Below, one piece after another: positions 1 through 64,000 of a DNA stretch of 64,000 nt. A model generated the notes under the pieces. It was not told where the DNA came from and made no database searches. It was given only the letters and a program-made list of their open reading frames with translations. Position 1 is the first letter of the stretch; the number at the start of each line of letters is the position of its first letter. The stretch covers positions 310,001 to 374,000 of the forward strand of contig NZ_PCQA01000002.1 of assembly GCF_002979915.1 (NCBI RefSeq), given 5' to 3'. The translations under genes were made by a program, and so were the position numbers. The stretch comes from Arthrobacter sp. MYb213 (lineage in GTDB: Bacteria > Actinomycetota > Actinomycetes > Actinomycetales > Micrococcaceae).

Positions 1-1913
1 ATGGAATCGCCGGCGTCAACCGCGGCGAACTTCTCCATGCCGGTACCAACCAGTGGTGACTCCGAAGCCAACAGCGGCACAGCCTGGCGCTGCATGTTGG
101 CGCCCATCAGTGCGCGGTTAGCATCGTCGTGCTCGAGGAATGGAATCAGTGCGGTTGCAACGGAAACCATCTGGCGAGGCGAAACGTCCATGTAGGTCAC
201 TTCGGCAGGCTCAACGATAACGGGCTCGCCGCCACCGCCCTTTTCACGAACTAGTACGGTCTCTTCAAGGAAGCGTCCGTCTTCTGCCAGTGGAGCGTTA
301 GCCTGTGCGATGAAGTGCTGAAGCTCGTCATCTGCGGTCAGGTAGTCAACCTCGTTGGAAACAACGTTGTCCTTAACACGGCGGTAAGGAGTTTCGATGA
401 AGCCGAAGGAGTTGATACGTCCGTAGGTAGCCAACGAACCGATCAGACCAATGTTTGGACCTTCGGGAGTTTCAATTGGGCACATACGTCCGTAGTGGGA
501 CGGGTGAACGTCTCGAACTTCCATGCCTGCGCGGTCACGGGACAGACCACCTGGGCCCAGAGCCGACAAGCGACGCTTGTGGGTCAGGCCGGCGAGTGGG
601 TTGTTCTGGTCCATGAACTGCGAGAGCTGCGAAGTACCGAAGAACTCCTTGATTGCAGCTACCACAGGGCGGATGTTGATCAGCGTCTGCGGGGTGATCG
701 CTTCCACGTCCTGAGTGGTCATGCGCTCACGCACAACACGCTCCATACGGGAAAGGCCGGTGCGGATCTGGTTCTCGATCAGCTCGCCCACGGCGCGGAT
801 ACGACGGTTACCGAAGTGGTCGATGTCATCTACGTTGACCGGTACGTCGACGATCTCGCCCTTGCGGGTACCGGAGATGGTCTTCTCGCCTGCGTGCAAC
901 GCGACGAGGTAACGGATCATTGCAATGATGTCGTCCTGAGACAGCACCGATGGGCTCTCGGCGTCAACCGGAACCTCTACACCAAGCTTGCGGTTGATCT
1001 TGTAACGACCAACCTTTGCCAGGTCGTAGCGCTTTGGCTCGAAGTACATGTTGCGCAGCAGACCCTGTGCAGCGTCCACCGTTGGTGGCTCGCCTGGGCG
1101 AAGCTTGCGGTAGATATCGAGCAAAGCTTCGTTCTGATCCTTGACGTTATCCTTCTCCAAGGTGGCACGAATCGAATCGTACTGACCGAATTCGGAGAGG
1201 ATCTTTTCTTCGCTCCAGCCAAAGGCCTTGAGCAACACGGTGACCGACTGCTTACGCTTACGGTCCAAACGCACACCAACCTGGTCGCGCTTGTCGATTT
1301 CGAGTTCGAACCATGCACCACGCGAAGGAATGATGCGCGAGGAGTAGATGGTCTTGTCACTGGTCTTGTCAGGAGTGGACTCGAAGTACGCACCTGGGGA
1401 ACGGACCAGCTGCGACACAACGACACGCTCGGTGCCGTTGATGACGAAGGTGCCCTTGTCAGACATCAGTGGGAAATCGCCCATGAATACGGTCTGCTGC
1501 TTGATTTCGCCGGTTTCATTGTTCATGAATTCGGCCTTGACGTACAGCGGTGCCGAGTAAGTGGCGTCGCGATCCTTGCACTCTGCGATCGAGTACTTAG
1601 GATCAGCGAATTCCGGATCGGAGAAGCTCAAGGACATGGTGTCCTGGAAGTCTTCAATCGGGGAGATTTCCTCGAAGATTTCAGCCAGACCCGAGACAGC
1701 CGGCACGCTGGTGTCACCAGCGGCTTCGGCCTTGGCTAGGCGAGCCTTCCACAGGTCATTACCGATGAGGCGGTCAAAGCTCTCAGTCTGCAATGCCAAC
1801 AGGTTTGGCACTTCAAGGGGTTCGTTAATCTTTGCAAAAGAAAGTCGGCCAGCGTATGCAGCATCGCGAGCCGAACTAGCGGTTTGGTTGTTAGGGTTGC
1901 TCGAGGCGACCAA
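1..1913 (-). CDS. rpoB: DNA-directed RNA polymerase subunit beta (N-terminal part, runs off the window)
   Basis: Reading the minus strand from a TTG at 1913 gives an unbroken beta-subunit sequence that continues past position 1. A good Shine-Dalgarno (GGAAGG, 1921-1926) sits 7 bases before the TTG, and the first residues ([10 protein letters not shown]) resemble actinobacterial RpoB. The beta subunit forms the catalytic cleft of RNA polymerase with beta-prime. The protrusion and lobe domains and the rifampicin-binding cluster are readable. That cluster lies at about 555-650 ([14 protein letters not shown], then [12 protein letters not shown]). The Asp, His and Ser positions most often mutated in rifampicin resistance are all wild type. 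About 637 residues are present; the rest and presumably rpoC lie outside. The strong + strand open frames over this region are shadows. Confidence 0.98.
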
Positions 1914-2053
1914 GATGGATCCTTCCAAAGACCGTCAGGTTTCCGAACGCCAACCGTGCTAAGGTGCCTGTCATAGGACAAGCCCTCGTGTGACAACGCG
2001 AACCCACCGCTATATGAAGGCCACGCGCGCAAACAGGTATGGCGCAAATTTCT

Positions 2054-2082
2054 ACTCTACCGGAGTATTTTAAGCTTGTCGA
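2054..2082 (-). promoter_or_regulatory. Putative sigma70-type promoter of rpoB
   Basis: On the minus strand, TCGACA (2077-2082), a 17-base spacer and TAGAGT (2054-2059) fit a housekeeping promoter. Transcription would start near 2047 and give rpoB a leader of about 135 bases. No other pair of hexamers this close to consensus was seen between here and the start codon. A weaker candidate (TTGTCA, 15 bases, TATGAC) lies nearer the gene. Confidence 0.55.
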
Positions 2083-2816
2083 TATCCGCGAGAGAAATTC
2101 ATGCTATAGTTTCTTGCTACTTTTCGAAGCGTCCGGATTTCAGGCACATTTCTGCCTTACACGGCTGTCACCAGCGATACCCAGATTCTCTTTCAAACGC
2201 AAATTTCGCTCACGTTCACCCATGTGAGAGGACAAAAATAGCTTTCTAAGCGAATACTTGCGGCGCACCTTCACTCCCCCGTAGCGAAATAAGAATTATT
2301 GGAACCTATCGCCGGTGTGCAGTTACTCACAGTGGCAATAATTCATCGTCTTTGCCTCTAAGAACCTTCGCGTCAGCTAATGCGCAGTAATTATCTCGAA
2401 ATCTTTTTTGGTTTCCGGCTCCTGCTCATCCCAACTTCGCGACGAGCCATCAATAGCTCTTCCGTACCCTGCGAGATTCTTATTGAGTCAACGCCCCAAC
2501 AAGGTTTAGCGCTCGCATACTCGCGCACTATTTGGAGTCTTTTTCATTCGCTACGCTCCTGCGCGCGGCTCTTGGGCCTCGCATATTGTGGACGCACAGC
2601 AAGACCATAAGGCATAAAGGTCGGCTTATGAATGCCTGACCATGTGTCTTAGATCTCCAAAAGATCAAGATTATGAGCTAGCCTCGGGGGAAGGCTAAAC
2701 CCAAGTGGCAGGAGCATCAGTAGAAAATGGAGTCTTATTTTCCACTGGACCCTACCCGGACAGTAAGCCTTGAGCTGGCACAGAAAATAGCAGTCAAAAG
2801 CTAGGAGTGAAGAAGC
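2083..2816. other. Gene-free stretch upstream of rpoB and the YbaK-like gene
   Basis: No convincing gene is visible in these roughly 730 bases. Short open frames at 2039-2227 and 2380-2610 lack ribosome-binding sites and recognisable composition. The left part probably holds upstream promoter sequence for rpoB. The right part (2652-2748) holds a row of hairpins described separately. The sequence looks more AT-rich than the neighbouring genes and may include decayed coding sequence, which I cannot identify. Confidence 0.5.
2652..2748. ncRNA. Three consecutive hairpins, one with a five-G (or five-C) loop; possible small RNA or leader
   Basis: Three inverted repeats follow one another: GATCT-ccaaa-AGATC (about 2652-2666), TAGCCT-cggggga-AGGCTA (2679-2697), and a longer stem near 2718-2748 with GAAAAT and ATTTTC arms around ggagtctt. 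On the + strand they would lie in the leader of the YbaK-like gene, about 70 bases before its start. On the minus strand the middle loop reads tcccccg, like the C-rich loops at 5831-5950. No T-run follows either end, so strand and function are undecided. Confidence 0.3.
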
Positions 2817-3314
2817 ATGAATCAGTCAAAGGTTAACGAAGCACTCACCCGAGTCAGCCTCGACGCTTCACGTAGGGATATACCTATTGAAATAGTTCCG
2901 CGTGAGCCGGCCACTTCGCTAGAGCATGCAGCAGAACTGCTCGGTGTGATTCCAGCCCATTTGCTGAAGACACTGGTCATTAAACGTTCCGATGACACTT
3001 ACCTATTTGCTTTGGTACCAGGTGGACGGAAACTGAGCTGGTCGAAACTACGCGAAGCAGTAGGCGTTAACAAGCTTTCACTGCCAGATGCGGATATTGC
3101 CTACGACGTCACACGCTACGTACGCGGAACGATTACTCCGTTCGGCTCGCATTCGGTTCTTCCGGTATTTATCGATGCCAGCGTATTCACCGAGCCTATC
3201 CCCGAGGCTGTCGCCCTTGGATGCGGTGAACCCGAGCATGGGCTTCTTGTTGATCCTCAGGACCTGGCTAACGGATTTGATGCCACGATTGCCGATATTT
3301 CGATTTCCGAGTAG
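2817..3314 (+). CDS. YbaK/EbsC-type aminoacyl-tRNA deacylase
   Basis: A 165-residue protein of the YbaK/ProX editing family. These free-standing enzymes hydrolyse mischarged aminoacyl-tRNAs, typically Cys-tRNA(Pro) or Ala-tRNA(Pro), in the cytoplasm. The family lysine lies in LLKTLVIK (Lys51), and a G-x-x-x-P substrate-loop motif is visible as GTITP (residues 104-108). Length matches the family (150-170). AGGAG about 9 bases before the ATG supports the start. The 3' end overlaps the opposing acyltransferase gene by 47 bases, so the two converge without a terminator between them. Exact tRNA specificity cannot be read from the sequence. Confidence 0.85.
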   Translation: MNQSKVNEALTRVSLDASRRDIPIEIVPREPATSLEHAAELLGVIPAHLLKTLVIKRSDDTYLFALVPGGRKLSWSKLREAVGVNKLSLPDADIAYDVTRYVRGTITPFGSHSVLPVFIDASVFTEPIPEAVALGCGEPEHGLLVDPQDLANGFDATIADISISE

Positions 3315-4443
3315 CCGAGCCAAGATTTGAAACCGGAATTTTTTTAGCCCAAGCGCTCAAAGCAGTCAGGGACTTGATGGATTCATTGCGTAGCCACAGA
3401 CCCACTGGTTTCTCAACAAAGCGAGCCACCAGGTAGGCCACGAGAAGCATGATGGCGAAGGTCAAGGCAAGCAACACGTATTTGTTCATGTTGTCGCTCA
3501 GGCTATGAATGATCCACCATCCCCAGATTTGGTGGAAGAGGTACAACGGGTAGGTCAGCGAGCCTGCCACGACAAGCCAGCGCGCCTGAACATTTTTCAG
3601 TGGCGTCAACGTACATACTGCCAACAAGGCGACGCAGAGCACTGCCAGCAGCGAGAAGTGCCAGGCGGGGACGGTCAATCCCGAGAGGTAGTCGTTGTCG
3701 AAGCTACCCTTCAAGCCGGTGAAGTAAGCGGAGACCACGGTGTTGAATGCGACCATCGCCCAACGACCAACGGTGTGCCCGTTCTGATAAATCAAAAACA
3801 GAACCATGCCGGCGGCGAACTGTGCCGCGTATTGACCGGCAATCCACTCTTGAGCTTTGTCCATGCCGGTAACGTGCAGGGCGATTCCGAGTGTCGGCCA
3901 GATAAAGGACAGCCACATAATGTTTTTGATTTTGACGAGTCCGATAACCAACAGCAGTGCAAGCAACACATAAAAGCGGAACTCCACCCACAGGGTCCAG
4001 TACACGCCGTCAAGATCGCGCACTCCCATGCCCTGTTGGACCATGGTGAGGTTTGGGACGATATCCTCGCGACTTCGTCCGTCTTTCGCATCGGGCCAAA
4101 TTTTGAAGGTGAGCACTGCCGCTGCAATCACCGCAAGCCAGTAAGCCGGATATAACCGGCCCAAACGCGAGCCAATGAAGTGGATCAGATTCTTACCCTG
4201 GACGGACATCAAGATCACGAAGCCAGAGATCAAGAAGAACAGTTGCACACCAATCAAGCCGTACCGGCTGAACTGCGAGAGTACCGGCCAAGCTTCAGGA
4301 GCTTTAAGTCCCCAGTGGCTGTGCCCCCACGCGGTGTAGTGGTAAAGAACCACAATCAAGGCAGCGCTGATTCGCAGGCCGTCTAGTAAACCTAGCCGTG
4401 CACCAGTCTTCTTCGTTTCCTTAGTTTGAGTTGTTGACACCAT
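3268..4443 (-). CDS. Acyltransferase family 3 (OafA-like) integral membrane protein
   Basis: A 391-residue multi-spanning membrane protein. The N-terminal motif DGLRISAALIVVLYHY carries the conserved Arg24 and His35 of acyltransferase family 3. About ten hydrophobic segments follow. Members move acyl groups onto extracytoplasmic polysaccharides, peptidoglycan or lipids, and the acceptor here is unknown. The C-terminus is basic and cytoplasmic-looking (ATRKSKYRQSWHQIR). The final 47 bases overlap the 3' end of the YbaK-like gene on the other strand, which suggests the C-terminal tail grew by loss of an earlier stop. The family call is firm; function beyond that is not. Confidence 0.88.
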   Translation of the reverse strand: MVSTTQTKETKKTGARLGLLDGLRISAALIVVLYHYTAWGHSHWGLKAPEAWPVLSQFSRYGLIGVQLFFLISGFVILMSVQGKNLIHFIGSRLGRLYPAYWLAVIAAAVLTFKIWPDAKDGRSREDIVPNLTMVQQGMGVRDLDGVYWTLWVEFRFYVLLALLLVIGLVKIKNIMWLSFIWPTLGIALHVTGMDKAQEWIAGQYAAQFAAGMVLFLIYQNGHTVGRWAMVAFNTVVSAYFTGLKGSFDNDYLSGLTVPAWHFSLLAVLCVALLAVCTLTPLKNVQARWLVVAGSLTYPLYLFHQIWGWWIIHSLSDNMNKYVLLALTFAIMLLVAYLVARFVEKPVGLWLRNESIKSLTALSAWAKKIPVSNLGSATRKSKYRQSWHQIR

Positions 4444-4524
4444 TTCACTGTAAACAATGAACTTGAATAAACCCTGTTAATAGAAACGTTATAAAGCATT
4501 TGACACATTATTTGACTTTAACGA

Positions 4525-4563
4525 CCAAAGGGCCCATGGACACGAAGTCCATGAACCCTTTGG
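4525..4563 (-). terminator. Intrinsic terminator of rplJ-rplL
   Basis: CCAAAGGG (4525-4532) and CCCTTTGG (4556-4563) flank an inner ATGGAC/GTCCAT stem with loop acgaa. The hairpin lies just downstream of rplL on the minus strand. The T-tract after it is weak. Confidence 0.7.
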
Positions 4564-4589
4564 CAATAAGTTGCGAGTGACCGCGATAC

Positions 4590-4964
4590 TTACTTTACGG
4601 TTACAGTTGCGCCGGCAGCTTCGAGAGCTTCCTTTGCCTTTTCTGCAGCTTCCTTGGTTGCGCCCTCAAGGACGGCCTTTGGAGCCGAATCAACGACCTC
4701 CTTGGCTTCCTTTAGGCCGAGGGAAGTCAATGCACGAACTTCCTTGATAACTGCGATCTTCTTGTCGCCAGCCGACTCAAGAATGACATCGAATTCGGTC
4801 TGCTCTTCTTCAGCTGCGGCTGCGCCGCCTGCTGGGCCTGCAACGGCAACTGCAGCTGCAGTTACGTCGAAGGTCTCTTCGAATTCCTTCACGAACTCCG
4901 AGAGCTCGATGATGGTCATTTCCTTGAATGCTGAAAGCAGCTCTTCAGTGCTGAGCTTCGCCAT
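4590..4964 (-). CDS. rplL: 50S ribosomal protein L7/L12
   Basis: 124 residues, typical for L7/L12. The N-terminal dimerisation and L10-binding helices (about 1-33) start [10 protein letters not shown]. An Ala/Gly-rich hinge (about 36-55) and the C-terminal factor-binding domain with [12 protein letters not shown] follow. Four to six copies on L10 form the ribosomal stalk that recruits and activates translational GTPases. It follows rplJ by about 70 bases in the same transcript, and a hairpin terminator lies after it. Confidence 0.97.
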
Positions 4965-5035
4965 GGTCGGCGTCCTTTCGGTTTTGGCCCTGAGGCCTAT
5001 GAATTGGGGTTACGATGCGAAAGAGTCGCAAAAGC

Positions 5036-5560
5036 TTAGGCTTCTGCCGGAGCTTCCTCGGCAGCTGCGCCACCGTTCTCTTCTTCTAGCTTCAGACGCA
5101 ATGCGTCCACGATGCGCACAGCAGCGGAGGCCGGAGCCTGCAGTACTGCAGCAACGCGAGCGAGCTGAGTTTCGCGGGATTCCAGGGCTGCCAGAGCGGC
5201 GATGCCGGCCTGGTCAAGGGCCTTGCCCTCGAAGAAGCCAGTCTTGACGACAAGCTTCTCATTAGCCTTTGCGAACTCCGTGAGGCTCTTTGCGGCAGCA
5301 ACTGCGTCACCCTTAATGAAGGCGATTGCAGTCGGACCGGAAAGCTGACCATCGAATGCATCGATGCCAACTTCCTTCGCTGCGATAGCGGTCAAGGTGT
5401 TCTTCACAACTGCATACTTGGTATCCTGACCAAGTGAGCGGCGAAGTTCCTTGAGCTGTGCAACGGTAAGCCCACGGTATTCGGTCAAGACAGCCGCAGT
5501 TGATTCCTTGAAGTCTGCAGCGATTGCTTCAATCGCTACAGTCTTGGTAGGCGTTGCCAT
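5036..5560 (-). CDS. rplJ: 50S ribosomal protein L10
   Basis: 174 residues beginning MATPTKTVAIEAI. The N-terminal domain carries the conserved LTEYRGLTVAQLKELR segment that binds 23S rRNA helix 42. The C-terminal helix, where L7/L12 dimers dock, ends in an acidic Ala/Glu tail typical of actinobacteria. GGAAGGAG lies 4-5 bases before the ATG. Upstream sequence resembles an L10 leader with an attenuator, so expression is probably autoregulated by L10 or the L10-L12 complex. Confidence 0.97.
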   Translation of the reverse strand: MATPTKTVAIEAIAADFKESTAAVLTEYRGLTVAQLKELRRSLGQDTKYAVVKNTLTAIAAKEVGIDAFDGQLSGPTAIAFIKGDAVAAAKSLTEFAKANEKLVVKTGFFEGKALDQAGIAALAALESRETQLARVAAVLQAPASAAVRIVDALRLKLEEENGGAAAEEAPAEA

Positions 5561-5747
5561 AACACTCCTTCCGGGGATTTGTTCGGTACCGTTTCATAAC
5601 CGGCGAGGCCAATAAAAAAGGCCCCGCGCAGGAGCACAGGGCATTTCAACTAATTCAAGTTAAAACAAATCTATGAAACCTGCGTTGGCCGCTCTTGCGA
5701 GCTCTTCGGGGCTTATGCATGCATAAGTCCGGCCGACGGTCTTCGGT
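5561..5747 (-). promoter_or_regulatory. rplJ mRNA leader, L10-leader-like
   Basis: The transcript from the promoter at 5754-5783 would have about 187 untranslated bases. It contains the stretch CCGAAGACCGTCGG, which resembles the L10-binding kink-turn element known from L10 leaders. It also has a GCTC-GCAA-GAGC tetraloop hairpin, a perfect 16-base palindrome CTTATGCATGCATAAG, and near its end a terminator-like hairpin. The L10_leader family is known to control rplJL by attenuation in other bacteria. Assignment here is by resemblance and position, not by a covariance-model hit. Confidence 0.6.
5611..5642 (-). terminator. Attenuator hairpin in the rplJ leader
   Basis: On the minus strand, GCCCTGTG (5635-5642) pairs with CGCGGGGC (5621-5628) around a six-base loop. 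CTTTTTTATT follows directly. This is a full intrinsic terminator about 50 bases upstream of the rplJ start, so it must be conditional if rplJ is transcribed from the promoter at 5754-5783. Confidence 0.7.
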
Positions 5748-5753
5748 ATCTCT

Positions 5754-5783
5754 AGTCTAAACGGGGATTGTGGCATCTTCCAA
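5754..5783 (-). promoter_or_regulatory. Putative sigma70-type promoter of rplJ-rplL
   Basis: Minus-strand TTGGAA (5778-5783), an 18-base spacer and TAGACT (5754-5759). Position and quality fit the promoter of the ribosomal stalk operon, with a start near 5747. Confidence 0.6.
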
Positions 5784-5830
5784 ATCGGTAGGCGCGCTGG
5801 CCCCATGATTCGACTCACTTAATGGTCGTT

Positions 5831-6006
5831 AAAAGACAAGGCCTGAAGCCAGCACTTGGGGGACGCTGACATCAGGCTACTTGTCGATATAAGAGTTTTG
5901 GGGAAACTCTTATATCCAGGTCCTACATGGTCTTGGGGGGCCCATGTAGAAGCTGCCGATCAAGTCGGTGCTTTAAGCTTATCACCACTTATTAAAGTAA
6001 AGGAAC
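5831..6006 (-). ncRNA. Candidate small RNA with three C-rich hairpin loops (6C-like architecture)
   Basis: Read on the minus strand, this stretch holds consecutive hairpins. They are an AT stem (5971-5997), a small stem (5951-5972), and an 8-bp perfect stem CTACATGG/CCATGTAG whose loop carries six C (5923-5949). Next come a 13-bp perfect stem with loop cccca (5886-5916) and a final long stem (5835-5885) with loop gtcccccaagt. The last stem ends CTTGTC and is followed by TTTT (5831-5834), as an intrinsic terminator would be. C-rich loops in consecutive hairpins are the hallmark of actinobacterial 6C RNA and related sRNAs that pair with G-rich ribosome-binding sites. Membership in that family is inference. 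A + strand open frame at 5856-6089 is judged spurious. Confidence 0.55.
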
Positions 6007-6012
6007 ACATCT

Positions 6013-6041
6013 CAGATAGATCACGGGCAAAACTCAGGCAA
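6013..6041 (-). promoter_or_regulatory. Putative promoter of the C-rich-loop small RNA
   Basis: Minus-strand TTGCCT (6036-6041), a 17-base spacer and TATCTG (6013-6018). A start near 6006 would place all the hairpins listed for the RNA inside a transcript of about 175 bases. Confidence 0.4.
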
Positions 6042-6053
6042 TTCGCATCTATA

Positions 6054-6108
6054 CCTGATTGGACAAAGCCTCTATTGCTTTACCTCTAATCAGGGCCTAG
6101 TCCCCCAG
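6054..6108. repeat. Stem-loop and loop-complementary segment upstream of the small RNA
   Basis: CCTGATT (6054-6060) pairs with AATCAGG (6088-6094), and inside it AAAGC pairs with GCTTT. Right after it, GTCCCCCAG (6100-6108) is complementary to the G-rich + strand loop at 5856-5864. If the region were transcribed rightward this could form a pseudoknot. The purpose is unknown. Confidence 0.4.
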
Positions 6109-6224
6109 CTGCCAAGAACCTGCGGTGCGACAAAACACAGCACCATGGGACGGTACTCACCTCAGCTTTTCAGCACCAAAGTTTCGCCAAGCTACCAAGA
6201 TTTCCCGCAGCTACGTGGAATAGC

Positions 6225-6272
6225 AAAAAACCGCGGGGTAGATCAGATTTCTCTGATCTACCCCGCGGTTTT
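6225..6272 (-). terminator. Terminator of secE-nusG-rplK-rplA, bidirectional
   Basis: A perfect 17-bp stem (6231-6247 with 6252-6268, loop tttc) is followed by TTTTTT on the minus strand and TTTT on the + strand. It lies 20 bases beyond the rplA stop. Confidence 0.9.
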
Positions 6273-6287
6273 AGTACTCGTTAAGGC

Positions 6288-6989
6288 TTAGGCCTCTACG
6301 CGAGTTACGTTCGAGTCAACAGGGATGCCTGGACCGAAGGTAGTCGAGATGGTTGCCTTCGAGATGTAGCGGCCCTTGGAAGAAGAAGGCTTCAAACGAA
6401 GTACTTCTTCCAGTGCTGCTGCATAGTTCTCGTTCAGCTGCTTGGCTTCGAAGGAAGCCTTGCCGATGATGAAGTGAAGGTTGGCGTGCTTGTCGACGCG
6501 GAAGTCGATCTTGCCACCCTTGATGTCGGTAACAGCCTTGGCCACATCCATGGTCACGGTGCCAGTCTTAGGGTTTGGCATCAGGTTACGAGGACCCAAG
6601 ATCTTACCCAAGCGGCCAACCTTACCCATGAGGTCTGGGGTTGCTACGGCCGAGTCGAAGTCGGTCCAGCCGCCCTGGATCTTTTCGATCAGGTCGTCCG
6701 AGCCTACGAAGTCAGCGCCGGCTGCGCGGGCTGCTTCTGCCTTGTCGCCGTTGGCGAAGACAACCACGCGGGCGGTCTTACCGGTGCCGTGTGGAAGGTT
6801 CACGGTACCGCGAACCATCTGGTCTGCCTTGCGTGGGTCAACACTCAAGCGGAAAGCAACCTCAACGGTCGAGTTGGTCTTTTCGCCTGCGATGTCCTTT
6901 GCCAAGGCAATTGCCTCGGTTGGCTCGTAGAACTTGTCAGCCACGATCTTAGCCGCGGCGGCTACGTATGCTTTGCTGCGCTTTGCCAT
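6288..6989 (-). CDS. rplA: 50S ribosomal protein L1
   Basis: 233 residues starting [15 protein letters not shown], the usual actinobacterial L1 length. The signature region [19 protein letters not shown] is intact. L1 forms the mobile stalk at the ribosomal E site and in many bacteria represses its own operon by binding an rRNA-like site in the mRNA. It is the last gene of the secE-nusG-rplK-rplA cluster, about 136 bases after rplK, and a strong terminator follows. Confidence 0.97.
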
Positions 6990-7125
6990 CTGCGTTATCT
7001 CCTTATGCAGTCGTGGTCATATGGACCGCGCCCGGTCCTGCCACGGGCAAGCTGGGGGTTCCCTGCTTGCCTTGATAATAAATTCTTTGGTGTAGTCACC
7101 GAGGTGAACTACGAAAAGCTAAAAA

Positions 7126-7557
7126 TTAGCCTTCGACGGTGATGCCCATGGAACGGGCGGTACCGGCGATGATCAACGAGGCGGCAGCCATGTCGTTTGC
7201 GTTGAGGTCAGCCATCTTGGTGGTAGCGATCTCTTCAACCTGTGCCTGGGTCAGCTTTGCAACCTTGTCGGTGTGCGGGGTAGCTGAACCCTTAGCAACG
7301 CCAGCAGCCTTCTTGATCAGCTCTGCAGCTGGAGGAGTCTTGGTGATGAAGGTGAATGAACGGTCTTCGTACACGGTGATTTCAACTGGTACAACGTTAC
7401 CGCGCTGCGACTCAGTCGCTGCGTTGTAAGCCTTGCAGAATTCCATGATGTTGACACCGTGCTGGCCAAGTGCAGGACCAATTGGTGGAGCCGGGTTAGC
7501 AGCGCCTGCCTTGATCTGCAGCTTGATGAGTCCAGTGACCTTTTTCTTTGGGGCCAT
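7126..7557 (-). CDS. rplK: 50S ribosomal protein L11
   Basis: 143 residues beginning [18 protein letters not shown]. The proline-rich [16 protein letters not shown] segment of the N-terminal domain (thiopeptide-binding region) and the C-terminal rRNA-binding domain ending in [10 protein letters not shown] are both complete. L11 binds 23S rRNA in the GTPase-associated centre and is needed for RelA activation in bacteria with a long RelA. It lies between nusG and rplA. The structured leader upstream is described separately. Confidence 0.97.
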
Positions 7558-7587
7558 GTCGGGTCCTTATGCTCTTGCAGTTCCCAT

Positions 7588-7654
7588 AACACAGGAGCGT
7601 GTTACGGGTTGTGGCTGTCGTGGCGCGACAGCCGAACGCACCCTCACCCCGTAA
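7588..7654 (-). promoter_or_regulatory. Structured nusG-rplK intergenic RNA, possible L1/L11 leader
   Basis: GGCTGTCG (7613-7620) and CGACAGCC (7626-7633) form a perfect 8-bp hairpin inside an outer TTACGGG/CCCGTAA pair (7602-7608 with 7648-7654). An AACAC/GTGTT hairpin (7588-7603) shares bases with the outer stem, so the two are alternatives. Such competition upstream of rplK is where L1-dependent autoregulation would act. No L1-site consensus was verified. Confidence 0.4.
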
Positions 7655-7685
7655 AGCAAACGGAATGGGGCACGAAGACTTAATA

Positions 7686-8528
7686 CTACTGGATCTTTGT
7701 GACCTGATTGAAGTTCAAGGTCACTGGGGTCTCGCGCTCGAAGATCGAAACGAGGACAACCAGCTGAGCAGATTCCAGCTTGATTTCGGAAATCGTCGCC
7801 GGCATGGTCTCGAATGGACCGTCGTTGACGGTAACCGCTTCTCCGACCTCAAAATCGACGGTGACTTCGGTGATTGGCGAACGACCTGGCTTGGAAGCCG
7901 ATGGCTGTTCGATCGGATCAACCACGGTGTGCTCCAGCATGGAGAACACTTCGTCAAGGTTCAAAGGGTTCGGATCGTGAGCGTTTCCAACGAAGCCGGT
8001 GACGCCTGGAGTGTGTCGAACTACACCCCACGAAGCGTCGGTCAGTTCCATACGAACCAGAACGTAGCCCGGAATACGTACACGACGAACGATTTTGCGC
8101 TGAGTGTTCTTGATCTCAACGACTTCTTCCATCGGAACCTGGATTTCATAGATGAAATCATCCATGTCCTGGGTCTGAATACGAGTCTCGAGGTTCAGCT
8201 TGACGCGGTTTTCGTAACCTGCGTAGGTGTGAATAACGAACCAGTCGCCTGGCTGACGGCGCAGCTTCGAACGGAATTCGTCCTTGAGCTTTGCGACTAC
8301 GTCTTCTTCAGAATCTGCTTCTTCTTCGTCTTCTGCAGACTCAGTTTCAGCTTCAACGGATTCGTCTTCAATAACTTCGGTCTGAACTTCTTCTTCAGCA
8401 GCAACGGCTGGAGCTTCGGTCTCGTCTGTTGCAACGTCAGCGGAGGTTTCTACCTGATCGCTTTCAGTTTCAACGAACTCGTTTTCGACCTCGTCATTAA
8501 TCTGCGGTTCGAGTTCCTTGTCGGACAC
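7686..8528 (-). CDS. nusG: Transcription termination/antitermination factor NusG
   Basis: 280 residues. A long acidic, probably disordered N-terminal extension (about 1-90, rich in Glu, Asp, Ala) is typical of actinobacterial NusG. The NGN domain begins at [16 protein letters not shown] (about 98), includes IPGYVLVRM, and binds RNA polymerase across the clamp. A KOW-type C-terminal domain follows, with [16 protein letters not shown], which contacts Rho or ribosomal protein S10. It lies between secE and rplK, the conserved order. Confidence 0.97.
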
Positions 8529-8600
8529 TGCAGCTCCTGCTTTCTTTGACTGAATGACATCTAACTACCTGCCGGCGATTATACCGCCGTGGCAAATAAT

Positions 8601-8855
8601 TTACTGTTCTGGCTGATTAGTGAACAGGAGAATCGAGCCTTGGCCCAACACAAGGTCAAGGACCGTAACGATCAGCATGACGATGCAAACGAAAGCGATG
8701 ACGACGAGCGTGTAATTGATTAGCTCGCTCCGCGTTGGGGTCACGACTTTTTTTAGTTCCGCGATTACCTGGCGCAGGAAAAGGAAGATGCGTCCGAAGA
8801 AGCCCTTCTTTGCCTTGTCACCGTTTCCGGGATTAACGGCAGCTGATTCGCTCAA
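8601..8855 (-). CDS. secE: Preprotein translocase subunit SecE
   Basis: 84 residues with one membrane span (about 50-72) and the preceding amphipathic stretch FLRQVIAELKKVVTPTRSEL, the SecE signature. SecE clamps the two halves of the SecY channel. I start it at TTG 8855 (reads MSESAAVNPG), which has GAGGA five bases upstream and matches relatives. A longer frame from TTG 8894 would run into the tRNA-Trp hairpin. The nusG gene follows after 72 bases. Confidence 0.93.
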   Translation of the reverse strand: MSESAAVNPGNGDKAKKGFFGRIFLFLRQVIAELKKVVTPTRSELINYTLVVIAFVCIVMLIVTVLDLVLGQGSILLFTNQPEQ

Positions 8856-8892
8856 CTTGATCCTCGTTTCAAATTTTTTGGCCAGTTGAAAC

Positions 8893-8937
8893 AATCACGG
8901 TGTGTCGCAGCCGGACCGACCACAACACACCGTGATT
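8893..8937 (-). terminator. Hairpin between tRNA-Trp and secE
   Basis: A perfect 12-bp inverted repeat, AATCACGGTGTG (8893-8904) and CACACCGTGATT (8926-8937). It probably releases or trims the tRNA transcript. The following T-tract is weak, so read-through into secE is likely. Confidence 0.5.
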
Positions 8938-8971
8938 TGAGATTCGCTGTGCGATTATTATCGCAACTGCG

Positions 8972-9044
8972 CAGGGCAGACAGGACTCGAACCTGCAACC
9001 TGCGGTTTTGGAGACCGCTGCGCTACCAATTGCGCCACTACCCT
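8972..9044 (-). tRNA. tRNA-Trp (CCA anticodon)
   Basis: Minus-strand cloverleaf with acceptor arms AGGGTAG and CTGCCCT, anticodon loop CTCCAAA (CCA) and T-arm GGTTCGAGTCC. 73 bases, 3' CCA not encoded. A -10-like TAAGAT lies at 9071-9076. The location directly upstream of secE is conserved in actinobacteria. Confidence 0.96.
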
Positions 9045-9306
9045 TTGAGCTACTGCTCTTTGCTACACACATCTTAGCCGATAGGTGTTTGACCATGTCG
9101 TTCTCGATGTCTGAGCAACGAGAAATAACTTTACGCAACGAAATAGCAAATGTCGAACTGACTGCCCGCTGTGTGTCGCACACCGCATTCGACGCCACTG
9201 ATCATAAACAGTTCGTGTCATTTACCGACTTCGCCGGGCATAGCTAATTGCTGGCTACTAGGATTGAAGCTAACAGCAGCTCACGTACCGTCAGGATGCA
9301 CTTTCT

Positions 9307-10506
9307 ATGTCTAGAATTTCTCGCCGCATCGGCGCCATCTCCGAGTCCGCCACCCTCGCAGTTGATGCCAAGGCGAAAGCACTCAAAGCCGCCGGCCGTC
9401 CGGTGATTGGATTCGGCGCCGGCGAGCCGGACTTCCCGACCCCGGACTACATTGTCCAGGCAGCAGTCGAGGCAGCCAAGGATCCAAAGAATCACCGCTA
9501 CTCCCCCGCCGCAGGTCTGCCAGAGCTTCGCGAAGCCATTGCCGAGAAGACCTTGCGCCATTCCGGATACGAGCTCAGCGGCTCTCAGGTACTGGTGACT
9601 AACGGCGGCAAACAAGCGGTTTACAACACCTTCGCAGCTCTGCTTGATCCAGGCGATGAAGTCATCATCCCGGCACCGTACTGGACCACCTACCCGGAGT
9701 CCGTCCAGCTTGCCGGCGGCGTGCCGGTATCGATCTTTGCCGGACCCGAGCAGGGCTACAAGGTCACCATTGAGCAATTAGAGTCGGTGCTCACCGAACG
9801 TACAAAGATTTTGCTGTTCGTCTCACCGTCTAACCCGACCGGTGCCGTGTACACCGCGCAGCAGATCACCGAAATTGGTCGCTGGGCAGCGTCTAAGGGT
9901 CTGTGGGTAGTCACCGATGAAATCTATGAACACCTCACCTATGGGGACGTTACCTTCAACTCGATCGCCACGCTGGTCCCTGAGCTTGAAGATCGCGTAG
10001 TCATCCTCAACGGTGTCGCCAAAACCTACGCCATGACCGGTTGGCGCGTGGGCTGGATGGCCGGACCGCTTGACGTCATCAAGGCAGCCACTAACCTGCA
10101 GTCCCATGCGACCTCCAACGTGGCCAACGTGTCCCAACGTGCGGCTTTGGCCGCCGTTGCCGGTCCATTGGATGCGGTCGAAGAGATGAAGGTGGCGTTC
10201 AACCGTCGCCGTTTGGCCATTGTCCAGGGGCTGAACGCAATCGACGGGCTGCACTGCCCAATGCCCGATGGCGCTTTTTACGCCTACTCGGACGTGCGTG
10301 GTCTTCTAGGTCGCAAGATCCGTGGAGTGGTGAACAATACGAGCGCCGAGCTCGCCGCGTTCATTCTTGAACAGGCTGAAGTCGCAGTTGTTCCCGGCGA
10401 AGCCTTCGGCCCGTCCGGATACATTCGCATGTCCTACGCACTAGGCGATGCAGACCTCGCCGAGGGTGTCTCACGCATGGCTAAATTGCTGGGCGACACC
10501 GAATAA
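9307..10506 (+). CDS. aspC: Pyridoxal-phosphate aspartate aminotransferase (class I)
   Basis: 399 residues of aminotransferase class I, subgroup Ib. The cofactor lysine is Lys239 in [21 protein letters not shown] (Asn176) and TDEIY (Asp204) contact the cofactor, and the substrate-carboxylate arginine lies in [10 protein letters not shown] near the end. It interconverts aspartate/2-oxoglutarate and oxaloacetate/glutamate in the cytoplasm, linking nitrogen metabolism to aspartate-derived amino acids. It stands alone between the tRNA-Trp cluster and a strong bidirectional terminator. Some relatives act on prephenate or aromatic substrates, so exact substrate range is open. Confidence 0.9.
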
Positions 10507-10516
10507 AACTTCAACT

Positions 10517-10562
10517 AAAACACGTGTGGCTCGATCCTTAAGGATCGAGCCACACGTGTTTT
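10517..10562. terminator. Bidirectional terminator between aspC and the response regulator
   Basis: A perfect 46-base palindrome: the arms (AAAACACGTGTGGC, then TCGATCCTT) are followed by TTTT on both strands. It serves the two convergent genes. Confidence 0.93.
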
Positions 10563-10571
10563 ACCGCCCCT

Positions 10572-11249
10572 TTAGAGGATTTTTCGGTCTACTGCCCAAC
10601 GGGTGAGTTCATGGCGATTTGAAAGCTGTAGTTTGCGCAAGACATTAGAGACATGCGATTCAACAGTTTTCACGGAGATAAATAGTTCTTTGGCTACTTC
10701 CTTGTAGCTGTAGCCGCGTGCAATCAGGCGCATTACCTGCAGCTCACGGTCCGAGAGCAAATCAAGCTCTTCATCGATGCCCGTCACCTCGGCAACATTG
10801 GAACTCCCAAAGGCGTCCAACACAAACCCTGCAAGCCGCGGTGAGAAGACCGCATCGCCACCGGCCACCCGGTGGACCGCATCAGAGATCTCGGTTCCGG
10901 AAATGCTCTTGGTGACATATCCGCGCGCTCCGGCACGAATTACGGTGACGACGTCCTGTGCGGAGTCTGAAACGCTGAGCGCCAAAAACTTGGTATTGCC
11001 CAAAAGATGCGCGCAGCCGGCAAGCACTTCCGCGCCTCCGCCACCACGTCCCCCTGGTAAATGCACGTCGAGTAGCACCACATTAGGGCGTTCTCGCTCA
11101 ATGACCTCGATGGCGCTCTCTACGCTGTCAGCCTCACCAACGATCACTAGATCTTCGCTGAGATCCGCACGTAGGCCGGAGCGGAAAATTCCGTGATCAT
11201 CAACTAGGACAACGCGAATGCTCTGGTCATTGCTCAGTTCGCTACTCAT
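10572..11249 (-). CDS. LuxR/NarL-type response regulator of a PspC-linked two-component system
   Basis: 225 residues. The receiver domain has the acidic pair Asp17-Asp18, phospho-acceptor Asp61 (VVLLDVHLP) and the switch lysine in YVTKSISG. The C-terminal LuxR helix-turn-helix (about 160-218) contains LSDRELQVMRLIARGYSYKEVAKEL and SVKTVESHVSNVLRKL. It should bind DNA once phosphorylated by the kinase encoded just upstream, whose gene end overlaps this start by 8 bases (translational coupling). Likely targets are the divergent PspC genes at 12638-14496 and its own operon, by analogy with LiaRS-type envelope-stress systems. Confidence 0.92.
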   Translation of the reverse strand: MSSELSNDQSIRVVLVDDHGIFRSGLRADLSEDLVIVGEADSVESAIEVIERERPNVVLLDVHLPGGRGGGGAEVLAGCAHLLGNTKFLALSVSDSAQDVVTVIRAGARGYVTKSISGTEISDAVHRVAGGDAVFSPRLAGFVLDAFGSSNVAEVTGIDEELDLLSDRELQVMRLIARGYSYKEVAKELFISVKTVESHVSNVLRKLQLSNRHELTRWAVDRKIL

Positions 11250-12513
11250 TGTTTTGTTCTTCCTGCTCGCTGCTTCGCGGCATGCTCAAGGCTACTTCGG
11301 TGCCGGTTTCACTACTGCGGATGATGGCTTTGCCACCGGCGCGCTCCATACGTCCAATGATGGATTCGCGCACCCCATGCCGGTCCTCTTCAATTGCTTC
11401 GACATCAAAGCCACTGCCTCGGTCCCTGATAAAGATTTCTACCAGGTCCTTGTTGCACTCCAGATATACGGAAATCGTTCCTTCGGCATGTTTAGCCGCG
11501 TTCATCATTGCCTCGCGGCTTGCTGCGACTAGTGCTTGTTGTCCCGCGAATCCTTTGGCGTGACCCACTGCAACCACATCAACATCACGCAACATCAGTT
11601 TTTCGATATTATCTGCTTCGGACTGCAACTCCACGACTACGTCTTCTTCATCGAGGTCTTCGGTCTCATAAAGCCATGCTCGCAGCTCACGTTCTTGAAC
11701 CCTGGCTAGGGTACGCACCGCGGCCGGATCATCACTACGTTTTTGGATTACAGCCAGCGTTTGTAGGACTGAATCGTGAAGGTGCGCGGCAAAGTCAGCA
11801 CGTTGTGCGGCGGCTTGGCGAGAACTCCTCTCGGCGAGGTAGTCACGCCACAATCGGGCACCCCACGGAAGCAAAACCACCACCGCGCCGGCAATAATTG
11901 CTAACGCTGCCCACATGCCGCCGATAAGATCCGAAGTGCTTACGGTACCGCTCAAAATTGCCAGTAGCCCACCGATGGCAAGAATCAGGCCCAGGATCAA
12001 CCGTCCGAGCACCATTGCCCTGGACTTGCTGTCCCCCGATAAACGTTGCCCATCGATCTGTAGCCAAGCCAAAAGGACTCCAGCCACTATGCCTATGGCC
12101 GGCCAAATCAGGTCCCAGCGGATATTCAGTCCCAGCCATTGCGCTAAAGCCAATACCGCAATAAGCAGTAAGCCGGTACCGATGAGCGTCTCCCGCCAGG
12201 AGGCGAGCTTCGCTGTCATTTCCTTAGGGCTTGGGATCCCTTGTTGAACACGACCCATTTCTTCGGCGAGCGTTCGCCTATTTGTTCCCCACGAACGCAG
12301 TTGGTCTGCTTTAGATTCTTCGGCACTTGGGGTAAAAACCCACAACCAGGCATAGAGCAGCACCCCTACCCCGCCTAATGCGGTCAGGGCGACAAATCCG
12401 AAACGAACATAGCTCACCGGGAATCCAAGGTGCGCTGCTAGCCCGTCGCATACTCCCGCAATGAGCCCTGAATCGCTGCGAACAATCGAAGTGCGCTGCT
12501 CAGAACTTTCCAT
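11242..12513 (-). CDS. Sensor histidine kinase with N-terminal PspC domain
   Basis: 423 residues. The first 65 form a PspC domain (GLIAGVCDGLAAHLG, then a hydrophobic span ending LLYAWLWVFTP). Four or so further membrane spans run to about 218. A cytoplasmic kinase module follows: the dimerisation helix carries the phospho-accepting His246 in FAAHLHDSVLQTLAVIQKR, and the HATPase_c part shows NAAKHAEG and DRGSGFD. Fusion of PspC to a NarL-partner kinase is a known actinobacterial arrangement. It suggests that membrane stress is sensed directly in the bilayer, since there is no large extracytoplasmic loop. It forms an operon with the response regulator and is divergent from two other PspC genes. 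Confidence 0.93.
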   Translation of the reverse strand: MESSEQRTSIVRSDSGLIAGVCDGLAAHLGFPVSYVRFGFVALTALGGVGVLLYAWLWVFTPSAEESKADQLRSWGTNRRTLAEEMGRVQQGIPSPKEMTAKLASWRETLIGTGLLLIAVLALAQWLGLNIRWDLIWPAIGIVAGVLLAWLQIDGQRLSGDSKSRAMVLGRLILGLILAIGGLLAILSGTVSTSDLIGGMWAALAIIAGAVVVLLPWGARLWRDYLAERSSRQAAAQRADFAAHLHDSVLQTLAVIQKRSDDPAAVRTLARVQERELRAWLYETEDLDEEDVVVELQSEADNIEKLMLRDVDVVAVGHAKGFAGQQALVAASREAMMNAAKHAEGTISVYLECNKDLVEIFIRDRGSGFDVEAIEEDRHGVRESIIGRMERAGGKAIIRSSETGTEVALSMPRSSEQEEQNNE

Positions 12514-12637
12514 AGTGATAAGTCAAGCATGATCCATGAAGGAAAACCGGACTTGGAGCACAAGTGGGGGTCCACTAGGGGGAGAATCAGGGTAGCCCCT
12601 CATAGCGTCAACACGCTTCACGCGAGAAGATTGAACT

Positions 12638-13984
12638 ATGAACAACGAACACCCTTCACGCAGCAATATCTTTGAGCGACTGCGCGGCGCAGGCATTAAT
12701 CGCCAAGACTCGCAGTGGCTCGGTGGTGTCGCAGCCGGAATCGCGACGCGACTCAACGTTGATGTGGTGTTGGTGCGTGGTGTTTTTGTTGCGCTGAGTT
12801 TGTTGGCCGGCTTCGGGCTCATTATTTACGCGATTGCTTGGGCCTTACTGGCTGATACCAGCGGAAAAATCCATTTAGAACAAGCCATCGTCAACAAAGA
12901 ATGGGCCGCCGCATTAACCGGTGCTTCCATTTTTCTAGGTGTTGGCATCTTCGTAGCTCCGTGGCTATTGAGTACCGTGGCACCCGTGCTCTGGCCGGTC
13001 TTGGTGATTGCCGGTATTGCATTTGTGATCTTTAGCCGTAGAAACAGTAAGTTCGCCGGGTCTAAAGCCCCGCATTCGGAGGATCACAAAACTAATGCCC
13101 CAGCGCCGGCGACCACGCCGGCGGCTAATCCGAGCACTGGGTCGACCATCGAAGTTCCGTGGCGAGATCCCGGTGAGCAATCTTTTAGCGTCGGCGCTAC
13201 CGTGCCGACCGACAGAGTCTCGGCGACCACATCCTTCGCCACCACACGTCAGCAGCAACCGAAGTTTGAGGAGAAGCCAGTGGAACCCAACACTTACGGC
13301 GCCGGCCACGAGCCGCGCCATACGCCGCCACATCTGGATCCACACTTCGGTAAGTCGGTAAAGAAGCTACGAAACGCTCCTCCGATTCCAGGCTGGGTCT
13401 CCACGGTGATCCTGGGTGTAACTGTTCTGGCCGTCGCGCTGATTCTCAGCCTCGACTACCTCAAGGTGGTGGATCTGCCAGGAAACGGTTGGTCCGTCGC
13501 CTTAGCGTCCGGTTTGTTCCTCGTTGGCCTGTCCATGGTCTTTGCCGCACTTTCAAATCGCACCAGTGGCGGGCTATTAGGTTTAGCCATCCCCTTGCTC
13601 GTCCTCACGGTCGTCTTTTCCGGGTCAGACTTCCGTCTCGGAAATAACGGAATTTATCAGTCAGCCGATAAAGACAGCGAGTACAGCGCGGTCTTCAGCA
13701 GTTCAACCGTAGATTTACGCGGCCTGAACAACATCACCGCCTCAAAAACGGTTGAAATTGATTCGGTTTTTTCGAAGCTTGATATTGCCTTACCGGCGAA
13801 CGTGCCGGTCCAAATCGAAACCAACGGGCTTTTTCTTTCCGATGATGAAGCTCAGTTACCTCAGGACCACACGAATTTTCCTGCGGGTACCCCGGTGCTG
13901 ACCATCAAGATTGATGGGGTTTTCTCCAGTTTTGATACCAGTCTTTCGACACCGGGCCTCACCGAAACCACTACAGATTTCTAA
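12638..13984 (+). CDS. PspC-domain membrane protein with LiaF-like C-terminal domain
   Basis: 448 residues. The N-terminal PspC domain (about 20-75) contains WLGGVAAGIATRLNVDVVLVRG. Membrane spans follow, then a Pro/Thr-rich linker (about 150-235), three more spans, and a C-terminal soluble part. That part (SAVFSSSTVDLRGL, KTVEIDSVFSKLDIALP, IDGVFSSFDTSLS) has the repeated pattern of the LiaF/cell-wall-active-antibiotics-response beta domain. LiaF-like proteins inhibit their cognate kinase in unstressed cells, so this is a plausible negative regulator of the divergent kinase. It heads an operon with two small membrane proteins. GAGAAG precedes the ATG. Confidence 0.85.
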   Translation: MNNEHPSRSNIFERLRGAGINRQDSQWLGGVAAGIATRLNVDVVLVRGVFVALSLLAGFGLIIYAIAWALLADTSGKIHLEQAIVNKEWAAALTGASIFLGVGIFVAPWLLSTVAPVLWPVLVIAGIAFVIFSRRNSKFAGSKAPHSEDHKTNAPAPATTPAANPSTGSTIEVPWRDPGEQSFSVGATVPTDRVSATTSFATTRQQQPKFEEKPVEPNTYGAGHEPRHTPPHLDPHFGKSVKKLRNAPPIPGWVSTVILGVTVLAVALILSLDYLKVVDLPGNGWSVALASGLFLVGLSMVFAALSNRTSGGLLGLAIPLLVLTVVFSGSDFRLGNNGIYQSADKDSEYSAVFSSSTVDLRGLNNITASKTVEIDSVFSKLDIALPANVPVQIETNGLFLSDDEAQLPQDHTNFPAGTPVLTIKIDGVFSSFDTSLSTPGLTETTTDF

Positions 13985-13996
13985 GGAGCAGACATC

Positions 13997-14239
13997 ATGA
14001 ACACCTCGACACAGAGCGAATCAAAGTTCCCTGCCGGCACGCTGGTTTTCGGTCTGATCCTGATCGTGATCGCGCTTGCCTCGCTGAGCCAGACGGTCTT
14101 TAACTGGCAGTTCGACACTCCCTTGTTCTTCATCAGCCTCGTAGCACTGGCCGGTGTAGCAATGATTTTTTCGGGTATTGCGTCGGCACGCAAAGCTAAG
14201 CTCAAGAACAACGACAACTTTTCTAGCAACAACAAATAA
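13997..14239 (+). CDS. Small two-span membrane protein in the PspC operon
   Basis: 80 residues. Two hydrophobic segments (about 13-32 and 43-65) are separated by a short loop with LSQTVFNWQFDTP, followed by a basic Lys/Asn-rich C-terminus. No family is recognised. AAGGAG lies in the 12-base gap after the previous gene, so it is co-translated in the same operon. Its position between two PspC genes suggests a partner of the envelope-stress module. Confidence 0.7.
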   Translation: MNTSTQSESKFPAGTLVFGLILIVIALASLSQTVFNWQFDTPLFFISLVALAGVAMIFSGIASARKAKLKNNDNFSSNNK

Positions 14240-14253
14240 CTTCAGGAGAAATC

Positions 14254-14496
14254 ATGGATACCTTCTTTAACCAGATCCGTTCAATGCCACTACGCCGTGG
14301 CCCAGCCCGAATGGTCGCCGGAATCGCTGGCGGCATTTCCGAAAAATTCGGTTGGGATGTCACCTTGGTCCGCATTGGCATGTTGCTTTCCTTCCTCCTG
14401 CCGGTCATTGGTATCGGCGCCTACATCGTGGCGTGGCTGCTCATCCCGGCCCAGGACGACACGATTGTGTTGCAGAAGATGCTCCGCAAGTTTTAA
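14254..14496 (+). CDS. Short PspC-domain protein
   Basis: 80 residues, essentially one PspC domain: RGPARMVAGIAGGISEKFGWDVTLVRIGMLLSF, then a span ending YIVAWLLIPAQDD. The third PspC domain within 3.3 kb. TCAGGAG precedes the ATG. In phage-shock systems PspC is a membrane protein that responds to envelope or proton-motive-force stress. Without a recognisable pspA nearby, the role here is inferred only from the domain and the operon. Confidence 0.88.
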   Translation: MDTFFNQIRSMPLRRGPARMVAGIAGGISEKFGWDVTLVRIGMLLSFLLPVIGIGAYIVAWLLIPAQDDTIVLQKMLRKF

Positions 14497-14513
14497 TCAT
14501 CACTTCCCCCTAA

Positions 14514-14551
14514 AGCGGGTTGCTTTCCACTAGTAGTGGAGGCAACTCGCT
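14514..14551 (+). terminator. Terminator of the PspC operon
   Basis: AGCGGGTTGC (14514-14523) pairs with GCAACTCGCT (14542-14551), with an inner CCACTA/TAGTGG stem. A T-rich stretch ending TTTT follows a few bases later. Confidence 0.75.
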
Positions 14552-14717
14552 CTTGTGGTTTTAAACACGTAGAATCGAACACAACTCGATGCTCAATGGC
14601 GCGCGGAATCGAAAGACGTCCGAAGGGTTTTCCGCGGATATCCGGCGCCTAATGCACATAACATTTCTTAGGTTCACCGAATATTCGAGGTCTTCCCTGC
14701 TTAATAAGTGAGGGTTA

Positions 14718-15746
14718 ATGCGCATTGGAATCATGACCTCGGGTGGCGACTGCCCGGGTCTCAACGCAGTGATTCGTGGAGCCGTGCTCAACGGCATCAA
14801 AAGTTACGACTATGAATTTGTTGGCTTCCGCGATGGCTGGCGCGGGGTCAAAGATGCAGACTACTTCGAGCTGCCACGCACCGCCGTCCGCGGTATCGCC
14901 AAACAGGGCGGAACGATTTTGGGCACCTCCCGCACCAACGCTTTTGAAGGTGAAAATGGTGGGGCCGAAAATATCGCTGCAATGCTCAAAGAACACCAGA
15001 TCGATGCGTTGATAGCCATCGGTGGCGAAGGAACCCTAGCCGGCGCACAGCGCCTCTGCGAGGCCGGTTTGCCGGTGGTGGGTGTGCCCAAAACTATCGA
15101 CAATGATCTTGATGCCACCGACTACACTTTCGGTTTTGATACCGCCAACCAGATTGCGGTTGAAGCAATCGACAGGTTGCGCACCACCGGCGATTCACAT
15201 CACCGTTGCATGATCGCCGAAGTGATGGGCCGACACGTGGGTTGGATTGCCCTGCACGCGGGTATGGCCTCCGGCGCTCACGCGATCCTGATTCCCGAGG
15301 TTTCCACCACCATGGAGGAAATCTACCAGTGGGTCCGCGAAGCGCATGAGCGTGGACGCGCCCCACTAGTTGTGGTCTCCGAGGGCTTTGTTCCCGAAGG
15401 TTTTGATGAAGCGTTCTCCGTACGCGGAGTCGATAGTTTCGGCCGGGCGCGTCTTGGCGGCATCGGTGAAATGCTCGCCCCACTTATTGAAGAACAGACC
15501 GGTCTGGAAACTCGTGCGACGGTACTAGGACATATCCAGCGCGGTGGCGTCCCCACCGCCTTCGACCGGGTGTTAGCCACCCGACTGGGTATGGCAGCTG
15601 TAGATTCGGTGGCGGACAGCGCATGGGGCACCATGGTGGCTATTCATGGCACCAAGGTAAACCGGGTGCCACTGCGCGCGGCCTTGAATAACCTCAAACG
15701 TGTACCGAGCGATCGTTATGAAGAAGCGCGAGTACTCTTCGGCTAA
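14718..15746 (+). CDS. pfkA: 6-phosphofructokinase, ATP-type signature
   Basis: 342 residues of phosphofructokinase A type. It phosphorylates fructose 6-phosphate to fructose 1,6-bisphosphate, the committed step of glycolysis. Readable motifs are the nucleotide loop TSGGDCPG (7-14), GGEGT with Gly105, and PKTIDND with Lys125 and catalytic Asp128. Gly at the GGEG position is associated with ATP, whereas Lys at the second position is common in pyrophosphate enzymes. The combination is known from actinobacterial ATP-dependent enzymes. GAGGG precedes the ATG. The gene is monocistronic, with a strong terminator. Confidence 0.93.
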   Translation: MRIGIMTSGGDCPGLNAVIRGAVLNGIKSYDYEFVGFRDGWRGVKDADYFELPRTAVRGIAKQGGTILGTSRTNAFEGENGGAENIAAMLKEHQIDALIAIGGEGTLAGAQRLCEAGLPVVGVPKTIDNDLDATDYTFGFDTANQIAVEAIDRLRTTGDSHHRCMIAEVMGRHVGWIALHAGMASGAHAILIPEVSTTMEEIYQWVREAHERGRAPLVVVSEGFVPEGFDEAFSVRGVDSFGRARLGGIGEMLAPLIEEQTGLETRATVLGHIQRGGVPTAFDRVLATRLGMAAVDSVADSAWGTMVAIHGTKVNRVPLRAALNNLKRVPSDRYEEARVLFG

Positions 15747-15759
15747 AACAGCATAAAGA

Positions 15760-15796
15760 AATGGTCGTGTCCTTGCCTAGGACACGACCATTTTTG
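15760..15796. terminator. Terminator between pfkA and ygfZ-like gene
   Basis: AAATGGTCGTGTCCT (15760-15774) and its complement (15780-15794) form a 15-bp stem followed by T's on the + strand. It serves pfkA and probably the convergent minus-strand gene. Confidence 0.88.
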
Positions 15797-15802
15797 GTGC
15801 TT

Positions 15803-16888
15803 CTACTTGCTCGGTGGGGTGCGCAAGAACCCGGTGAACCGGCCAGCGGTTTGTCCGGCATCCGGGGCCACAATAACTTCTTGGGAGGCAGGATAATTGC
15901 TTTCGCCATCCACCACAGTCAACACGGCTTCGGGGTCAACGTTGCGCTTGATGACACCCAAGGCAACCGGACCGGCCTCGAAGTGCAGGCTCGTCGAGGT
16001 CAATTTGCCCACGGTGCGTTCGCCAAGCTTAATCTCCGAGCCCTCGGCTGGCAGAGTATGCATCGATCCGTCTAGGTGCAAGAAGACCAGGCGTCGTGGC
16101 GGGTGTCCAATATTATGCACCCGAGCAACGGTCTCTTGACCCTTGTAGCAGCCCTTGTCTAGGTGTACCGCGGTACGTAACCAATCCAGCTCGTGCGGAA
16201 TGGTTTTGTCATCATTTTCAAAGCCGAAGCGTGGTTCCCACGCTGCAATACGAAGAGATTCCACGGCCATGGTTCCGGCAAGCTGCTCCTCGCCAACGGC
16301 CTTGGCCAGTTGGTCAAGCTCAACAATATGCAAGAACCAAGGACGCTCCAGACCGGGGTGGTCCTCGCGTGAGTAAGCCCAGCCGCCGGCGCTGATCTGT
16401 GGCCAAGGGTTACGCCACACCAGGTCATTGCATGAGGGAATCTCGCGCACTGCACCGAGTACACCGTAAGTGTCGGAAAGGTTCGTAATCTCTACACGCA
16501 ACATGAACCGCATTGAATTAAGAAATTCACGCAGTGGCTCGGCACGGCCAAGCTCAGTAATGAGCAGTACTCGATCGGTGTCAATGAGCACCTTCATCTC
16601 ATGCTCAATACGTCCCTGTACCGAGAGCAGCAGCGCTTGGCTGGAATCTCCGGGCTTCAGATTGGTGATCGATTGGCTGCTCAGCGTGTTCAACCAGCTT
16701 TGGCGGTCCTCACCGCGCAGCTCCAACACATCCAGGTGACTTAGATCAGCAATAGCCTTGCCCGCAAAAAGGTCACGGGCTTCGCGGGTCGGAGCACCAT
16801 AGTGGGATGCTACACCGGCGTCTGCACCGGTACCGGCAATCGCTGAGGGTCGGTCCAGGAGTATCGACCGGTAAGAATTTTCGCTCAT
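15803..16888 (-). CDS. ygfZ: Folate-binding protein YgfZ/GcvT-like (iron-sulfur cluster repair)
   Basis: 361 residues with the T-protein fold of glycine-cleavage aminomethyltransferases. The YgfZ signature K-G-C-[FY]-x-G-Q-E is present as KGCYKGQE near residue 246. YgfZ proteins use tetrahydrofolate to support assembly or repair of certain Fe-S enzymes. I start at ATG 16888 (MSENSYRSILL), two bases after the stop of the upstream nitrobindin-like gene. A longer frame from 16978 would overlap that gene and its extra residues are not family-like. The two genes form a coupled operon. Confidence 0.9.
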   Translation of the reverse strand: MSENSYRSILLDRPSAIAGTGADAGVASHYGAPTREARDLFAGKAIADLSHLDVLELRGEDRQSWLNTLSSQSITNLKPGDSSQALLLSVQGRIEHEMKVLIDTDRVLLITELGRAEPLREFLNSMRFMLRVEITNLSDTYGVLGAVREIPSCNDLVWRNPWPQISAGGWAYSREDHPGLERPWFLHIVELDQLAKAVGEEQLAGTMAVESLRIAAWEPRFGFENDDKTIPHELDWLRTAVHLDKGCYKGQETVARVHNIGHPPRRLVFLHLDGSMHTLPAEGSEIKLGERTVGKLTSTSLHFEAGPVALGVIKRNVDPEAVLTVVDGESNYPASQEVIVAPDAGQTAGRFTGFLRTPPSK

Positions 16889-16890
16889 CT

Positions 16891-17505
16891 TTAGGATTCC
16901 ATCGCTTCTGCAGTGACGCGCTTGAGGGCGGCCGAGGCATGTGCCTTGAGGTCGTTGTTGCCTAAGGAAACATCCCACCGCCAGAACAGGTTTCCGTTAA
17001 CGAGTCCATACATTCGGGTGGACGAGGCATACTGTTTAGCATTTTTGCTGCGCAGCAGCGCTTCGGTGGCCAACTGGATACGCGGGCCATCAATGAGCCC
17101 GTAATAAAGTTCGGAGATTCCGCCCGGCTGCACGATATGCGCTTGGATCTTAAATCCCTCTTTGGTGTGCAATTTCTGCACATCATCTGCAGAGCGTAGC
17201 GCCGGGAAGATATCTCCGGGTGTCATTCCTGGTCCGGAGTCGGCATCTTGCTGTTGGCGTTCTAACGCCCAAAAGCCGTTCTCTACGGACAGGATGCGTA
17301 GCTTGGTGCCGTCGGCATCGGTCAGCCACGCTTCGCTACGGTATTCCAAATATGGTGCGCCAACGTCATGGAAGGTGACATGTTGCCAGAAGTGCGGATC
17401 CGACTCTTCGCCTTCACCGAGGCGCCCGGTCCCTTCCCAGCTTCCAATAAGCCAAGCAAAGGGGACGAGTTCCGGCGTGAGATCCGTGGGAATATCAAAA
17501 GCCAT
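16891..17505 (-). CDS. Nitrobindin-like heme protein (FABP family, DUF1794)
   Basis: 204 residues. A beta-barrel of the fatty-acid-binding-protein-like family with the G-x-W-x-G-x-G motif GSWEGTG (21-27) and a C-terminal HASAALKR segment, where nitrobindins place the heme-ligating histidine. Actinobacterial members bind ferric heme and react with peroxynitrite or NO. It ends two bases before the ygfZ-like start, so both are translated from one mRNA, which suggests a shared role under oxidative or nitrosative stress. Confidence 0.88.
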   Translation of the reverse strand: MAFDIPTDLTPELVPFAWLIGSWEGTGRLGEGEESDPHFWQHVTFHDVGAPYLEYRSEAWLTDADGTKLRILSVENGFWALERQQQDADSGPGMTPGDIFPALRSADDVQKLHTKEGFKIQAHIVQPGGISELYYGLIDGPRIQLATEALLRSKNAKQYASSTRMYGLVNGNLFWRWDVSLGNNDLKAHASAALKRVTAEAMES

Positions 17506-17538
17506 TAAACTAGCTGCTCCTTAAAGCTTCGTTAAATG

Positions 17539-17574
17539 AAAATAGCGCACACATTTTTGTGTGCGCTATTTTTA
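17539..17574. terminator. Terminator after the 39-residue membrane protein gene
   Basis: AAAATAGCGCACACA and its complement form a 14-15-bp stem with T-runs on both sides. It overlaps the stop codon of the short minus-strand gene. Confidence 0.8.
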
Positions 17575-17691
17575 CTTCTGCCCCTTGAAAAGACGCTTTA
17601 CAACAAGTCCAGCGAATCCGGCCATGCCCAGACCTGCAACGGTCAGCAAGGCGAGGAAGAAAATTTCGAGTGCAAGGTAATTTTCATTCAT
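17572..17691 (-). CDS. 39-residue single-span membrane protein
   Basis: A minus-strand frame too short for usual gene callers: MNENYLALEIFFLALLTVAG, then a Gly-rich second half of one long hydrophobic helix, ending VKRLFKGQK. A negative N-terminus, one span and a basic C-terminus predict an N-out/C-in membrane peptide. It ends exactly inside a strong terminator, as a real gene would. No family is recognised. It lies between the nitrobindin-like gene and a larger membrane protein gene. Confidence 0.6.
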   Translation of the reverse strand: MNENYLALEIFFLALLTVAGLGMAGFAGLVVKRLFKGQK

Positions 17692-17761
17692 GCCTACATC
17701 TTAGCCCGAGCGCCTTGCCATTTGAGACACTCGTGACGAAGCAGGCATCACATTTCTTCAA

Positions 17762-18496
17762 TTAGTTCAACAAGACCATCGCATACCAGCTCAGTGCCCC
17801 GGCTAACAGCAGGATGCCGCAGGCTAGCGCGAGCACTCCTGAGATAGTGCGCACACTGCGCGAGGACAAAGCCAACGCGCGCAAGCTACCGACTAACAGC
17901 CCTGAAAGTATTCCGATGCACAGCGCCGGAGCCCAGTGCGGGCCAAAGGTCAACGCGCTAGCTAGCGCGCCGAGGGCGCCGCCAATAAGTGGTGCAAGGA
18001 TAAAGGTGATGCGGTCAGGCCAGCGAGTAATCGCGATGGCTCCGGCACCGAGCAACGCCAACAACGTGGTCAAGGTGGTCCCAAATGCCGAGTCGCTAAG
18101 CCCAATCGCGGCCCACCCGGCACCCTGTGTCACGATAGCCAACCCGGTCACTCCGGAGACCACACCTGCAAGTCGTCCCTCGGAAGAAGCGCCACGCAAT
18201 ACTTGCGTAATGAAAATCAGCAGCACTCCGGCGGCAATGACCTCCACGCTATGTGAAGTTTGAGTGGCTCCGGGCATAAAAAGAGTCGCCGCGGTGGACG
18301 CTAAGGCACAGAGAAACAAGATCACGCTCAGTGTCCACGGGGTCTCCGAACGTGTCATCCGAGGCCAAGCGTAGGCAAAAATTAGTTGCACCACTACGGC
18401 GACAATTGCCATTGCAAAGTTCACCGAACTCCATGCGGCAGCTCCAAGCAACAGGGCGGCCGCCAGCAGCCCACTGATCAGTACCTTGATTCGCAA
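17762..18496 (-). CDS. Hypothetical integral membrane protein
   Basis: 244 residues with about eight hydrophobic segments spread over the whole length and only short polar loops (WPRMTRSETPW, RGASSEGRL, RWPDRI). Composition is Ala/Leu/Gly-rich. I do not recognise the family. It is divergent from the GlnR-like gene, with 128 bases between the starts. Confidence 0.75.
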   Translation of the reverse strand: MRIKVLISGLLAAALLLGAAAWSSVNFAMAIVAVVVQLIFAYAWPRMTRSETPWTLSVILFLCALASTAATLFMPGATQTSHSVEVIAAGVLLIFITQVLRGASSEGRLAGVVSGVTGLAIVTQGAGWAAIGLSDSAFGTTLTTLLALLGAGAIAITRWPDRITFILAPLIGGALGALASALTFGPHWAPALCIGILSGLLVGSLRALALSSRSVRTISGVLALACGILLLAGALSWYAMVLLN

Positions 18497-18624
18497 ACCA
18501 AATTTCCCATCGGTAATAGTCGGGGCACTTGCACGTGCGCATGCAAGCTTTGAATGGTTCTTTCCTTATACTGTGACACGTAAAAACTATATTTTTGTAA
18601 CTATATGGCAGGAGGAAGTCCGTC

Positions 18625-19281
18625 ATGGCGCACCTACTGCTCCTAAGCAACAACGCAGACACCGTCGCGCAGGTACTTCCGGCGCTAGAACTACTGCTTC
18701 ACGAAGTTCGTTGCCTACCTGCAACCTCCGAGGCGCTCACCCAACTAGGTGAGAGCGAAGCGGTCATTCTTGATGCTCGCACCGACCTAGTCGCGGCTCG
18801 ATCCCTGGCGCAAACCATAAACTCTACCGCCAACCTGCCATTGCTTTTGGTCATTGGCGAGGGTGGCCTTGGAGTGTTGAACTCTGGTTGGAACATTTCG
18901 GATTTCATCATGCCCACCGCGGCCCCTGGAGAACTCGAAGCGCGCATCAGGCTGATCCTTTCGACACAGACCGAAATCGTTGCACCAAAAAACACTTCCG
19001 GACTAACCATCGATGAGCTCAGTTACACCGCTCGAATAGATCGCCGCATGCTGGATCTGACGTACAAAGAATTTGAGCTGCTCAAATATCTCTGGCAATT
19101 TCCTGGCCGAGTATTCACCCGTGAACAACTACTACACGAGGTGTGGGGCTACGACTACTACGGAGGCACACGAACCGTGGACGTTCACGTGCGTCGTTTA
19201 CGCGCAAAGCTCGGTACCGATCATGAACAATTGATTGGCACCGTGCGAAATGTCGGCTACCGCTTCCACAGCGAAGTTTAA
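18625..19281 (+). CDS. glnR: GlnR-type orphan response regulator
   Basis: 218 residues of the OmpR family. The receiver-like domain keeps Asp50 (AVILDARTDL) but lacks the usual acidic pair near residues 8-10 (SNN instead), so classical phosphorylation is unlikely, as in GlnR. The winged-helix domain has LDLTYKEFELLKYLWQFPGR, FTREQLLHEVWGYDYYGGTR and VDVHVRRLRAKLG, nearly the GlnR consensus. GlnR controls nitrogen-assimilation genes in actinobacteria. The neighbouring mshD repeats the mycobacterial arrangement, where glnR and mshD are adjacent. AGGAGGAA precedes the ATG. The leader holds GTGAC and GTAAC elements that could be a weak autoregulatory site. Confidence 0.82.
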   Translation: MAHLLLLSNNADTVAQVLPALELLLHEVRCLPATSEALTQLGESEAVILDARTDLVAARSLAQTINSTANLPLLLVIGEGGLGVLNSGWNISDFIMPTAAPGELEARIRLILSTQTEIVAPKNTSGLTIDELSYTARIDRRMLDLTYKEFELLKYLWQFPGRVFTREQLLHEVWGYDYYGGTRTVDVHVRRLRAKLGTDHEQLIGTVRNVGYRFHSEV

Positions 19282-19319
19282 GTTTGTTCCGCCACTAGTC
19301 CACGCGCGGATCATCGGGC

Positions 19320-19331
19320 TAAGGTGTTGGT
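19320..19331 (+). promoter_or_regulatory. -10 element of a likely leaderless mshD promoter
   Basis: TAAGGT (19320-19325) followed by six bases and the ATG of mshD, with no Shine-Dalgarno. The transcript would begin at or within a base of the start codon. Confidence 0.5.
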
Positions 19332-20291
19332 ATGAGCGAACTGCCACTGACAACTTTGACCATCCAAAAAACGCAAGGTGAACTGGAAGAACGCGATCTT
19401 TCCGATGTTCGCAAACTTGCCACGACGGCGCAAGAATCCGATGGGAATCCCCCGCTCAGCGACCAGACTCTGGTAGCCCTAGCCACGGAAGATTCCGCCG
19501 AATCAGTGCTCAGCCTGCGCGCCGAACGTCAGCTAGAGCCAGGGGAAACTGCCTTGGTTGGAGTGCTTGTCGCGGTACGTGATGCAGCGTCAAATAGCTG
19601 GGTGGTAGAGCTTGTGGTGCACCCCGAACACCGCGAGCAAGGAATCGGTTCGGCGTTGCTTGAACGCCTAGGCGAAGACCTTGAATTGAGCAGCATTCAG
19701 GCGTGGGCTCATGGTGGACATCCGGCGGCTAAAAAGTTAGCGGCCGGCATCGGCCTTGCCACCGTGCGCGAGCTGTACAAGTTGCGCCGTGTTGATTCCG
19801 AAGCTTTGGAAGTTCCCGAACTCAAACAACGCAGCACGGTGCGGACCTTCCGTGTGGGCGAGGACGAGCCTGCCTGGTTGGCAGCAAATAGCGCCTCCTT
19901 CGCGCATCATCCGGAACAGGGATCACTGACCTTGACGGACCTAGATTCGCGTATGGCCGAAGACTGGTTTGACCCAACGGGTTTCTTCTTGGCCTTTGAT
20001 GCTGAAGAACAGCTGATCGCCTATCACTGGACCAAGATCCATCCCGCCACAGCCGATGCGGTTCGCCCGATGGGCGAGGTATATGTCGTCGGTGTAGTTC
20101 CCGAGGCTCAAGGCCTGGGGCTTGGCCGAATCTTGACGGCGATGGGTGTGAACTACCTGTTGGAGCTCGGAGTGGGCTCGGTACTGCTCTATGTAGATGC
20201 AGATAATGAGCCTGCGGTAAATCTATACCGTTCATTGGGCTTCACACTTTGGGACACCGACATCATGTACGGTCCGCAGCCGATAGAATAA
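19332..20291 (+). CDS. mshD: Mycothiol synthase
   Basis: 319 residues with two tandem GNAT acetyltransferase domains, the layout of MshD. The first has VVELVVHPEHREQGIGSALL. The second has VYVVGVVPEAQGLGLGRILT and a C-terminal VLLYVDADNEPAVNLYRSLG. It acetylates Cys-GlcN-Ins with acetyl-CoA, the last step of mycothiol biosynthesis, giving the main low-molecular-weight thiol of actinobacteria. The start is ATG 19332, probably on a leaderless mRNA. ppk follows after 85 bases. Confidence 0.92.
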   Translation: MSELPLTTLTIQKTQGELEERDLSDVRKLATTAQESDGNPPLSDQTLVALATEDSAESVLSLRAERQLEPGETALVGVLVAVRDAASNSWVVELVVHPEHREQGIGSALLERLGEDLELSSIQAWAHGGHPAAKKLAAGIGLATVRELYKLRRVDSEALEVPELKQRSTVRTFRVGEDEPAWLAANSASFAHHPEQGSLTLTDLDSRMAEDWFDPTGFFLAFDAEEQLIAYHWTKIHPATADAVRPMGEVYVVGVVPEAQGLGLGRILTAMGVNYLLELGVGSVLLYVDADNEPAVNLYRSLGFTLWDTDIMYGPQPIE

Positions 20292-20376
20292 TAATGCACC
20301 AGGTATAAACCAGTTTTTGAACGGTGCGTTGAGGTGCAATGAGATTTCCACTTGCAGAAAGAAGCGAGTTAAGTAG

Positions 20377-22593
20377 ATGACTACCACCCCCAAACAGCCG
20401 GCATCACAGCTTCGCGATGTGCCAGCATCCAAGATGAATGAAGACCGCATTGAGCCGGCGATCAAGTCGCCCGTGCGTCATCCCGAGGGTGATTTTAACA
20501 ATGAACGCTTCTTGGACCGCGAGCTATCTTGGTTGCACTTCAACGCGCGAGTCCTAGAACTCGCCGAAGACGCCAGCCTGCCGCTGCTTGAACGAGTCAA
20601 TTTTCTTTCAATCTTCGGTTCAAATCTGGACGAATTTTTCATGGTGCGTGTGGCCGGGCTCAAACGCCGCATTGCCACAGGTATGGCGGTTCCCGCAGCC
20701 AACAGCATGAACCCGGTAGACCAGCTCGAACTGCTACTGAATTCTGCTCATGAGCTACAGACCCGCCATGCGATGGTTTTTGCCGACCAGGTGCGTCCGG
20801 CCTTAGCCGAAGAAGGCATCCGCATTACTCGTTGGGACGAGCTAGGCGAGACCGAACGCGAAACACTCTCCGCATGGTTCATCTCCCAGGTGTTCCCGGT
20901 ACTCACCCCACTCGCCGTGGACCCTGCCCACCCATTCCCGTACATCTCCGGACTCTCGCTGAACCTTGCGGTGGTGGTGCGAAATCCACTGACCGGCAAG
21001 GAACTATTTGCCCGTCTGAAGGTGCCGGACACCATTGCCCGACTCGTCGGTATCGATGGCGTCAAAGCCGCCCACTCCTCCCAGCGCACCGCACGTTTTA
21101 TTCCGCTTGAAGCACTCATCGCGGTGCACTTGGACCTATTGTTCCCGGGTATGGAAATCGTGGAGCATCACTTCTTCCGGGTAACCCGTAACGAGGACCT
21201 AGAGGTTGAAGAAGACGACGCAGAAAATCTTCTCCAGGCTCTGGAGAAAGAACTGTTGCGCCGCCGATTCGGCCCACCGGTTCGTTTGGAAGTGGTCGAT
21301 GACGTTAATCCGCAGATCCTCGAGCTATTGGTCCGCGAACTAAACATCGAAGACGACGAGGTCTTTAGACTTCCCGCACCACTGGACTTACGTGGACTCG
21401 GTGTGATCGGCTCCTTGGACCGCACCGAACTGCACTACACCAAGCACGTAGGTCACACTTCCCGGTTCCTCAATGAGTCCGAAACCGCGAAGGCCGCCAA
21501 CGTTTTTGGTGCGGTCCGTCGGCGCGACATCCTGTTGCACCACCCCTACGATTCCTTCTCCACCTCGGTACAAGCCTTCTTGGAACAGGCAGCCTCTGAT
21601 CCTAAGGTCATGGCAATCAAGCAGACCCTGTACCGAACCAGCGGGGACTCCCCCATTGTTGACGCACTAATTGACGCGGCCGAAGCCGGCAAACAGGTCC
21701 TTGCCCTGGTAGAAATTAAGGCCCGCTTTGATGAGCAGGCAAATATCAGTTGGGCCCGCAAACTTGAGCAAGCCGGCGTGCACGTGGTCTACGGGATTGT
21801 GGGCCTCAAAACCCATTCCAAGCTCTCCTTGGTAGTTCGCAAGGAAGGCGACAAGCTACGTCGCTACTGCCATATCGGCACCGGTAACTACCACCCACGC
21901 ACGGCCCGCTACTACGAGGACTTCGGCTTACTCACCTGTGATGAGGCCGTCGGCGAAGATGTGTCAAGGCTCTTCAATCAGCTCTCGGGTTACGCTCCGC
22001 GCTCCACCTATCACCGGTTGCTGGTGGCCCCACGTACCGTACGTACCGGGCTTCTGGAACTGATTGAAAAGGAAATCAGCAATGCCGCCGAGGGCAAAGA
22101 GGCCTCGGTCTATATCAAGGTCAACTCGATGGTTGATGAAGCCATCATTGACGCGCTGTACCGAGCCAGCCAGGCCGGGGTAAAAGTCAATGTGATCGTG
22201 CGAGGTATTTGTGCGTTGCGCCCAGGTCTGCCAGGGCTGAGCGAGAATATCGAGGTTCGTTCTATCCTGGGCAGATTCTTGGAACACAGCCGAGTGTTCA
22301 TCTTTGCTAATTCCGGTGACCCTTTGGTCTATATCGGTAGCGCCGACATGATGCATCGAAACCTGGACCGTCGCGTGGAAGCCTTGGTGTCTCTTCGCGA
22401 CCAGGAAGATATCGACACCATGACGAGCTTGATGAAGCGTTATATGGATGACTCCACCATGAGTTGGCATTTGGGTGCCGACGGGGCCTGGACCAGACAT
22501 CATCGAGACGCCGATGGAAACCCATTGACAGATATCCAATTTTGGCTCATGGAAGAGCATGCCCGACGTCGAATGAGTGGGCTGCACAACTAG
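20377..22593 (+). CDS. ppk: Polyphosphate kinase 1
   Basis: 738 residues, full-length PPK1. The N-terminal domain starts [17 protein letters not shown] and carries [13 protein letters not shown]. The two phospholipase-D-like catalytic halves include [18 protein letters not shown] and the autophosphorylated histidine (about His499) in [20 protein letters not shown]. It reversibly makes polyphosphate from ATP. Its stop codon overlaps the GTG start of the next gene by one base (TAGTG). The pairing ppk-mutT1 is common in actinobacteria. Confidence 0.96.
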
Positions 22594-23594
22594 TGAACAG
22601 TACTCCAGACTCCCGCTTGGTGCTTTCCTCACTGCAACGCTCCAGCGATGCCGAAGAGATCCGACTCGGCGAATTTGATGTGATTGCAGCCGGGGCGATC
22701 CCTTGGCGAATTGAACATGGACAACTGCAAGTGATGCTCATCCACCGTCCGCGCTATGACGATTGGTCTTGGCCCAAGGGCAAGCTTGACGCGGGAGAAT
22801 CAATTCCCGAATGCGCGATTCGGGAGGTCCGCGAGGAAGTCGGGCTGAACATCACGCTGGGACTGCCGCTAGCGGCCACCGCATACACGGTCAAAAGCAA
22901 AACGAAGGTTGTCTACTACTGGGCGGCACGAATTGATGCTGGGGTCACTGAGCAACCCGACGGGACCGAGTGTGATCAGTCGCGCTGGGTTCAGGCGGAA
23001 CAGGCTCGTGGGCAGCTAACTAACCCCTCGGATATCGCCCCGCTCGATGACCTGATCAAGGCCCATGCCCACCAGCGTTTAGAAAGCATGCCTTTCATCA
23101 TTGCGCGTCATGCCAAAGCGAAGCCGCGCGGCAAATGGACTCGCGCCGAAGGTGAACGTCCGTTAGCCGCCACCGGCAGACGCCAAGCCCTCGCCCTGGC
23201 CCGGATGCTCGAAGCTTGGCGTCCTTCACATGTCGCTTCGTCCCCTTGGGTTCGTTGCGTCCAAACGGTGACCCCCTATGTGTCGCTGCATGAGATCAAA
23301 TTAAAAACCATCAACTCGATCACCGAGCACGCGGCCAATCGGAAACCCGACAAGGCCACCCGTGCCCTTGAAAAGCTGGTTGCCAAGACACGCTCTCAGG
23401 TGGTGTGCATGCATCGTCCGGTGCTTCCCTTGGCCCTTGCAGTCTTGCGTTCTAAGCTTTCGTCGAAGGCGGCCGCGATCCTGCCGAGCAGTGATCCATT
23501 CTTAGAACCGGGCGGAGTGATCATTGCCCATCAGGTGCCCGGATCCAAACATCAGTTCGTCTCGGTGGAGATCCACGCGCCATATCACGACTAA
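22593..23594 (+). CDS. mutT1: MutT1-like Nudix hydrolase fused to a histidine phosphatase
   Basis: 333 residues from GTG 22593 (reads MNSTPDSRLV). An N-terminal Nudix domain contains the full box GKLDAGESIPECAIREVREE, then VGL (about 63-85). A C-terminal SixA-like histidine phosphatase domain starts FIIARHAKAKPRGKW (about 168). This fusion matches mycobacterial MutT1, which hydrolyses 8-oxo-GTP or 8-oxo-dGTP and diadenosine polyphosphates. The upstream frame to 22464 overlaps ppk and is not family-like, so the one-base overlap with ppk (coupling) decides the start. The pair may couple nucleotide sanitation with phosphate metabolism. Confidence 0.88.
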   Translation: MNSTPDSRLVLSSLQRSSDAEEIRLGEFDVIAAGAIPWRIEHGQLQVMLIHRPRYDDWSWPKGKLDAGESIPECAIREVREEVGLNITLGLPLAATAYTVKSKTKVVYYWAARIDAGVTEQPDGTECDQSRWVQAEQARGQLTNPSDIAPLDDLIKAHAHQRLESMPFIIARHAKAKPRGKWTRAEGERPLAATGRRQALALARMLEAWRPSHVASSPWVRCVQTVTPYVSLHEIKLKTINSITEHAANRKPDKATRALEKLVAKTRSQVVCMHRPVLPLALAVLRSKLSSKAAAILPSSDPFLEPGGVIIAHQVPGSKHQFVSVEIHAPYHD

Positions 23595-23675
23595 CCACTG
23601 GACACGCGTTGCATCTACCCTCAAAAGCGACTATGACTAGAGGTGAGAGAAATCACGTCCAAGGAGGCTAATGCC

Positions 23676-24005
23676 ATGTCCGCTCATCAGCCAGAGCAGC
23701 CGGTTCAGAAAATTGTGCATCAAGGGTTGCGTCTGGATCATGACGAAAGTCGCCAACGCTACAGCCTTTGGCATGGCTCCACCTTCATCGGTTTTATTGG
23801 TTATCAGCGCGAAGATCAGCTGGTGACCTTGCAACACACGATCGTTAATGAGGAATTCGGCAAGCGCGGCTACGCTCGTGCACTGGTGACCATGGTGCTC
23901 GATAAATTACGTGCCGAGGGAGTAAAAATTGTTCCTGAGTGCAGTTACGTACAGGACTATTTGAACCGTTACCCCGAATACCACGACATGGTTGCCACCC
24001 AATAG
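23676..24005 (+). CDS. GNAT-related N-acetyltransferase (YjdJ/GCN5-like small domain)
   Basis: 109 residues. A minimal acetyl-CoA-binding fold with the pattern LQHTIVNEEFGKRGYARALV and a C-terminal IVPECSYVQDYLNRYPEY, as in the small YjdJ/NATD1-type acetyltransferases. The ATG at 23676 has AAGGAGG eight bases upstream and is preferred over the longer frame from 23643. Substrate unknown. It lies alone between mutT1 and thyA. Confidence 0.82.
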   Translation: MSAHQPEQPVQKIVHQGLRLDHDESRQRYSLWHGSTFIGFIGYQREDQLVTLQHTIVNEEFGKRGYARALVTMVLDKLRAEGVKIVPECSYVQDYLNRYPEYHDMVATQ

Positions 24006-24063
24006 CTAGCGAAGTCTCACAGTTCGGTTGTAGCTCTAGCGCTAGGGCTACAGCTACGATGGA

Positions 24064-24879
24064 ATGGTGACTTCCCAGAACATCGAGACCCCATACGAAG
24101 ATCTGTTGCGCGACGTGCTGGAAAACGGCATCGCCAAAGAGGATCGCACCGGCACCGGCACACTTTCGGTGTTTGGTCGTCAGCTCCGCTTTGATCTGAG
24201 CAAATCTTTCCCGCTGATCACCACCAAGCGGGTGCATTTCAAATCTGTCGCCGCAGAACTCCTTTGGTTCTTGCGTGGCGAATCGAATGTGAAGTGGTTG
24301 CAGGATCAAGGCGTGCGCATTTGGAACGAGTGGGCCGATGCAGATGGCGAGCTCGGTCCGGTTTATGGTGTGCAATGGCGCAGCTGGCCCACCCCGGACG
24401 GCGCCCACATTGACCAAATTTCTGAGGTCATGGAATCTCTGCGCACCAACCCGGAATCGCGTCGTCATATCGTTTCGGCATGGAACGTCTCGGAAATTAA
24501 GCACATGGCGCTGCCCCCATGCCACGTGTTTTTCCAGTTTTACGTGGCTGATGGAAAACTCTCCTGCCAGCTTTATCAGCGAAGCGCTGACATGTTCCTC
24601 GGAGTCCCCTTTAACATTGCTTCCTACGCGCTGCTGACCAAGATGGTCGCCGCACAGCTTGATTTGGAACCGGGTGAGTTCATCTGGACCGGTGGAGACA
24701 CACATATCTACACCAACCATTTGGACCAAGTTCGCGAACAGCTCAGTCGCGATCCGTATCCCTACCCAACGCTGGAATTCGCGTCCAAGCCAAAGTCAAT
24801 CTTTGACTACACGCTCGAAGACTTCGTGCTCAACGATTACCAGCATCACCCAACGATCAAGGGAAGCGTCGCGGTATGA
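24064..24879 (+). CDS. thyA: Thymidylate synthase
   Basis: 271 residues. It converts dUMP to dTMP with methylenetetrahydrofolate. The active-site cysteine is Cys153 in [51 protein letters not shown] and GDTHIYTNH are all present. The start could be ATG 24064 or GTG 24067. TACGAT lies six bases before the GTG, which would fit a leaderless transcript. folA overlaps by four bases (ATGA), so the two folate-cycle enzymes are coupled: DHFR regenerates the dihydrofolate made here. Confidence 0.97.
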
Positions 24880-25424
24880 GTTCACGTCACGCGAAAGAAT
24901 CTCAGAGCCTCATAGGTGCCATTTGGGCGCAGGGCGCCAACGGCATCATTGGCGCTGGCGGCACGATGCCCTGGCATGTGCCAGAAGATCTCGCGCATTT
25001 TAAACGAGTCACCGCCGGTCATCCGGTAATCATGGGCCGCAATACCTGGGACTCTTTCCCGGAGAAATACCGGCCCCTACCAAACCGCAGTAATATCGTG
25101 CTGACCTCCGGTGACCACGAACAACTGCGTACCGCCGGCGCACTTGCTGTCGGCTCGGTAGACGAAGCCTTGGCGTTGGCTAAACAAAGCGAAGGCAGCG
25201 AAGAAATTTGGATTATCGGCGGAGGAAAGCTCTACGCCGCCACCCTAGATTTGTTGGACATCGCCGTGATTACACGGCTGAACCTCAGCCCTACCGGGGA
25301 TACCAAAGCCCCCACCTTGACTAAAGACTTTGTCCTGTCCTCAGCCGACCCGGCTGAGCAATGGCACAGCTCAAAAAGCGGAACCGAATTCCGCTTCGAA
25401 TCTTGGATCCGTGAAAAGGACTAA
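24876..25424 (+). CDS. folA: Dihydrofolate reductase
   Basis: 182 residues. NADPH-dependent reduction of dihydrofolate. Family features in order are [28 protein letters not shown] (substrate loop and acidic residue), [12 protein letters not shown] (NADPH site), and [16 protein letters not shown]. The start overlaps the thyA stop (ATGA), the classic coupling of these two genes. Confidence 0.95.
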
Positions 25425-25429
25425 CCTAC

Positions 25430-25657
25430 GTGAAAAAATACTTGAGCGAGCTCAAACAACACTCTGACGCGTTGTTTATCCTCGGATACATGCTGTTCCC
25501 GTTGCTCGCCCTCGTGGTAGCGGTGCTGGGCTTCTTCATGGTGCTCGACGGCGCCAAGATTTTCGGCCTCATCTTGTTGCTGGTCCCCACCCAACTATTT
25601 ATCTTTGCCGCAATGTGGGCGATCAAGAATCGCAAACTATTGCTAGAGGAGAAGTAA
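25430..25657 (+). CDS. Small two-span membrane protein
   Basis: 75 residues from GTG 25430, five bases after the folA stop, so probably the last gene of the thyA-folA operon. Two hydrophobic helices (about 16-40 and 45-66) with a short KIF loop, a charged N-terminus and a basic/acidic C-terminus ([10 protein letters not shown]). No family assigned. A terminator follows. Confidence 0.7.
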
Positions 25658-25673
25658 AGCTTCTGCTTACTCA

Positions 25674-25710
25674 AATCACACCCGAACCCTGCTGGGGCTC
25701 GGGTGTGATT
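25674..25710 (+). terminator. Terminator of the thyA-folA operon
   Basis: AATCACACCCGA and TCGGGTGTGATT form a perfect 12-bp stem around a 13-base loop; T-rich sequence follows. Confidence 0.8.
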
Positions 25711-25769
25711 CTGCTTTAACTGCTGTAACGAACCGAGCCGGTTGCCCTGAATCGTCCTACCATGGAGAT

Positions 25770-26888
25770 ATGACTTCATCTGTTGGATTTGTTGGTTACC
25801 GTGGCATGGTTGGTTCCGTGCTGATGCAGCGCATGCTCGACGAGGGCGATTTTGCGCAACTGAACCCGGTCTTTTTCTCGACGTCGAATGCCGGTGGTGC
25901 AGCCCCTAGCTTTGCGCAGGGCGCCGAACCGCTGCAGGACGCCTACGATATTAATACTCTGGCCAAGCTGCCGATTATCGTCACCGCTCAGGGCGGAGAT
26001 TACACCGCTAAGGTGCACAGCGAGCTGCGTAAGTACGGTTGGGATGGCCTGTGGATCGATGCAGCCTCCACCTTGCGCATGAACGAAGACTCGGTCATCG
26101 TGCTGGACCCGGTGAACCGAAATGTCATCGACCAGTCCTTGGTTGCAGGCGTGAAAGATTTTGTCGGCGGTAACTGCACCGTCTCGTGCATGCTTATGGG
26201 TCTGGGTGGGCTGTTCAAGAACAACCTGGTCGAGTGGAGCACTTCCATGACCTACCAGGCAGCTTCCGGTGGCGGCGCACGCCATATGCGCGAGCTGCTG
26301 ACCCAGTTTGGGGACATTAATTCGACGGTCTCCGCCGAACTCGCCGATCCGGCCTCCGCCATCTTGGACATTGACCGCAAGGTGCTTGAAGCTCAGCGCG
26401 GTGGATTGGACGCCAGCCAGTTTGGTGTACCGCTAGCAGGCTCGCTGATCCCTTGGATCGATGCAGACCTAGGCAACGGCCAGTCCCGCGAAGAGTGGAA
26501 GGCCGGAGCCGAGACGAACAAGATCTTGCAGACCTCCGGGGATCATCACATCATCGTTGACGGCCTGTGCGTACGTATCGGCGCGATGCGTTCGCACTCC
26601 CAGGCGTTGACCATCAAGCTGAAGGATGACCTCTCGGTCTCCGAGATCGAAGCACTGATCGACGAGGACAACGAGTGGGCCAAGGTTGTACCCAATGAAA
26701 AGGAAGCCACCATGGAGCGCCTGACCCCGGTCGCCGCCTCGGGCACCTTGGATATTCCGGTGGGCCGTATCCGCAAGCTGGAAATGGGACCTAAGTACAT
26801 CTCCGCGTTCACCGTCGGTGACCAGCTGCTCTGGGGTGCGGCAGAGCCGTTGCGCCGCATGCTGGCCATCGCTCAGGGCCGGCTGTAA
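25770..26888 (+). CDS. asd: Aspartate-semialdehyde dehydrogenase, E. coli-type
   Basis: 372 residues. Reductive dephosphorylation of aspartyl phosphate with NADPH, the branch point to lysine, diaminopimelate, threonine and methionine. The sequence follows the long gamma-proteobacterial type: [17 protein letters not shown] at the N-terminus, [17 protein letters not shown] with Cys136 (E. coli Cys135), and [12 protein letters not shown]. Typical actinobacterial Asd is shorter with different motifs. TACCAT lies six bases before the ATG and would give a leaderless mRNA, although GGAG also lies there. Monocistronic. Confidence 0.94.
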
Positions 26889-26901
26889 AGACAAACAATT
26901 T

Positions 26902-26935
26902 AGCCCCTTCGAATTCCGATTCGAAGGGGCTTTTT
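26902..26935 (+). terminator. Terminator of asd
   Basis: AGCCCCTTCGAAT and ATTCGAAGGGGCT form a perfect 13-bp stem with a four-base loop, followed by TTTTT. murB ends six bases further on the other strand. Confidence 0.92.
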
Positions 26936-26940
26936 GTGCG

Positions 26941-28002
26941 CTAAAGCGCTAAGTCAATCAGCAACGGTTCGTTGACCAATTCAATGCCAAAGCGTTCTTG
27001 CACCCCAGCCCGCACGGCACGGGCGACAGTCAGTAGGTCTTCGGCGCTAGCAGCACCTCGGTTGGTGACCGCTAAGGTGTGCTTGGTGGACAAGCTAGCG
27101 CGGCCTTGAGCCAAACCGAACCCCTCGGTGCCTTCCAGTCCAAAGCCCTTGGAGAATCCGGCCTGATCGATCAGCCACGCTGCGGAAAGCTTCACCAGAC
27201 CGTCGGTGTCCACCGGATAATTTGGGGCACCTTCTGGCAATCGTTCAAGCACCGACACGTCAACGATCGGGTTGGTGAAGAAGGACCCGGTGGAGTGCGA
27301 ATCCACGTCCTTCGTTTCGTAGACCATGCCTTTGGAGCGACGTAGTTCAAGCACCTGCTGGCGCACCAGCTGCGCCAAGGCTGATTCACCGGGTGCAACG
27401 CCCATGCGGCGAGCTAGTTCCGCATAACGTATCGGCGCCGAATCCTCCGAGCGAGTAAGTTCAAAGGCAACTTCGAGCACCACAAAGCGAGGTGAACCGG
27501 CTACGCTGGTGCGTTTGATCAGCGAATCCCGGTAAGAAAATTCGAGCTCTTCACGATGTAGCGTCAGCGCGGTTCCTAGGTGCCGGTCATAAACCCGCGC
27601 CCAGGCCAGGTGCTGAGAGACGTCGGCGCCGTAGGCCCCCACGTTCTGCACCGGGGTGGCCCCGGCACATCCGGGGATGCCGGACAGCGCCTCTAAGCCG
27701 CTTAGCCCCTCTACGAGGCTGTATTCCACGCAGGCGTCCCAGTTTTCCCCGGCAGCGACGCGCAATAACAGCGTATTGGTGCCCAAGGCTTCAAGTTGCA
27801 ACCCGCGGGTGGCGATCTGAATGGCGGTTCCGCGGAATCCACGATCATTGATCACCAGGTTTGAACCGCCACCGATTAGCAGTACCGGGGTCCCGGCAGC
27901 ATCGGCTGTAGCCAGCGCAGAGACCAGCTCTTCTTCGGTACCTGCCACCACCAATTGGTCGGCGGGCCCGCCGACCTGGGAGGTCGTCAAATTCTTCAGC
28001 AT
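26941..28002 (-). CDS. murB: UDP-N-acetylenolpyruvoylglucosamine reductase
   Basis: 353 residues. FAD- and NADPH-dependent second step of UDP-MurNAc synthesis. Motifs are VLLIGGGSNLVINDRGFRG (FAD), GCAGATPVQNVGAYG, FSYRDSLIK, the proton-donor region SHSTGSFFTNPIV and AAWLIDQAGFSKG. I start at ATG 28002 (MLKNLTTSQVGGPA) with AGGAG just before it. The open frame extends to 28059 but would overlap the MFS gene and is not family-like. It closes a minus-strand cluster with MFS and hadAB-like genes. Confidence 0.94.
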   Translation of the reverse strand: MLKNLTTSQVGGPADQLVVAGTEEELVSALATADAAGTPVLLIGGGSNLVINDRGFRGTAIQIATRGLQLEALGTNTLLLRVAAGENWDACVEYSLVEGLSGLEALSGIPGCAGATPVQNVGAYGADVSQHLAWARVYDRHLGTALTLHREELEFSYRDSLIKRTSVAGSPRFVVLEVAFELTRSEDSAPIRYAELARRMGVAPGESALAQLVRQQVLELRRSKGMVYETKDVDSHSTGSFFTNPIVDVSVLERLPEGAPNYPVDTDGLVKLSAAWLIDQAGFSKGFGLEGTEGFGLAQGRASLSTKHTLAVTNRGAASAEDLLTVARAVRAGVQERFGIELVNEPLLIDLAL

Positions 28003-28030
28003 GCTCCTACTTTCGCATAGTTTCGCGGTG

Positions 28031-29239
28031 CTATTTTTCGCTTCGGTGATCGGCCACATTGGATGAAAGGAAGAAGGCTAAGACCACCAGAATCGAGATG
28101 GACCCCAAGGCCGGCAATAGGCCGATTGCCCCTGCTAACAGGCCTAGCAGCGGCGGTCCACCTAAGAACGCGCCATAACCAATGGTGGAGACCACCGAAA
28201 CGCGGGTGGCCGCCCGCAGTGGGTCCTGTGAGGCGGCGCTCATGGCCAGTGGGAAAGTCAGCGCAACTCCCATACCCCAAATGGCCAGGCCGATAAATGC
28301 TAAGGGCAGGTTTCCGGCAAAGGCAAAAAGCAATACACCTATCAACGCTGCTATGGCACTGGCGCGAATCATGATCACGCGTCCCAGACGCAAGATGAGA
28401 TCACCGGACAGTAGCCTCGTGAGGGTCATGGTGCTGACAAATACGCCATAGCCAATCGCTCCGGTGGCCTCGGTCGTTTGGTAACCGTCGGCCAAGGCCA
28501 AGGCTACCCAATCCCCTGCTGCGCCCTCGGCCAAAGCCATGCCCAGGACCAGCACGCCAAGCAAGATGGTTTGTGGTTCTTTCCACGCTTGGGCCAGCGA
28601 GGGGCCTGTATGGTTGCGTGGGGTACGGCTGAAATCTTCACCGAAGCTCCGGGCACTGACCAGCACCGTCACCACGATGATCACGCCCATCACCGCATAG
28701 TGCACAAAGAGTGGCAGATTAACCGCCGCTGCCAACGCGCCAACGCCGGCTCCCAGCACGGTGCCAATGGAGAAAAATCCATGTAACGCCGGCATAATGC
28801 TTCGGCCCAGCGCCCGTTCCATGGCTGCGCCCTGCACATTAGAGGCCACATTCCACGAAGCGGTACCCAGTCCTTGAGTGAACAGGAAAATCCCGGTCAG
28901 CCAGGTGGATTCAAATACCGAGGCGCTGATCCCGATCAGTAGCAATGAGCAACCTGCCAAGGTGGCAGCGATGCGCATGACACTGGTGGCTCCCAGCCGC
29001 AACACTGCCTGTCCGGAGAGCGCCACAGACAAAAACGACCCGGCGCTCAGGCACAACAACAGTAAGCCCACATTCGCGTGGTCTAGCTGCAACGCGTCGC
29101 GCATTGCCGGGAGCCGAGAGACCAGGGCAGAGATCAAGAGGCCGCTGGCCAGGTAGGCGGCAAGTAGCCCGTTACGCCAGGCGATTACCGTGCCCTCGCC
29201 GCCTAGTTGATTATTCAGAGCTGGACTACCGCCTGGCAC
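28031..29239 (-). CDS. Major facilitator superfamily transporter (YbjJ/fucose-permease-like)
   Basis: 402 residues with about 12 membrane helices. The loop between spans 2 and 3 has SVALSGQAVLRLGATSVMR, and the second half repeats the pattern (RLLSGDLILRLGRVIMIR). The GLGTASWNVASNVQGAAMER and MPALHGFFSIGTVLGAG segments resemble YbjJ-type carriers. Substrate unknown. The GTG start at 29239 overlaps the end of the MaoC gene by 25 bases, and 28 bases separate its stop from murB, so all belong to one operon. Confidence 0.85.
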   Translation of the reverse strand: MPGGSPALNNQLGGEGTVIAWRNGLLAAYLASGLLISALVSRLPAMRDALQLDHANVGLLLLCLSAGSFLSVALSGQAVLRLGATSVMRIAATLAGCSLLLIGISASVFESTWLTGIFLFTQGLGTASWNVASNVQGAAMERALGRSIMPALHGFFSIGTVLGAGVGALAAAVNLPLFVHYAVMGVIIVVTVLVSARSFGEDFSRTPRNHTGPSLAQAWKEPQTILLGVLVLGMALAEGAAGDWVALALADGYQTTEATGAIGYGVFVSTMTLTRLLSGDLILRLGRVIMIRASAIAALIGVLLFAFAGNLPLAFIGLAIWGMGVALTFPLAMSAASQDPLRAATRVSVVSTIGYGAFLGGPPLLGLLAGAIGLLPALGSISILVVLAFFLSSNVADHRSEK

Positions 29240-29655
29240 TTCATCAGTACCTTCGTACCGTTGGCGGTGACCGTCAGGTCCACGCGTGCCGTTTGTGCTT
29301 CGTCGTCCAGTGCACCGATCTTGCCTTCAACCTCAATGGCGGTACCTTCGGCATCGCTTGGGTTACTCCCTGCAGGATCTTCCACCACTACCGGCTTGGT
29401 GAAGCGGGTCTGGTAATCCACGATGGCACCCGGGTTTCCTACCCATGCACCGACAAGATCAACAACAGCACCCATGGTGAACATGCCGTGGGCGATTACC
29501 GAGGGCAGCTCGACTTCGGTGGCAAAGCGTTCGCTGTAGTGGATCGGGTTAAAGTCTCCCGAGGCACCTGCGTAGCGCACCAGGTCACCACGGTTGACCG
29601 TGACGGTTGTTGAACCGATGACCTGGCCTTTTTCTAGGCTAGAGAATTTGATCAT
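29215..29655 (-). CDS. MaoC-family dehydratase (HadB-like)
   Basis: 146 residues, single hot-dog fold. The hydratase motif is GDFNPIHYSERFA, with the Asp and His that activate water. HGMFTMGAVVDLVGAW follows. With the adjacent protein it probably forms a heterodimer that dehydrates 3-hydroxyacyl thioesters, as HadA-HadB do in the mycobacterial FAS-II cycle. In non-mycolate actinobacteria the same pair lies upstream of murB and its substrate is not settled. Confidence 0.88.
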   Translation of the reverse strand: MIKFSSLEKGQVIGSTTVTVNRGDLVRYAGASGDFNPIHYSERFATEVELPSVIAHGMFTMGAVVDLVGAWVGNPGAIVDYQTRFTKPVVVEDPAGSNPSDAEGTAIEVEGKIGALDDEAQTARVDLTVTANGTKVLMKCQAVVQL

Positions 29656-29658
29656 GGT

Positions 29659-30105
29659 TTAGTCCCCTGCCCGTACCAGTAGCGATGAAGTGGTGGTGGC
29701 GACCTTCTCGCCTGACACCGTGGTGATCTCGGCGCGCGTGGTGATCATTGCACCGGCACCCATTTCACGGATCTGGTCAACATAGAGTTCTGCCAGCAGT
29801 TCGTCTCCGGCCACAATCGGGCGGTGGTGGGTGAAACGCTGGTCGGCGTGCACCACACGAGAGAAATCAATTCCGGAGGCCGGATCTGAGATCAGTTGCG
29901 CATCTGCACGCTGCGCGATGATGATGACAAAAGTTGGTGGGGCTACCAAATCTGCGTAACCCAATGCTTGGGCGGCTTGCACGTCAAAGTGCGCCGGGGA
30001 GCTAGCTTTGGTGGCCGTGGCGAATTCACGAATTTTTTCGCGACCTACCTGGTAGGACGCGCCAGCGGGGTAAATATGCCCCACGAGGTCAGGGTTGATA
30101 CCCAT
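29659..30105 (-). CDS. FAS1-like dehydratase, HadA-like partner (UPF0336 type)
   Basis: 148 residues, hot-dog fold without the catalytic D-x-N-P-x-H. Typical features are GREKIREFATATKASSPAHFD, LVAPPTFVIIIAQR, HADQRFTHHRPIVAGDELLAEL and the final sheet. It serves as the substrate-binding, non-catalytic subunit of the HadAB-type dehydratase. Only three bases separate its stop from the MaoC start, consistent with a stoichiometric complex. Confidence 0.86.
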   Translation of the reverse strand: MGINPDLVGHIYPAGASYQVGREKIREFATATKASSPAHFDVQAAQALGYADLVAPPTFVIIIAQRADAQLISDPASGIDFSRVVHADQRFTHHRPIVAGDELLAELYVDQIREMGAGAMITTRAEITTVSGEKVATTTSSLLVRAGD

Positions 30106-30135
30106 TAGTTCTCCTGAACGTTGCGAGTTACTCGG

Positions 30136-30396
30136 TTACTTTTGCTTCTTGGCGCGCGGAACGGCAAGTCCGTTGGCGATACGCCACTTGCGGGTGTCCT
30201 TGGCGCGGATAACTAAGCCAATGATGTGGCACAGCATGCCAACAATCATGATGCCTATGGCCGTGTATACCAGCGAGAGCGAGGGGATGTTCGAGCCAAT
30301 AATTGCCAAAATGATGCCAAAGCCCATGACCCCCATGGCGGTGAACACAAACTTTTTGTAACGCGGTGAGGCCGCTTCCCATGGAGTGTTGGTCAT
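30136..30396 (-). CDS. Small two-span membrane protein
   Basis: 86 residues: a polar N-terminus (MTNTPWEAASPRYKK), two hydrophobic helices (about 17-35 and 43-63), and a basic C-terminal tail (RAKDTRKWRIANGLAVPRAKKQK). No function recognised. It lies 30 bases upstream of the HadA-like gene on the same strand and is probably the first gene of that operon. Confidence 0.7.
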   Translation of the reverse strand: MTNTPWEAASPRYKKFVFTAMGVMGFGIILAIIGSNIPSLSLVYTAIGIMIVGMLCHIIGLVIRAKDTRKWRIANGLAVPRAKKQK

Positions 30397-30460
30397 GGCA
30401 TCCAGTTTAGTTCAGAGTGCACGGTACAAAGCCCAAATGAAGCGATAAAACGGGTGAAAC

Positions 30461-31402
30461 TCAGAACAGTGGTGATTGTTCTTCGAAGAACTCGCCACGC
30501 TGCACTTCGACATGCACTTCACGGGTTTTCAACTCTGCCGCGTCTAGCAAGCGTAAGGTAGTGTTTTCCCCGCTATCGACCAGGATGCTCTGGCCAAGTA
30601 CTCCGCGCACGCGCAGATTCATTTCATGGCCGGCAATGGGTTCCGTCCATGGATGTACTGTTTTTGAATCCCAGGCTCGCACCACTTCCAGGGCGTAGGC
30701 AGGCTGCTCCCACTTTTGATCTAGCAGTTCTACGCCATAGGCGGCTAGTTCACCTTGGGACTCTAAGAATTTCTTGGCACGCGTCGCCTCTAAGGCATTG
30801 GCTGCGTCCAGACTTGTTTCGTCGAGCTCCCAGGAGGTCAGCCCCTTGACCTTGGATTTCTGTCGGACTTGTTGTTTAAGACCTACGTGCTCGGTCACTA
30901 AATCTTCCAACACTCGAATCGCACCACCATCACTGGCACGCGCCACGTATCTGGCGCTCACCGCTCCCTGCTGTGCCAGACGAGTCCACTTGCTCTGTGT
31001 GGAGGTCGTACCAACCTTGGTGGCCCCATGGGCAAAACTTGCGACGTAGAGGAAATGTGGTTGCTCTAGATATTTGCGAAGACCCTGTGGCGCCTCTCCA
31101 GTCTTGTGAAACTGGTGCATGAATTTGCTCTGGTCCAAGCGCCGGCACCCCTCGCATTGAGTTCCGGTATTTAGTCCCTTGAGTTTTGGGCAGCTATGCA
31201 GTGTTCGCGAGCCATCATCGCGCATGGTGACATAACCTAAACAAAATTTAGTCTGTCCAACGCGCAACTTGATCGAACGGTTTTCACTGAGTGGTTCGTT
31301 GACCCATTCGTTACCGCGACGCAGTCTGAGCACCGGGACCGGCTCATGTGGCGAGAAGCTAATGCCATGGCAAAGCTGCCGGTTTTCACGTTCGAGAATC
31401 AT
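30461..31402 (-). CDS. DUF2797-domain protein
   Basis: 313 residues. The N-terminal part has a Cys-rich region (SCPKLKGLNTGTQCEGCRR) suited to binding a metal ion. The central part, HFLYVASFAHGATKVGTT then RLAQQGAVSARYVAR and ARASDGGAIRVLEDLVTEH, matches the DUF2797 pattern and recalls a GIY-YIG nuclease fold. No biochemical role is established for the family as far as I know. It stands alone, divergent from the alarmone synthetase gene. Confidence 0.78.
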   Translation of the reverse strand: MILERENRQLCHGISFSPHEPVPVLRLRRGNEWVNEPLSENRSIKLRVGQTKFCLGYVTMRDDGSRTLHSCPKLKGLNTGTQCEGCRRLDQSKFMHQFHKTGEAPQGLRKYLEQPHFLYVASFAHGATKVGTTSTQSKWTRLAQQGAVSARYVARASDGGAIRVLEDLVTEHVGLKQQVRQKSKVKGLTSWELDETSLDAANALEATRAKKFLESQGELAAYGVELLDQKWEQPAYALEVVRAWDSKTVHPWTEPIAGHEMNLRVRGVLGQSILVDSGENTTLRLLDAAELKTREVHVEVQRGEFFEEQSPLF

Positions 31403-31566
31403 CTGCGCCTTTCAACAAGTTCTGCATTCAACGTTAGATCATTGAACATCGCGCATCTCCACGCGCAACGTGCATCGGATTCATGCGCAATTCTTAGTCG
31501 ACAGGATTAGGGTTGGAGCAAAAGACGAACATCTAGTGTGTTTCGATTCTGCTAACTGAGCTAGAG

Positions 31567-32373
31567 GTGGTCGAGATTTCTTCCAATTCAGATGAATCCC
31601 ACGAGTTAATTCCCTTGGCTTCCGTGGAGTCTTCAGACTCCAACGGTGCCCTGATTTACGATTTTGCTCATTCGCTACGGCAGTCGCTTCCAAAGTTCAT
31701 GATGGAGTACCGCTTCGCTGCGGACGAGGTGCTGACTAAGGTTTCGATTTTGCGTGAAGAATTTTTATACCTTCACAAGTACAACCCCATCGAACATGTC
31801 TCGTCGCGGGTGAAATCTCCAGAGAGTATTCTGCGAAAAGTCGTCAAGCGAGGCATCGATCCGGATCTGGCCTCAATTAGAGCCAACATCACCGATATCG
31901 CCGGTATCCGTATCACCTGCAGTTTCATCAAAGATACCTACAAAGTACTACACACGCTCACCGCACAAAATGATCTGAAGGTGTTGCAGATCAAGGACTA
32001 CATCAAGCATCCCAAACCCAATGGGTATAAAAGCTTGCATCTGATTCTGGAGATCCCGGTATTCCTCTCCGAGGGTCCGGTCCCGGTGGTTGTTGAAGTA
32101 CAGATCCGCACCATCGCTCAAGATTTTTGGGCGAGTCTCGAACATAAGATTTTTTACAAGTACGAGGGCGCGGTTCCTGAACATCTGGTTGAGGAGCTCA
32201 CCGACGCGGCAAACGCCGCGGAAAAGTTGGACCTGCAAATGCAACGGCTACATACCGCGGTACACGGACATGATGTCAATGCAGAGTCGCCCACGGTTGG
32301 AGAACCGTTCGACGAGAGCTTGATGGAACAGGTGCGAGCCCTTGCGATGAAGACAGCATCCAAAGAAGAGTGA
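31567..32373 (+). CDS. Small alarmone synthetase (RelA/SpoT-domain protein)
   Basis: 268 residues with a single RelA_SpoT synthetase domain and no hydrolase, TGS or ACT domains. Motifs include SRVKSPESILRK, ITDIAGIRITCSF, PKPNGYKSLHLILEIP and VVVEVQIRTIAQDFWASLEHK. Such enzymes transfer pyrophosphate from ATP to GDP or GTP to make (p)ppGpp, and respond to envelope stress or oligomer state rather than ribosome stalling. The GTG start has no clear Shine-Dalgarno; an extended TGCTAACT -10 lies just upstream. A strong bidirectional terminator separates it from the tRNA genes. Confidence 0.88.
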   Translation: MVEISSNSDESHELIPLASVESSDSNGALIYDFAHSLRQSLPKFMMEYRFAADEVLTKVSILREEFLYLHKYNPIEHVSSRVKSPESILRKVVKRGIDPDLASIRANITDIAGIRITCSFIKDTYKVLHTLTAQNDLKVLQIKDYIKHPKPNGYKSLHLILEIPVFLSEGPVPVVVEVQIRTIAQDFWASLEHKIFYKYEGAVPEHLVEELTDAANAAEKLDLQMQRLHTAVHGHDVNAESPTVGEPFDESLMEQVRALAMKTASKEE

Positions 32374-32390
32374 GACAAATTTTAACGAAG

Positions 32391-32426
32391 AAAGCCTCGA
32401 AAACTCTAGGAGTTTTCGAGGCTTTT
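32391..32426. terminator. Bidirectional terminator between the alarmone synthetase and tRNA-Met
   Basis: AAGCCTCGAAAACTC and its complement form a 15-bp stem with loop tag, TTTT on the + side and a T-rich stretch on the minus side. Confidence 0.9.
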
Positions 32427-32431
32427 GTCGG

Positions 32432-32505
32432 TAGCGGCGCCGGGACTCGATCCCGGGACCTCACGATTATGAGTCGTGCGCTCTAACCAGCTGAGCTACG
32501 CCGCC
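32432..32505 (-). tRNA. tRNA-Met (CAT anticodon, elongator type)
   Basis: 74-base cloverleaf starting GGCGGCGTAGCTCAGCTGG, anticodon loop CTCATAA, T-arm GGGATCGAGTCCC. The first acceptor pair is G-U. The lack of the initiator C-A mismatch and of three GC pairs before the anticodon loop argues against tRNA-fMet. CCA is not encoded. Confidence 0.93.
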
Positions 32506-32552
32506 ACAAGTGGGAAACCATCCTGTAGAAGCCAAGATGACTTCCCACTCAG

Positions 32553-32624
32553 AGCCCCCTGCCGGAATCGATCCGGCGACCTCGTTCTTACCAAGAACGC
32601 GCTCTACCACTGAGCTAAGGGGGC
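32553..32624 (-). tRNA. tRNA-Thr (GGT anticodon), copy 1
   Basis: 72-base cloverleaf beginning GCCCCCTTAGCTCAGTGG, anticodon loop TTGGTAA, T-arm CGGATCGATTCCG. A -10-like TAGAGT lies at 32636-32641. It is identical to the + strand copy at 33036-33107. Confidence 0.95.
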
Positions 32625-33035
32625 AACGAGTAAATACTCTACACGGATTTCTCAGCAAAGAAAAATCGCAGTCCACGTCGAATTAAAATCCAACAAATAA
32701 CCTATATAGCCAAGTCAAGCGCGGATACGAATTTTGAACCGGAGCTTAGTTTCAGAAGTTCAGAGAAAACTTGGCCAGTGACGCTACTCACGAAGTTGGC
32801 CGAGACTTCACCACTCGTTTAGCAATGCGAAGGCTATTGATTCAAATGCAGGCTTCAACTGATTGAAAGTTGAGCTTTGCCACGAACACTTTCCGTTACT
32901 TCTCGAAAATCCGTCAAGCAGCCACATCTATTTAGAAGCGCAGAAAGCCTAATGAGATCGGATTTTGTGACATCCGGCACTCACCATGGGGCGATTTTGA
33001 AAACCCTTTCAATGTGTGTAAAGTATTTATCTGTT
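32625..33035. other. 411-base gene-free spacer between inverted tRNA-Thr copies
   Basis: No open frame with a ribosome-binding site and no known element is visible. It is AT-rich and holds short imperfect repeats (cttggcc/gttggcc). The outer ends carry the two divergent tRNA promoters; the middle may be remnant sequence. Confidence 0.5.
32997..33024 (+). promoter_or_regulatory. Promoter of tRNA-Thr copy 2
   Basis: TTGAAA (32997-33002), a 16-base spacer and TAAAGT (33019-33024), ending 11 bases before the tRNA. The bases just before both tRNA-Thr copies share GTATTTA and a GTT next to the tRNA. Confidence 0.6.
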
Positions 33036-33107
33036 GCCCCCTTAGCTCAGTGGTAGAGCGCGTTCTTGGTAAGAACGAGGTCGCCGGATCGATTCCGGCA
33101 GGGGGCT
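33036..33107 (+). tRNA. tRNA-Thr (GGT anticodon), copy 2
   Basis: Identical over all 72 bases to the minus-strand copy at 32553-32624. A strong hairpin follows six bases later. Confidence 0.95.
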
Positions 33108-33112
33108 CAGAT

Positions 33113-33149
33113 AAGAGGGAGAGAATCTTTTATAGATTCTCTCCCTCTT
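33113..33149 (+). terminator. Hairpin terminator after tRNA-Thr copy 2
   Basis: A perfect 16-bp stem (AAGAGGGAGAGAATCT with its complement) and a five-base loop. The T-tract after it is poor. Its inner part, AGAGAATCT/AGATTCTCT, recurs at 34703-34720. Confidence 0.65.
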
Positions 33150-33266
33150 GCTTTGTTTAACACCCTTTTAGGCCAGGGCCAGAACCGGTAAAACTTTCGA
33201 ATTCTAGTAATCCACAGGTCGAAAATTTACCTCTAAAACGTCTGTCTCACGCTATAAAATGGAGTT

Positions 33267-34697
33267 ATGTACGAAGACGGATGCGACGATCGCAATAACT
33301 TCGAAAACGAGGCTCCGAAGTGGCCTCCAGACAATGGACTTCATGAAGGTTGTGAAGCCTTGGTGGGAAAACTTAATGACAACCTGAGCCAGATCGTTGC
33401 CCATGGCGGCAGATCCGCTTACTCCGCTGCACTTAATGAGCTGGAACGCACCAAAGCTAGTTTCTGTGCAGCTCAGATAAGGATGGCTTACCTTTTCGAA
33501 AAAGAAGTCGTTCGCGACCATGAGGAACGTGGCGTCTTCATAGACGAAAGCGAACGTGGTGCTGCTTCTGCTGTGGCAATGTGCCGTCGTCAGCCACCGA
33601 CTGGTGCTCGAAGCTACATGAAATCTTGTCGGATACTGGTAGAAGATATGCCGAATCTTTTACTAGCTCTTGATCTCGGCGATCTCTCGGAGCGACAGAT
33701 ATTCGCCGCTACCTCCCCTTTGCAAGAAGTTAATGCTGAACATCGTAGGGAGTTCGACCAGCTGTTTCGGACACATCCTGAGATGTTTGAAGGGCTAGGC
33801 GTCAAGGCAATCGGCGACACGGTGCGCAAGTTCACCGAACGTTTTGAAAGCACCACGAAGGCTTTTCAGGCAGAAGATGAAGCCTCGAAGCGTTACTCAC
33901 GATTTCGCAAGAGCGAAAATTGTGTCATGCTCAGCGCCAAGCTCCCGCTCGCAGAAGGCACTGCCTTGTGGAAGTCCATCGAGCAGCGAGTCAACGAATT
34001 ACGTCGTAGCGGAGACCCTCGTACAAAAGACCAGTTGATGGCTGACATGTTGATTTGCAGTCAGATTGAGGGTTTCCCGCCCAAACTTCCGTTGTTCGTT
34101 GATATTAAACTGATCATGACGGATAAAAGTTTGCTCATGGGTGATCGCGAGCCGGCTAATCTACCGGGATACGGGATCATTCCTTCCCAATATGCACGCG
34201 AACTAGTGGCGGGAGCGCAGGTACGGGTCAACGATTACTTCCATGAGTATCCTGAGCACGACGATCTGGCGTTACGAATCTTCACCTTCCCTGAAATCCA
34301 GCGGTTATATACCGCCCCTGGAAATCAAGATTTGATTGCCATGGCTTCCAAAGCACGCGAGTTCCCGCCGGCAATGAAGGAATTCATCAAGATCCGAGAT
34401 GTTCATTGCCGGACTCCTTATTGCGATGGAATCATAGAAAACGTTGACCACGTGATGCAGCATTACCTTGGTGGTCCGACAAATGTAAAAAATGCCGACG
34501 GCAGATGCCAATGGTGCAATTTAGCCAAGGAACAACCGGGATGGTTTGAGATTGTGGTTCACGAACAGCCACACTCGATGCGAATCAATCCCGGAGACGG
34601 CGCAATTTACCAGTCCTTGGCACCACCAGCAACGGGAGTAGTACGCGACGTCACCCCGCCGATTCTTCCGTATGGATATCGGTGGCAGCGTGAATAG
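33267..34697 (+). CDS. DUF222/HNH endonuclease-domain protein (13E12-repeat family)
   Basis: 476 residues. The long N-terminal and middle part is DUF222-like (helical, e.g. AASAVAMCRRQPPTGARSY, DLGDLSERQIFAATSPL). The C-terminal HNH nuclease region (about 373-430) has CRTPYCDGIIENVDHV, HYLGGPTNVKN and GRCQWCNLAKEQPGW with the zinc-binding cysteines and the catalytic His. Such genes are abundant, often multicopy, in Micrococcaceae and mycobacteria and are suspected of mobile behaviour. It lies directly downstream of a tRNA and looks more AT-rich than its neighbours. GGAG is two bases before the ATG. Function in the cell is unknown. Confidence 0.87.
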   Translation: MYEDGCDDRNNFENEAPKWPPDNGLHEGCEALVGKLNDNLSQIVAHGGRSAYSAALNELERTKASFCAAQIRMAYLFEKEVVRDHEERGVFIDESERGAASAVAMCRRQPPTGARSYMKSCRILVEDMPNLLLALDLGDLSERQIFAATSPLQEVNAEHRREFDQLFRTHPEMFEGLGVKAIGDTVRKFTERFESTTKAFQAEDEASKRYSRFRKSENCVMLSAKLPLAEGTALWKSIEQRVNELRRSGDPRTKDQLMADMLICSQIEGFPPKLPLFVDIKLIMTDKSLLMGDREPANLPGYGIIPSQYARELVAGAQVRVNDYFHEYPEHDDLALRIFTFPEIQRLYTAPGNQDLIAMASKAREFPPAMKEFIKIRDVHCRTPYCDGIIENVDHVMQHYLGGPTNVKNADGRCQWCNLAKEQPGWFEIVVHEQPHSMRINPGDGAIYQSLAPPATGVVRDVTPPILPYGYRWQRE

Positions 34698-34702
34698 TTC
34701 TC

Positions 34703-34720
34703 AGAGAATCTAGATTCTCT
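34703..34720. repeat. 18-base perfect palindrome after the HNH gene
   Basis: AGAGAATCTAGATTCTCT, six bases downstream of the HNH stop. It could be a short terminator, or one end of an element whose other end is the similar inverted repeat at 33119-33143. Confidence 0.5.
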
Positions 34721-34958
34721 ATCTTCTCCGTGGGCATCTGGCACTGTTCCACCACCATGCCTTCCCTGAATCAGACTTGTGACGACATCACCGCTCTATC
34801 CAACGGCCGCGGTGGGTCCCTTACCGACACGTTGTTAGACGCTACGTGTGGCCTCTGCACGCGTTGGAACGAGGAGAGTCGGCTCAGAGTTCATCCGGGC
34901 TGAGTTGGGAGGCTCAGCGCGGACTTTCCTGTCATTGGCTATGTCGCGGTTTAAGGCA
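34721..34958. other. Gene-free region between the HNH gene and the helicase terminator
   Basis: About 240 bases. A 48-codon + strand frame from 34758 has no ribosome-binding site and I do not accept it. No repeats or RNA genes are recognised. Confidence 0.5.
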
Positions 34959-35004
34959 CAAAAAAGCACTCCCCCATACCGTTTTCACGATCCAAGGGAG
35001 TGCT
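34959..35004 (-). terminator. Terminator of the DEAD-box helicase gene
   Basis: Minus strand: AGCACTCCC (34996-35004) pairs with GGGAGTGCT (34965-34973), followed by TTTTTT. Confidence 0.85.
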
Positions 35005-35019
35005 CTTAGGTTTTAAGAC

Positions 35020-36939
35020 TTAGTAGTCGCGACGTCCGCCACTACGGTTTCCGCCACCGAAGCGCTTTTCGCCACCGCCGCGTCCGCCACCGAAGCCGCC
35101 GCGTCCGCCGCCACCGCCGAAGCCGCCACGTCCACCGCCGCGTCCGCCACCGAAGCCACCGGAACGCTTACGGTCGCCGTAGCCACCGCGGTCCGAATCT
35201 TCAGCTGGGCTGCGACCGTTGTCTAGCTCCAGGTTGATGGCTTCGCCACCAATGCGGGTGTTAGACAGTGCACGCCACTGGTCCTTGGTCAGCTCTGCTG
35301 GCAACTCAACCAGGGTGTGATCCGAACGGATATCAATGCCACCGATTTCGGAGGAGTTGAAGCCGCCTTCGTTAGCAAGTGCGCCAACGATGGAGCCCGG
35401 CTGAACGCGGTTCTGACGACCCACGGCCAAACGGTACATTGCGTTGCCCTCGGCTGCAGTCTTACGACCACGTGGTGCACGCTCGCCGCGTCCACCTTCA
35501 CGCTCGCCACGTCCGCCTTCGCGGTCCATACGAGCCTTCTTCGAAGGTGGGATCACTGGCTCGGTCATCAGTAGTGGGCGACCACCCTGAGCCATCAGTG
35601 CCAATGCAGCAGCGATTTCAAGCTGATCTAGGTCCTCGTGCTCTGCAGCAAAACGCTCCACGATTTCACGGAAGGTGCTCAGATCCTGACCACTGATGGT
35701 CTGATCGATGCGATCGGTGAAACGCTGGATACGACGGTCATTGACCGTGTCCAGGGAAGGAAGCTGCATCTGAGTCACTGGCTGGCGGGTAGCCTTTTCA
35801 ATCGCACGCAGTAGGTACTTCTCGCGTGGGGTCATGAAGAGGATCGCGTCGCCGGTGCGGCCTGCACGGCCGGTACGGCCAATGCGGTGCACGTAGGACT
35901 CGGTGTCGTGTGGGATGTCGTAGTTGATGACGTGGGAGATGCGTTCCACGTCAAGGCCACGAGCAGCCACGTCGGTTGCGACCAAGATATCGATCTTGCC
36001 CGAACGCAGGTTCTCGACGGTGCGCTCACGCTGCTGCTGTGGGATGTCACCGTTGATGGCTGCGGCGGTGAAGCCCCGAGCCTTCAGCTTGTCGGCAAGA
36101 TCTTCGGTAGCCATCTTGGTACGAACGAAGGCGATAACGCCTTCAAAAGGCTCGGATTCCAGGATACGAGTCATGGCATCGAGCTTGTGAGCTCCCATAA
36201 CCTGCAGGTAACGCTGGGTGATGTTGGTGCCGGTCGAGGTGTTCGACTTGACCGAAACTTCCTGTGGGTTACGCAGGTATTCGGCAGCGATGCGACGAAT
36301 GGTACGTGGCATGGTTGCGGAGAACAGTGCAACCTGCTTGTCCTTTGGAGTCGACTCCAAGATCTTGTCGACCTCTTCGGCGAAGCCCATGCGAAGCATT
36401 TCGTCAGCCTCATCCAGTACTACGTACTGAAGGTTGGACAGGTCCAAGGAACCCTTGTTGATGTGGTCGATGACGCGGCCTGGGGTACCGACAACAACCT
36501 GTGCGCCGCGGCGCAGTCCGTTGAGCTGTGGTCCGTATGGCGAGCCACCGTATACCGGAAGGACGGTGAAGTCGCTCAGGTACTTGGCGTAAGAAGTGAA
36601 AGCCTCAGCAACCTGAAGAGCCAGCTCGCGAGTTGGAGCTAGAACCAGGATCTGTGGGGTGCGAGCTGGACCGTTAAGGTCTGCAAGCTCAGCCATGCGG
36701 GACAGTGCCGGCAGCGCGAAGGCTGCGGTCTTACCGGTACCGGTCTGTGCCAGACCAACTACGTCACGGCCTTCAAGAAGCAGTGGGATGGTGGCTGCCT
36801 GGATTGGCGATGGCTTCTCGTAGCCTAGGTCGGCTAGTGCTGCAAGCACTCGGGCGTCAAGACCAAGTTCGCTGAAAAGCACGGTCGGCTCTTCGGTGGT
36901 CTTTTCGTCATTGGTGTTTACGGGCATGTCTGATGACAC
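35020..36939 (-). CDS. deaD: DEAD-box ATP-dependent RNA helicase with RGG-like tail
   Basis: 639 residues. The RecA-like domain 1 has the Q-motif region GYEKPSPIQ, AQTGTGKT (motif I), PTRELA, TPGR, DEAD and SAT. Domain 2 has VATDVAARGLDV and HRIGRTGRAGR. A DbpA-type RNA-binding domain (about 510-585, MYRLAVGRQNRVQPGSIVGAL) and a Gly/Arg-rich tail (about 590-639, repeats of GGRGG and FGGG) follow. This layout matches CsdA/DeaD, which unwinds structured RNA in ribosome assembly and mRNA decay, often at low temperature. The GTG at 36939 has GAGG nine bases upstream; ATG 36927 is an alternative. A long leader precedes it. Confidence 0.94.
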   Translation of the reverse strand: MSSDMPVNTNDEKTTEEPTVLFSELGLDARVLAALADLGYEKPSPIQAATIPLLLEGRDVVGLAQTGTGKTAAFALPALSRMAELADLNGPARTPQILVLAPTRELALQVAEAFTSYAKYLSDFTVLPVYGGSPYGPQLNGLRRGAQVVVGTPGRVIDHINKGSLDLSNLQYVVLDEADEMLRMGFAEEVDKILESTPKDKQVALFSATMPRTIRRIAAEYLRNPQEVSVKSNTSTGTNITQRYLQVMGAHKLDAMTRILESEPFEGVIAFVRTKMATEDLADKLKARGFTAAAINGDIPQQQRERTVENLRSGKIDILVATDVAARGLDVERISHVINYDIPHDTESYVHRIGRTGRAGRTGDAILFMTPREKYLLRAIEKATRQPVTQMQLPSLDTVNDRRIQRFTDRIDQTISGQDLSTFREIVERFAAEHEDLDQLEIAAALALMAQGGRPLLMTEPVIPPSKKARMDREGGRGEREGGRGERAPRGRKTAAEGNAMYRLAVGRQNRVQPGSIVGALANEGGFNSSEIGGIDIRSDHTLVELPAELTKDQWRALSNTRIGGEAINLELDNGRSPAEDSDRGGYGDRKRSGGFGGGRGGGRGGFGGGGGRGGFGGGRGGGEKRFGGGNRSGGRRDY

Positions 36940-37260
36940 GAAGAATTACCTCATTCGTTTGGGGAAGGCCTACCCGTCCCCAATTTAAGAACGACGCATA
37001 GGCTACACAGTAAGAAAACTACTCACGCTCATCAAGCGCTCCCCTATGACATAAAAACCGCGCACACACTTGGCGGAAGAAATACAACACGAGAAGGCTC
37101 TTGCCTCAAAAATTGGGCTAGATGCAAGGAAACCCTGATGTTCGCGAACACCTAATACTATCGACAAGTAGGCTCATTTGTCAGCGTGAGAGTTGTGTGA
37201 GTTCGGGCACCGCTTGCAAAGTGGGCCGTAAAACTAGCTCTTGGCGCTAGGCTGGGAGAC
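36940..37260. promoter_or_regulatory. Divergent control region with long helicase leader
   Basis: 321 bases between divergent starts. On the minus strand TTGAGG (37104-37109), 17 bases and TGTATT (37081-37086) is a possible helicase promoter, giving a leader of about 135 bases. Just before the ribosome-binding site the leader has TTGGGGA and TCCCCAA arms (about 36956-36985), a hairpin that could control translation. On the + strand TAGGCT seven bases before GTG 37261 suggests a leaderless start for the next gene. Confidence 0.45.
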
Positions 37261-37671
37261 GTGAAAAAGCCCGTAACTCCCCCGCCAAACACCCTGCCAG
37301 CACCCGGCGCCTTGCGCATTTCCCGGTTCGTTTGGATCTTGGCCGGGGTGCTCTTTTTAGGCTTCGCCGCGAATCTAGCCTTCGATGTCTTCGAAGTTCA
37401 CCCGCTAGATCTTGGTCCGCTGGCGCTGGTAGTGCTCTTGGCCGTGGCCGGAATAGCGATCTGTTTCTTAGCCGTACGGCTGTGGAAGGGTGAACGCTCG
37501 GCACGCGCGCAGCTGACCTGGATTGGCCTCATCGCGGCCCTACCCACCTTGTTGCGCATGGGCCGTTACTCAATCCTCGCCGCGGTGGTGCTTCTCGCGG
37601 TGTTGTTGATGTGGACCCCGGCAAGTATCAAATACTTCAAGCTCACCTCGCCGAAAGCTAGTAAAAAATAA
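37261..37671 (+). CDS. Hypothetical membrane protein
   Basis: 136 residues from GTG 37261, with four hydrophobic segments (about 20-40, 50-72, 80-95, 100-118), a Pro-rich N-terminus and a Lys-rich C-terminus (KLTSPKASKK). No family recognised. TAGGCT lies seven bases before the start, so the mRNA may be leaderless. A strong terminator follows. Confidence 0.7.
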   Translation: MKKPVTPPPNTLPAPGALRISRFVWILAGVLFLGFAANLAFDVFEVHPLDLGPLALVVLLAVAGIAICFLAVRLWKGERSARAQLTWIGLIAALPTLLRMGRYSILAAVVLLAVLLMWTPASIKYFKLTSPKASKK

Positions 37672-37685
37672 CACCGGCGTTAACC

Positions 37686-37730
37686 ACTGCGGGGCTCGTG
37701 AACCAGATGGTTCACGAGCCCCGCAGTGTT
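37686..37730. terminator. Bidirectional terminator between 37261 gene and metB
   Basis: A perfect 20-bp stem (37686-37705 with 37708-37727) and a two-base loop region. Convergent genes end on either side. Confidence 0.88.
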
Positions 37731-37736
37731 TAAGGC

Positions 37737-38894
37737 TTACAACGCGCCGAAGGCACGATCCAAATCATCGATCAGATCCGCAACATCTTCGATACCTACC
37801 GACAAACGAAGTAGGTTTACCGGAACTGCCAGCTCGGTGCCCTTGACCGAGGCGTGGGTCATCTCCGATGGGTAGTTCATCAGCGATTCAATGCCGCCCA
37901 GGGATTCTGCCAGGGTGAACAGCTTGGTGCTTTCGGCGATCTTACGCGCAGCAGCCTCGCCACCGGAGAACTGTACGGAGACCATGCCACCAAAGCCGCT
38001 CATCTGCTTCTTGGCAATGTCGTGACCCGGGTGATCTTCGAAGCCTGGGTAGAGCACGCGCTCTACTTCCTTGCGTTCGCGTAGCCAGTGAGCCACCTTT
38101 TCAGCGTTTTCGTTGTGCGCGCGCATGCGAACACCCAGAGTCTTCAGACCACGAGTGGTCAAGAAGGCATCCATCGGGCCAGAGACGGCACCTACGGCAA
38201 ATTGAATGAACCCGATCTTCTCGGCCAGCTCATCATCCTTCACGATGACCGCTCCACCCACAACGTCCGAGTGCCCACCAATGTACTTGGTCGTGGAGTG
38301 CACCACGATATCTGCACCCAAGGTCAGCGGCTGCTGCAGGAACGGGCTGGCGAAGGTGTTGTCAACGACCAGCAACGCGCCGGCAGCGTGAGCGATCTGT
38401 GCGACCTTCGCAATGTCGGTGATGGTCATCATTGGGTTAGATGGTGTCTCAACCCAAACCAACTTGGCCTTGTTCTTTTCAATGGCGGCGGTTAATGCCT
38501 GCTCATTGGACATGTCTACCGGGGTGTTGCCGATGCCCCACGCACCAAGGACGCGGTCAATGAGTCGGAAGGATCCACCGTAGGCGTCGTTGCCCAAGAC
38601 GATGTGATCGCCTGGGCGCAGGATTGCACGGATCAGTGAATCTTCGGCGGCCAGACCGGAGCTGAAGGAAAAAGCGTGCTTGCCAAGTTCGGCACCGGCG
38701 AGCTGAGCCTGCAGCGAGTCACGGGTCGGGTTGGTTCCGCGGCCGTATTCGTAGCCGTTGCGCAGCTTGCCAATGGCTTCCTGCGCATACGTGGTGGAGA
38801 AGTGTACTGGTGGGACGACGGCGCCGGTGTGCGGTTCAAATTCCTGTCCGGCGTGTACGAAACGAGTGTTTGATCCCTGAATGTTTTCGGTCAT
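37737..38894 (-). CDS. metB: Cystathionine gamma-synthase / gamma-lyase family enzyme
   Basis: 385 residues of the Cys/Met-metabolism PLP family. The cofactor lysine is Lys203 in HSTTKYIGGHSDVVGG. YEYGRGTNPTRD and VWVETPSNPMM are conserved. Start at ATG 38894 (MTENIQGSN) with ACAGGA five bases upstream; the longer frame lacks this. It lies 27 bases after the cystathionine beta-synthase gene, so the pair forms a transsulfuration operon. Whether it acts as synthase (towards methionine) or lyase (towards cysteine) cannot be decided from sequence. Pairing with beta-synthase is compatible with the lyase role. Confidence 0.88.
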   Translation of the reverse strand: MTENIQGSNTRFVHAGQEFEPHTGAVVPPVHFSTTYAQEAIGKLRNGYEYGRGTNPTRDSLQAQLAGAELGKHAFSFSSGLAAEDSLIRAILRPGDHIVLGNDAYGGSFRLIDRVLGAWGIGNTPVDMSNEQALTAAIEKNKAKLVWVETPSNPMMTITDIAKVAQIAHAAGALLVVDNTFASPFLQQPLTLGADIVVHSTTKYIGGHSDVVGGAVIVKDDELAEKIGFIQFAVGAVSGPMDAFLTTRGLKTLGVRMRAHNENAEKVAHWLRERKEVERVLYPGFEDHPGHDIAKKQMSGFGGMVSVQFSGGEAAARKIAESTKLFTLAESLGGIESLMNYPSEMTHASVKGTELAVPVNLLRLSVGIEDVADLIDDLDRAFGAL

Positions 38895-38921
38895 GACGTT
38901 CCTGTCCTGTTGAGTCAATGT

Positions 38922-40286
38922 TTAGCGGGTTACGTAGGCCAGCAGGTCCGACGCGCTCAGCGCGGCCTGAATTTCGCCACCGTCGGTCAACAAGACCGCC
39001 GGGTGCGTGGCAAGTAGTTCTTGGGCACGTTCTAGGCTTTCGCCGACGCCCAGTAGTGGGATGGGAAGCTGTTCGAGCTCAGCTAAGGTGCTGGACGCTT
39101 CGGCGCCGGCCAACAGGGCGTCGGTGAGCGTGGCTGCACCGATCACCGCGCGGATCTCTCCGATGCGTGCAGGTAACTGCGCGGTGCCAACCACTAGTGC
39201 TTCGGCTCCGGACTCGCGCAGCAGTTTTGCCGCTTGCGCCAGAGTAGTTTCTGCGCTGACCGTTGGCTGCGGCTGAGTGGCCAACGCACGAGCAATCTGT
39301 GCCAGCTGCGTATTTTCTTCTCCGGTGAAGCCTTGGGCAAGCATCCATGAGTCATTGAAGATCTTTGCTAGGTAGCCGCGTCCGCCGTCGGGGGCAATGA
39401 CCACCACGACGTCGTCTTCGCTCAGGTGTTGAGCCACACGCAGCGCCGCGACGATCGCCATGCCCGACGAGCCGCCAAGGAGCAGTCCTTCTTCTTTGGC
39501 CAGACGGCGCGTCATCGCGAAGGATTCTGCGTCGTTGACTGGCTCCACCACATCGGGCACCGCCGGATCGTAGTTGCCTGGCCACATATCCTCGCCGACA
39601 CCTTCGACAAAGTATGGGCGTCCGGTACCACCGGAGTACACCGAACCATCTGGGTCTGCGGCTATCACCTTGACCGGGCCGCTGGCTCGGTCAGCAGATA
39701 TTTGCTTCAGGTAACGGCCGGTTCCGGTGATCGTGCCTCCGGTGCCGGCGCCAATGACTACGTGGGTGAGTTTGCCATCGGTATCATTCCAGATTTCTGG
39801 GCCGGTTGATTCGAAGTGGCTATCTGGAGCTGCCGGATTCGAAAACTGGTCTGGCTTGTATGCGCCGTCGATCTCGCGGACCAGTCGGTCCGAGACGCCG
39901 TAATAGGATTCTTCAGATTCTGGAGCGACCGCCGTAGGCGTCACCACTACCTCGGCACCGTAGGCTCGCAATACATCGCGTTTTTCTTCGCCCACCTTGT
40001 CGGGGGTGACAAAAATTGTTTTGTATCCCTTGAGCTGTCCGACCATTGCCAACCCCACACCGGTGTTGCCACTGGTTGGTTCGACGATAGTTCCGCCGGG
40101 CTTCAGTTCGCCGCTTTGCTCGGCACGCTCAACCATCTTCAAGGAAATGCGATCCTTGATAGAACCACCCGGGTTCAGGTATTCCAGCTTGACCAGCACG
40201 GTGGCTTTGATACCGTCGGTCACCCGATTGAGTTTGACGAGTGGCGTGTTGCCAATCAGATCTAGAACTGTAGACGCATACTTCAT
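38922..40286 (-). CDS. cbs: Cystathionine beta-synthase
   Basis: 454 residues. The N-terminal PLP domain of the cysteine-synthase fold has cofactor Lys44 in NPGGSIKDRISLK, EPTSGNTGVGLAMV and the phosphate loop GAGTGGTITGTGRYLK. A C-terminal pair of CBS domains (about 330-454) is present, so this is the full-length type rather than plain CysK. It condenses serine and homocysteine to cystathionine. I start at ATG 40286, which has TAAAGT seven bases upstream and no Shine-Dalgarno, so the mRNA is probably leaderless. Unlike animal enzymes there is no heme-binding N-terminus. Confidence 0.93.
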   Translation of the reverse strand: MKYASTVLDLIGNTPLVKLNRVTDGIKATVLVKLEYLNPGGSIKDRISLKMVERAEQSGELKPGGTIVEPTSGNTGVGLAMVGQLKGYKTIFVTPDKVGEEKRDVLRAYGAEVVVTPTAVAPESEESYYGVSDRLVREIDGAYKPDQFSNPAAPDSHFESTGPEIWNDTDGKLTHVVIGAGTGGTITGTGRYLKQISADRASGPVKVIAADPDGSVYSGGTGRPYFVEGVGEDMWPGNYDPAVPDVVEPVNDAESFAMTRRLAKEEGLLLGGSSGMAIVAALRVAQHLSEDDVVVVIAPDGGRGYLAKIFNDSWMLAQGFTGEENTQLAQIARALATQPQPTVSAETTLAQAAKLLRESGAEALVVGTAQLPARIGEIRAVIGAATLTDALLAGAEASSTLAELEQLPIPLLGVGESLERAQELLATHPAVLLTDGGEIQAALSASDLLAYVTR

Positions 40287-40299
40287 GTCAAGAACTTTA
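40287..40299 (-). promoter_or_regulatory. -10 element of a likely leaderless cbs promoter
   Basis: Minus-strand TAAAGT is followed by seven bases and the cbs ATG. Confidence 0.5.
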
Positions 40300-40361
40300 C
40301 CGGCGCTTGTCACACATGTCGTGGCGGTACGTAGCTTTGCGTCATGCAATAGCGTGAAAGT

Positions 40362-41363
40362 ATGGGAAATGTTACTGAGCGGAAGGTTTCAGGGCGTATG
40401 CACTTCGATGCAATAACCGGATCTTACGATCCACAGCGTCCGGTAAGTCTGCAGAAGTCGTTAGGGAATCTCCGGCGCGGTCTGAGCGACCCGACGATTC
40501 GGTTAGCCGAAACCGAAGCCTGGCTGGCCTTCGCCACCGAGCACGGCGATGCCACCTTACACATCACTAAACCCTCATTAAACGCCGCCGCACAATTTGA
40601 GGCGTGGGGCGCTGGAGCTCCTTGGGCCATCAAGCATGCACCGGATCTCTTAGGTGCAGCCGATGATTGGTCAGGCTTTGATGAGCCGGAATTTTTCTCT
40701 TGCTTACCCGAGCTAGTCCAGCGTCAACGTGTACTACACCGCGATCTGGCGCTACCGCGAACCAATAGAATTTTTGAGCACGCCGCCGGGGCCATCCTCG
40801 AACAACGAGTCACCGGCATCGAAGCGAACTATGCCTGGCGTTGGTTGATCCGCCACCAGGGACGTCCGGCTCCGGGGCCGGCACCGCAGGGGCTCATGCT
40901 TTTTCCGCGTCCCGAAGAACTTGCAAAACTCAAAAGGTGGGATTGGCAGACCGCCCGAGTCGAACAGCAACGCGCGCAAACCCTAGGCCGACTTGCGGTG
41001 GCGGCGAGCCGTTTAGAATGGTGGGCTGGCAAAAATCTGAAAGCACAAAAGCCTCATACAACAGGTGCGGGAACGATTGAGTCAGCGCTGCTATCTTTAC
41101 CGGGCGTCGGTCCGTGGACTGTGGCCGAAACGTTGCAACGTTCCCATGGCTCACCCGACCATATTTCCGTTGGCGATTACCATCTAGCTGGTTTTGTTGG
41201 CCAAGTACTCATTGGGCGCCGGGTTGATGATCTGAAGATGCTTGAACTTCTTCGACCCTTTTCGGATCATCGACAACGAGTGATCCGGCTACTACAGCTT
41301 TCGGGACAGAAAAAACAAAGCTTCGGGCCACGCTACGCCCCATTAGATCACCGAGGTCGTTAG
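40362..41363 (+). CDS. AlkA-like DNA-3-methyladenine glycosylase
   Basis: 333 residues with the helix-hairpin-helix/GPD motif LLSLPGVGPWTVAETLQRS and the catalytic aspartate in HISVGDYHL. The middle has the family pattern HAAGAILEQRVTGIEANYAWRWL. It should remove alkylated purines to start base excision repair. The C-terminal ends with a basic RYAPLDHRGR. ATG 40362 is used; ATG 40398 (MHFDAITGSYDPQRP) is an alternative and may be nearer the family start. It is divergent from cbs. Confidence 0.85.
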   Translation: MGNVTERKVSGRMHFDAITGSYDPQRPVSLQKSLGNLRRGLSDPTIRLAETEAWLAFATEHGDATLHITKPSLNAAAQFEAWGAGAPWAIKHAPDLLGAADDWSGFDEPEFFSCLPELVQRQRVLHRDLALPRTNRIFEHAAGAILEQRVTGIEANYAWRWLIRHQGRPAPGPAPQGLMLFPRPEELAKLKRWDWQTARVEQQRAQTLGRLAVAASRLEWWAGKNLKAQKPHTTGAGTIESALLSLPGVGPWTVAETLQRSHGSPDHISVGDYHLAGFVGQVLIGRRVDDLKMLELLRPFSDHRQRVIRLLQLSGQKKQSFGPRYAPLDHRGR

Positions 41364-41394
41364 CAGCCCGAAGCTATTAGTAGTGCTTAGTGGA

Positions 41395-41766
41395 TTACTC
41401 CGCCTGTGCAGCTTCCTCGGCGATTTGTGCGTGTACCTCAGACATATCGATGCCTTTCACGGCGGTGACTAGATCTTCAAGCTGAGCCTGGTTCAAAACA
41501 CCTGGCTGCGAGAAGACGAGGACCTTTTCACGGAACGCCATCACGGTAGGAATCGAGGTTACGTTCGCTGCTCGCGCCAAACCCTGCTCCGCTTCGGTAT
41601 CAACCTTGGCGAACACGACATCCTGGAATTTTTCCGAAGTCTGCTCATAAACCGGGGCGAACTGACGGCAAGGACCGCACCACGCTGCCCAGAAATCAAC
41701 GAGCACAATGTCATTGTCTGCAATCAGCTGGGCGAATTCTGCTTCGCTCACATTTTTAGTTGCCAT
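41395..41766 (-). CDS. trxA: Thioredoxin
   Basis: 123 residues with the redox motif WCGPC (Cys30, Cys33) in VLVDFWAAWCGPCRQF and the cis-proline in TSIPTVMAF. A short acidic C-terminal tail. Start at ATG 41766 (MATKNVSEAEF); the longer frame to 41856 is not family-like. TACCGT lies six bases upstream, fitting a leaderless mRNA. It lies downstream of tRNA-Tyr, after a terminator. Confidence 0.93.
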   Translation of the reverse strand: MATKNVSEAEFAQLIADNDIVLVDFWAAWCGPCRQFAPVYEQTSEKFQDVVFAKVDTEAEQGLARAANVTSIPTVMAFREKVLVFSQPGVLNQAQLEDLVTAVKGIDMSEVHAQIAEEAAQAE

Positions 41767-41871
41767 GCCTACACGGTATCCGAATTTATCCGCAAGTACG
41801 TATCTTGGAGACATTGGACGCAGTAGAAAAGCCCGAAAATCGCGACTTTTAAGCAATGTTCTCCGGGATGC

Positions 41872-41903
41872 AAAAAACTCCCAGATCTTTCGATCTGGGA
41901 GTT
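41872..41903 (-). terminator. Terminator of tRNA-Tyr
   Basis: Minus strand: a perfect 12-bp stem AACTCCCAGATC/GATCTGGGAGTT with loop gaaa, followed by TTTT. Confidence 0.9.
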
Positions 41904-41908
41904 ATCTG

Positions 41909-41990
41909 TGGCAGATACTGGATTCGAACCAGTGAAGGCGTTGCCAGCTGATTTACAGTCAGCCCCCTTTGGCCACTCGGGTAATCTGCC
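41909..41990 (-). tRNA. tRNA-Tyr (GTA anticodon)
   Basis: 82-base class II tRNA with acceptor arms GGCAGAT and ATCTGCC, anticodon loop CTGTAAA, a long variable arm and T-arm GGTTCGAATCC. Confidence 0.95.
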
Positions 41991-42155
41991 ATGTTTGTTC
42001 ACGTCGGAACGAGAAATAACTCTACAGGAGTTTTTGTAGCTTGTGAAATCGAGAGGTGCATTTTTGATGTAAGCCTGATCACAGCCGAAATTCTCGCCGC
42101 TAAACCGGTAGGCTATGAAGCGAATTGGACCCGTAGAACACCAAGGAGAAATCAC

Positions 42156-42644
42156 ATGGCTAGCGATTCCACATTTGATGTTGTCAGCAAGGTAGACAGT
42201 CAAGAAGTCGCCAACGCAATGAACCAGGCTCAGAAGGAAATCGTCCAGCGATACGACTTCAAGGGCATCGGCGCAGAAGTTGATTTCAGCGGCGAGAAGA
42301 TCCTGATGAAGGCGAACTCTGAAGAGCGCGTCAAGGCTGTACTGGACGTCTTCCAGTCCAAGCTGGTCAAGCGCAACATCTCCCTGAAGTCCTTAGATGC
42401 CGGCGAGCCTTACGCTTCAGGCAAGGAATACCGCATCGAAGCATCCATCGTTGAAGGTATTGCTCAGGATGTTGCCAAGAAGATCAACAAGCTCATTCGC
42501 GATGAGGCTCCTAAGGGAGTTAAGTCCACCATTCAGGGTGATGAGCTGCGCGTATCTTCAAAGTCCCGCGACGACCTGCAGGCCACGATGACCCTGCTGC
42601 GCGGCTTCGACGAAGCAGACTTACAGTTTGTGAACTTCCGCTAA
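42156..42644 (+). CDS. yajQ: YajQ-family cyclic-di-GMP-binding protein
   Basis: 162 residues. UPF0234/YajQ with two ferredoxin-like repeats: STFDVVSKVDSQEVANAMNQ and RYDFKG at the N-terminus, then a C-terminal KSRDDLQATMTLLRGFDEAD. Homologues bind nucleotides, and some bind c-di-GMP and modulate transcription. The role in actinobacteria is unclear. AAGGAGA lies five bases before the ATG and overrides the longer frame from 41991. A strong terminator follows. Confidence 0.93.
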   Translation: MASDSTFDVVSKVDSQEVANAMNQAQKEIVQRYDFKGIGAEVDFSGEKILMKANSEERVKAVLDVFQSKLVKRNISLKSLDAGEPYASGKEYRIEASIVEGIAQDVAKKINKLIRDEAPKGVKSTIQGDELRVSSKSRDDLQATMTLLRGFDEADLQFVNFR

Positions 42645-42679
42645 ACACGCACCGCGTAGGGCTACTGAGCCTCACGTGC

Positions 42680-42717
42680 AAAGAGCGTCGTTGCCATTAT
42701 TGGCAACGACGCTCTTT
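42680..42717. terminator. Terminator between yajQ and htpX
   Basis: A 17-bp stem made of AAAGAGCGTCGTTGCCA and its complement with a short loop. Convergent genes on both sides. Confidence 0.87.
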
Positions 42718-42733
42718 CGTGTTTCACAAGCAG

Positions 42734-43597
42734 TTACTGGCCGCGTGACATCGCTTCGAGCCGCGCCACCCGGTCATCCATCGATGGGTGTGTGGAGAAC
42801 ATCTGCTTCAGGCGCGAACCGAATGGGTTAGCGATCATCAGGTGTGAGCTGTTGACCAGCTTCTGATCCTGAGGTGCCAGCGGGGCGGCGCTGATTCCCG
42901 ACTCCAAGCGGCGCAGCGCACTGGCGAGCGCCAGCGGGTCACCGGTGAGCTTGGCACCGTCCTCGTCCGCGTCGAACTCGCGGGTACGGCTGACTGCCAT
43001 TTGAATCATCGAGGCAGCCAGCGGGGCCAGCAAGGACATCGCAATCAACGCGATGGGATTAACGTTGCGGTTATCGCGTCCGCCGAAGAACAGCATGAAC
43101 TGTGCGACAGAAGTAATGACGCCGGCCACCGCGGCGGCCACCGAAGAGGTAAGGATGTCACGGTTATAGACGTGCATGAGTTCGTGGCCTAGAACCCCGC
43201 GTAGCTCCCGCTCATCGAGCAGCTGCAAGATCCCCTCCGTGCAGCAGACCGCGGCGTTTTCCGGGTTACGTCCGGTGGCAAAGGCATTGGGTGAGGTAGT
43301 TGGCGATACATAGAGGCGCGGCATCGGCTGTTGAGCGTTAATCGACAGCTCGCGAACGATACGGTACATGCCTGGCTGGTCTGCCTCGGTGACCGGGTAG
43401 GCCTGCATAGAGCGCAACGCGATCTTATCGCTGTTCCAATAGCCGTAGGCAGTGGTGCCCAGACCAATCAGCGCAAAGATCCAGATAAAGGAACTATTGC
43501 CGCTGCCGACAGAAATGAGCGAGCCAAGCGCAAGCAGCAGGGCGAACATGCCGCCGAGCAATAGCGCAGTCTTAAAACCATTGTTATGTTTATGCAC
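42734..43597 (-). CDS. htpX: HtpX-type membrane zinc metalloprotease (M48)
   Basis: 287 residues. Two N-terminal membrane helices (about 10-52) and the zinc motif HELMH (His138, Glu139, His142) in GVLGHELMHVYNRD. Two more helices (about 150-208) and the third ligand in REFDADEDGA follow. HtpX degrades damaged membrane proteins under envelope stress with its active site facing the cytoplasm. The gene is monocistronic, divergent from rarD. Confidence 0.94.
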   Translation of the reverse strand: MHKHNNGFKTALLLGGMFALLLALGSLISVGSGNSSFIWIFALIGLGTTAYGYWNSDKIALRSMQAYPVTEADQPGMYRIVRELSINAQQPMPRLYVSPTTSPNAFATGRNPENAAVCCTEGILQLLDERELRGVLGHELMHVYNRDILTSSVAAAVAGVITSVAQFMLFFGGRDNRNVNPIALIAMSLLAPLAASMIQMAVSRTREFDADEDGAKLTGDPLALASALRRLESGISAAPLAPQDQKLVNSSHLMIANPFGSRLKQMFSTHPSMDDRVARLEAMSRGQ

Positions 43598-43696
43598 TTA
43601 GGTCCACTCCCCGTGTCCGTAATCCCGATACCTTTAGTGTATTTGAACGACCGGCCCGAAGGGATTGTTCCCCGATAAGTCGTTGTGCGGGCCCTA

Positions 43697-43735
43697 AGGT
43701 GACTACTATCACCTAGTGTGACGGTGAGGCACTAG
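43697..43735. promoter_or_regulatory. Overlapping inverted repeats between htpX and rarD, possible operator
   Basis: AGGTGA-ctacta-TCACCT (43697-43714) and CTAGTG-tgacggtgagg-CACTAG (43713-43735) lie side by side, about 100 bases from either start. They look like sites for a dimeric regulator; which one is unknown. Confidence 0.4.
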
Positions 43736-43819
43736 GGGACATACGATCAACACATAAAGCGCGGGTGCGCGGATCGCGTGAACCCTTCATGACATGGCGG
43801 AAGTAGACACGAATAACTA

Positions 43820-44758
43820 ATGAGTTCCGGCAGCAATAAACCAGTTCGCTCCGAACATTCCTTGGGCCTGATCCAAGGCACCGCAGCGTACCTCATTTGG
43901 GGGCTACTCCCCCTGTACTTCCTGTTTTTACCGCAGATCTCAGCCTTTGAATTTGTTGCTGTGCGGGTCGTTTTCTCGTTGATCTTCTGTTTTTTGTTGT
44001 TGCTAGTCACCAAACAGATTCGCTTGTTCATCAGCATGTTCAAGGACGGCAAAACGGTGGGCCGGCTCGGCCTTGCCAGCGTTTTGATTGCAGTGAACTG
44101 GACGCTGTACGCCTTTGCGGTACTCACCGGCCACGTTTTAGAGGCTTCGTTAGGGTACTTCATCAACCCCATCGTCGCGATTGTCCTGGGCGTGATCGTC
44201 TTGAAGGAAAAGCTCAGTCGCCTGCAGTGGCTCTCCTTGGCCGTTGCCGCACTGGCAGTCATCGTGTTGACGGTCGGCTTGGGCCGGGTCCCCTGGATCT
44301 CCTTGGGCTTGGCTTTTTCCTTTGGATTTTATGGACTGGTCAAAAATCAGGTCGGCAAAAGTGGAACCGCTTTGGGTGCGCTCACCATGGAAACGCTACT
44401 GCTGACCCCGCTATCGCTCATTTTCTTGGGCTGGACGATGCTCCACGGCACCTCGGTGTTTACCTCCGTCAACGTGCCAACCTTTGCCTTGCTTGCAGTC
44501 AGTGGCATTATCACGGCGGTACCGCTATTGCTCTTTGGTGGGGCGGCCCGGCGTCTTCCGCTAAGTACCTTGGGTTCCTTGCAGTTCTTGGCACCGATTA
44601 TGCAGTTCTTCCTCGGCCTACTGGTCTTCAGCGAGTCGATGCCGGCAGAACGTTGGATAGGCTTCGCGCTGGTCTGGGTGGCGGTAATACTCATTGTTTT
44701 GGATATGGTTCGAACCCCGCGCGTTGGCCCGGGGCCCGAACCCAAAAAAGTCAGCTGA
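43820..44758 (+). CDS. rarD: RarD-type EamA-family transporter
   Basis: 312 residues with ten membrane spans in two EamA repeats. RarD features include GTAAYLIWGLLPLYF at the N-terminus, VNWTLYAFAVLTGHVLEASLGY, FINPIVAIVLGVIVLKEKL, and AVSGIITAVPLLLFGGAARR. Drug/metabolite transporter superfamily; RarD was named for chloramphenicol sensitivity, but the natural substrate is unknown. A long bidirectional terminator follows. Confidence 0.9.
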   Translation: MSSGSNKPVRSEHSLGLIQGTAAYLIWGLLPLYFLFLPQISAFEFVAVRVVFSLIFCFLLLLVTKQIRLFISMFKDGKTVGRLGLASVLIAVNWTLYAFAVLTGHVLEASLGYFINPIVAIVLGVIVLKEKLSRLQWLSLAVAALAVIVLTVGLGRVPWISLGLAFSFGFYGLVKNQVGKSGTALGALTMETLLLTPLSLIFLGWTMLHGTSVFTSVNVPTFALLAVSGIITAVPLLLFGGAARRLPLSTLGSLQFLAPIMQFFLGLLVFSESMPAERWIGFALVWVAVILIVLDMVRTPRVGPGPEPKKVS

Positions 44759-44773
44759 TCAACAGATTCCTTA

Positions 44774-44819
44774 AATAACACTGGGGCTGGTTCATTGATG
44801 AACCAGCCCCAGTGTTATT
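44774..44819. terminator. Bidirectional terminator between rarD and gabT
   Basis: A perfect inverted repeat with arms containing AACACTGGGGCTGGTTCAT, flanked by AT-rich sequence on both sides. Confidence 0.88.
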
Positions 44820-44829
44820 TATTTACGAA

Positions 44830-46170
44830 CTAAGCGTGCTTGCGGATTGCCGCTTCGAGAACGTCAAAGGCTTCGCCGAGCAGCTCGTCACTGATCACCA
44901 ATGGTGGGAGCAGGCGCACTACGTTGCCGTAGGTACCGCAGGTGAGGATCAGAACGCCTTCTGCGAGACATTCCTCTGCGATCTTCTTGGTCAGTGCGGC
45001 GTCTGGTTCCTTGCCACCGGCCTTGACGAATTCAATGGCAACCATTGCGCCACGTCCACGGATGTCACCTAGTGCGGAGACTTCCTTCTGGATTGCACCA
45101 AAGCGAGTGAAGAACTGCTCTTCGATCTGGCGGGCACGCCCGGCCAGATCCTGCTCTTCCATGAACTTGATGCTCTCTAGCGCTGCAGCCACGGCCACCG
45201 GGTTGCCACCGTAGGTGCCGCCCAGTCCGCCACCATGGACCGAGTCCAATAGTTCGGCGCGACCGATCAGGCCAGATAGTGGCATACCGCCAGCGATGCC
45301 CTTTGCCACGGTTACCAGATCTGGTTCGATACCTTCGATGTCCGAGGCGAACCATGCGCCCGAGCGGGCGAAGCCTGCCTGGACTTCGTCAGCGATGAAC
45401 ACGATACCGTTTTCCTTGGCCCACTCTGCCACGCGTGGCAGGAAGCCAGTGGCGGGAACGATGAAGCCACCCTCGCCCTGGATTGGTTCGATGATGATCG
45501 CGGCGATCTGATCTCCGCCGATCTGCTTCTCCATGGCCAAGATTGCGCGCTCTGCGGCCTCTTTACCTGAGATGTTTGGGTTTTCTTCGCGGTATGGGTA
45601 GCTCATTGGCATCCGGTAGATCTCTGGAGCCAGTGGGCCGAATCCACGCTTGTAAGGGGCTGCCTTGGCAGTCAGACCCATGGTGAGGTTCGTTCGGCCG
45701 TGATAGGCGTGGTCAAAAGCCACCACTGCCTGGCGTCCGGTGGCTACGCGAGCGACCTTGATCGCGTTTTCAACGGCTTCGGCGCCGGAGTTGAAGAATA
45801 CTGCGCGCTTTTCAAAGTGGCCCGGAGTGATCGTCGCTAGCTTCTCGGCCAACTCGATGTAGTTCTCGTACGGTGCCACCATGAAGCAAGTGTGGGTGAA
45901 TCGAGCTGCCTGCTCGGCAACTGCCTTGGCTACCGCTGGGTTCGACGCACCGACGGTGGTAACCGCGATACCCGAGCCGAGGTCGATGAGCTGATTTCCG
46001 TCCACGTCAACGATGATTCCACCGTCTACATCGGCTGCGTAGACCGGCAGGCTAGAGGCAACGCCGGCTGCGACTGCCTTGGCACGGCGGGCGGCCAGTG
46101 CCTGGGACTTTGGACCTGGGAAGGCGCCATTGATCTGGCGCTTCTGCTCAATGCGGTAAGTAACGTCCAC
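44830..46170 (-). CDS. gabT: 4-aminobutyrate aminotransferase
   Basis: 446 residues, class III aminotransferase. It transfers the amino group of GABA to 2-oxoglutarate, giving succinic semialdehyde. Motifs are VFFNSGAEAVENAIKVAR, FDHAYHGRTNLTMGLT, FIADEVQAGFARSG and the cofactor lysine in VTVAKGIAGGMPL. The start is GTG 46170 (MDVTYRIEQKRQ) with AAAGGA six to seven bases upstream; the frame extends to 46185. No succinic-semialdehyde dehydrogenase is adjacent. The gene lies downstream of metP-metS, separated by a terminator, with a PucR regulator beyond. Confidence 0.92.
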   Translation of the reverse strand: MDVTYRIEQKRQINGAFPGPKSQALAARRAKAVAAGVASSLPVYAADVDGGIIVDVDGNQLIDLGSGIAVTTVGASNPAVAKAVAEQAARFTHTCFMVAPYENYIELAEKLATITPGHFEKRAVFFNSGAEAVENAIKVARVATGRQAVVAFDHAYHGRTNLTMGLTAKAAPYKRGFGPLAPEIYRMPMSYPYREENPNISGKEAAERAILAMEKQIGGDQIAAIIIEPIQGEGGFIVPATGFLPRVAEWAKENGIVFIADEVQAGFARSGAWFASDIEGIEPDLVTVAKGIAGGMPLSGLIGRAELLDSVHGGGLGGTYGGNPVAVAAALESIKFMEEQDLAGRARQIEEQFFTRFGAIQKEVSALGDIRGRGAMVAIEFVKAGGKEPDAALTKKIAEECLAEGVLILTCGTYGNVVRLLPPLVISDELLGEAFDVLEAAIRKHA

Positions 46171-46308
46171 CGTGATTCCTTTCAAAAAAATAACCGGCTC
46201 TGTTTCGGCCGGTATGACTCTAAATAGAACACTATGGCCGGGATTCGTATCGATCTACCAATACCGGCACAAAAATGAACTATCTTCATAGTGCACTTGC
46301 ACAAGAAA

Positions 46309-46349
46309 GGTCTCCACCCCACAAATCTAGGATTTGCGGGGTGGAGACC
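46309..46349 (-). terminator. Terminator of metP-metS
   Basis: GGTCTCCACCCC and CAAATC arms with their complements form a long stem with one mismatch, followed on the minus strand by TTTCTTG. Confidence 0.83.
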
Positions 46350-46363
46350 AGATGACTTTGTGG

Positions 46364-46504
46364 TTACTCGTTACCCGTTGGGGCGAGCTCTACATCATCG
46401 TCCTGTTTCTCAGGATGACGGGATAGATTCCACAGACTTAGCGCCAAGCCGCCCCAAATGGTCAGCATGGAGATGATCATGAAGGTAATTGCGATTCCAC
46501 TCAT
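46364..46504 (-). CDS. metS: Small subunit of NSS-type amino-acid transporter (MetS-like)
   Basis: 46 residues, below common gene-calling limits: MSGIAITFMIISMLTIWGGL, then ALSLWNLSRHPEKQ and an acidic tail. One membrane span, then a basic/acidic cytoplasmic tail. This matches MetS, the obligatory small subunit of the Na+-dependent methionine/alanine importer MetPS of corynebacteria. It starts two bases after the metP stop, with AAAGGAG inside the metP end, so it is translationally coupled to it. Confidence 0.85.
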   Translation of the reverse strand: MSGIAITFMIISMLTIWGGLALSLWNLSRHPEKQDDDVELAPTGNE

Positions 46505-46506
46505 GG

Positions 46507-48105
46507 CTAGTACTCCTTTCCAACTGGGTCAGGCAACTCTTCTGCCTCGACTTTTTGCTGGTGTTCCTCAAATTCAGGATCATTCAGCTTAGACTTCTTG
46601 CTCCATGGGATGAAGGACATCAATACAGCACCAACAATCAGCGCACCAGCCATGCCCCAACCAAAGACTCCGTTGAACCAGACCGGGTAGCCCGAGTAAG
46701 ACTCGGAGATTTTAGTCTGGACTTCATTGATCAGCATGTAACCCAGCGCGGCCGGGCCCACACCGCCAACCAGAACCATCCAGCCGGTACCCAACTTGAT
46801 CGAGCTGTGACGGTTCAGGTGCTTAGCCAAACGTGGCAGCATGCCAAGACCTGCACCGAAGACAATCACGATAACCAATGCACAGGCAAGGATGCCGAAC
46901 TGGTTCACGAACGCGTCCATGGTGTCCAGCAGATAGAGACCCGTGGTTGTCGGGAAGAGAACCATCGAGATAAACGCCACCGGAAGGGTAACCACCAAAG
47001 TGGCGGACTTGCGGTTCCAGCCCAGCTTGTCCTGGAACGCGGCAACGATCACCTCAAGGATCGAGATCAACGAGGTCAACCCCGCGAAGACCAGGGAGCC
47101 GAAGAACAGCACACCGATGACCGAACCAAATGGTGCGGCCGAGACGATGGTTGGGAAGGCGATAAACGCTAGTCCGATACCACTGGTGGCAACATCGCCA
47201 ACCGCGGAGTTCGCGTTGTATGCCATGAAGCCAAGAGCTGCGAAGACACCGATACCTGCAAGCAATTCGAAGCTGGAGTTAGCGAAAGCTACAACGTAAC
47301 CCGAACCGGTCAGGTCACTCTTGCGCTTCATGTAGGAGGAGTAAGTGACCATGATGCCGAAGGCTACGGACAGCGAGAAGAAGATGTGACCAAAGGCCGC
47401 AGCCCAGACGCCAGGGTTCGCCAATGCTTCGAAGTTCGGGGTGAAGAATGCGTTCAGACCGTCAATTGCGCCAGGCAGGAAGACCGACTGAACTACGAGG
47501 ATCAGGAACATCACGATTAGCAACGGCATGAAGATACCGTTGGCACGCGAGATGCCCTTGTTGACCCCGGCCACCATGATGATGATCGCAACGAGCCATA
47601 CGCCAAGCATCGGTCCGAAGACGCCACCGACGATATCCAAGGAGACACCGGCCTCTGGGGCAACCTGCAAGAAATCTTCCATGAAGAAGGTCGCGGCATC
47701 GTCGCCCCAAGCCTTCGTGATGGAGAACCAGCAGTACATAGCAGCCCACGCGATAATTGCCGCGTAGTAGATCGCGATCACGAAGCAGATGAGAACCTGC
47801 CACCAACCAAGCACTTCTGCTTTGCGGTTAGCGCGGCGGTACGCCAGCGGAGCTGAGCCGCGGTAGCGGTGGCCGATCGAGTAGTCCAAAAATAGCAGTG
47901 GAATACCCGCACAAAGAATTGCAACTAGGTATGGGATTAGGAATGCGCCGCCGCCGTTTTCGTAGGCGACATAGGGGAAACGCCAGATGTTTCCCAGACC
48001 AACGGCTGAACCAATCGCCGAGAGGATAAAAAGCTTGCGTGACGAGAATGTCTCGCGCTTGCCTTCAGCGAGTGGAGCGCCCTTTTTCAAAGATGGAGTG
48101 CTCAT
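46507..48105 (-). CDS. metP: Sodium-dependent amino-acid transporter of the NSS family (MetP-like)
   Basis: 532 residues with 12 membrane helices. The NSS signature SAIGSAVGLGNIWRFPYVAYENGGGAFLIPY spans helix 1 and the Na+ sites. LDYSIGHRYRGSAP and SVAFGIMVTYSSYM are also typical. The extended second half and the linked small subunit identify the MetP type, a methionine and alanine importer in Corynebacterium. Substrate here is inferred. TAGTTT lies six bases before the ATG with no Shine-Dalgarno, so the mRNA is probably leaderless. Divergent from the PucR-family regulator. Confidence 0.9.
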   Translation of the reverse strand: MSTPSLKKGAPLAEGKRETFSSRKLFILSAIGSAVGLGNIWRFPYVAYENGGGAFLIPYLVAILCAGIPLLFLDYSIGHRYRGSAPLAYRRANRKAEVLGWWQVLICFVIAIYYAAIIAWAAMYCWFSITKAWGDDAATFFMEDFLQVAPEAGVSLDIVGGVFGPMLGVWLVAIIIMVAGVNKGISRANGIFMPLLIVMFLILVVQSVFLPGAIDGLNAFFTPNFEALANPGVWAAAFGHIFFSLSVAFGIMVTYSSYMKRKSDLTGSGYVVAFANSSFELLAGIGVFAALGFMAYNANSAVGDVATSGIGLAFIAFPTIVSAAPFGSVIGVLFFGSLVFAGLTSLISILEVIVAAFQDKLGWNRKSATLVVTLPVAFISMVLFPTTTGLYLLDTMDAFVNQFGILACALVIVIVFGAGLGMLPRLAKHLNRHSSIKLGTGWMVLVGGVGPAALGYMLINEVQTKISESYSGYPVWFNGVFGWGMAGALIVGAVLMSFIPWSKKSKLNDPEFEEHQQKVEAEELPDPVGKEY

Positions 48106-48226
48106 GGCACTAAACTAGCCTAAATAGTTCACATTATGGGCAATTTTTTGATAACAATGTCCAGTATCTGAACAAGTTAGTTTTTCGGGAACTTTACCGA
48201 GCACTCTAGAATTGCCTTATGGCAAT
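48106..48226. promoter_or_regulatory. metP-pucR divergent promoter region with palindrome over the pucR start
   Basis: TAGAAT and then TGCCTT directly precede the pucR ATG, and TAGTTT then AGTGCC directly precede the metP ATG, so both promoters look leaderless. ATTGCC-TTAT-GGCAAT (48211-48226) is a palindrome containing the pucR start codon. GTTCA and TGAAC arms lie further left with a long spacer. Confidence 0.45.
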
Positions 48227-49622
48227 CACTTTACGCGCCCTATTGGCTATTGACGAGCTGGACTTACGTCCGCTGAACGATCATTCCACAGCCAATAACA
48301 CCGCAATCACCTGGGGCGCGGTTACCGAACTTCTCAACCCGGCGGACTTTCTCACAGGCCGTGAAATTGTCCTCACCACGGGGGTCCGGCAAAAAACAAC
48401 CGCAAGTCAACGCGAGTTCGTGAGAACACTTGCGGAGAACGATGTGGTGGCTTTGGGATTCGGCACCGGACTGGGACATAAAAATGTTCCAGCGACAATC
48501 TTACAGACAGCAAACGAAGTTGGGTTGCCCGTCTTTGAGGTACCCTACCAAATTCCTTTTGCTGCGATCACCCGAGTCATCGCCGAGGCACTGAATGCCG
48601 ACCACCTCAAACGGCTCGAACGCCTGCTACGTTCGCACCAGAAACTGACGCGGGCGCTGCTCTCCTCAGATCTCCAAACGATGCTTAGTGAACTCGCGCG
48701 AATCCTCAACACCGATGTTGCACTGACCCTATTTGGCGAATGCATCAGCGGTGACTTCGATCCAGAGCGCGATTGGAATAGTCTGCCGGTAGCCACTGGC
48801 ATCCGCGATAAATGTGTCTTGCACCTAGCCAAGCCCTATGCCGCAGACCCGCTTATCGAATACGCACAGTCATTGATCGGTTTGGAAGTGGCCAACAACG
48901 CCCGGTTACTCTCCTCTGAACGCCAGTCCAATGGGCAGGTCTTGGCGGATCTCGCGGCGGGCACACTCACCGGAGCGGACGCGGCGGTCCGTGTCGGTGC
49001 ACTGGGGCTGACCCCGAAACGTGAGCACGCGGTAATCCTCATCCAGGCCGCCACTCAACCAGAACGCTTGCATGCCTTGCCACTACCGGCCGAGCTCAGC
49101 TCGCAGGTCTCGGTGATCGTGGAGGATCGCTTAGCGATTATTGTGGCGCACAATCAGCTCCAGGCGTCGGTGGCTCGCTTGGATGCGTACCTCAGTGACG
49201 CCGGGATCACCGCTCGGGTGGGTTATGGCGGACGCTACCCAAACACCACCGGCATCCGCTGGAGCTATTTTGAGGCGCTGGAAGCACTGAGTCATGGTGA
49301 TCGCGTCAATGTTCCAAATAAGTTGTCATTGACTTCGCTATTGCTTGCCGCACGTGATGTGCCACTCCAAGACCTCGCCGAAGAGGCCCTAGGGCCCATC
49401 AGAAAATTTGATGCAACTCACGATTCGGATCTAGAACAAACGCTGCGCGAGTACCTAAATCGTGATGGTTCGGTCGGCGCAGTCGCCGAATCACTAGGGT
49501 TACACCGCAATACAGTGCGCTACCGCTTGCAACAAATCGCCGAACTATCCGGATACGATCCGAACATCACCAGTGATCGGGTCCAGCTGTGGATCGCGTT
49601 GAGCGCACTTGAACTGGGCTAA
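48219..49622 (+). CDS. PucR-family transcriptional regulator
   Basis: 467 residues. The N-terminal PucR domain (about 1-125) has LLNPADFLTGREIVLTTGV and LGFGTGLGHKNVPATIL. The C-terminal helix-turn-helix (HTH_30) is SVGAVAESLGLHRNTVRYRLQQIAELSGYDP. Relatives activate purine, proline or GABA catabolism genes upon ligand binding. The divergent position to metPS-gabT makes that cluster its likely target. The start seems leaderless. Confidence 0.9.
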   Translation: MAITLRALLAIDELDLRPLNDHSTANNTAITWGAVTELLNPADFLTGREIVLTTGVRQKTTASQREFVRTLAENDVVALGFGTGLGHKNVPATILQTANEVGLPVFEVPYQIPFAAITRVIAEALNADHLKRLERLLRSHQKLTRALLSSDLQTMLSELARILNTDVALTLFGECISGDFDPERDWNSLPVATGIRDKCVLHLAKPYAADPLIEYAQSLIGLEVANNARLLSSERQSNGQVLADLAAGTLTGADAAVRVGALGLTPKREHAVILIQAATQPERLHALPLPAELSSQVSVIVEDRLAIIVAHNQLQASVARLDAYLSDAGITARVGYGGRYPNTTGIRWSYFEALEALSHGDRVNVPNKLSLTSLLLAARDVPLQDLAEEALGPIRKFDATHDSDLEQTLREYLNRDGSVGAVAESLGLHRNTVRYRLQQIAELSGYDPNITSDRVQLWIALSALELG

Positions 49623-49641
49623 TTCTCGATAGGATAAAGAC

Positions 49642-50076
49642 ATGGCTGACATGTTTCTTGAGAAGTTCCGTTCCCTCGTCCCGAAATACCTTGAGGACAA
49701 GTGGAATGAAGCTGACGGGTTGAATGCCGAGGAGCTGGCCGAGGGCCTAGCCCAGTCCGGCGTTTCGATCCCGTTTGTCCTCGAAGAGTTCTACCTCGCG
49801 TTAGGTAACAACGAAGACTTCACCGAGGCCTACCATTTCTTCTTTGATCCCGAAGAACTAGAAGTTGACGGGGAATACCTACTCTTCTTAGAAGACGAAG
49901 AAGAAAAATACGTGTGGGGATTCAAAACTTCCCAGCTTTCGGTGCCAGATCCAATCGTTTACCGCCGCAATAACTCGAAGGGAACGTGGACCAGCGAAGA
50001 AGGTACCTTCAGCGAATTTACCTTTGACATGTTCAGCTGGGTCTTTGAAGAACTAGCAGCTGAACTGGATGACTAG
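49642..50076 (+). CDS. Acidic SUKH/SMI1-KNR4-like protein
   Basis: 144 residues, strongly acidic (ending FEELAAELDD). The pattern VSIPFVLEEFYLALGNNEDF, then FFFDPEELEVDGEYLLFLEDEEEKYVWGF resembles the SUKH fold (start of strand pair, F-Y motif, LxFxxE-x-WG). SUKH proteins include contact-dependent toxin immunity proteins, but also housekeeping proteins. No toxin is adjacent. The stop overlaps the GTG start of the HIT gene (TAGTG), so the two are co-translated. GGATAAAG precedes the ATG. The family call is by eye. Confidence 0.55.
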   Translation: MADMFLEKFRSLVPKYLEDKWNEADGLNAEELAEGLAQSGVSIPFVLEEFYLALGNNEDFTEAYHFFFDPEELEVDGEYLLFLEDEEEKYVWGFKTSQLSVPDPIVYRRNNSKGTWTSEEGTFSEFTFDMFSWVFEELAAELDD

Positions 50077-50588
50077 TGCTCCATAGCTCCCACGAACCTG
50101 CTGGCTATCAGTGCCCGTTTTGCGAGTTGCTCAACGACCAGCCTTTTAGCCCAGATAATCTGTGCGCGCCAAGCGACCTGATTTATCGCACGCCGTTGGT
50201 GGCCGCCATCATGGCTTGTGATGGCTTCGGGAATTATGGCGGTCACGTGATGATCATTCCCACCGCCCATTTGGAGGCGCTCTATGATCTGGATGAGCAA
50301 ACGGGTTCCGCCATCATGTGGGAAACCAAACGTGTTGCCTTGGCGATGAAGTTGGCGTGGAATCCCGCGGGCACCAGTACCAGGCAACACAACGAGCCGG
50401 CAGGCAATCAGCATGTCTGGCATTATCACCAGCATGTTTTTCCGCGCTACGCGGACGATGAGCTGTACCGTCAGCTACGCCACCGGGTATCGGTGGAAGA
50501 CCGCGCACGCAAGGCTCTGGAGCTTCGTAGCGCCTTGTTCTCCGCCGAGCACCCCTCACGGCTGACCGACGCCGACGTGGTTCGCTAA
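50076..50588 (+). CDS. HIT-family nucleotide hydrolase/transferase
   Basis: 170 residues from GTG 50076. The histidine-triad motif HVWHYHQHVFPRY (H-x-H-x-H-hydrophobic pattern, slightly extended) and GGHVMIIPTAHLEALYDL identify the family. A zinc-like CPFCELLND pair is near the N-terminus. HIT proteins cleave nucleotide phosphoramidates or dinucleoside polyphosphates. Coupling to the SUKH-like gene by a one-base overlap is unusual. A terminator follows. Confidence 0.85.
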   Translation: MLHSSHEPAGYQCPFCELLNDQPFSPDNLCAPSDLIYRTPLVAAIMACDGFGNYGGHVMIIPTAHLEALYDLDEQTGSAIMWETKRVALAMKLAWNPAGTSTRQHNEPAGNQHVWHYHQHVFPRYADDELYRQLRHRVSVEDRARKALELRSALFSAEHPSRLTDADVVR

Positions 50589-50601
50589 ATAATACTTAAA
50601 C

Positions 50602-50641
50602 AAACGCTGCCTGCTCTTCGAAAGAAGAACAGGCAGCGTTT
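50602..50641. terminator. Bidirectional terminator between the HIT gene and the polyprenyl synthase
   Basis: AAACGCTGCCTG and TCTTC arms pair with their complements around GAAA; one mismatch. Confidence 0.85.
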
Positions 50642-50652
50642 GGGTTTAAAAC

Positions 50653-51750
50653 TTAGGCCTCGCGGGTAACTACCGCATCGGCGAAGGAAATCAGCGCTTG
50701 CTTGATAGTTCCTTCGGGCAACGGCGCAAGAATCTCAATTGCATCATCTGCCCACCGGCGGGCTACGTTCCAGGCTTCCTGAGTTGCCGGGTGCGCGGCT
50801 ACGGCGGTGACCGCCTGAGCCAATGCTTCATCGGTGGTTAGATCCGCGTCGACCAGCTGGACCGCGGCTTGCGCCTGGGCGTCACCGTGTTCGGCTGCCT
50901 GACGTAGCAGCAGGATCGGGAGGGTTGGGACTCCTTCACGAAGATCGGTTCCGGGGGTTTTGCCCGAATCTGATTCCTCGGAAGCGATATCGATGACGTC
51001 GTCGGCGACCTGGAAAGCCACGCCGACCTTTTCGCCATACTCGCGCAGTACCTCAACAAACTGTGGGCTACCACCGAACCTGGCGCCGAAGGCTCCGGAG
51101 GTTGCCAGCAATGAGGCGGTCTTATCGCTGATCACCTGAATATGGTGGGTGATCGCATCGTCGTTCTCGCGTGGGCCAATCGATTCGTGCAGCTGGCCTA
51201 GGCACAAGCGCTCGAAGGTTCGCGACTGCCAGCGTACGGCCTCGGGGCCAAGCTCGGATCCGAAGACCGAAGCGCGGGCGAAGATCAGGTCACCGGCGAG
51301 GATCGCCACGGAGTTGCCCCAGACCTCGTGGGCGGTGGGTGCTCCGCGACGCATCGGAGCGGAGTCCATCACGTCATCGTGGTAAAGGGTCGCCAGGTGG
51401 GTCAGCTCGACCACCGCGGCCGCCTTGATCACGTCGTCGTTGATGCCGTCGCCCAAAAGGGCTGTGAGCAGCACCAGCAGTGGGCGCACGCGTTTTCCGC
51501 CGGCCTCCACGAGGTGGCGGCTGGTGGCATCAATTAGCGGGTCGGAGTTGGCTATCGCGTCTCGCAGTAGCTTCTCAACTTTGGCCATACCCACGGAGAT
51601 GGCAGGGCCAAACTCCGGGTCTTCGGCAATCAGCGCGAAGCCCGACGGAAGACTTATGGCCGCAGCGAGTACCGCGGTTTCAGGATTCAGCTCAATCGAG
51701 TCGGACACCTCGTGGCCGGCTGCGGTCCAGTTGCTCTTGGAATCAGTCAC
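50653..51750 (-). CDS. Polyprenyl diphosphate synthase (menaquinone side chain)
   Basis: 365 residues. A trans-prenyltransferase with the first aspartate motif LYHDDVMD (Asp125, Asp126, Asp129) and the second, QVADDVIDIA (Asp250, Asp251, Asp254). GGKRVRP is upstream and GDLIFARA follows. Length and the small residues before the first motif fit a long-chain synthase (hepta- to nonaprenyl). The nearby menF, menD and menC genes point to menaquinone side-chain synthesis. GrcC-type enzymes occupy this position in other actinobacteria. Confidence 0.88.
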   Translation of the reverse strand: MTDSKSNWTAAGHEVSDSIELNPETAVLAAAISLPSGFALIAEDPEFGPAISVGMAKVEKLLRDAIANSDPLIDATSRHLVEAGGKRVRPLLVLLTALLGDGINDDVIKAAAVVELTHLATLYHDDVMDSAPMRRGAPTAHEVWGNSVAILAGDLIFARASVFGSELGPEAVRWQSRTFERLCLGQLHESIGPRENDDAITHHIQVISDKTASLLATSGAFGARFGGSPQFVEVLREYGEKVGVAFQVADDVIDIASEESDSGKTPGTDLREGVPTLPILLLRQAAEHGDAQAQAAVQLVDADLTTDEALAQAVTAVAAHPATQEAWNVARRWADDAIEILAPLPEGTIKQALISFADAVVTREA

Positions 51751-51996
51751 TGTTTTACGGCTTACTTATCTTTCATCGGGTTGGTCATCGCAAAGAACGA
51801 AGACTCCTTGCATGCCAAATGCACGCAAACTTCACTCTAGCCGATGCTTACCACTGAGCGTCTTCGGGCACTCCGCAACCGCCGTTGATGACCGGCGGAG
51901 CACCAGAACTGTATTCGTCCCTGAGTTTACCGGTTGATCCATAGTGTGCGACACCAACCCGCTACATCTCACATGGGTGAGCAGTAACACCTAGCG

Positions 51997-52026
51997 CTGA
52001 CCAACGCGGGTGCGTCGCGGTAGGCT
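51997..52026 (+). promoter_or_regulatory. Promoter of menF
   Basis: CTGACC (51997-52002), an 18-base spacer and TAGGCT (52021-52026). The start codon at 52037 lies 10 bases further and no Shine-Dalgarno is visible, so the leader is only a few bases. Confidence 0.55.
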
Positions 52027-52036
52027 TAGCCCTATC

Positions 52037-53374
52037 ATGTCTGCCGATTCGACCGCTCTCACCCCCAGCGCGCACCAATCCCCGGCACCGGCTTTGACCA
52101 GTGTCACCTTCAAATTCCAGGATGCCGCGCAGTCACTTATTTCCGACTCTTTAAGACACCACGCGATGGTGTGGACACGAAATGGAAACGGCCTCGTGGG
52201 ATTCGGCGTGGCCGCCCAAATCCATACTCAAGGTGAAGAGCGCTTCGCTCAGGCACGAGCGTGGTTCGCGCAGCTCATCAAGCTGGCACAGATCACTGAC
52301 CCGATTGCGCGGCCAGGCAGTGGACTGGTGGCTTTCGGTTCCTTCGCTTTTTCTTTCACTAGCTCCTTCGCCTCACGTTTGGTGATCCCCGAAGTAGTAC
52401 TCGGCAAAGATGGCGAGCACGCCTGGATTACCGTGACCGGCACGGCGGAAAAACTTGCCGGGATGCAGTTTGCCGACGCCTTGGCGCTGGCCGAGGCCAA
52501 ACTGGCGCAGGCCGCCATTCCTGCCAGCGCTCCGGGTGAAATTGAACTAACCACCGGACAGCTCACCGCAGGCTCCTACTTGGAAGCCGTCACCAAGGCA
52601 CTGGGGCAGTTTGAAGATCGTGGCATCTCCAAGCTGGTTTTGGCCCGCGACATTGTGGCCCGCAGCAGCTCCCCGATTGATCTGGCCTCCGTATTGCGTA
52701 CGCTGACCGAGCAGTACGGCAATTGCTGGACCTACGCCGTAGACGGCTTGGTGGGTGCGACCCCTGAAATGCTGGTTCGTGTCACCAACGGACTTGCCGA
52801 GGCTCGAGTCTTGGCTGGCACCTTGGACCGTGCCACCGCCGGGGCAGACGCTACCGGGTATGCCCACGCGCAGCTCTTCGAAGATCCCAAGCAGCGCCAC
52901 GAGCATCAGCTGGCCATAGATTCGCTCACCGAATCTTTGAACCCGATCTCGCACGGTATGCAGTCCCCGGATGAACCTTTCATCTTGCAGCTACCCAATG
53001 TCTGGCATCTGGCCAGCGATGTGCGCGCCGAATTACGCGCGGACGCCGAGGGGCAGTTGCCCTCCGCATTGGATGTCGCGGAGATTTTCCATCCCACGGC
53101 GGCGGTGTGCGGAACCCCTACCAAGCCGGCCGGAGTACTGCTGCGCGAACTTGAGGGTCTAGACCGCGGACCTTACGCGGGTCCGGTGGGTTGGGTTGAT
53201 AGCCGTGGCGATGGAGAGTTTGGCATTGCCTTGCGTGGCGGCATGCTTGAAACCGAGAACATGATGCGGCTCTACGCCGGGTGTGGCATTGTTCCCGGCT
53301 CGGTGCCAGAAGCAGAACTCGCCGAATCATGGGCAAAAATGCGCCCGATGCGTCAAGCTTTGCAGGCAGAATAG
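52037..53374 (+). CDS. menF: Isochorismate synthase
   Basis: 445 residues of the chorismate-utilising family. The C-terminal catalytic half has GISKLVLARDIVARS, GATPEMLVRV, ARVLAGTLDRA, KQRHEHQLAIDSL, EIFHPTAAVCGTPTKPA and YAGPVGWVDSRGDGEFGIALRG, with the usual acidic metal ligands. It converts chorismate to isochorismate, the first step of menaquinone synthesis. An entC-type (siderophore) role is possible, but men genes are nearby and no siderophore genes are seen. ATG 52037 is favoured over 52010 because the promoter lies between them. Confidence 0.88.
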   Translation: MSADSTALTPSAHQSPAPALTSVTFKFQDAAQSLISDSLRHHAMVWTRNGNGLVGFGVAAQIHTQGEERFAQARAWFAQLIKLAQITDPIARPGSGLVAFGSFAFSFTSSFASRLVIPEVVLGKDGEHAWITVTGTAEKLAGMQFADALALAEAKLAQAAIPASAPGEIELTTGQLTAGSYLEAVTKALGQFEDRGISKLVLARDIVARSSSPIDLASVLRTLTEQYGNCWTYAVDGLVGATPEMLVRVTNGLAEARVLAGTLDRATAGADATGYAHAQLFEDPKQRHEHQLAIDSLTESLNPISHGMQSPDEPFILQLPNVWHLASDVRAELRADAEGQLPSALDVAEIFHPTAAVCGTPTKPAGVLLRELEGLDRGPYAGPVGWVDSRGDGEFGIALRGGMLETENMMRLYAGCGIVPGSVPEAELAESWAKMRPMRQALQAE

Positions 53375-53529
53375 GGTCTTGCGCATGGTGTTTTTCAGAG
53401 ATTCTGAGCATAAGTAATACTTACGCTTGAGCCGACTTGTGTGATGGAAATCTCGGTCTACTGTGTCCGTGGTTATGATTGTGCCTACGCACTGATCCAC
53501 TCGCATTACCGAAAGTAGGTTCTGATCCT

Positions 53530-54324
53530 ATGCGTCGAATCAAGAAGAACTTCGTCTCCACGCTCGCCGTCTCCGCGGTGGCACTACTAGCACTGACCGC
53601 ATGCGGCTCCTCCGGCGGAAGCGACAGCTCCTCCGAAGAGGCAGCTTCCGGCTTCCCGGTCAACGCCGGAAAGTTCACCGTCTGCTCCGATATTCCTTAC
53701 GAGCCCTTCGAATTCGTCAAGGACGGCAAGAACGTCGGCTTCGACATGGACATCGCCGCAGAAATCGCCACCGATGCCAAGCTCGAACTAAATGTTATCG
53801 ATGCTAGCTTCGACTCGATCGAATCGGGATTGTTCAGCGTCCAGTGCGACGTGGCAATCTCCTCGGTCTCCATCACCGATGCGCGCAAGGCAAAGATGGA
53901 CTTCTCCACCCCTTACATGGACGACGATCTGGTATTGATCGCCGCCGACGGGTCCGGAATCACCGACATCGAGTCCGCCAAGGGCAAGAAGGTCGGCGTT
54001 CAGCAGGCAACCACCGGCGAGAAGTACGCCAAGGAACAGGGTCTGAAGGACACCATCGGTTACGAGGATGCGGGCCTCCAAACTCAGGCACTTCTTGCAG
54101 GTCAGGTTGACGCACTACTGGGTAACCAGTCGGTGCTCGGCTACACCATCAAGGACAAGCCAGGCTACAAGGTAGTCGCCGACTTCAAGACCGGCGAGCA
54201 GCTAGGCATCGCGGTTCCGAAAGACAAGTCCGACACCTTGGATCTTGTCAACGGCACTTTGAAGCGTCTGACCGATGCAGGCACCATGGAAGAATTAACT
54301 GTGAAGTGGTTCGGCGAGAAATAA
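53530..54324 (+). CDS. Amino-acid ABC transporter substrate-binding lipoprotein
   Basis: 264 residues. The lipoprotein signal peptide has lipobox LTAC with Cys25, then a Ser/Gly/Glu linker and a bacterial family 3 solute-binding fold (FTVCSDIPYEPFEFVKDGKN, GFDMDIAAEIATD). It binds the substrate outside the membrane and delivers it to the permease encoded next. Polar amino acid specificity (for example glutamine or glutamate) is likely, but not determined. ATG 53530 follows GTAGG; the longer frame from 53479 has no ribosome-binding site. Confidence 0.9.
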   Translation: MRRIKKNFVSTLAVSAVALLALTACGSSGGSDSSSEEAASGFPVNAGKFTVCSDIPYEPFEFVKDGKNVGFDMDIAAEIATDAKLELNVIDASFDSIESGLFSVQCDVAISSVSITDARKAKMDFSTPYMDDDLVLIAADGSGITDIESAKGKKVGVQQATTGEKYAKEQGLKDTIGYEDAGLQTQALLAGQVDALLGNQSVLGYTIKDKPGYKVVADFKTGEQLGIAVPKDKSDTLDLVNGTLKRLTDAGTMEELTVKWFGEK

Positions 54325-54352
54325 CCCTCCGCCACTAACAGTTTTCAAAGCG

Positions 54353-54399
54353 AGCGGGGCATAGGCCGCAAACCAACGGTGTTGGGCCTATCCCCCGCT
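54353..54399 (+). terminator. Intercistronic hairpin between binding protein and permease genes
   Basis: AGCGGGG and ATAGGCC arms pair with GGCCTAT and CCCGCT with small bulges. No T-tract. Such hairpins stabilise the mRNA of the abundant binding protein relative to the permease. Confidence 0.6.
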
Positions 54400-54422
54400 C
54401 CCTTTATGAGAGGTAATTCAGC

Positions 54423-55214
54423 ATGGCAATGACCACGAGTCAGCGCGCCCGCATGAGCAAGACCATCCAAATAGGCATTTTTGTCATCGCCATCGTTGCC
54501 GTCATCGCGGCCGTGGACTGGGATAAGACGGCGTACGCCTTCTTCTCCTTCGACCAATTGGGACCAATGTTCCCAGACATGATCCTTATCGGTCTAAAGA
54601 ACACCATTTTCTACACCATAATCTCTTTTGCTTTCGGCCTCGTTCTGGGTTTGATTTTGGCATTGATGAAGATGGCGTCTTTCGCACCGTACCGGTGGTT
54701 TGCCACGGCATTTATCGAGTTCTTCCGCGGCATTCCGGCCATCCTGGTGCTGTTGGCCTTCGGTTTTGGTCTGCCTCAGGCATTCGGAACTAACTGGCCA
54801 CAGCCGGTCAACGTGATGTTCGCGTTGGGTCTGGTCTCTTCGGCATATATTGCAGAAACACTGCGTGCAGGTTTGCAGGCTGTTCCTAAAGGACAGACCG
54901 AAGCTGCTCGCTCCCTGGGTATGCCAGCATGGCGAGCCATGGTCACCATCGTGATCCCGCAGGCCTTCAAGATTGTGCTGCCACCGATGACCAACGAGAT
55001 TATCTTGCTCACCAAGGACACCTCCCTGGCGTTCATTCTCGGTGCGTCTTTAGCCCAGTACGAGATGACCAAGTTTGGTCGCGATGGCATTTCCTCGCTT
55101 GACGCAGGTATCACCCCACTGGTTGTTGCAGGCCTGTTCTACCTGGTTATCACCATTCCATTGAGCCTGGTTGCCCGTAAACTTGAGTCGCGTAGCACGC
55201 GGACCAAGCGATAG
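54423..55214 (+). CDS. Amino-acid ABC transporter permease
   Basis: 263 residues with about five membrane helices and the HisM/GlnP pattern. IEFFRGIPAILVLLAFGFGL marks the N-terminal signature, and the EAA loop is EAARSLGMPAWRAMVTIVIPQA. A single permease gene implies a homodimeric channel. GAGAGG precedes the ATG. The ATPase gene follows after 13 bases. Confidence 0.92.
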   Translation: MAMTTSQRARMSKTIQIGIFVIAIVAVIAAVDWDKTAYAFFSFDQLGPMFPDMILIGLKNTIFYTIISFAFGLVLGLILALMKMASFAPYRWFATAFIEFFRGIPAILVLLAFGFGLPQAFGTNWPQPVNVMFALGLVSSAYIAETLRAGLQAVPKGQTEAARSLGMPAWRAMVTIVIPQAFKIVLPPMTNEIILLTKDTSLAFILGASLAQYEMTKFGRDGISSLDAGITPLVVAGLFYLVITIPLSLVARKLESRSTRTKR

Positions 55215-55227
55215 TTAGGAATAGAGA

Positions 55228-56010
55228 ATGACGACTCCAAACAATGAGCTTCGGGTCAAAGCCTCCGGTGTAGACATTGCCGGACTACGCAAATCCTACG
55301 GCTCAAATGAGGTACTCAAGGGCATCGATCTGACCGTCAAGCCAGGCGAAGTAGTCTGCTTGATTGGCCCCTCGGGTTCGGGCAAGTCAACGTTGCTTCG
55401 TTGCGTCAACCTGCTTGAAAAGCCAAACGGTGGAACCATCCATGTAGCCGGCTTCGAGACCACCGACCCGGAGGTGAATCTGGATAAGATGCGCCAAAAT
55501 GTGGGCATGGTATTCCAGCAGTTCAACCTCTTCCCGCACCTGACCGTGCTGGAAAACTGCACGGTGGCTCAGCTGAAGGTGCTCAAGCGCAGCAAGCCAG
55601 ATGCCGAGAAGACCGCTCGGGAAAACCTGGAACGGGTAGGCCTGGGAGACTTTGGCGGACGCTATCCAGATCAGCTCTCCGGCGGTCAGCAGCAGCGTGT
55701 TGCTATTGCCCGAGCGTTGTCGATGGAACCAACGTTGATGCTCTTTGATGAGCCCACCAGCGCCTTGGATCCAGAAACCGTGGGTGAGGTACTTTCAATT
55801 ATGAAGAACCTCGCAAAATCCGGCATGACCATGCTTGTGGTTACCCACGAGATGAGCTTCGCCAAGGAAGTTGCAGACCGTGTGGTCTTCATGGACGGTG
55901 GCGTAGTGGTGGAAGAAGGCAAGGCCGCGGAGGTTATTGGCAATCCGCAGCAGCCGCGTACGCAGGACTTCTTGCGACGCGTCCTTGATCCAACACACGT
56001 GGATATCTAG
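55228..56010 (+). CDS. Amino-acid ABC transporter ATP-binding protein
   Basis: 260 residues. Walker [10 protein letters not shown] (47-55), Q-loop [16 protein letters not shown], signature [15 protein letters not shown], Walker [13 protein letters not shown] and the switch histidine in VVTHEM. It is close to GlnQ-type ATPases and powers the permease encoded upstream. A long terminator ends the operon. Confidence 0.95.
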
Positions 56011-56028
56011 GCTTTAGAAACTCTCAAA

Positions 56029-56072
56029 AACTGTGGCGTGGAATCGGTGGTTACCGATTCCACGCCACAGTT
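56029..56072. terminator. Terminator between the ABC operon and menD
   Basis: A perfect 20-bp stem (56029-56048 with 56053-56072), loop ggtt, then GTTT on the + strand. menD ends three bases further on the other strand. Confidence 0.9.
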
Positions 56073-56074
56073 GT

Positions 56075-57784
56075 TTATGCTCCCGCCGGCCAGTGAAGCG
56101 CCGCGATACGACTGGTCAGTTCTAGGTTCGTTTCACGTAGTCTGCTGCGGTCCGCGATGATTTCGATGAGTCGCAGTTTCTTTGTCTTGGGGGCATGCAA
56201 CACTTGGCGCAATTCCGCTGGGGTACTTGCTTGTTGATAATCCCAGCCGTAAGCGGTTGCTAGCGGCTGCAATTGGACGTTCTGCGGGGTGGCGAAGAGC
56301 CGTTCAACCGCTTGCCCATAACGCCCTGACTGCGCAACCTGCCCATGTTCCAAGGTGGAGAAGATGGCTCCACCACCATCGTTATAAACCACCACATCCA
56401 GATCTGGGGCAGGTTCCCCCGGAGTCCAGAGCATCGCACTGGCATCGTGCAGGAAGGTAATGTCCCCCATGATGCTCACCGTTGGTTTCTCGGTGGCCAG
56501 CGCCAGCCCTAGGGCCGTTGAGATGGTTCCATCGATACCAGCCAGACCCCGGTTAGCAAAGACCTGCCCTGAAGCAGCCTCACCAGGCGCAGCGCAAAGG
56601 TCAAAATCTCTGATGATATTAGATGAGCCCAATAACAGCGGCCCGTTCACGGTATTCCACACGGCCTGCGCAACACTTGGTCCGGTGAGTTGCTTACTGC
56701 CATAGAGTTCCTCGCATACGGCGAGCGCTTGGGCATCAAGTTCCTGCCAGCTGCGTAGCCACTGCTCGGGTGCCTTACCGGCAAAGCTGAGCAACTCTGC
56801 AGGAGAGCTAATAACCTTTTCGCGGCGTCGGCCAGGTTCATACCAGGACACCGGTTCTGGCTGCCAGATAGCGGTCGCCACTGCCGGGTCGGCTAGCAAT
56901 CTGCCCACCGGCCGGCTTAGTGTGGGGCGTCCAAAAAGTACTACCCGCTCAATTTGCGCTGCCCCTACTGCGAGCAATGGGCGGTAATGCCCAATGGCGT
57001 GGGCGGAGAAGCGTGCGTTGGAAGATGGTTCGGCAAAAAGTGGCAGCCCCAGCAGTTGTGCAAAAGCCTGTGCTTCGTCACCCGCACCATGTCCGGCGAC
57101 CACCACGGTACGTCGCTCCTCGAGCACCTCAGGTAACAACCAGTTGACCGGCTGCGTAGCGGGTTGCCACACCCCAGTGCCCAGTTCGGTCCAGCGCTGG
57201 TTTGCCACGGTAGCGTCCGACTCTGGGGTCAATGGGTCACGGAACTGTAAGTTGAGCTGTACGGGGCCAGCTGGGCTTGTTGCCGACCCGGCAAGGGCTA
57301 AGAGTGCGTCGGTTAGTGCGTGGCTCGGGTTTTCCCCGGCGGGGACGTTGAGCACCGTGCGTACGTGAGCACCAAATAGTTGTTTCTGGTCAGTGCTTTG
57401 GCTCGCGCCGGTTCCTAACAATTCGTCGGGGCGATCCGCGGAGAGCACCAATAGTGGTGTTGCGGTGTGGTTCGCTTCCATGATGGCTGGTAACAGCTCA
57501 CCTATGGCAGTACCCGACGTGGCGACAAGAGCTACCGGGGTCTGTGAGCCTTGGCTGAGTCCTAGGGCCAGGAATCCTGCGGAGCGTTCATCGATTCGTA
57601 CGTGAATGCGTAGCCTTCCGGCTGCTTCGGCCTCGGCTGCGGCGTAGGCCAGCGGTGCGCTGCGTGAGCCTGGTGAAAGTACAACCTCGCGCAGGCCTGC
57701 AACGATGAGTCCTGCCAGTACTTGGCGGGCCGTATCGATTGCTGGTTGTCCATCCTCGTGCCGTGCGCTCACGCCGTGCTTCAC
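56075..57784 (-). CDS. menD: 2-succinyl-5-enolpyruvyl-6-hydroxy-3-cyclohexene-1-carboxylate synthase
   Basis: About 569 residues of the thiamine-diphosphate enzyme that adds a succinyl group from 2-oxoglutarate to isochorismate. The N-terminal domain has VVLSPGSRSAPLAYAA and IDERSAGFLALGLSQ. The C-terminal domain has NRGLAGIDGTISTALGLAL and the ThDP/metal motif MGDITFLHDASAM ... NDGGGAIFS. The start is uncertain: GTG 57784 or GTG 57772 are more likely than the upstream frame at 57862, which runs into the phoX terminator hairpin. GATATT lies six bases before GTG 57784. Confidence 0.92.
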   Translation of the reverse strand: MKHGVSARHEDGQPAIDTARQVLAGLIVAGLREVVLSPGSRSAPLAYAAAEAEAAGRLRIHVRIDERSAGFLALGLSQGSQTPVALVATSGTAIGELLPAIMEANHTATPLLVLSADRPDELLGTGASQSTDQKQLFGAHVRTVLNVPAGENPSHALTDALLALAGSATSPAGPVQLNLQFRDPLTPESDATVANQRWTELGTGVWQPATQPVNWLLPEVLEERRTVVVAGHGAGDEAQAFAQLLGLPLFAEPSSNARFSAHAIGHYRPLLAVGAAQIERVVLFGRPTLSRPVGRLLADPAVATAIWQPEPVSWYEPGRRREKVISSPAELLSFAGKAPEQWLRSWQELDAQALAVCEELYGSKQLTGPSVAQAVWNTVNGPLLLGSSNIIRDFDLCAAPGEAASGQVFANRGLAGIDGTISTALGLALATEKPTVSIMGDITFLHDASAMLWTPGEPAPDLDVVVYNDGGGAIFSTLEHGQVAQSGRYGQAVERLFATPQNVQLQPLATAYGWDYQQASTPAELRQVLHAPKTKKLRLIEIIADRSRLRETNLELTSRIAALHWPAGA

Positions 57785-57838
57785 CCCTGAAATATCCCTA
57801 GAAAGTATCGGTTCAAGTCTATGCCGAAGGTGAGAGAC

Positions 57839-57888
57839 AAAAACCCCGGGGTAGGAACTCAAGATGTACTTGAGTTCCTACCCCGGGG
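57839..57888 (-). terminator. Terminator of phoX
   Basis: A perfect 20-bp stem (57844-57863 with 57869-57888) around a five-base loop, followed on the minus strand by TTTTT. Confidence 0.92.
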
Positions 57889-57904
57889 AATAGACGGGCG
57901 TTAG

Positions 57905-60010
57905 CTAGTCTTTGTTCTTGCCTTTGCCCTTACCGTTTCCGTTATTGCCATTGCCCTGTTTGAAGACCTGGACCACGGATGGGCGTGGCCCGTAGAACTG
58001 GCCTTTACCCGCAGACTGTGGCGACTTGATGAAGTCTGGGAAGAGTGATGCCGGCTGAGCAAAGCTTCCGCCCTCACCCGGGTGCTGGACCGCGACAAAG
58101 ACTGAGTTGTCTTTGTCGTGCACCACTGGACCGCAGGTTTCTGCGCCGGTTGGAACGGCGAGGAACTGCTCAACGCGTCCGCGGTCTTTGCCGTGCAGGC
58201 TGACCTTGTGCAAAGCGTCAGACAGACCAATGACTCCAGGAGCACCATCGGTGGAGATCCATAGGTTACCTGCCGAGTCAAAGGCTAGGTTATCTGGGCA
58301 GGAGATGGGAGAGACCTTGTCGGTGGGGTAACCGGAGAAGTAGGTGGAGTCATTGACTCGTGGGTCTCCGGCAACAAGCAAGATGTTCCAGGTGAAGCGG
58401 GTGCTTGTCGCGTCATTACCGGCCTCGGTCATTTCCAGTACGTGACCATCGCGGTTGGCGATACGTGGGTTCTGCTCCGTGGCGCCTTCCTTACCGGCCT
58501 TGCCACGGTCGGTGTTGTTGGTCAGTGCGACGTAGACCTTGCCCGAGACTGGGCTTGGCTCAACGTCTTCTGGGCGGTCCATCTTGGTGGCGCCAGCCTT
58601 ATCTGCGGCCAAGCGGGTGTAGACCAAGACTTCGTCAACGCTCATTCCGGCGACCATGGATTTTCCGTTGCGTACCAGTGGCAGCCACTGTCCGGTGCCA
58701 TCGAATGCTCCGTCAGAAGGAACCTGGCCGCTACCGTCAAATTCGGCTGCCGGTGAGTTTCCGGCGAACTTAGCTACGTAGAGGTCACCCTCGTTGAGCA
58801 GGGTCATATTGTGCTGGCGGTCGTTCTTCCGGTAGGTATCCTTCGAGACGAACTTGTAGATGTATTCGAATCGCGAGTCATCACCCGAGTACGCCACAGC
58901 CTTGCCGTTTTTGGCAATGCGTACGGTCGCGCCTTCGTGCTTGAACCGGCCCAGGCTCGTGTGCTTCACCGGGGTAGAATCCGGGTTCTGTGGGTCAATT
59001 TCGACAATCCAACCGAAACGGTTAGCTTCATTCTCGTAGCCTGCATGGTTCAGTCCGAAGCGTGGGTCGGTTTGTTCCCAGCCGCGGTCTGTTGCCCCGG
59101 TACCGATGCCGTAGCGTGCTTCTTCAGCGGTTCCACGGCCCTGGAAGTACTGATCAAAGTTTTCTTCACCGGACAGTACAGTTCCCCAAGGAGTGGTACC
59201 ACCGGCGCAGTTATTCAAGGTACCCAAGACAAGTTTGCCCGTTGGGTCTGCGACGGTCTTGAGCAGGTCACTTCCGGCGGCCGGTCCATCCACGGCAAAC
59301 GGGGTGCTTGCGGTGATACGGCGGTTACGCTCGCCGCCCACGACATAGGTCCAGCGCTGATCATGCTTTTTACGTTTGATCTCAACCACGCTCAAGCCGT
59401 GGGAGTTCATCGCGATACGCCGAGCTTCATCGGTGTTTGCGGCAAACCACGCTGCATCAAACATCATGTCTTCATTTGAATACTCGTGGTTAGCTACCAA
59501 CACCCCGGTGCGTCCGGAGTACTTATCGGCAATGATGTCCAGGTAATCACAGTTGTAACCAAACTGCATTGCCTGCGACTTCGCCGACTGCTTCTTCGGA
59601 TCAAATTCCGGGCTGTTAGCGAATAGTGGATCTCCCCAGCGAATAATTGCGTGCCAGTCATAACCTTCTGGGACGCTCATATTGTCTACGGAACGTGAAA
59701 CCGGGTCGATAGCGTCAAACTTCAGGTGGCCGCCCTTGCCGCGTCCGGTGTCTACCAATGGTGCTGCTACAGCGTTCGGAGCACCAAACAGCTGTGGGCC
59801 AATGACCAGTGCGGAGGCGCCAACTGCACCGAGTCCCAGCACATTTCGACGAGATAGTGCCTGATCTGCGACATCCTTGAAGTAGCTATTGCCCGAGGTA
59901 TTGCACTCTGGCTTGACGCAAGCATCACCACATTTGAAGTGGCAGGTAGCTGCGGAGCGTCCGCCGCGGGTGTGGCCCAGCATTGGCAACAAGGTACGGA
60001 TGGGATTCAT
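57905..60010 (-). CDS. phoX: PhoX-family alkaline phosphatase, Tat-exported
   Basis: 701 residues. The DUF839/PhoX fold uses iron and calcium. A Tat signal lies at about 53-82 (SRRNVLGLGAVGASALVIGP) after an N-terminal extension, so the protein should be exported folded. Conserved stretches are NHEYSNEDMMF, GTLNNCAGGTTPWGTVLSGEENFDQYF, FGWIVEIDP, RFKHEGA, EDVEPSPVSGKVYVALTNN and DNLAFDSAGNLWISTDG. The C-terminal tail is Gly/Asn/Lys-rich. It should hydrolyse phosphate esters outside the cell. A PHO-box-like direct repeat upstream suggests control by PhoP/PhoR. Confidence 0.92.
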   Translation of the reverse strand: MNPIRTLLPMLGHTRGGRSAATCHFKCGDACVKPECNTSGNSYFKDVADQALSRRNVLGLGAVGASALVIGPQLFGAPNAVAAPLVDTGRGKGGHLKFDAIDPVSRSVDNMSVPEGYDWHAIIRWGDPLFANSPEFDPKKQSAKSQAMQFGYNCDYLDIIADKYSGRTGVLVANHEYSNEDMMFDAAWFAANTDEARRIAMNSHGLSVVEIKRKKHDQRWTYVVGGERNRRITASTPFAVDGPAAGSDLLKTVADPTGKLVLGTLNNCAGGTTPWGTVLSGEENFDQYFQGRGTAEEARYGIGTGATDRGWEQTDPRFGLNHAGYENEANRFGWIVEIDPQNPDSTPVKHTSLGRFKHEGATVRIAKNGKAVAYSGDDSRFEYIYKFVSKDTYRKNDRQHNMTLLNEGDLYVAKFAGNSPAAEFDGSGQVPSDGAFDGTGQWLPLVRNGKSMVAGMSVDEVLVYTRLAADKAGATKMDRPEDVEPSPVSGKVYVALTNNTDRGKAGKEGATEQNPRIANRDGHVLEMTEAGNDATSTRFTWNILLVAGDPRVNDSTYFSGYPTDKVSPISCPDNLAFDSAGNLWISTDGAPGVIGLSDALHKVSLHGKDRGRVEQFLAVPTGAETCGPVVHDKDNSVFVAVQHPGEGGSFAQPASLFPDFIKSPQSAGKGQFYGPRPSVVQVFKQGNGNNGNGKGKGKNKD

Positions 60011-60100
60011 AACTACGGCACTTCCTCATTCTTTAGCTCACGTTCAGGGGAACGAACGAATTGAGCTTTTCATTAGGAAGTGAGCCAACGTCGACGTGCA

Positions 60101-60118
60101 GGTTAACTTGAGGTAAAC
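60101..60118 (-). promoter_or_regulatory. PHO-box-like direct repeat upstream of phoX
   Basis: On the minus strand GTTTACC and GTTAACC are spaced by four bases (11-base period), matching the PhoP direct-repeat layout (consensus near GTTCACC). It lies about 90 bases before the phoX start. Confidence 0.6.
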
Positions 60119-60121
60119 ACC

Positions 60122-61129
60122 TTAGTTGTCGCTCTCTGCACCTACGAGTTGTGCGTAGCAATCTCTGACCCGCTGCTCCCACCAGGTCCTGCGTTCGGTA
60201 GTAACGCTCAAGGTACGCAACTTCTCTTCGTCTGGAGCTACCCGGTGCACCGGAAGTTGTCCGGCAGTGGCCAGCAGCGGTGTTGCGGTGACATCTTCGG
60301 CAAATAACGATCCGGTGGCAAGCCCACAGGCGTACGGTAGCTGCGGCACCGCCGAGGCGAGGGCTGCTGCTTGCGCTAAACCTACCGAGGTATCTAAGGC
60401 ACTGGAAACGACAACGTCTAAGCCGGACTGCGCCGCGATGTCGAGAACCGCTTGGATCCCGCCCAGAGGCTGTGCTTTGATCACCATCAGATCTGCTGCC
60501 CCCAACCGGGCTACTTCTAATGGATCCGAGTGTTTGCGTACCGCTTCATCTGCGGCAATTTTTAGCTCCACTCCGTGGGAGCGAAGCCGTTCACGGACCC
60601 GCGCCAAGCCAACAATGCCAGGCACAGGCTGCTCGGCATACTGCAGGTCAAATTCAGAAAGCTTCAGCAAGGCGCTGACCGCCTCGTCAATTCCCCAGCC
60701 GGTATTAGCGTCGACGCGGAGCGCGGCATCTGGGAATAGGCGCCGGGTTTCTGCCACCCGAGCGATATCGTCGTCAAGATGCTGCCCCTTCTCGGCGACC
60801 TTAATTTTGATGGTGTGCGGGGCATCGTAATTCGCTAGGACACCGGCGACCTGGTTCGCCGGCACCGCAGGCAGTGTCGCGTTCACCGGGATACTGGTGC
60901 GCAGCGGCGTGGGAAAGTCGGTGTAGGCGGCTTCAATGCCAGCGGCGAGCCAGCGTGAGGCTTCAGCCGGACCGTATTCAAGGAAGGCCGAGAATTCGCC
61001 CCACCCGGCAGGACCGTGAATGAGTAGCGCTTCACGTTCGGTGACACCACGAAACTTCACCCTCATGGGTAAGCGCACTACATGCGCGTTGGCTATCAGT
61101 TCTTCCACCGGCGGCAAAGCAAAGTTCAT
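60122..61129 (-). CDS. menC: o-Succinylbenzoate synthase
   Basis: 335 residues of the enolase superfamily. The catalytic lysines are Lys108 and Lys110 (IKIK) and Lys218 (VIKAQPLGG). Metal ligands are Asp140 (RVDANTGW), Glu166 (YAEQPV) and Asp194 (AADEAV). It dehydrates SHCHC, the menD-derived intermediate, in menaquinone synthesis. TAGGCT followed by six bases and the ATG suggests a leaderless mRNA. It is separated from menD by phoX. Confidence 0.9.
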   Translation of the reverse strand: MNFALPPVEELIANAHVVRLPMRVKFRGVTEREALLIHGPAGWGEFSAFLEYGPAEASRWLAAGIEAAYTDFPTPLRTSIPVNATLPAVPANQVAGVLANYDAPHTIKIKVAEKGQHLDDDIARVAETRRLFPDAALRVDANTGWGIDEAVSALLKLSEFDLQYAEQPVPGIVGLARVRERLRSHGVELKIAADEAVRKHSDPLEVARLGAADLMVIKAQPLGGIQAVLDIAAQSGLDVVVSSALDTSVGLAQAAALASAVPQLPYACGLATGSLFAEDVTATPLLATAGQLPVHRVAPDEEKLRTLSVTTERRTWWEQRVRDCYAQLVGAESDN

Positions 61130-61209
61130 ATCCTAAGCCTATCTATAGTGTCTAGGCTTACAGACCCGGTTCATAGGGTGCGTACACCAAAATGTGACAT
61201 TCTTGAGTC

Positions 61210-62073
61210 ATGAGTCCGCGGTCAATTCTTAGCTCCCCACGCCATCTGAGCTGGTGGTGGGCTTTGCCGTTGCTTGCTGGGCTTTTTGCCGTCGAGTATC
61301 TGTTCTTTGTCCAGCTTCGTTCTGGACAATGGGCTGACCAAGCGGCTTTTGTTGGCTGGACGCAGTGGTGGCCACGAACAAAAATACTGGATCCGATGCG
61401 TGAATTCTTGGATCTTTTACCGTGGATTTGTGCTGGAATTTCCGGTATTTTCTTGCTATATCGAGTGATTCGCGACCGGAGTTTCTTACGTGCCGCGCTC
61501 GCCGTGGCCGCGGTAGCTGCCGCGTTGCTCAGTACTCAGCTGCTTAAGCACTTATTGCTAGATCGCCCCGACTTTAACTTCGGCACGGTCGGTAACTCTT
61601 TTCCATCCGGACACACCACCGTGGCTGCAGCGTCCATGGGATTGATGTACCTGATTTCTCCGCCAAAACTACGCCCTGTGGTGCAACCTATTGCCTGGAT
61701 CTTTGCCACCGTGACCGGACTGGCCACGCTCATCTGTGGTTGGCACCGTCCTAGCGACATTGCCGGCGGCTTTATGATTGCAGCCTTCTGGCTGATCTTG
61801 GTCAGTGCGATCTTGCAACGTATCCAGCCGCTGGGTCCGGTGGTGCGGGAATCCGTCTGGTCAAGGAAGACCGGTGCCACATGTCTGGTTCTCTGGGTGT
61901 TGGTATTGGCAGCATCGATGTGGCTACCGCATCCACATATCCAACGTATCCCCGATATTTTATTGATTACCTATGCGGTGCTCGGGTTGATTCATGTGAC
62001 AGTGGCATCGCTGATTGCCAGCCTATGTTTACGTTCGGTAGTTACCGGGCCCATGCGTAAGCCTCGGGCGTAG
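61210..62073 (+). CDS. PAP2-family membrane phosphatase
   Basis: 287 residues with six to seven membrane helices. The phosphatase motifs are KHLLLDRP, SFPSGHTT and GWHRPSDIAGG, with the three catalytic residues in order. Family members dephosphorylate lipid carriers such as undecaprenyl diphosphate or phosphatidic acid on the outer membrane face. Divergent from menC. No specific substrate can be assigned. Confidence 0.85.
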   Translation: MSPRSILSSPRHLSWWWALPLLAGLFAVEYLFFVQLRSGQWADQAAFVGWTQWWPRTKILDPMREFLDLLPWICAGISGIFLLYRVIRDRSFLRAALAVAAVAAALLSTQLLKHLLLDRPDFNFGTVGNSFPSGHTTVAAASMGLMYLISPPKLRPVVQPIAWIFATVTGLATLICGWHRPSDIAGGFMIAAFWLILVSAILQRIQPLGPVVRESVWSRKTGATCLVLWVLVLAASMWLPHPHIQRIPDILLITYAVLGLIHVTVASLIASLCLRSVVTGPMRKPRA

Positions 62074-62228
62074 TCCTTAAGCGTCTGTCTGTCTGGGGTC
62101 TGAGACAACGGTTGCCTCATCTTGGCACCGCACCAGAGTCCTTGCGCACAATGGTTCTTGTCTTCGGCAGGGCAATCTTTGGCCGTGTAGCCCTAAGGTG
62201 AGCCACGCAAGGCTACGGGAAAGAAAGT

Positions 62229-63248
62229 TTATACTCGGTTCATTTTGGAGTGCAGAATTGCCGCAGCACGCTGGGAATCTGAGATGGTGACCGCAAAACG
62301 CTTGCCATTTTTCAGGTCAAAAGACAGCCCCTCACCGCGGTGTAGCACTACCGCCGAACCGCCCGGGAAGAAGCGCCATCCCCAGCCGCTCCATTCCATC
62401 GGCGAGATTTCTTCACTGCGCACTTCCTTGATCTGATCTACGGAAATGGTGCGTAGCGGGAAAGCGAAGATTGCCGATGAAACACGAACTTGATCTTCGG
62501 TGATTCGTACCCGGATCTTACACAGGCCCAGAATCAATGGAGTGAGGACCAAGACAAAAAGAGGTCCAGTAATCAGCATGATGACAGTTTCGGACTCATC
62601 TTCACCTTTCAACACCGTCAGCATCAAGATGCCCATGACCAACGGGAACAGACCTAACAGCCAGAACCACCATGAGGCGCTGACAGTCTGGTTGAAACCC
62701 TGCGCCGAATCTATCGTTGCTGCATTTGTGGTTGGCACCGAATCATCTTCGCCTTGAGCCTGAGCCACACGCTGGCGTCGCTTGGCCTGAGACTCCTTAA
62801 CATGCTGCTGATATACCCCGGAGATCCAGACAGGAAGCAACCCAACCAACGAGGCCACAATGCTCAGTATTGTGAAACCGCCATTGAGCAGTGCCTGCGT
62901 CGGGTCTCCTGCCAGGGCAGAAGGCACTGCGCAGCTGACGAACAGCCCAGCACTCGTCCATGCCGCGAGACCGCCAACAAAGAGCAGGAGGCTATGGAGC
63001 GCTGGCTTGTGTGCGAGCGAGAAAGAAGTAAACCCGAGGACCGCACCGCCAATGGCAAGCGAGATGCACACGGTGACAAAAACACGCGTATCGGTGAATC
63101 CATCAGGGTACGAGTTGCCCGACCAGTGAGTCGCGGTAATCGCTGGCAGACTGGTTCCCAGAAGTAGTCGGGTACCCAGCACTATGAGGCTCGGCAGAAC
63201 CAACAAGAGGGTAAGTAACGAGCGGTGCTTGACCTCGTAGTGTGCCAT
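62229..63248 (-). CDS. DUF1648/PH-like membrane protein
   Basis: 339 residues. The N-terminal part has the DUF1648 pattern (THWSGNSYPDGFTD) in the first loop, and about six membrane helices in two groups, separated by a charged linker (about 150-190). A C-terminal region of PH-like beta strands (VRITEDQVRVSSAIFAFPLR, then ISVDQIKEVRSEE) is also present in SdpI-related and bPH membrane proteins. Related proteins sense or protect from membrane-active peptides, but function here is unknown. Confidence 0.65.
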   Translation of the reverse strand: MAHYEVKHRSLLTLLLVLPSLIVLGTRLLLGTSLPAITATHWSGNSYPDGFTDTRVFVTVCISLAIGGAVLGFTSFSLAHKPALHSLLLFVGGLAAWTSAGLFVSCAVPSALAGDPTQALLNGGFTILSIVASLVGLLPVWISGVYQQHVKESQAKRRQRVAQAQGEDDSVPTTNAATIDSAQGFNQTVSASWWFWLLGLFPLVMGILMLTVLKGEDESETVIMLITGPLFVLVLTPLILGLCKIRVRITEDQVRVSSAIFAFPLRTISVDQIKEVRSEEISPMEWSGWGWRFFPGGSAVVLHRGEGLSFDLKNGKRFAVTISDSQRAAAILHSKMNRV

Positions 63249-63381
63249 GGAAATAGTTTAGTCCTCGCTCTTGGGTACACGCCTAGGCAGTACGCAGTAG
63301 TCGCCGCGGCCTAGAACCTCCGGCCGAAGTATTTAGTACAGTCTAGTAAACCAGCGTTGACTTGCAAAAAATACAACGAAT

Positions 63382-63418
63382 AAAGGTATCGCCCGGCCAA
63401 TGGCCGGGCGATACCTTT
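63382..63418 (-). terminator. Terminator of the acyltransferase gene
   Basis: A perfect 17-bp stem (AAAGGTATCGCCCGGCC with its complement, 63382-63398 and 63402-63418), followed on the minus strand by a T-rich stretch. Confidence 0.88.
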
Positions 63419-63432
63419 TGAGCTTCTGCCGA

Positions 63433-64000
63433 TTACAGGGCTACTAAGGCAGCCTTTGGATCGGTCATCGCGTCCGCGACGTAACGCAGGAAGCCTGCGG
63501 CGGTTCCGCCGTCGCCCACACGGTGGTCAAAGCTCAGGGTCAGCTCACAGATGGAGCGAACCTTGATCTTGCCGTTGACTACCCACGGCTTTTCTACGAC
63601 CCGGCCAATGCCCAGGATCGCTGCTTCTGGGTAGTTGATGATCGCTGCCGAACCGTCAACGTTGAACACCCCGTAGTTATTGATCGTGAAGGTGCTGCCC
63701 GAGAGGTCGCGGACCCCGGCCTTACCTTCGCGAGCCAAGGTGGCCAGACGAGCAAACTCTGCCGAGAGTTCTACGGCGTTGAGCTTATGCGCGTCGCGCA
63801 CGTTGGGAACAACCAGGCCGCGCTCGGTCTGCGCTGCGAAGCCCAGGTTGACGCCCTCGAAGAGGGTCTGGCGCAGTCCGCCGTCGGCTTCGGTGTCGAT
63901 GCGGCTGTTCATTTCTGGGAAACGTGCCAGCCCTGCAATGGCGAAGCGTGAGATCAGTGCGAGCATACTTGGCGCACTTCCCTGAGCTTCCTTCAACTTG
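63433..64000 (-). CDS. Dihydrolipoamide acyltransferase (E2) catalytic domain, 5' part outside the window
   Basis: About 189 C-terminal residues of the 2-oxoacid dehydrogenase acyltransferase domain: FEGVNLGFAAQTERGLVVPN, STFTINNYGVF, AILGIGRVVEKPWVV and the catalytic SFDHRVGDGG with its His and Asp. The frame is open through the window edge, so lipoyl and binding domains lie outside. It is the E2 core of a pyruvate, 2-oxoglutarate or branched-chain dehydrogenase complex; which one cannot be told from this fragment. Confidence 0.93.
   Translation of the reverse strand, partial: KLKEAQGSAPSMLALISRFAIAGLARFPEMNSRIDTEADGGLRQTLFEGVNLGFAAQTERGLVVPNVRDAHKLNAVELSAEFARLATLAREGKAGVRDLSGSTFTINNYGVFNVDGSAAIINYPEAAILGIGRVVEKPWVVNGKIKVRSICELTLSFDHRVGDGGTAAGFLRYVADAMTDPKAALVAL

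Follow-up and report, generated by a model that had tools for sequence, protein, structure and literature searches.

The 6C RNA is abundant, measures about 100 nt and acts by pairing with G-rich sites in mRNAs. The trait compared here is a pair of neighbouring hairpins whose loops each hold about six consecutive C. According to the cited parts of the respective reports, 6C RNA occurs in Corynebacterium (PMC4046766), mycobacteria carry copies of it (PMC9569102), and Streptomyces has sRNAs with C-rich loops (PMC3765725). For B11, the mycobacterial form of 6C, a G-tract in the 5' UTR of eccB4 is described as the partner, with loop mutations and restored pairing (PMC10470900). The sRNA sX13 is reported to repress independently of Hfq via G-rich motifs near starts (PMC3771888), and LhrC to block ribosome-binding sites (PMC4132741). 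Among the open-licence literature matches listed on sRNAs of Glutamicibacter or Arthrobacter, on rplJ-associated C-loop RNAs and on 6C of the Micrococcaceae, no title describes the rplJ-linked RNA treated below, and none is an sRNA study of the Glutamicibacter group.

The window, the whole stretch of 64,000 nt analysed, comes from a Glutamicibacter genome of 3,785,151 bases. Judged from fold and conservation, the minus strand of its rplA-rplJ spacer encodes a real structured RNA, whose ends are most likely at about 5969 and 5831. The order on this strand is the end of rplA, a terminator, the RNA, the probable rplJ promoter, the L10 leader and rplJ. Predicted length of the RNA about 139 nt. The fold consists of four consecutive hairpins with almost no linkers; the C-runs are the exposed bases. 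The small 5' hairpin, CCGA...UCGG (5968-5956), forms part of the 5' end and is not among the hairpins given in the earlier note. C-loop hairpin 1 (5955-5917) has a perfect 8-bp core, CTACATGG/CCATGTAG, and CCCCCC at 5940-5935. C-loop hairpin 2 (5916-5886) has a perfect 13-bp stem and CCCC at 5903-5900. C-loop hairpin 3 (5885-5835), likely the terminator stem, is long, carries CCCCC at 5862-5858 and is followed by TTTT (5834-5831). These stems, the loops with six, four and five C and the TTTT are all read in the sequence as the earlier note gave them. Fold z is -6.44 for the 201 nt of 5820-6020 (minus strand) and -7.78 for the trimmed 139 nt, with none of 200 dinucleotide shuffles as stable in either case. 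The plus strand folds less strikingly (z -3.14).

In an alignment of 16 species (A3), 93.9% of the cells are paired, against 79.0% in shuffled alignments and at most 41.3% with slid partners. Changes on both sides affect 29 of 46 pairs, and 0 of 500 shuffles reach the covariation score. By element, pairs changed on both sides number one in the small 5' hairpin (100% of cells paired), 10 of 13 in hairpin 1, 7 of 9 in hairpin 2 and 11 of 20 in hairpin 3. An 11-species alignment gives 28 of 50 pairs changed on both sides. Read on the minus strand it holds 78 G-U cells against 4 A-C cells, which assigns the selected structure to that strand. Column identity in the 16 species is 1.00 in loops, 0.72 in stems and 0.56 in flanks. 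Not one of the 18 loop columns, a threefold CCCCAA, varies, whereas the stems change in a compensatory manner. Exposed C-rich loops that are better conserved than the stems are the mark by which a C-loop antisense sRNA is recognised, and the RNA bears it. A MAFFT alignment of four genera (A4) was left out because it breaks the helices of hairpins 2 and 3. The conserved structure supports the proposal that the minus strand specifies a C-loop RNA with three such loops. Alignment of the rplA-rplJ spacer in relatives, named beforehand as a check, gave compensatory changes with stems and C-loops conserved.

The RNA is preceded by an extended -10 element, TGATAAGCT (5984-5976, minus strand), with the consensus TGNTANNNT. 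It is present in 27 of 27 copies examined (16 from Glutamicibacter and 11 of the 19 accepted from other genera; 35 accepted in all), with T, G, T, A and T invariant in the 16 species. In 15 Glutamicibacter copies the consensus precedes the initial CCCCAA by 45-47 nt; for the sixteenth (L046) the distance, -80, is counted from the second loop. In the 11 copies from other genera it stands 66-73 nt 5' of the first CCCCAA, with a longer 5' hairpin between. A different promoter, TTGCCT-17-TATCTG, was put forward in the earlier note for an RNA of about 175 nt spanning 6006-5831. The motif is present near 6041-6013, but as a promoter it decays in close relatives and was rejected: in place of its -10 stands TGTCTG in G009, a 91% identical copy, and G004 has TGCCTG, while TGNTANNNT is kept. 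Since that -10 is unconserved and TGATAAGCT lies in a conserved element, the RNA probably starts near 5969 rather than 6006, and the longer outline is given up at its 5' end.

Within 5560-6290 a simple consensus scan reports neither a sigma-70 promoter complete with -35 nor a terminator at hairpin 3. The scan requires a -35, so that an extended -10 alone escapes it. Of the 16 Glutamicibacter copies, 8 have a T-run (at least four T) directly or one base 3' of the last stem and 8 have none there; the putative terminator is therefore convincing in the clade of the window only. Upstream the unit is bounded by the intrinsic terminator of rplA (6272-6227, minus strand; 20-bp stem and T-run). Downstream lies the L10 leader of rplJ (5764-5606, minus strand; RF00557, 25.6 bits, below the cut-off of 44), the sole match of RF00557, which gives none over the RNA itself, and then rplJ (PF00466, minus strand). 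A strong terminator on one side and this leader on the other mark the RNA off as a unit of its own, in agreement with the independence first suggested for it. The probable rplJ promoter, TTGGAA-18-TAGACT (5783-5754, minus strand), is our reading, separate from the RNA and likewise unflagged by the scan; similar boxes occur in G005 and G010, both without the RNA. Between the RNA and this promoter stands GTGA-N6-TCA (5818-5806, minus strand), which resembles a CRP/GlxR-type operator. Similar sites occur in several Glutamicibacter spacers, and because they are kept in G005 and G010 the site probably belongs to rplJ.

A DNA search of 58 genomes matched the spacer in part of the genus. A covariance model built from 11 copies (R1) finds the RNA in 16 of 18 Glutamicibacter genomes; the best E-value is at most 6.4e-20 in each. 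In the remaining two, G005 and G010, the rplA-rplJ spacers are about 360 nt long and have no C-loop hairpin; the rplJ promoter boxes and leader are kept. Loss in 2 of 18 genomes indicates that the RNA is not essential there. The loop pattern matched 30 stretches in named records. Ten are from the Glutamicibacter group (Glutamicibacter ardleyensis, creatinolyticus, soli, nicotianae, uratoxydans, protophormiae and sp. PS; 'Arthrobacter' sp. MYb214, MYb229 and NIO-1057); the other 20, scattered over unrelated taxa, are presumed to be chance. In 464 kb of the window's own genome R1 gives the known copy and one chance-level match (E 2). CCCCAA pairs show no genome-wide excess in this genome (13 matches, 16 in the backward control). 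Further clusters of CCCCAA-loop hairpins occur in it at L103 (G000:C1, about 783481-783626), partly overlapping a predicted small ORF, and at L108 (G000:C8, about 386763-386887), between two predicted genes. Diverged copies in G002 and G017 (66.7 and 52.3 bits with R1; L048:1501-1634 and L049:1501-1635, both minus strand) stand upstream of a gene read by us as aldo/keto-reductase-like; two of their loops are C-rich and the third no longer is. Two Glutamicibacter genomes (L051:1501-1592 and L053:1501-1603, both minus strand) have a shorter RNA, with two instead of three C-loops and with a T-run terminator; R1 matches it weakly (20.8 and 18.4 bits).

Copies also occur in three further genera of the family, here g11, g44 and g51. 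An L1 match was obtained in 46 of 46 family genomes, and 30 loci were inspected, 28 of them from other genera. The inspected flank includes rplJ in 8 of the 28. A three-C-loop RNA stands before it in four (L118 and L121 of g11, L122 of g44, L124 of g51); none was found there in L115, L120, L125 and L131. The loop pattern matched 60 of 395 family genomes. Accepted carriers are 35: 16 of 18 in Glutamicibacter, 4 of 4 in g11, 14 of 15 in g44 and 1 of 1 in g51; the other matching genomes are read by us as coding repeats or chance. The hairpin filter used on inspected loci is imperfect: 39 of 82 loci passed, eight of these 39 being judged tandem repeats (L146-L149, L152, L158, L261, L280), and nine accepted loci (L121 and L124 among them) failed, having two long stems rather than three. 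On given loci R1 scores 47.8 bits (L184), 42.3 (L186), 39.9 (L124), 32.7 (L121), 27.0 (L118), 26.1 (L122), 23.8 (L192) and 23.7 (L179). Over 295 family genomes, with 10 candidates per genome scored, it gave the 16 genus genomes and a weak partial match in G168. These negatives count little, since copies of g44, g51 and g11 were later matched at given loci. A pattern search at order level covered 297 genomes, of which 273 belong to other families and 24 to the own family. It gave no convincing match beyond the family; with so strict a pattern, diverged forms would be missed. It matched 24 genomes, G000 and G017 among them; the other 22 are read, from the matched strings and, for inspected loci, the hairpin filter, as coding repeats or chance. 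In all 7 inspected g44 copies rplJ lies downstream. Upstream of L186 and L188 there appears to stand a gene other than rplA, a transporter by our reading of the translation, which indicates that the linkage is to rplJ.

RNAs of another build share the loops. Each of the 14 matching genomes of g44, a sister genus, has a second string, form B. In eight copies (L175, L178, L180, L183, L185, L187, L190, L193) three C-loop hairpins stand inside an 18-bp closing stem; the loops keep CCCCAAG, and 20 of 52 pairs changed on both sides. Form B adjoins a kinase gene with a HisKA_3 domain in L180, the sole copy tested. Form C (L176, L181, L194) has a further long hairpin downstream and a T-run, and stands in L176 and L181 after what we read as a guaB-like gene. 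Form D (L189) has a further long hairpin downstream. The occurrence of related RNAs at places unlinked to rplJ argues for action in trans.

The RNA is probably an independent, trans-acting C-loop RNA of about 139 nt with its own promoter, a divergent and extended relative in kind of 6C. The extended -10 promoter in the rplA-rplJ spacer would drive a non-coding transcript ending at the third C-loop hairpin, and the tandem hairpins would leave the three C-rich loops as nearly the sole unpaired bases. A loop would pair in trans with a G-rich stretch at or near an mRNA start and block translation; three equivalent loops would give redundancy or multivalency. Hairpins 2 and 3 would represent the 6C core, with a C-loop hairpin added in front. 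By analogy with 6C/B11, sX13 and LhrC, antisense action on G-rich mRNA sites is likely, and the RNA may switch genes off through G-rich start sites.

Kinship with 6C was examined with the Rfam model RF01066 (gathering cut-off 47 bits), the covariance search named in the earlier note. No match is found in 5815-5985 even at E 10, nor in 5300-6500. The cut-off is exceeded in 0 of 18 Glutamicibacter genomes and 3 of 36 genomes overall; the control match, the known 6C RNA of C. glutamicum, is also below it. Rfam 6C is passed by the rplJ-linked copies of two of four g11 genomes, G101 (50.0 bits; listed twice, as L192 and L160) and G027 (49.6 bits), with modest E-values (0.0007-0.0016) that two adjacent C-loop hairpins could also reach by convergence. 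A third g11 copy, G078, scores 45.1 bits, and G123 (contig edge) gives no match. One of five given g44 copies (L179) scores 35.2 bits; L124 of g51 gives none. Related g11 copies that reach the model support the suggested kinship; the window RNA itself goes unmatched. In g11 copies the model aligns to hairpins 2 and 3. In the window these two are adjacent, with C-runs of four and five, and the six-C loop of hairpin 1 falls outside the part covered. Graded scores of this sort would be expected if a 6C-like RNA had drifted and gained a hairpin in front. Two 6C-like loci in two other family genera (L061, 46.3 bits; L062, 38.9 bits) have one or two extra C-loop hairpins beside the 6C core.

A plain 6C RNA, missed by the Rfam model through divergence and new only in an extra hairpin, is the strongest alternative, possible if on the unlikely side. 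The g11 and g44 scores, the sub-threshold control and a weak match of R1 to L061 (22.3 bits) speak for it; three C-loops with runs of four to six C, the missing match in the window and the convergence allowed by the modest E-values speak against. A broader reading, put forward tentatively and thought rather unlikely, sees in Glutamicibacter and related Micrococcaceae a so far unrecognised class of multivalent RNAs that is expanding. Scaffolds of unlike build (tandem hairpins, or three of them enclosed by the 18-bp closing stem) would present a common CCCCAA(G) loop to one fixed partner, a protein or one conserved RNA, instead of to many mRNAs, with 6C as smallest member.

For the divergent 6C-like RNA, targets were sought among mRNAs. 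Of 392 predicted genes (464 kb), 5 have TTGGGG within 35 nt upstream of the start, compared with 1-4 for each of 14 permutations, so that the word is not enriched. With a mean of -6.8 kcal/mol, the real loops show no advantage in pairing over 10 shuffled sets (-7.4 to -9.1 kcal/mol), though they pair better around starts than 60-110 nt upstream (-6.1 kcal/mol). The best-looking G-run site, before an mrpC-like gene (L210; Oxidored_q2), has an attractive energy but was rejected, the sequence CTTGGGGG being intact in 2 of 18 genomes and partly in a third. The G-rich stretch before the PspC gene (12553-12582), suggested earlier as a target, was likewise dropped. Its G-tracts are found about 60-72 nt upstream of the start codon, outside the ribosome-binding site; one persists in G005, which is without the RNA, and in G004 and G006, which carry the RNA, the 125 nt upstream of the start contain no GGGG. 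At 12553-12600 an element of AGGGG..CCCCTAGGGG and CAGGGTANCCCCTCATAGCG separates two PspC-type genes that are transcribed divergently. It can be recognised in most of the 18 Glutamicibacter genomes and looks like a promoter or operator region. As the target tests point to no regulon, the mechanism is drawn from anatomy and analogy.

A docking or sponge RNA, of which a protein reads CCCCAA in the loop and the three loops bind multivalently with no need of mRNA pairing, would suit these negative pairing-based tests. It would suit also the invariance of the AA beyond the C-run and the recurrence of the loop on differently built RNAs. It is nevertheless judged improbable, since the closest analogue tested by compensatory mutation, B11, works by pairing according to the cited part of its report (PMC10470900). 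A cis-acting leader or attenuator of rplJ-rplL is still less probable. The RNA does stand upstream of rplJ in four genera, L186 and L188 with their different upstream gene included, and read-through is conceivable in the half of the genus copies that have no T-run; however, rplJ has its own probable promoter and leader downstream, kept in the RNA-less G005 and G010, and RNAs resembling this one occur at a distance from rplJ. A plus-strand G-loop RNA or a DNA element, to which the plus-strand fold and a mechanical 77-aa ORF overlapping there might point, is hardly credible given the G-U excess on the minus-strand reading and a promoter motif oriented with that strand.

The probable trans-acting C-loop RNA turns a guess made on one genome into an RNA gene backed by comparative genomics, and provides a link from canonical 6C RNA to longer forms with more loops. 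With loops frozen in 16 species, stems drifting and loops reused in other RNAs, it offers a clean test case for the partners of 6C-type loops. The C-loop kind of RNA (6C) is, in our judgement, known; the three-C-loop variant linked to rplJ is new.

Among known systems, the L10 leader (RF00557) shares spacer and strand with the RNA, but differs in structure and lies behind the probable promoter of rplJ. LhrC of Listeria is similar in its redundant C-rich sites in one RNA and its several copies per genome, as given in the cited part of the report (PMC4132741). Compared by description, it differs in its CU-rich UCCC motif, in one site that is single-stranded and in its host, a member of the Firmicutes. 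sX13 of Xanthomonas, in the part of the report cited, has three stable stems with three apical C-rich loops (PMC3771888); Xanthomonas is an unrelated bacterium, and the likeness is one of described anatomy. 6C/B11, which is actinobacterial, shares the adjacent hairpins with C-rich loops, whereas the window RNA has three C-loops and a 5' hairpin, with C-runs of six, four and five followed by AA. Strictly no member of 6C; 6C-like in structure, and perhaps by descent.
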